A stretch of 10,755 bases of DNA from contig CAMWLD010000044.1 in assembly GCA_947175005.1 (NCBI GenBank), positions 1-10,755 of the forward strand. The letters are read 5' to 3'. The notes beneath the pieces were generated by a model that saw only the letters and a program-made list of their open reading frames with translations, did no database searches and was not told the origin of the DNA. This DNA comes from an uncultured Ruminococcus sp. (GTDB lineage: Bacteria; Bacillota; Clostridia; Oscillospirales; Ruminococcaceae). Made by a program: the position numbers and the translations under genes. Below are positions 1 to 10,755 of this stretch, piece after piece. How positions within the stretch are numbered: the first letter of the stretch is position 1; every line of letters begins with the position of its first letter.

Positions 1-458
1 GAAACCCAGCCCTGTTATTAGCCTGAAACTTAAAAATCGTCGAAAATTTTCGTCATTTCGACTAATGCAGTATGTCTGCAAATTGCTGAAATATTATAAT
101 ATTTTTATTTATTTTGACGAGCCGAAAATTTTCTCAGCACAAAGTTAAAATTTTCAGCACACGAAAAAACGCCCCGTGTGCCAAAAAATGTGCCGGAAAT
201 TTTGCCTCATGTGACGTCTCCCCTTATGCTCTTGCCCCTCAAATTTTTACAAAAACATCAGCTTTTTATCTTGATACTATTGTATATTTTGTTTGAGTAC
301 ATATGGCATTGAGTGTGTTTTGTTAAAATTTAGTATAAATCAAAAAGGGAGTGCAAAGGAAACTGCTGAAATGCATAAAATTTTGGTCGGGTTACTTATT
401 AACCATATTGAATTTGGCGTTCAACTATGTTTAAGACATGACAAAAAAATATAAGTGA
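1..458. other. AT-rich stretch without a confident gene
   Basis: No reading frame here has a convincing start. The stretch is AT-rich and holds short repeated words: the 12-bp palindrome CGAAAATTTTCG near 43-54, and two copies of AAAATTTTC followed by CAGCACA at about 123-161. The only open frame of any length (114-296) starts at TTG without a ribosome binding site and reads as low-complexity translation. A 27-codon frame at 371-454 is preceded by AAAGGA but has no other support. I see no RNA gene. Confidence 0.5.
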
Positions 459-487
459 TTGATAAAAACCGGCAAAAATGTTATAAT
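459..487 (+). promoter_or_regulatory. Sigma-A type promoter
   Basis: TTGATA (459-464) and a perfect TATAAT (482-487) are separated by 17 bases, an almost ideal vegetative promoter. Transcription would start near 494. The only things downstream before the hairpin at 604-634 are a 17-codon reading frame and non-coding sequence, so the product would be an RNA of about 140-150 bases. Confidence 0.6.
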
Positions 488-543
488 GTTAAAAGCTTAT
501 AAACTGCGAAATACGGCAAAATTTATTGCACCGGGAGTTTTTT

Positions 544-597
544 ATGAATACGGGATTTTCACCCCCAGTGCATTTTAATAAAACAATCAAATTATGA
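544..597 (+). CDS. Possible 17-residue peptide
   Basis: ATG at 544 follows a GGGAG ribosome-binding-like sequence with a 6-base spacer. It encodes MNTGFSPPVHFNKTIKL, then TGA at 595-597. The frame sits inside the short transcript predicted from the promoter at 459-487 and ends just before the hairpin at 604-634. No family is recognised. It has no signal sequence or cysteine, so it does not look like a classical Agr autoinducer peptide. It could equally be a chance frame within a small RNA. Confidence 0.2.
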   Translation: MNTGFSPPVHFNKTIKL

Positions 598-636
598 AAA
601 AAGAGCCGACAAAGCGGCTTTGCGTTTGTCGGCTTT
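597..636 (-). terminator. Rho-independent terminator of the 177-residue gene
   Basis: A 10-bp perfect stem, AGCCGACAAA (604-613) with TTTGTCGGCT (625-634), closes an 11-base loop. Read on the minus strand it is followed by C and six Ts, a good U-tract 30 bases after the stop of the 666-1199 gene. On the plus strand the tail is only TTT before GG, so it may also stop, less efficiently, the short transcript from 459-487. Confidence 0.85.
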
Positions 637-665
637 GGAATGCGTTGTAAGGCGATAGAAATTTA

Positions 666-1199
666 TCAGCCCTTAACGTCCATTACAGCAGCCTGCGGCT
701 GTTCAAGGGGCTGCGTCTTTGCGCTGCTCGAATATAGAACGGTAACAGCGTCCCGAACAAGCATACCGACCTCGCCCGACTGCATCTGCTCGGTGATTGC
801 AGCCTTGCCGCTGTCGCTGATATCAACGCTGTCTTTTGCTTTCCTGCCGGCGTCAGCTGCATTTGCGGCTTCGGCAACCTCGACAGCAGACTTTTCGGCA
901 CCGCCGAGAGCCTGTTCACGCTCCACCTTGTTCTTCCGACGAGCTTTCGCAATAGCCTGCTCACGTTCGATTTCCTGCTGTTTGCGGGCTTCTCTTGTTT
1001 CCTTAACGGTTTCCTCGCCGAGTTTTTCTGCGTCCTTTTCGGCATTTTCACCAAGCTCCGCAGCATAACCCATAGCACGCTTCATAGTTTCCGTGTCGCC
1101 GCGTCTTTCCGCTTCCTTGAAAACTCTCATAGGAGTATTAACCAGATTTATATTGGCCGACGCTCCCATTAATGCTTTCATACTGCCTGCTTGCATCAT
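666..1199 (-). CDS. Charged helical protein, conserved hypothetical
   Basis: A 177-residue protein that is almost entirely Ala/Glu/Lys/Arg-rich helix: residues about 22-120 are strongly charged and should form a long helix or coiled coil, followed by a VDISDSGKAAI stretch near 125-135. There is no signal peptide or membrane segment. The start is the ATG at 1199, because GGAGGT lies 7 bases upstream (1207-1212); the frame is open 11 codons further up but without a binding site. From memory, the N-terminus (SMKALMGAS...NTPM..FKEAERRGD) and the VDIS..GKA end match a widespread, uncharacterised clostridial family; I cannot confirm this. It lies 119 bases downstream of the sensor kinase in the same orientation, with its own TATAAT box, so it is a plausible target of that system. 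Confidence 0.85.
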   Translation of the reverse strand: MMQAGSMKALMGASANINLVNTPMRVFKEAERRGDTETMKRAMGYAAELGENAEKDAEKLGEETVKETREARKQQEIEREQAIAKARRKNKVEREQALGGAEKSAVEVAEAANAADAGRKAKDSVDISDSGKAAITEQMQSGEVGMLVRDAVTVLYSSSAKTQPLEQPQAAVMDVKG

Positions 1200-1257
1200 A
1201 CTGATGACCTCCTTTTTAATTTTGCGGAACAATCCTTGTTCTCATATATCTTATCGG

Positions 1258-1320
1258 ATTATACATCACGGATTTTTATAAAAATTACATAAAATGCTCT
1301 TTTCATGTAACAAACGGTTT
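1258..1320 (-). promoter_or_regulatory. Promoter and candidate operator of the 177-residue gene
   Basis: On the minus strand a perfect TATAAT occurs at 1258-1263, but no good -35 hexamer lies 17 bases upstream, which suggests an activator-dependent promoter. The upstream stretch carries, in minus-strand order, ACCGTT (part of the kinase end), TTTGTTACA (1306-1314), AGCATTTT (1291-1298) and AAAAATCCGT (1268-1277). The last three words also occur together before the response regulator gene. ACCGTT resembles the half-sites bound by LytTR domains. Binding by the neighbouring regulator is inference. Confidence 0.5.
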
Positions 1321-2593
1321 ACCTTGCCAGCGGAAGAAGAATGGAGATCTCAAAACAGCCGCCGGTTGTCCGTATTTCCATAATGCCCTTGCCTTTCTCC
1401 ACGGTCTTTCGCACATTCATAAGTCCCGTACCGTAGTTTTGCACATCAAATCTTTCGGGCAGCTCTGCCGCCGAATTTTTTACATTGATAACAAGATAAT
1501 TTTTCACCGCTTCCGTGCGCACGCTCACAAATTGCTCGTCCTTCGCTTCCTCGGCAGCTTTAATAGCATTATCGAGAATATTTCCGAAGATAACGCAAAG
1601 ATCATATTCATCAGCCGCAAGCGGTTGTTTTATGTTCATATCGCAAGAAAATTTTATGCTCTTATGGGCCGCTGTCTGCCGCTTTATGTTCATAAACGCG
1701 TTGATAATAGAATTGCCCGTGTCTATTGCATTATTTTCAATAAGTCCCTCCGTGCAGAGCTTTGAGAGATAATCCGACAGCTTTTCCCATTCGTTCCGGT
1801 CGGCAAGCGCTGACAGGCTTATAAGGTGATTTTTCATATCGTGCCGCACGTTTACTTGATCTCTGAACTGTTCGGCCATTGATCTGTAATACCCGATCTC
1901 CTTTTTGAGAATATCTTCCGACAGATCATAGCCGAACAGCTTATTCAGTCCGAACATCAGCACGACGCATATCGTCATGCAAAGCAGTGAAAGAATTACG
2001 ACCTCCATATGCGTGAAGATCTGGTCGTAAAATGTGTTTTCACTCCCGTGAGATACCATTACCACACCTTTTGTTATACCGTATACACATATGTCGGTCA
2101 GGATCATCAACAACCCCGACGATATGAACAGCATTCTACTGCCCTTCAGAAATGCCCCCTCCGAGATTTTTGTTTTTGAAAATAAAATGCAGGCGATAAG
2201 AGCGGCGGCTATCCACGAAATGCCGCCGGTAATATACAGAATAACATCGCTTCCCTGCCAATGAATAACGCAGGCTCCGAGCATTTCATCTATGCCGTTC
2301 CAAGCAAATTCAAGCACCGCTGTAAATACGGTAAGCATTCCAAGCTTTTCGCGTTTTTTTCCTTTGAACAAAACAAACATAAAGCCGATAAGAGCAGCTT
2401 GTCTTAACAATGAGCTTATCAGATAATTTCCCGTATCAAGAAGAAGCAAAACACAAAATACGGCAAAGAATGCAGCGGTTTTGGGCATAGTATACCGTGC
2501 TTTTGCAAAATATATTCCGGCTGTCTTTATCGAACTTGTAAAGCACACAGCAGAGACGATCATCACATAAAGCGGTCTGTAAACAAATTCCAT
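1319..2593 (-). CDS. AgrC-like sensor histidine kinase (HPK10 family)
   Basis: A 424-residue membrane kinase. Residues about 8-220 contain roughly six hydrophobic segments (for example 41-58, 65-76, 122-138, 153-172, 198-216), the usual peptide-sensing half of AgrC/ComD-type kinases. The linker leads to VRHDMKNHL (249-257) with phospho-acceptor His251; the D-x-K-N-H context is diagnostic of the HPK10 family. The GHKL ATPase follows: N-box GNILDNAIKAAEE (337-349) and G-box YGTGLMNVRK (387-396). Length and order are normal and nothing is missing. It starts one base inside the stop of the response regulator (TAATG), so the two are translationally coupled; GGGGG upstream serves as binding site. 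No AgrB-like peptidase or AgrD-like precursor is visible nearby, so the signal is unknown. Confidence 0.93.
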   Translation of the reverse strand: MEFVYRPLYVMIVSAVCFTSSIKTAGIYFAKARYTMPKTAAFFAVFCVLLLLDTGNYLISSLLRQAALIGFMFVLFKGKKREKLGMLTVFTAVLEFAWNGIDEMLGACVIHWQGSDVILYITGGISWIAAALIACILFSKTKISEGAFLKGSRMLFISSGLLMILTDICVYGITKGVVMVSHGSENTFYDQIFTHMEVVILSLLCMTICVVLMFGLNKLFGYDLSEDILKKEIGYYRSMAEQFRDQVNVRHDMKNHLISLSALADRNEWEKLSDYLSKLCTEGLIENNAIDTGNSIINAFMNIKRQTAAHKSIKFSCDMNIKQPLAADEYDLCVIFGNILDNAIKAAEEAKDEQFVSVRTEAVKNYLVINVKNSAAELPERFDVQNYGTGLMNVRKTVEKGKGIMEIRTTGGCFEISILLPLAR

Positions 2594-3312
2594 TACAAAA
2601 TGCCCCCTTTCATCTTCATATAAGAAATAATTTCCTTTTGGAATATCTTCGCGCGTTTTCTTGCAAGAAAAACGGTATCTCCGTTTTCCATAACTATTTC
2701 GGCTTTATCAAAGCGCGAAACATATTCCAGATTCAGAAGAAAGGATTTGTGACATCTGAAAAAATGCTTGTCCGAAAGCGTTTGCTCCAAATCGCCGATC
2801 TGTTTGTATGTTTCAAGTACGCCGCTGTTACAATGTATTTTTACCGTTCTGCCGACAGACTCGATATAGAATATATCCTTTAACAGAATTTTTTTGATCT
2901 GGTGTTCGGAGGAAATTATAAGAAAATCCTCATTATTGCAAGCCGTTACCTTTACAACAGCTTTTTTCAGCACGTTTTTCAGTTTGTCCTCATCAACGGG
3001 TTTCAGCAGGAAATGAAAGGCTTCAACATCATATGCTTCATAAACATATTCTTCAGCAGACGTAACGAAAACAATAATACTTTCACATCCGTTCTCCCGC
3101 ATTTGCCCCGCAAGCTCCATACCGTTTATTCCGGGCATTTTTATATCCAGGAATACAATATCGAAGCTCTCAACGCTTTTCAGCAGCTCTTGTCCGTCAA
3201 AAAAGCTTTTCAAGGAGAACTCTGTGTCTGACCCCTTCAGTATATTTTTGATCTGTACCGCAAGCCCGGCACATTCTATGGGCATATCATCACATACCGC
3301 TATTGACAACAA
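2593..3312 (-). CDS. LytTR-family response regulator (AgrA-like)
   Basis: Receiver domain at about residues 1-118: acidic pair D8-D9, phospho-acceptor D56 in FLDIKMPG, T84 and K104 all present. A LytTR DNA-binding domain follows at about 134-232, with the typical FFRCHKSFLLNLEYV core. It is the partner of the kinase encoded one base downstream and should bind DNA when phosphorylated. Start: the frame can begin at GTG 3321, but AGAGAGG directly abuts that codon; the same binding site is about 8 bases from TTG 3312, giving MLSIAVCDD, which fits receiver N-termini better. TTG 3309 is another option. A strong promoter at 3416-3445 and a candidate operator at 3381-3403 lie upstream. Confidence 0.9.
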   Translation of the reverse strand: MLSIAVCDDMPIECAGLAVQIKNILKGSDTEFSLKSFFDGQELLKSVESFDIVFLDIKMPGINGMELAGQMRENGCESIIVFVTSAEEYVYEAYDVEAFHFLLKPVDEDKLKNVLKKAVVKVTACNNEDFLIISSEHQIKKILLKDIFYIESVGRTVKIHCNSGVLETYKQIGDLEQTLSDKHFFRCHKSFLLNLEYVSRFDKAEIVMENGDTVFLARKRAKIFQKEIISYMKMKGGIL

Positions 3313-3380
3313 TTCAAACACCCTCTCTATATGTATTTCGGTATTAAATATGCGTATCTTTTGTAAAATGTCATAAGTGG

Positions 3381-3403
3381 ACGGATTTTTGTAACAAAAT
3401 GCT
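3381..3403 (-). promoter_or_regulatory. Candidate operator in the response-regulator leader
   Basis: This 23-base stretch reads on the minus strand AGCATTTTGTTACAAAAATCCGT overlapped as three words: AGCATTTT, TTTGTTACA and AAAAATCCGT. All three recur, spread over about 47 bases, upstream of the -10 box of the 177-residue gene (1268-1314). Here the site lies downstream of the likely transcription start, a position that suits repression or autoregulation. The binding protein is inferred, not shown. Confidence 0.45.
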
Positions 3404-3415
3404 TTCTATGCCTTT

Positions 3416-3445
3416 ATTATATCACTTTTAAGGAAGAGATGTCAA
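3416..3445 (-). promoter_or_regulatory. Near-consensus promoter of the two-component operon
   Basis: On the minus strand TTGACA (3440-3445) and TATAAT (3416-3421) are separated by 18 bases. Both hexamers are perfect. Transcription would begin near 3409, giving a leader of about 95 bases before the regulator start. Confidence 0.8.
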
Positions 3446-3451
3446 TGCGGG

Positions 3452-3538
3452 AAGCTCAAACTGTATCCGGACGCAGAACGGAAATACTGCTATGCTAAAG
3501 ACCGTCTTGACGGAGAGAAGCTGTTTGAAGTTCGCATA
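3452..3538 (+). pseudogene. Possible coding remnant
   Basis: Plus-strand frame 3452-3538 translates without stops into a protein-like string beginning KLKLYPDAERKYCYAKD and ending LDGEKLFEVRIK, mixed in composition and rich in charged and aromatic residues, unlike the shadow frames nearby. It has no start codon with a binding site and runs into the terminator hairpin at 3541-3565. It may be the tail of a decayed gene. I do not recognise the family, and chance translation is possible. Confidence 0.25.
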
Positions 3539-3566
3539 AAAAGCCGCACTCCCCCGGTGCGGCTTT
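3538..3566 (-). terminator. Rho-independent terminator after the amidase fragment
   Basis: Perfect 9-bp stem AAGCCGCAC (3541-3549) with GTGCGGCTT (3557-3565) and a 7-base loop. Read on the minus strand it is followed by further Ts (from the run of As before 3541), 5 bases after the stop of the amidase-like frame. It separates the middle transcript from the two-component operon. Confidence 0.85.
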
Positions 3567-3570
3567 CTCA

Positions 3571-3807
3571 TCAGATATGTACCTCTTGTAAAACCCTTTC
3601 TTTAAACTTCCTCCACCCCTCCAGTTCCCCCTCATCATGGCACCACATGGCGGGACACAGCTTTCCCGTCACATGGTGGTGCATTATCACGTGATCCGAA
3701 TCAATGCCGTACTTCTCCATAAGCATTTTCACAAGCTCCGCCGTCAGATCAAGCTCGGGATCGGTATAAACCGGTCGAAGAACATTCTCATACAGGCAGC
3801 GGCCCAA
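3571..3807 (-). pseudogene. C-terminal fragment of an N-acetylmuramoyl-L-alanine amidase (Amidase_2)
   Basis: The 78 residues match the last third of T7-lysozyme-type amidases, which cut the lactyl-amide bond between muramic acid and the stem peptide. The signature is HHHVTGKLCP: H43, K49 and C51 have the same spacing as the zinc His, catalytic Lys and zinc Cys of T7 lysozyme (H122, K128, C130). A W..FK.RV ending follows, as in the family. The N-terminal half, with the first zinc histidine, is absent, so it cannot be an active enzyme alone. The frame is open only to 3834. It could be translated from TTG 3807, which has AAGGA 8 bases upstream and overlaps the previous gene by 20 bases; otherwise it is a relic left by a recombination event. 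Confidence 0.7.
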
Positions 3808-4504
3808 CCGGCTTTTCCTTGTATCCGCCGAGCATTACCGCCCTCATGGGACGTTCCAGCTTCATGTAATACCCCGTTCCTGAGCTGTGACCTTCCAGAA
3901 CATAAGTATTATGCTCAATGCACAGCGGCAGAAGATACACATAGCCGCCTTTCGGGACAGTGCCGGAGGCTGTAGCGCCCATAAGCACATGCGCACCCTG
4001 AAGAAAATATCCGTCTCCGGGTGTTCCGCCGTGGGTACATTCAAAAATAAATTCCAGGCTGCCGTCACTGTGATATATAGTATCTCGCTCGGCACAGCAA
4101 ATATCGGCATCGTACACTTTAACTTCCCTCCCGGCTTTCCTGCACGCCTCGGCATGAGCGGCATACGCCTTTTTTATCAGCTTTATCCATGAAAGCTTGA
4201 ATTTTAAATATGCGGGAAAATCCGGATCGTCGTACTGTATATCACCGCTGCTCCATTGTACATTGGCAAAGCAGGTCCCCGCAGGGAACTCATTAGTCAG
4301 TCCAACATAAGTCGACCCCACCGGCATAATAATATGCTCCCCGCCGTACTCCCCTTTCGGATGCCAAAGGCTGTGGAAAACATACCCGCCGCCGTCCTTG
4401 TCCTTTTCGTAAACCACTCTGCACTCGTCCCATTCCTCCGCTGTCAGTCCAAGCTCCATTGCCTGCTCCGTCATAGGCGCATTTTCACAATATAATGCCT
4501 CCAT
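3788..4504 (-). CDS. Unrecognised protein with a possible metal-binding C-terminus
   Basis: A 238-residue cytoplasmic-type protein with no signal peptide or membrane segment. The start at 4504 is clear: AAGGAGG precedes ATG by 6 bases. Visible parts are an aromatic/Gly-rich first 100 residues, a basic amphipathic helix at about 101-125, a Cys-Cys pair (136-137), then QGAHV (169-173) and LLPLCIEHN (191-199). The combination GAHV ... hydrophobic-P-x-C-x-x-H-N recalls, from memory, small bacterial proteins with an HNH- or zinc-ribbon-like site using His172, Cys195 and His198; this is inference. Its end overlaps the amidase fragment by 20 bases. Two copies of the 16-bp palindrome lie 61-114 bases upstream of the start. 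Function unknown. Confidence 0.75.
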   Translation of the reverse strand: MEALYCENAPMTEQAMELGLTAEEWDECRVVYEKDKDGGGYVFHSLWHPKGEYGGEHIIMPVGSTYVGLTNEFPAGTCFANVQWSSGDIQYDDPDFPAYLKFKLSWIKLIKKAYAAHAEACRKAGREVKVYDADICCAERDTIYHSDGSLEFIFECTHGGTPGDGYFLQGAHVLMGATASGTVPKGGYVYLLPLCIEHNTYVLEGHSSGTGYYMKLERPMRAVMLGGYKEKPVGPLPV

Positions 4505-4564
4505 ATTTTTCCTCCTTACATCGGCGTTTGCCGACCCGTAAAATTTATTTTATCATACTTGTTA

Positions 4565-4580
4565 TATGTGTATACACATA
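4565..4580. repeat. 16-bp palindrome, copy 1 (perfect)
   Basis: TATGTGTATACACATA, perfectly self-complementary and strictly alternating pyrimidine-purine. It is followed by CACACAC, the same extension seen at copy 8 (9911). It lies 61 bases upstream of the 238-residue gene. Confidence 0.9.
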
Positions 4581-4602
4581 CACACACAATATATGCACAC
4601 TG

Positions 4603-4618
4603 TATATGTATACACATA
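4603..4618. repeat. 16-bp palindrome, copy 2 (one mismatch)
   Basis: TATATGTATACACATA, differing from the consensus at one left-arm base. Its centre is 38 bases from that of copy 1, and it lies 11 bases from the stop of the 886-residue gene. Confidence 0.8.
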
Positions 4619-4628
4619 CCATATAAGC

Positions 4629-7289
4629 TTAAACGCTTACACTTTCCTCTTTCTTTTTCATCTTCTCTTTCTTTGCCTCCAGCATTTTCTTGTAATCCTC
4701 CACAAACTTGGAAATAGAAACATAACCCGCCTGCGAATCCCCGGAGGTATCGTCAAGATAAGAGCTTTTGTCCGCCGAGGTTGCTTCAATGTAGTAGCCG
4801 ATTATCTGTGGAGTGTCAAATTTCAGTGTAACGGTGTTCCCCGTGGACGAGGAATGGACCCCCGAAGATGAGGACGAGGAAGATGAGCTTTTCGAGCCGC
4901 TGAAGAATAGGAAGCCGCCGCCCGAGGAAGCGTGTTCCTCCACCGCCTGGGAAAACTCCGAGGAAACAGAGCTGCTGGAAACCATTTTAATTGTAATATC
5001 CCTTGCAATGACCATTGCCACGGGGTAGCATGGGAAAATATAATTATTTGTCGCCATATCTTTCAGCCGTTCATCTGTTATGCTCGTATAGGGCGTGTCG
5101 GGACTCGGCGCAATTTTAAGGCTGGTCACATTGAACATATCCTTTGTGAGAGCGAAAACCCCCGGGTTGAACCATTCACGTTCAATGCCCACCTTGGCAA
5201 CGTTCATACCTATCTGAATAGAAGTGTCCGACTGCGATGTGAAATCGCTGAATGCCGATGAAGAGCTGCTCTGCTCCGAGTGATACCCGCAGAAAAGGAA
5301 GGAGAATCCGCCGGTGGAGGCGGAAGCGTCGGCACGGGAGGAAGTGGACTTATCCAAAGTGGAGGCGGAGGCGGTGATGACCACCTGCGTGTAGCCCGAA
5401 GGGACAACAGAGGGAGCAACAGCGTCCTTGCCCGTGTCCGGGTCGGTGACATTTCCGTTCTCGTCGGGGACGGGGCGGGACAGGCTCGACAGCTGGATCT
5501 GCGCCCGAATGGTGTCTATCTGCGAATCAATATCCGTAAGCTGCGCACGCAGCGGCGAAAGCATTTCTTTCAGACCCGCCAGATTTTTCACCTCGATCGC
5601 CTTTGCGGAAACGTCCGCCAGCTTGCCGCAGGCAGATATGTAATCCTGCTGGGACTTAGAGGCGACATTCGTCTGCTCGGAAAGCGATTTTATAAGATCC
5701 TCGGGGGTTTTGCCGTCTGCAAGCTCCGTCCCCTCCGCCAGCCTTTTTATGATGTTCAGAGGAACGCCGCCCTCGAAAAGGGGAAGAATGTCCATTACAG
5801 CGCTGAACGCCTTGACAACACCGTTGCCGTAGGTTGTTATAAGCGCATTTCTTGCGTCGTCAACCTCTTTCTTTGCCGCCTCTGCTTCCGCCTTGCACTT
5901 TTCCACCTCGCCGTCCTGCGGTATCAGAGAGGAAATTTCCTCAATGCGCGCGTTCAGCGCAATGCGGCGTGAAGAAAGGCTTTGCAGCTCCATTGCCAGC
6001 ACGTCCGGGTCTTTTAAAAGATCAATGGGAGTAAAGGAAGTCCCCAGCAGCTCGAACCAGCCTGTGGGATTCAGCTTCACGGGATATACATAGCCGCCGT
6101 CGGGAGTGAGCTTGCCCGTGTTGTTGAGAGTCTCCCTTGCCTGCTGAAGCTCCGCACCCGAGCCGCTGTCGAGAATGCCCTCGAGAATTTTCATGTCATT
6201 GTCGGTAAACACGGCAATAAGCTCGGAAAATTTCTCGTTAATGGCTGTGAGACGGCTTTTTGCAACCGACTCATACCATTCGAGATATGCGTCGTTATAC
6301 TTTATATTGCTCTCGGCGTCCTCGCCGGTGTATATCTGCCGCAGCCGCTTTTTTTCCGCATTCTGCTCGTCCGCCCATTCCTTTTCCGCCTGCACCCACT
6401 CGTCATAGAGCTTGAAAAAAACCTCCTGGAGAGTGTAGGCCTTGCCGTCCCCGAATTCATACGGGTAATCGGTCATAAGCAGGTCGCGTATCTGATTTTT
6501 CGCCGCCGCAACCTTGGCATTGAGCTTCGGGGTCAGCATATCAAGGGCGCTGCGGTACTGATAAGGCAGCGTGAGTCCGTTGTCTGCCCCGGTCATGCGG
6601 CAGGGGTCGAAAAGCTTGTTTGCCAGTCTCGATTCGTTGGCCTCCACCGTAGGGCCTTTCGGGGCGTTGTTCTTGTAATCATAGGTAAAATCCTCGGCGG
6701 AAAGCGCCTGCCCGGGAATAGTGAGGCAGAGGAACTGATTGGGATTTGAGCCGCCCAGCACGGAATTTATCTGCTCATAGACCTGATCCACAAAGGCGCT
6801 GCCGCTTGGCTCTGCTCCCACGGCTGCCCTTGGCTCGTCTCCGCCTCCCTCTGTCAGACCGCCGCCGTAAGCCGCCATGGGAACTGCTCTGATAGTGGCG
6901 GACGCGTTTGCGGTGAGCTTGTTTGCGGCGGGATTGTTTGCGGCGGGATTGTTCGCAATGGGCTCATTCGCCGCTAAAACTTCCATGGAAATACTTTTCA
7001 CTGCCGCACCTGTCTCCGCGGGCACTTCCCTGCCGTATGTTTCGGACTGCTCCGATGCTGCCTGTGATGTTTGCGTTGCCCCCATTGCCCCCGCTGCCTG
7101 TGTGGGCTGCGCCGTCGGTGCTGCCGCCGCAGACTGTTCACTCCCCCGGTCACTTGACGCTGTCTGCCCGGTAAGGTCATTCACCGCTTCGCTGCTTTCG
7201 GTGACTGTGCGGGTCTCTTTTGTCACAAACGTTTCCTCGCTGCTTCCTGTCACTGTTATGTGACTGCCTGTGTGTTTGTCCTTTGCCAT
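4629..7289 (-). CDS. Large unrecognised protein with coiled coil and duplicated Ser/Gly-Gly-Phe module
   Basis: An 886-residue protein starting at ATG 7289 with AAGGAGG 8 bases upstream. No signal peptide or hydrophobic membrane helix is seen. Residues 1-165 are low-complexity Ala/Thr/Ser/Gln/Glu with a short Ala-Asn-rich repeat (107-128). Residues 166-450 are mixed, with Trp/Tyr-rich charged helices (285-345). Residues 430-600 are coiled-coil-like. Residues 630-840 hold two similar units: a beta-type strand, a Ser-rich spacer, then STGGFSFLFCG (658-668) or SSGGGFLFFSG (788-798), a serine run, and another strand ending near REWFNPG or GYYIEA. The end is a Lys/Glu helix. The duplicated units look like beta-hairpins with hydrophobic tips, as in membrane-inserting proteins, but this is inference. 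From memory, similar Ser/GGF C-termini occur in uncharacterised fungal and bacterial proteins. Flanked by the palindromes on both sides. No function can be assigned. Confidence 0.85.
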   Translation of the reverse strand: MAKDKHTGSHITVTGSSEETFVTKETRTVTESSEAVNDLTGQTASSDRGSEQSAAAAPTAQPTQAAGAMGATQTSQAASEQSETYGREVPAETGAAVKSISMEVLAANEPIANNPAANNPAANKLTANASATIRAVPMAAYGGGLTEGGGDEPRAAVGAEPSGSAFVDQVYEQINSVLGGSNPNQFLCLTIPGQALSAEDFTYDYKNNAPKGPTVEANESRLANKLFDPCRMTGADNGLTLPYQYRSALDMLTPKLNAKVAAAKNQIRDLLMTDYPYEFGDGKAYTLQEVFFKLYDEWVQAEKEWADEQNAEKKRLRQIYTGEDAESNIKYNDAYLEWYESVAKSRLTAINEKFSELIAVFTDNDMKILEGILDSGSGAELQQARETLNNTGKLTPDGGYVYPVKLNPTGWFELLGTSFTPIDLLKDPDVLAMELQSLSSRRIALNARIEEISSLIPQDGEVEKCKAEAEAAKKEVDDARNALITTYGNGVVKAFSAVMDILPLFEGGVPLNIIKRLAEGTELADGKTPEDLIKSLSEQTNVASKSQQDYISACGKLADVSAKAIEVKNLAGLKEMLSPLRAQLTDIDSQIDTIRAQIQLSSLSRPVPDENGNVTDPDTGKDAVAPSVVPSGYTQVVITASASTLDKSTSSRADASASTGGFSFLFCGYHSEQSSSSSAFSDFTSQSDTSIQIGMNVAKVGIEREWFNPGVFALTKDMFNVTSLKIAPSPDTPYTSITDERLKDMATNNYIFPCYPVAMVIARDITIKMVSSSSVSSEFSQAVEEHASSGGGFLFFSGSKSSSSSSSSSGVHSSSTGNTVTLKFDTPQIIGYYIEATSADKSSYLDDTSGDSQAGYVSISKFVEDYKKMLEAKKEKMKKKEESVSV
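6908..6970. repeat. 15-bp tandem repeat inside the 886-residue gene
   Basis: Unit TTGTTTGCGGCGGGA occurs twice in perfect tandem near 6919-6948, followed by diverged units TTGTTCGCAATGGGC and TCATTCGCCGC. In the protein it yields the Asn-Pro-Ala-Ala-Asn pentapeptide repeat at about residues 107-128. As the unit is a multiple of three, copy number can vary without breaking the frame. Confidence 0.75.
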
Positions 7290-7358
7290 GTTTTTTTCCT
7301 CCTTAAATTAGCCTTGAATTTCCGCAGGATTTTCCGCAGATTTTTACCCCTTTGCCAT

Positions 7359-7389
7359 ATTTTACCACGGCTGCGGCAAATTTCGACAA
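7359..7389 (-). promoter_or_regulatory. Possible promoter of the 886-residue gene
   Basis: On the minus strand an extended -10 TGGTAAAAT (7359-7367) lies 19 bases from TTGTCG (7384-7389). The spacing is long, but the TGn extension compensates. The -35 overlaps TGTCGAAATT (7379-7388), an inverted copy of the 10-bp repeat at 7440-7499, so a repeat-binding protein would cover this promoter. Confidence 0.35.
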
Positions 7390-7439
7390 AGCGTTTGTGA
7401 ACTTAAAGTAATATTTTGATAAATTTTAGTATACGATTT

Positions 7440-7499
7440 TGTCGTAATTTGTTGATATTTGTCGGAATATAAAGAATTATGTCGGGATATGTCGAACAG
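7440..7499 (+). repeat. Phased 10-bp iterons (TGTCG repeats)
   Basis: Six consecutive 10-base units: TGTCGTAATT, TGTTGATATT, TGTCGGAATA, TAAAGAATTA (degenerate), TGTCGGGATA, TGTCGAACAG. Five of six start TGTCG or TGTTG at exact 10-base steps, so the sites would face one side of the helix. Such arrays are typical of replication or partition protein binding sites and of cooperative operators. An inverted single unit lies at 7379-7388. They sit between the start of the 886-residue gene and a possible divergent small gene at 7523. Confidence 0.7.
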
Positions 7500-7522
7500 C
7501 GGGAAAACGGAGGTGAACGGAA

Positions 7523-7600
7523 ATGCAAAAAACAGTCCGCCGAAAAATCAAAGCACGTTATTCAAAAAAGCAGCTTTTATGTGTATACACATACACATAA
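7523..7600 (+). CDS. Possible 25-residue basic peptide
   Basis: ATG 7523 has GGAGGT (7509-7514) 8 bases upstream, as good a binding site as those of the confident genes. The peptide begins MQKTVRRKIKARYSKKQLL and ends in a Cys/Tyr/Thr tail encoded by the 16-bp palindrome (7578-7593) and its CACATAA extension, which supplies the stop. It is strongly basic in its first 17 residues. No family is recognised. An overlapping frame from 7459 is less likely because it lacks a binding site. Confidence 0.35.
   Translation: MQKTVRRKIKARYSKKQLLCVYTYT
7578..7593. repeat. 16-bp palindrome, copy 3 (perfect)
   Basis: TATGTGTATACACATA followed by CACATAA. It lies between the iterons and the LRR-gene terminator and overlaps the end of the possible 25-residue frame. 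Confidence 0.9.
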
Positions 7601-7621
7601 TACTGTTAAAAAACTCCTGCA

Positions 7622-7651
7622 AACAAAAAAACAAGCTGCACAAGCAGCTTG
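7622..7651 (-). terminator. Rho-independent terminator of the LRR gene
   Basis: Perfect 8-bp stem CAAGCTGC (7632-7639) with GCAGCTTG (7644-7651) and a 4-base loop. On the minus strand it is followed by seven Ts, G and more Ts, 24 bases after the stop of the 7676-8716 gene. Confidence 0.9.
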
Positions 7652-7675
7652 AAAAATGATCTATTCATTAAAATA

Positions 7676-8716
7676 TCACCCCTGCACCGCAATATCCTCC
7701 GACATAGTGCCCTCAACGGTAAAGGTTTCGGGAAAATACCCCTCGTCCTCCTTCTTGTCGTAATTTGCAGCCGGGATAACTGCTATGGGCTTCACCGCAA
7801 AGATATATTCACTGCCCTGCTTCAGAGTAGTAAACTTGCATGACGTGCCTTTTGTTGTTTTAAGCAGTTTGTATTCGCCGTTACTCAATTTTTGATAAAC
7901 TTCATAGTACGAGGCATTCGGGATTTTATCCCATTTAATAGTTCTGTTCTCTGCTTTCGGCACAGGCTGTTCATATGTAATCAGCAGCGGCACATCCACC
8001 GACTTGTCGAAAGCACTTCTGTCTATCTTAACATTAAAGCTTGGCAGAGTGATCTCTTTTAAATTATATGACGACCAAAAAGCATATTCTTCAATATACA
8101 TCTCCGAATTACCCGGCAAAAAGATCACTTCGGATAATTTATCACAGCCTACAAACGCTGCATAATCTATTTTATTGGTGCTTTCGGGAATAATTACTTC
8201 CTTTAAATTATCCGAATACGCAATAGCTAAACAGCCTATTACCTCCGTTCCCTCGGGAATGCTGTAGCTTTCTCTTGGATTATTTTGGGAATATGACATT
8301 AAGGTTTTTCCGTCTTTGCCGAATATAACATTATCAATGCATTCCATATATTTATTTTTGGGATTTAAATCAAATTCGGACGCAACACAGCTTCCTTCAA
8401 TTTCAACCACCGGTTTTCCGTTTATGGAGTCCGGAACAAGTTTTGTTACCGGATGATCAGGATAATACCGTATACCGGCATCATCCACTATCCCCACTTC
8501 CGTAGGCGGACGGTTTCCGTCAAAAAGAATTATATTATCTCTGTTTTTCTCATTGGTTATCCAAGACCATTCATAAGATATTTCGTCATATTCATAATAA
8601 TCCTTCTTGCTGTCTATGATGTATTTATTGTCCCTTAACGCATACACAGGGAACGAAAACGCCTGTACTGCCAATATTACCGACAGCAGCATAACTGCCG
8701 TTTTGATCTTTTTCAT
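7676..8716 (-). CDS. Secreted BspA-type leucine-rich-repeat protein with FN3-like domain
   Basis: A 346-residue exported protein. The start is ATG 8716 (MKKIKTAVML) with GAGGGGAG upstream; the frame is open six codons further, but only from a TTG that would destroy the binding site. The signal peptide spans about residues 1-26: basic start, hydrophobic core, cleavage likely after PVYA. Residues about 95-240 are LRR_5/BspA-type repeats (EGTEVIGCLAIAYSDNLKEVIIPES, then KIDYAAFVGCDKLSEVIF and EEYAFWSSYNLKEITLP patterns). Residues about 255-335 resemble a fibronectin type III fold (IKWDKIPNASYYEVYQ, then SEYIFAVKPI). There is no LPxTG or dockerin, so it is probably released or loosely held. BspA-like proteins bind host or substrate proteins; the ligand here is unknown. 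It is AT-richer than its neighbours. Two palindromes lie 45-85 bases upstream. Confidence 0.88.
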   Translation of the reverse strand: MKKIKTAVMLLSVILAVQAFSFPVYALRDNKYIIDSKKDYYEYDEISYEWSWITNEKNRDNIILFDGNRPPTEVGIVDDAGIRYYPDHPVTKLVPDSINGKPVVEIEGSCVASEFDLNPKNKYMECIDNVIFGKDGKTLMSYSQNNPRESYSIPEGTEVIGCLAIAYSDNLKEVIIPESTNKIDYAAFVGCDKLSEVIFLPGNSEMYIEEYAFWSSYNLKEITLPSFNVKIDRSAFDKSVDVPLLITYEQPVPKAENRTIKWDKIPNASYYEVYQKLSNGEYKLLKTTKGTSCKFTTLKQGSEYIFAVKPIAVIPAANYDKKEDEGYFPETFTVEGTMSEDIAVQG

Positions 8717-8760
8717 TTGCCTTACTCCCCTCAAATTATTATTGTAAACGCCCTAAAAAT

Positions 8761-8776
8761 TATGTGTATACACACA
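8761..8776. repeat. 16-bp palindrome, copy 4 (one mismatch)
   Basis: TATGTGTATACACACA, one base off the consensus in the right arm. It lies 45 bases upstream of the LRR gene start, close to where a -35 element for the weak TACAAT box would sit. Confidence 0.85.
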
Positions 8777-8785
8777 AACCGAATT

Positions 8786-8801
8786 TATGTGTATACACAT
8801 A
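8786..8801. repeat. 16-bp palindrome, copy 5 (perfect)
   Basis: TATGTGTATACACATA, centre 25 bases from copy 4 and 7 bases past the stop of the RHH gene. No hairpin terminator with a U-tract is seen between the RHH and LRR genes, so read-through between them is possible. Confidence 0.9.
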
Positions 8802-8808
8802 TAATATC

Positions 8809-9294
8809 TCACATTTCCCTGTCCCCGCAGCTTTTCTCCAGCACCTGATTAACATATTCGTTAAAGGACATATCCATTGCCGCCGCTTTCCGGGCAACTC
8901 TCATATGTAAGGACGGCGGCACAAGCAGCTGAACACGCTTGCTCTTGCTTTCCCCCTGCCGCCTTGGGGCAACAGGGTGCCCGGACCGCACGACCGTTTC
9001 CGGCTTGTTCGACCCGGCGGCAGAATCAACAGCCGACGGCTGCGCGGTCATATCCGCCTTGACCTCACCGCCGACAGACAATGCAGTCTGCGCAGATTCT
9101 ACAGGCTGCGCGGACTGCGCCGCCTGACGTTCCCTTTCGGGAGCTTTTTCCTTTTTCGCCCCGCGGCCTTTCTTGCCGGCGGACTTTGCAGAGCTTACCT
9201 CTTCGGCGGCTTTTTTTTCGGGGACTTCTTCCCGGGTTGCGCTTATAAACTGTAATGCAGGGTTACCCCTGTCAATAAAACTTTTCTTTGCCAT
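8809..9294 (-). CDS. Ribbon-helix-helix DNA-binding protein, probable ParA partner
   Basis: A 161-residue protein. The start is ATG 9294 (MAKKSFIDRG) with AAAGGAG upstream; the frame open to 9330 lacks a site. Residues about 118-153 form an Arc/MetJ-type fold: strand KRVQLLVPP (119-127), helix SLHMRVARKAAAM, turn, then SFNEYVNQVLE (143-153). Dimers of this fold put paired strands in the major groove. Residues 20-115 are an unstructured Ala/Lys/Glu/Ser linker; the N-terminal NPALQFIS (11-18) resembles, from memory, short proteins encoded with ParA in Firmicutes mobile elements, where the N-terminus would touch the ATPase. It follows parA in the same orientation but 675 bases away. It is the best candidate in the window to bind the palindromes or the iterons; this is inference. 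Confidence 0.82.
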   Translation of the reverse strand: MAKKSFIDRGNPALQFISATREEVPEKKAAEEVSSAKSAGKKGRGAKKEKAPERERQAAQSAQPVESAQTALSVGGEVKADMTAQPSAVDSAAGSNKPETVVRSGHPVAPRRQGESKSKRVQLLVPPSLHMRVARKAAAMDMSFNEYVNQVLEKSCGDREM

Positions 9295-9396
9295 TATTTT
9301 AATCTCCTTTGCTTTAGTCTTATATATCAAAACTTAGGGAATACCCGAAACTTTCAAACTTACCTCCCGCCGGTCATATATCCCGAACTTTCTTTT

Positions 9397-9412
9397 TATG
9401 TGTATACACATA
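9397..9412. repeat. 16-bp palindrome, copy 6 (perfect)
   Basis: TATGTGTATACACATA, 102 bases upstream of the RHH gene start and in the divergent region shared with the 58-residue gene. Confidence 0.9.
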
Positions 9413-9432
9413 ACTCCGCACATTAACCTATC

Positions 9433-9449
9433 ATTAATTGTCAATTAAT
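9433..9449. repeat. 17-bp palindrome between copies 6 and 7
   Basis: ATTAATTG, one central base, CAATTAAT: perfect 8-bp arms, a sequence distinct from the 16-bp family. On the minus strand it contains TTGACA, but no good -10 lies 16-18 bases further on. It could be an operator for the RHH gene. Confidence 0.55.
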
Positions 9450-9454
9450 CCCGA

Positions 9455-9470
9455 TATGTGTATACACATA
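9455..9470. repeat. 16-bp palindrome, copy 7 (perfect)
   Basis: TATGTGTATACACATA, centre 58 bases from copy 6 and 54 bases upstream of the -35 of the 58-residue gene. Confidence 0.9.
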
Positions 9471-9481
9471 TTTTGCCGGTT

Positions 9482-9510
9482 TTTTTAAGGAACAGTCTTG
9501 TTCCCTAAAA
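9482..9510. repeat. Imperfect inverted repeat upstream of the 58-residue gene
   Basis: GGAACA (9489-9494) and TGTTCC (9499-9504) pair around a 4-base loop, and the flanks TTTTTAA and CTAAAAA extend the arms to about 13 bp with one mismatch. There is no U-tract beyond the arms on either strand, so an operator or structured leader fits better than a terminator. It ends 14 bases before the -35 box of the plus-strand promoter. Confidence 0.5.
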
Positions 9511-9524
9511 ACAAACTTTAACAC

Positions 9525-9553
9525 TTGACAAACATTTCAAAATCGTTTAAAAT
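9525..9553 (+). promoter_or_regulatory. Near-consensus promoter of the 58-residue gene
   Basis: TTGACA (9525-9530), a 17-base spacer and TAAAAT (9548-9553). Start of transcription would be near 9560, about 30 bases before the ATG at 9591. Confidence 0.8.
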
Positions 9554-9590
9554 ATAGATGTCAACTATAATTACAGAATAGGGTGAAAAT

Positions 9591-9767
9591 ATGTCAAGCG
9601 AACTTGGAATAAAATCACAGCTCATAAGTGATTATCAGCGGTTCAGGCGTATCCGCAAAACCGCCGAAAAAGAAGGGGCAGTGGAAACCGTAAAAATGAT
9701 CGATGAAGAGATCGCATTCATCAAATTAAAATTGCAGCCGCTGGAGCTTCCGGATATCAGCCATTAG
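9591..9767 (+). CDS. Small helical protein, 58 residues, unrecognised
   Basis: ATG 9591 follows AGGGTG with a short spacer and a strong promoter at 9525-9553; TAG ends it at 9767. The protein begins MSSELGIKSQLISDYQRF, continues with basic RRIRKTAEKEG, then an acidic/hydrophobic helix (VKMIDEEIAFIKLKL) and a Pro-containing tail. It has no membrane segment. Two helices with a basic first half would suit a small DNA- or protein-binding regulator, but no family is recognised. It is the only well-supported plus-strand gene and lies between parA and the RHH gene, facing parA, with palindromes on both sides. Confidence 0.75.
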   Translation: MSSELGIKSQLISDYQRFRRIRKTAEKEGAVETVKMIDEEIAFIKLKLQPLELPDISH

Positions 9768-9797
9768 AAGCAATACGCAGGAGGCAAGAATATTTTA

Positions 9798-9898
9798 GGT
9801 AACCTCTAAAAACCTTGTTTTTCAAATCTGCGATTGTGAATTACAGCCGTTTCAAGAGATTGGTTTTGGGTGAAACACAGGGGTTTTTACAGGTCACC
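9798..9898. mobile_element. MITE-like element with 17-bp inverted ends
   Basis: The left end GGTAACCTCTAAAAACC (9798-9814) and the right end GGTTTTTACAGGTCACC (9882-9898) are inverted copies matching at 15 of 17 bases. The element is 101 bases long, has no reading frame, and is flanked on both sides by TTTA (9794-9797 and 9899-9902), which looks like a 4-bp target duplication. Inside, GTTTCA and TGAAAC can form a further hairpin. It would be mobilised by a transposase encoded elsewhere. The parent family is not identified. Confidence 0.55.
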
Positions 9899-9910
9899 TT
9901 TATTTCTTGT

Positions 9911-9926
9911 TATGTGTATACACATA
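9911..9926. repeat. 16-bp palindrome, copy 8 (perfect)
   Basis: TATGTGTATACACATA followed by CACACAC, the same extension as copy 1. It sits between the MITE-like element and the stop of parA. Confidence 0.9.
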
Positions 9927-9946
9927 CACACACTTACAGCTCTTAC

Positions 9947-9970
9947 TTCTTGCCTCCGACCTCTTGCCTC
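9947..9970. repeat. Direct repeat just after parA
   Basis: TTCTTGCCTC (9947-9956) and CTCTTGCCTC (9961-9970) repeat at a 14-base step, the second touching the parA stop. An inverted perfect copy, GAGGCAAGAA, is at 9781-9790, on the other side of the MITE-like element and palindrome 8. Meaning unknown. Confidence 0.4.
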
Positions 9971-10755
9971 TAACAGCGCAGCTCCTTTAAAAACGCACGG
10001 TAATCCGCCGCCACATTGGACTTTGGCGCATAGGCAAAAATATCCTGCTGCAAAAGCTGCGCCTCCCTCACGCTCACCGCCTCGCGTATCTTTGTCTTAA
10101 AAACCTTTGTGTCCAGCCCCGCCGCCGTGCGCTCCATAAGGGTCACAATGTCACGGCTGAGCACCGCCCGCGGACTGTACCTCGTGAGCAAGATCCCCTC
10201 CATGTAAAGCCCGGGATTGCAGTATTTTTTCACCGCACCCACGGTCTCCCCCAGCTGCTCTATTCCCTGTAAGCTGTAAACATCAGCCTGCGCAGGGATA
10301 ATCGCCGAATCACAGGCAGTCAGCGCATTCACCGTCAGGATCCCCAGCGCAGGAGGCGTGTCCACAATAATATAGTCATACTCCCCCGCAACTGCCTCCA
10401 AAGCCTCTTTTAAACGGTATTCCTTGCCTGTATCGCTTATGGAAACGTCCGCCCCGGAAAGCAGCCTGCTTGACGGGATAATATCCCCCAAAGGCGCATG
10501 AACAACGCACTCCCCCGCCGTCCGTTCACCCGTGAGCATATCCAGCGAATTTCCTCCGCTGCCGTCCGCCCCATATGTAAAACTGAGATTGCCCTGGGGG
10601 TCAAGGTCAATAACAAGAACACGGGTCTTTTCCGTGAGATTCTCCGCCAAAGCTTTTCCCTTTCCCCTGTTTTTGTCTTTGCCGGGCTTTTTCCCAAGAA
10701 CCTTTTTTCCCGCTTTAGCAACGTGACCTTCGGGAATAGCCATAGCCAGTCCCCC
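9970..10755 (-). CDS. parA: ParA-family partition ATPase, 5' end outside the window
   Basis: A MinD/ParA-type Walker ATPase that drives plasmid or element segregation by moving on nucleoid DNA. Visible: VLVIDLDPQGN (Walker A' aspartate), YDYIIVDTPPALGILTVNAL (Walker B), a CDSAIIPAQADVYSLQGIEQL stretch, and a typical C-terminus. The apparent ATG at 10743 is not the start: the frame stays open to the edge and reads GGLAM, fitting the NLGxGLA helix after the P-loop, so the KGGVGKTT motif and start lie beyond 10755. Between GLA and VLVID, family members have about 5 residues; here there are about 40, very rich in Lys/Gly, including GKKVLGKKPGKDKNRGKGK. It precedes the RHH gene on the same strand, with a divergent small gene between. 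Confidence 0.9.
   Translation of the reverse strand, partial: GGLAMAIPEGHVAKAGKKVLGKKPGKDKNRGKGKALAENLTEKTRVLVIDLDPQGNLSFTYGADGSGGNSLDMLTGERTAGECVVHAPLGDIIPSSRLLSGADVSISDTGKEYRLKEALEAVAGEYDYIIVDTPPALGILTVNALTACDSAIIPAQADVYSLQGIEQLGETVGAVKKYCNPGLYMEGILLTRYSPRAVLSRDIVTLMERTAAGLDTKVFKTKIREAVSVREAQLLQQDIFAYAPKSNVAADYRAFLKELRC

Follow-up and report, generated by a model that had tools for sequence, protein, structure and literature searches.

Eight copies of a 16-bp palindrome, TATGTGTATACACATA, lie in the gaps between genes of a 10,755-nucleotide stretch of DNA from an uncultured Ruminococcus sp. (hereafter the window), and we conclude that they are probably the binding sites of a nearby RHH protein which, together with the neighbouring ParA-type ATPase, would form a partition module with a scattered centromere. 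The sites themselves, their confinement to a few contigs and their recurrent association with a parA-RHH gene pair were computed directly; binding by the RHH protein, stimulation of ParA and partition are what we infer from sequence comparisons.

Our search recovered exactly the eight places named in a preliminary description of the window (Table 1), and its view that such a 16-mer would not recur at random is borne out by 200 dinucleotide shuffles, which average 0.02 matches. Positions 1-4504 contain zero copies. The claim that every intergenic gap holds a copy applies to the gaps that separate the larger genes in 4505-9969 and fails beyond the window, as only four of seven gaps do so on another contig of the same genome (C91). 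No copy lies within a long gene, in that the hand-listed genes overlap none of them; a mechanical list of open reading frames places sites 3, 1 and 8 in short frames of 66, 101 and 76 aa, respectively, which are taken to be chance frames. A CACA extension had been noted for copies 1, 3 and 8 and is present after these three sites, but it does not belong to a common unit: across the 15 copies in this genome no flanking position has a base more frequent than 0.57, and sequence conservation stops where the 16-mer stops. A lone palindrome folds weakly, while sites 4 and 5 form a strong hairpin because the two palindromes adjoin, and the one terminator-like match falls on this pair. Identity as an RNA element or terminator was considered and rejected, given an Rfam scan of the window without a match and the weak folding of a single site.

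Table 1. Palindromic sites and par-type genes in the window.
Feature	Position	Strand	Remarks
Site 1	4565..4580	.	perfect palindrome
Site 2	4603..4618	.	one mismatch
Site 3	7578..7593	.	perfect
Site 4	8761..8776	.	one mismatch
Site 5	8786..8801	.	perfect; directly past RHH gene end
Site 6	9397..9412	.	perfect; RHH gene upstream side
Site 7	9455..9470	.	perfect; RHH gene upstream side
Site 8	9911..9926	.	perfect; directly past parA end
RHH protein, putative centromere binder (ParB analogue)	8809..9294	-	Pfam HicB 26.2 bits (cut-off 21); relatives beside parA elsewhere
ParA-type ATPase	9970..10755	-	Pfam AAA_31, 126 bits; 5' end including P-loop beyond contig end

An even spread of the 16-mer over the chromosome, which would have spoken against the preliminary reading, was not seen: in the entire 2.47-Mb assembly, all 15 copies carrying no more than one mismatch fall on three of 394 contigs, and the reversed pattern, searched as a control, has none. 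Among 19 congeners, only one (G007) carries the 16-mer, in 53 copies confined to three contigs; parA and the RHH gene lie within the site-dense part of one of them, C287. Of 20 genomes of the genus, three encode both the RHH protein and a close ParA. Two of these three have the exact 16-mer, and the remaining 17 all lack it; in the third (G011), the half-site TGTGTAT is observed 10 times against 0.07 expected. In relatives the site extends through ATGTGT hexads or in repeats about 13-14 bp long. In CANQWR, palindromes directly precede parA and follow the RHH gene, and CADCOZ has half-site arrays.

The association also emerges when either partner is used alone as the query. Retrieval by the 16-mer returned more than one copy, with two mismatches allowed, at eight of 71 loci. 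These represent four genomes or contigs, each of which encodes ParA and RHH proteins and two of which (MS499-75 and one IMG/VR contig) are new. Of 19 viral-contig loci with an exact 16-mer, 18 lack a second copy at up to two mismatches, L041 being the exception. Conversely, a search by RHH alignment alone recovered G358 and G511-C70, in each of which the motif lies next to parA (ATGTGTATACACAT in the latter). A repeated site beside par genes is present in several genomes, though not on two Moraxella plasmids. A scan of the loci of paralogous ParA genes in the genus revealed no comparable family of another perfect palindrome.

The RHH protein has 161 residues from its best start, as first described; the mechanical list begins at an upstream TTG and gives 173 aa. 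Foldseek returned RHH proteins as top matches, all weaker than E 0.001, and structure prediction is confident for the two C-terminal helices only. Among solved structures, a profile sequence search reached CopG and Arc at E 0.03-0.04 only, its stronger match to 8etq (E 4e-7) contained no stretch that passes alone, and the single RHH sequence gave no match. RHH relatives adjoin parA in G011, CANQWR, CADCOZ and p29887, several of them scoring under the Pfam cut-off, and in G007 two other genes separate the pair. Across seven aligned RHH proteins, the N-terminal KKxF...A...I residues are invariant and may form a ParA contact. ParA relatives are complete in G007 and G011. That of G011 is 252 aa long, starts MHIYAVINQKGGVGKTT and has no N-terminal DNA-binding domain, a feature judged on this protein as the window's parA copy is truncated before that point. 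Unlike chromosomal ParABS systems, in which parA is accompanied by a gene for a helix-turn-helix ParB, the window has the RHH/HicB protein as the neighbour of parA.

We also compared the motif with the predicted DNA-contact residues of the RHH proteins, which we take from an alignment with the contact residues of Arc. TGTGTAT occurs at 6.7 times expectation in six IMG/VR loci with the same predicted contact residues as the protein here (R.Q.L), two of which are relatives of p29887, versus 0.73 in 73 others (p 3.4e-5), a comparison set in which 70 loci have no detected RHH gene. Near flanks are clearly enriched in L200 only, and one of four unrelated control hexamers (TGTCTA) differs as well (p 0.009). 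In most motif-free loci of the family, the protein after parA appears ComFB-like. In a strict flank test for which several cassettes had also been used to define the motif, enrichment was found in seven of 11 R.Q.x cassettes versus one of six others, which is not significant (Fisher p=0.13) and counts against the RHH reading. By this test neither Moraxella plasmid (both R.Q.L) is enriched, Streptococcus p29887 does not reach significance over the flank scored (p 0.1), and among R.N.L cassettes G188 has the motif and two others do not. In favour of the RHH reading, two Lactobacillus plasmids and Megamonas, with other predicted contact residues, lack TGTGTA beside parA and have different repeats there. 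Against it, enrichment is not clear on a Lawsonia plasmid (6 versus 3.5), although its ParA is 56% identical.

Of the options first raised for the palindrome (a centromere-like site, a silencing site or a dispersed repeat), these genome comparisons favour the first, along with the RHH protein as its candidate binder. We propose that the RHH protein would bind the centromere on behalf of the ParA encoded next to it. The two genes would constitute a partition module of plasmid type (type Ib-like), with a centromere consisting of many sites spread through the gaps around the locus instead of one compact array. RHH dimers would contact two ATGTGTAT half-sites via their beta-strands, and the DNA so loaded would engage nucleoid-bound ParA, with the region being segregated or positioned as a result. 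Sites adjoining the RHH and parA genes would probably serve autoregulation too, and the sites may have an operator role.

An alternative is that the RHH protein binds these sites chiefly as a regional repressor or silencer, resembling a plasmid master regulator, with partition secondary or lost. Most sites in the genome lie in gaps upstream of genes, including gaps of the rml cluster, sites 1, 4 and 6 overlap weak promoter-like matches, and RHH partition proteins regulate as well (PMC9499535). Yet no strong promoter was noted for the sites within the rml cluster, the site nearest to the best promoter match of the C120 primase gene (5200-5228) precedes that match by about 50 bp, and site 8 is flanked by two gene ends, those of parA and of a 58-aa frame, provided that the latter is a gene. 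Moreover, G007 has orthologous rml genes but no sites in their gaps, and control of rml by way of the sites is therefore not conserved. We consider this reading unlikely.

A different binder is conceivable, such as a Rep-like initiator for which the sites would be iterons, or a recombinase or other plasmid-like backbone protein. Primase, integrase and Rep genes co-occur with parA-RHH on relatives, and co-occurrence alone therefore cannot tell binders apart; a Rep-like gene is found on a site-bearing G007 contig and a fragment of one in G011. However, the present assembly (83% complete) has no Rep relative, the motif is missing from a Lactobacillus plasmid whose RHH protein has different contact residues, although helicase, integrase and parA-RHH genes are all present, and the sites crowd the parA-RHH pair in several genomes, which makes another binder very improbable. 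A selfish or passively amplified repeat of REP/MITE type or microsatellite origin with no binding protein is also very improbable, even though the motif resembles (TG)n(CA)n and some G007 copies share long flanks recurring at 46- and 117-bp steps. In the present genome, conservation ends at the edge of the 16-mer, with no longer conserved unit of the REP/MITE kind. The copies are near-perfect, decayed ones are no more frequent than in the reversed control (six additional places with 2-3 mismatches versus nine at up to three mismatches), and the motif recurs alongside parA-RHH in distant genomes.

Sliding along DNA, as in CTP-driven ParB, is not known for RHH partition proteins, and discrete sites scattered over a field might be one way for such proteins to load enough DNA for ParA. 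The relatives provide a natural series of hexads, 13-14-bp arrays and single palindromes, from few to 53 sites, and also supply predicted contact residues for recognition tests. More speculatively, a plasmid centromere might have been captured by a bacterial chromosome, or have made a chromid, and have grown into a field of 15-53 perfect or near-perfect palindromes reaching the gaps of nearby core operons such as rml, with the RHH protein positioning or folding a genome domain as a bacterial counterpart of archaeal SegAB; we hold this broader scenario to be possible but doubtful. The region may belong to a chromosome, a chromid or a plasmid: contigs of G007 and G011 join parA-RHH or primase genes to glmS or rml, but the assemblies are fragmented, and rml has chromosomal-looking neighbours in G002 and G012. 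A chromosomal field would represent an RHH-based domain organiser next to surface-polysaccharide genes.

The string tgtgtatacaca is absent from the open-licence papers searched, and a literature search on Ruminococcus chromids gave no useful case. The layout described here is more scattered than the compact arrays usual for such partition proteins. Dispersed sites also serve KorB of RK2, a partition protein that doubles as a regulator and has about a dozen operators spread across the plasmid; it differs from an RHH system in being of the helix-turn-helix ParB type and in its site sequence. Similar in the organisation of genes and sites are Streptococcus p29887 and its relatives, which have a DnaB-like helicase gene, integrase, RHH, Rep and a ParA about 55% identical, and in which TGTGTAT pairs 14 bp apart occur before parA, before the integrase gene and within the helicase gene, but p29887 is a 10.8-kb plasmid with few half-site pairs.

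The delta/omega system of pSM19035 has six sites, each of 7-10 contiguous WATCACW heptads, and full ParA activation requires at least four contiguous repeats (PMC9499535). The likeness lies in a ParA with a small RHH protein and in sites at several plasmid places that overlap promoters, and the difference in heptad arrays there versus mostly isolated palindromes of another sequence here. Isolated palindromes do not provide contiguous repeats of this kind, which counts against the partition reading. Among the literature searched, the nearest case with scattered RHH sites is the archaeal chromosome segregation system SegAB (PMC12284271), in which ParA-type SegA is encoded adjacent to the RHH protein SegB, SegB peaks are narrow, and a 13-bp motif occurs over the whole chromosome, with about 83% of its sites inside genes. 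SegAB resembles our system in gene arrangement and site layout and differs in being archaeal, in motif sequence and in its mostly intragenic, chromosome-wide sites, where ours occupy gaps on few contigs; G007 has scattered palindromes that cluster near the genes, as in SegAB, but, unlike SegAB, none elsewhere in the genome.

We found the 16-bp palindrome at the places named for it in the window, six times perfectly and twice with one mismatch (shuffle mean 0.02). Across the window's own assembly (2,468,886 bases in 394 contigs, 83% complete), it occurs in 15 copies at no more than one mismatch, 10 of them perfect, all confined to contigs C44 (a complete contig, identical with the window), C91 and C120, and its reversed pattern, used as a control, is absent. 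When up to three mismatches are allowed, there are 21 places, six of them outside these 15, and the control gives nine. The intergenic placement proposed in the preliminary description also holds: on four contigs (8 sites on C44, 4 on C91, 3 on C120 and 42 on C287 of the congener G007), all 57 sites lie between genes by a hand-made gene list that omits small ORFs built from the repeats themselves, and mechanical ORF calling puts 4 of the 15 own-genome sites and many C287 sites inside such ORFs. In the own genome, sequence conservation stops at the 16-mer edge; some G007 copies have longer flanks in common.

The 16-mer is present in two of 20 genus genomes, the window's own (10 exact copies) and G007 (19 exact), and among 100 relatives scanned in these two only. 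G007 holds 53 copies at no more than one mismatch, 8 on C22, 3 on C234 and 42 on C287, all of the latter in the final 18 kb of C287 and none in its initial 17.2 kb. Scanning 257 billion bases of genome sequence returned 52 stretches; because chance alone would give about 60 places (estimated from 4^16), single copies carry no signal, but multi-copy stretches do. Starting from the exact 16-mer rather than from ParA, we fetched 71 loci (19 viral, 52 genomic). Two or more copies, with up to two mismatches allowed, occur in eight of them: five from G007, the rest from CANQWR and two newly found sources, Clostridia bacterium MS499-75 and IMG/VR 3300031867_007398. Each of these four sources carries parA and an RHH gene. 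Arrays with a 14-bp step flank the parA-RHH pair on both sides in MS499-75. On the IMG/VR contig (12.4 kb) the sites are spread over several distinct places, one of them within the primase frame.

RHH relatives occur in three of 20 genus genomes (G000, G007 and G011), and exactly these three also encode a close ParA, with 69-70% identity to that of the window, other ParA relatives in the genus being at most 46% identical. G011 has no perfect palindrome and 10 copies of the half-site string TGTGTAT versus 0.07 expected. ParA searching of 297 family genomes yielded 22 loci; with L136, L074, L089 and two plasmids these make 27, of which seven are enriched in TGTGTAT (L136, L074, L089, L143, L145, L146 and L147). 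Enrichment is not clear on the Lawsonia plasmid (6 versus 3.5 expected), and L148-L166 have counts of 0-2. Wherever the gene following parA is readable in an enriched locus (L147 is cut there), it encodes an RHH protein; in most non-enriched loci that gene encodes a different protein.

Strand residues of Arc touch DNA, and on this basis residues R.Q.L of the RHH protein should be its DNA contacts. Its structure model has a mean pLDDT of 61 and is confident in the C-terminal helices only; the best Foldseek matches are RHH proteins, none at E below 0.001. TGTGTA does not adjoin parA in relatives from Lactobacillus (H.S.L, two plasmids) or from Megamonas (K.A.A), which show other repeats. Querying 394 genomes from the order with the RHH alignment, again without starting from ParA, added three genomes with four places: the motif adjoins parA in G358 (R.Q.L) and G511-C70 (R.Q.I, with ATGTGTATACACAT), and the R.N.L loci count zero (G501) and one (G511-C79) TGTGTA. 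Within at most 800 bp of flank in 17 cassettes, which are kin by descent and some of which helped define the motif, TGTGTA enrichment reached p<1e-3 in 7 of 11 R.Q.x cassettes versus 1 of 6 others (G188), a difference that is not significant (Fisher p=0.13); the R.Q.x cassettes that missed this threshold were from Arsenophonus (p 0.002), Streptococcus (0.1) and Moraxella (two, 0.4).

Eighty ParA-found IMG/VR loci, less one duplicate of L041, comprised six with R.Q.L, three with other RHH strands and 70 in which RHH was not detected. The six had 6.7 times the expected TGTGTAT and the other 73 had 0.73 times (p 3.4e-5); for TGTGTA the ratios were 2.0 and 0.57 (p 1e-4). Because of those 70 loci, this comparison separates mainly presence from absence of an R.Q.L-type protein. 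Three of four control hexamers showed no difference; TGTCTA differed (p 0.009). Near flanks were clearly enriched in just one of the six (L200), the remaining motifs lying in other gaps or in the primase frame. L199 and L202 resemble the Streptococcus plasmid p29887.

On C91, which holds dTDP-rhamnose (rml), glycosyltransferase and ABC-exporter genes, four of seven gaps contain sites, and on C120 three sites precede a toprim/DnaB-like gene; C120 also encodes two DUF2589 proteins. The assemblies are fragmented metagenomes and these contigs are not joined to C44, but all three probably represent one neighbourhood, since contigs of congeners join primase-helicase to rml genes: a single 5.5-kb contig of G011 carries a primase-helicase gene, parA, RHH and the first glycosyltransferase of the rml cluster, and C22 of G007 carries both primase-helicase and rml. 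No parA adjoins rml in the stretches fetched from G002, G016 and G012, and TGTGTATACACA is absent from them; in G002 and G012 the genes upstream look chromosomal. No site lies in the rml gaps of G007, though its rml genes are orthologous; gaps of rml clusters change fast, as other short repeats there indicate. Surface-glycan genes repeatedly adjoin parA-RHH or primase genes (L016, L048, L136, L074, L055). These are the rml genes in the genus, genes for LicD-like proteins and glycosyltransferases in CANQWR, and a Wzt-like ATPase gene in MS499-75.

Coordinates of features in the window and in related loci
Feature	Location	Remark
ParA	window 9970-10755	5' end cut off
RHH protein	window 8809-9294	
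Tandem histidine-kinase-like membrane protein and LytTR-type response regulator	window 1319-3321	site-free part; agr-like by eye
886-aa protein	window 4629-7289	serine-rich stretches near C-terminus; no Pfam match
PIN-like gene and small partner	L047:11332-12041	G007, between RHH gene and parA
Motif within primase-helicase gene frame	L203:814-855; L195:1795-1814; L199:1300-1319; L041:5141	small plasmid-like contigs
GCCTCTTGC-type and ATTAATTA-type short repeats	L048:7760-17220; gaps of L016	rml-cluster gaps

The simplest reading of the sequence, and one we consider fairly likely, is a plasmid-type parA-RHH partition module with scattered sites. RHH dimers would sit on ATGTGTAT half-sites and thereby mark the DNA, which nucleoid-bound ParA would move or hold. 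Sites around the RHH and parA genes likely act additionally as operators. The example of pSM19035 indicates that an RHH protein may require contiguous repeats for full ParA activation (PMC9499535), a caution for the scattered sites here unless they cooperate over distance. The SegAB system shows that segregation can be served by palindromes that are scattered but also cluster close to the genes (PMC12284271).
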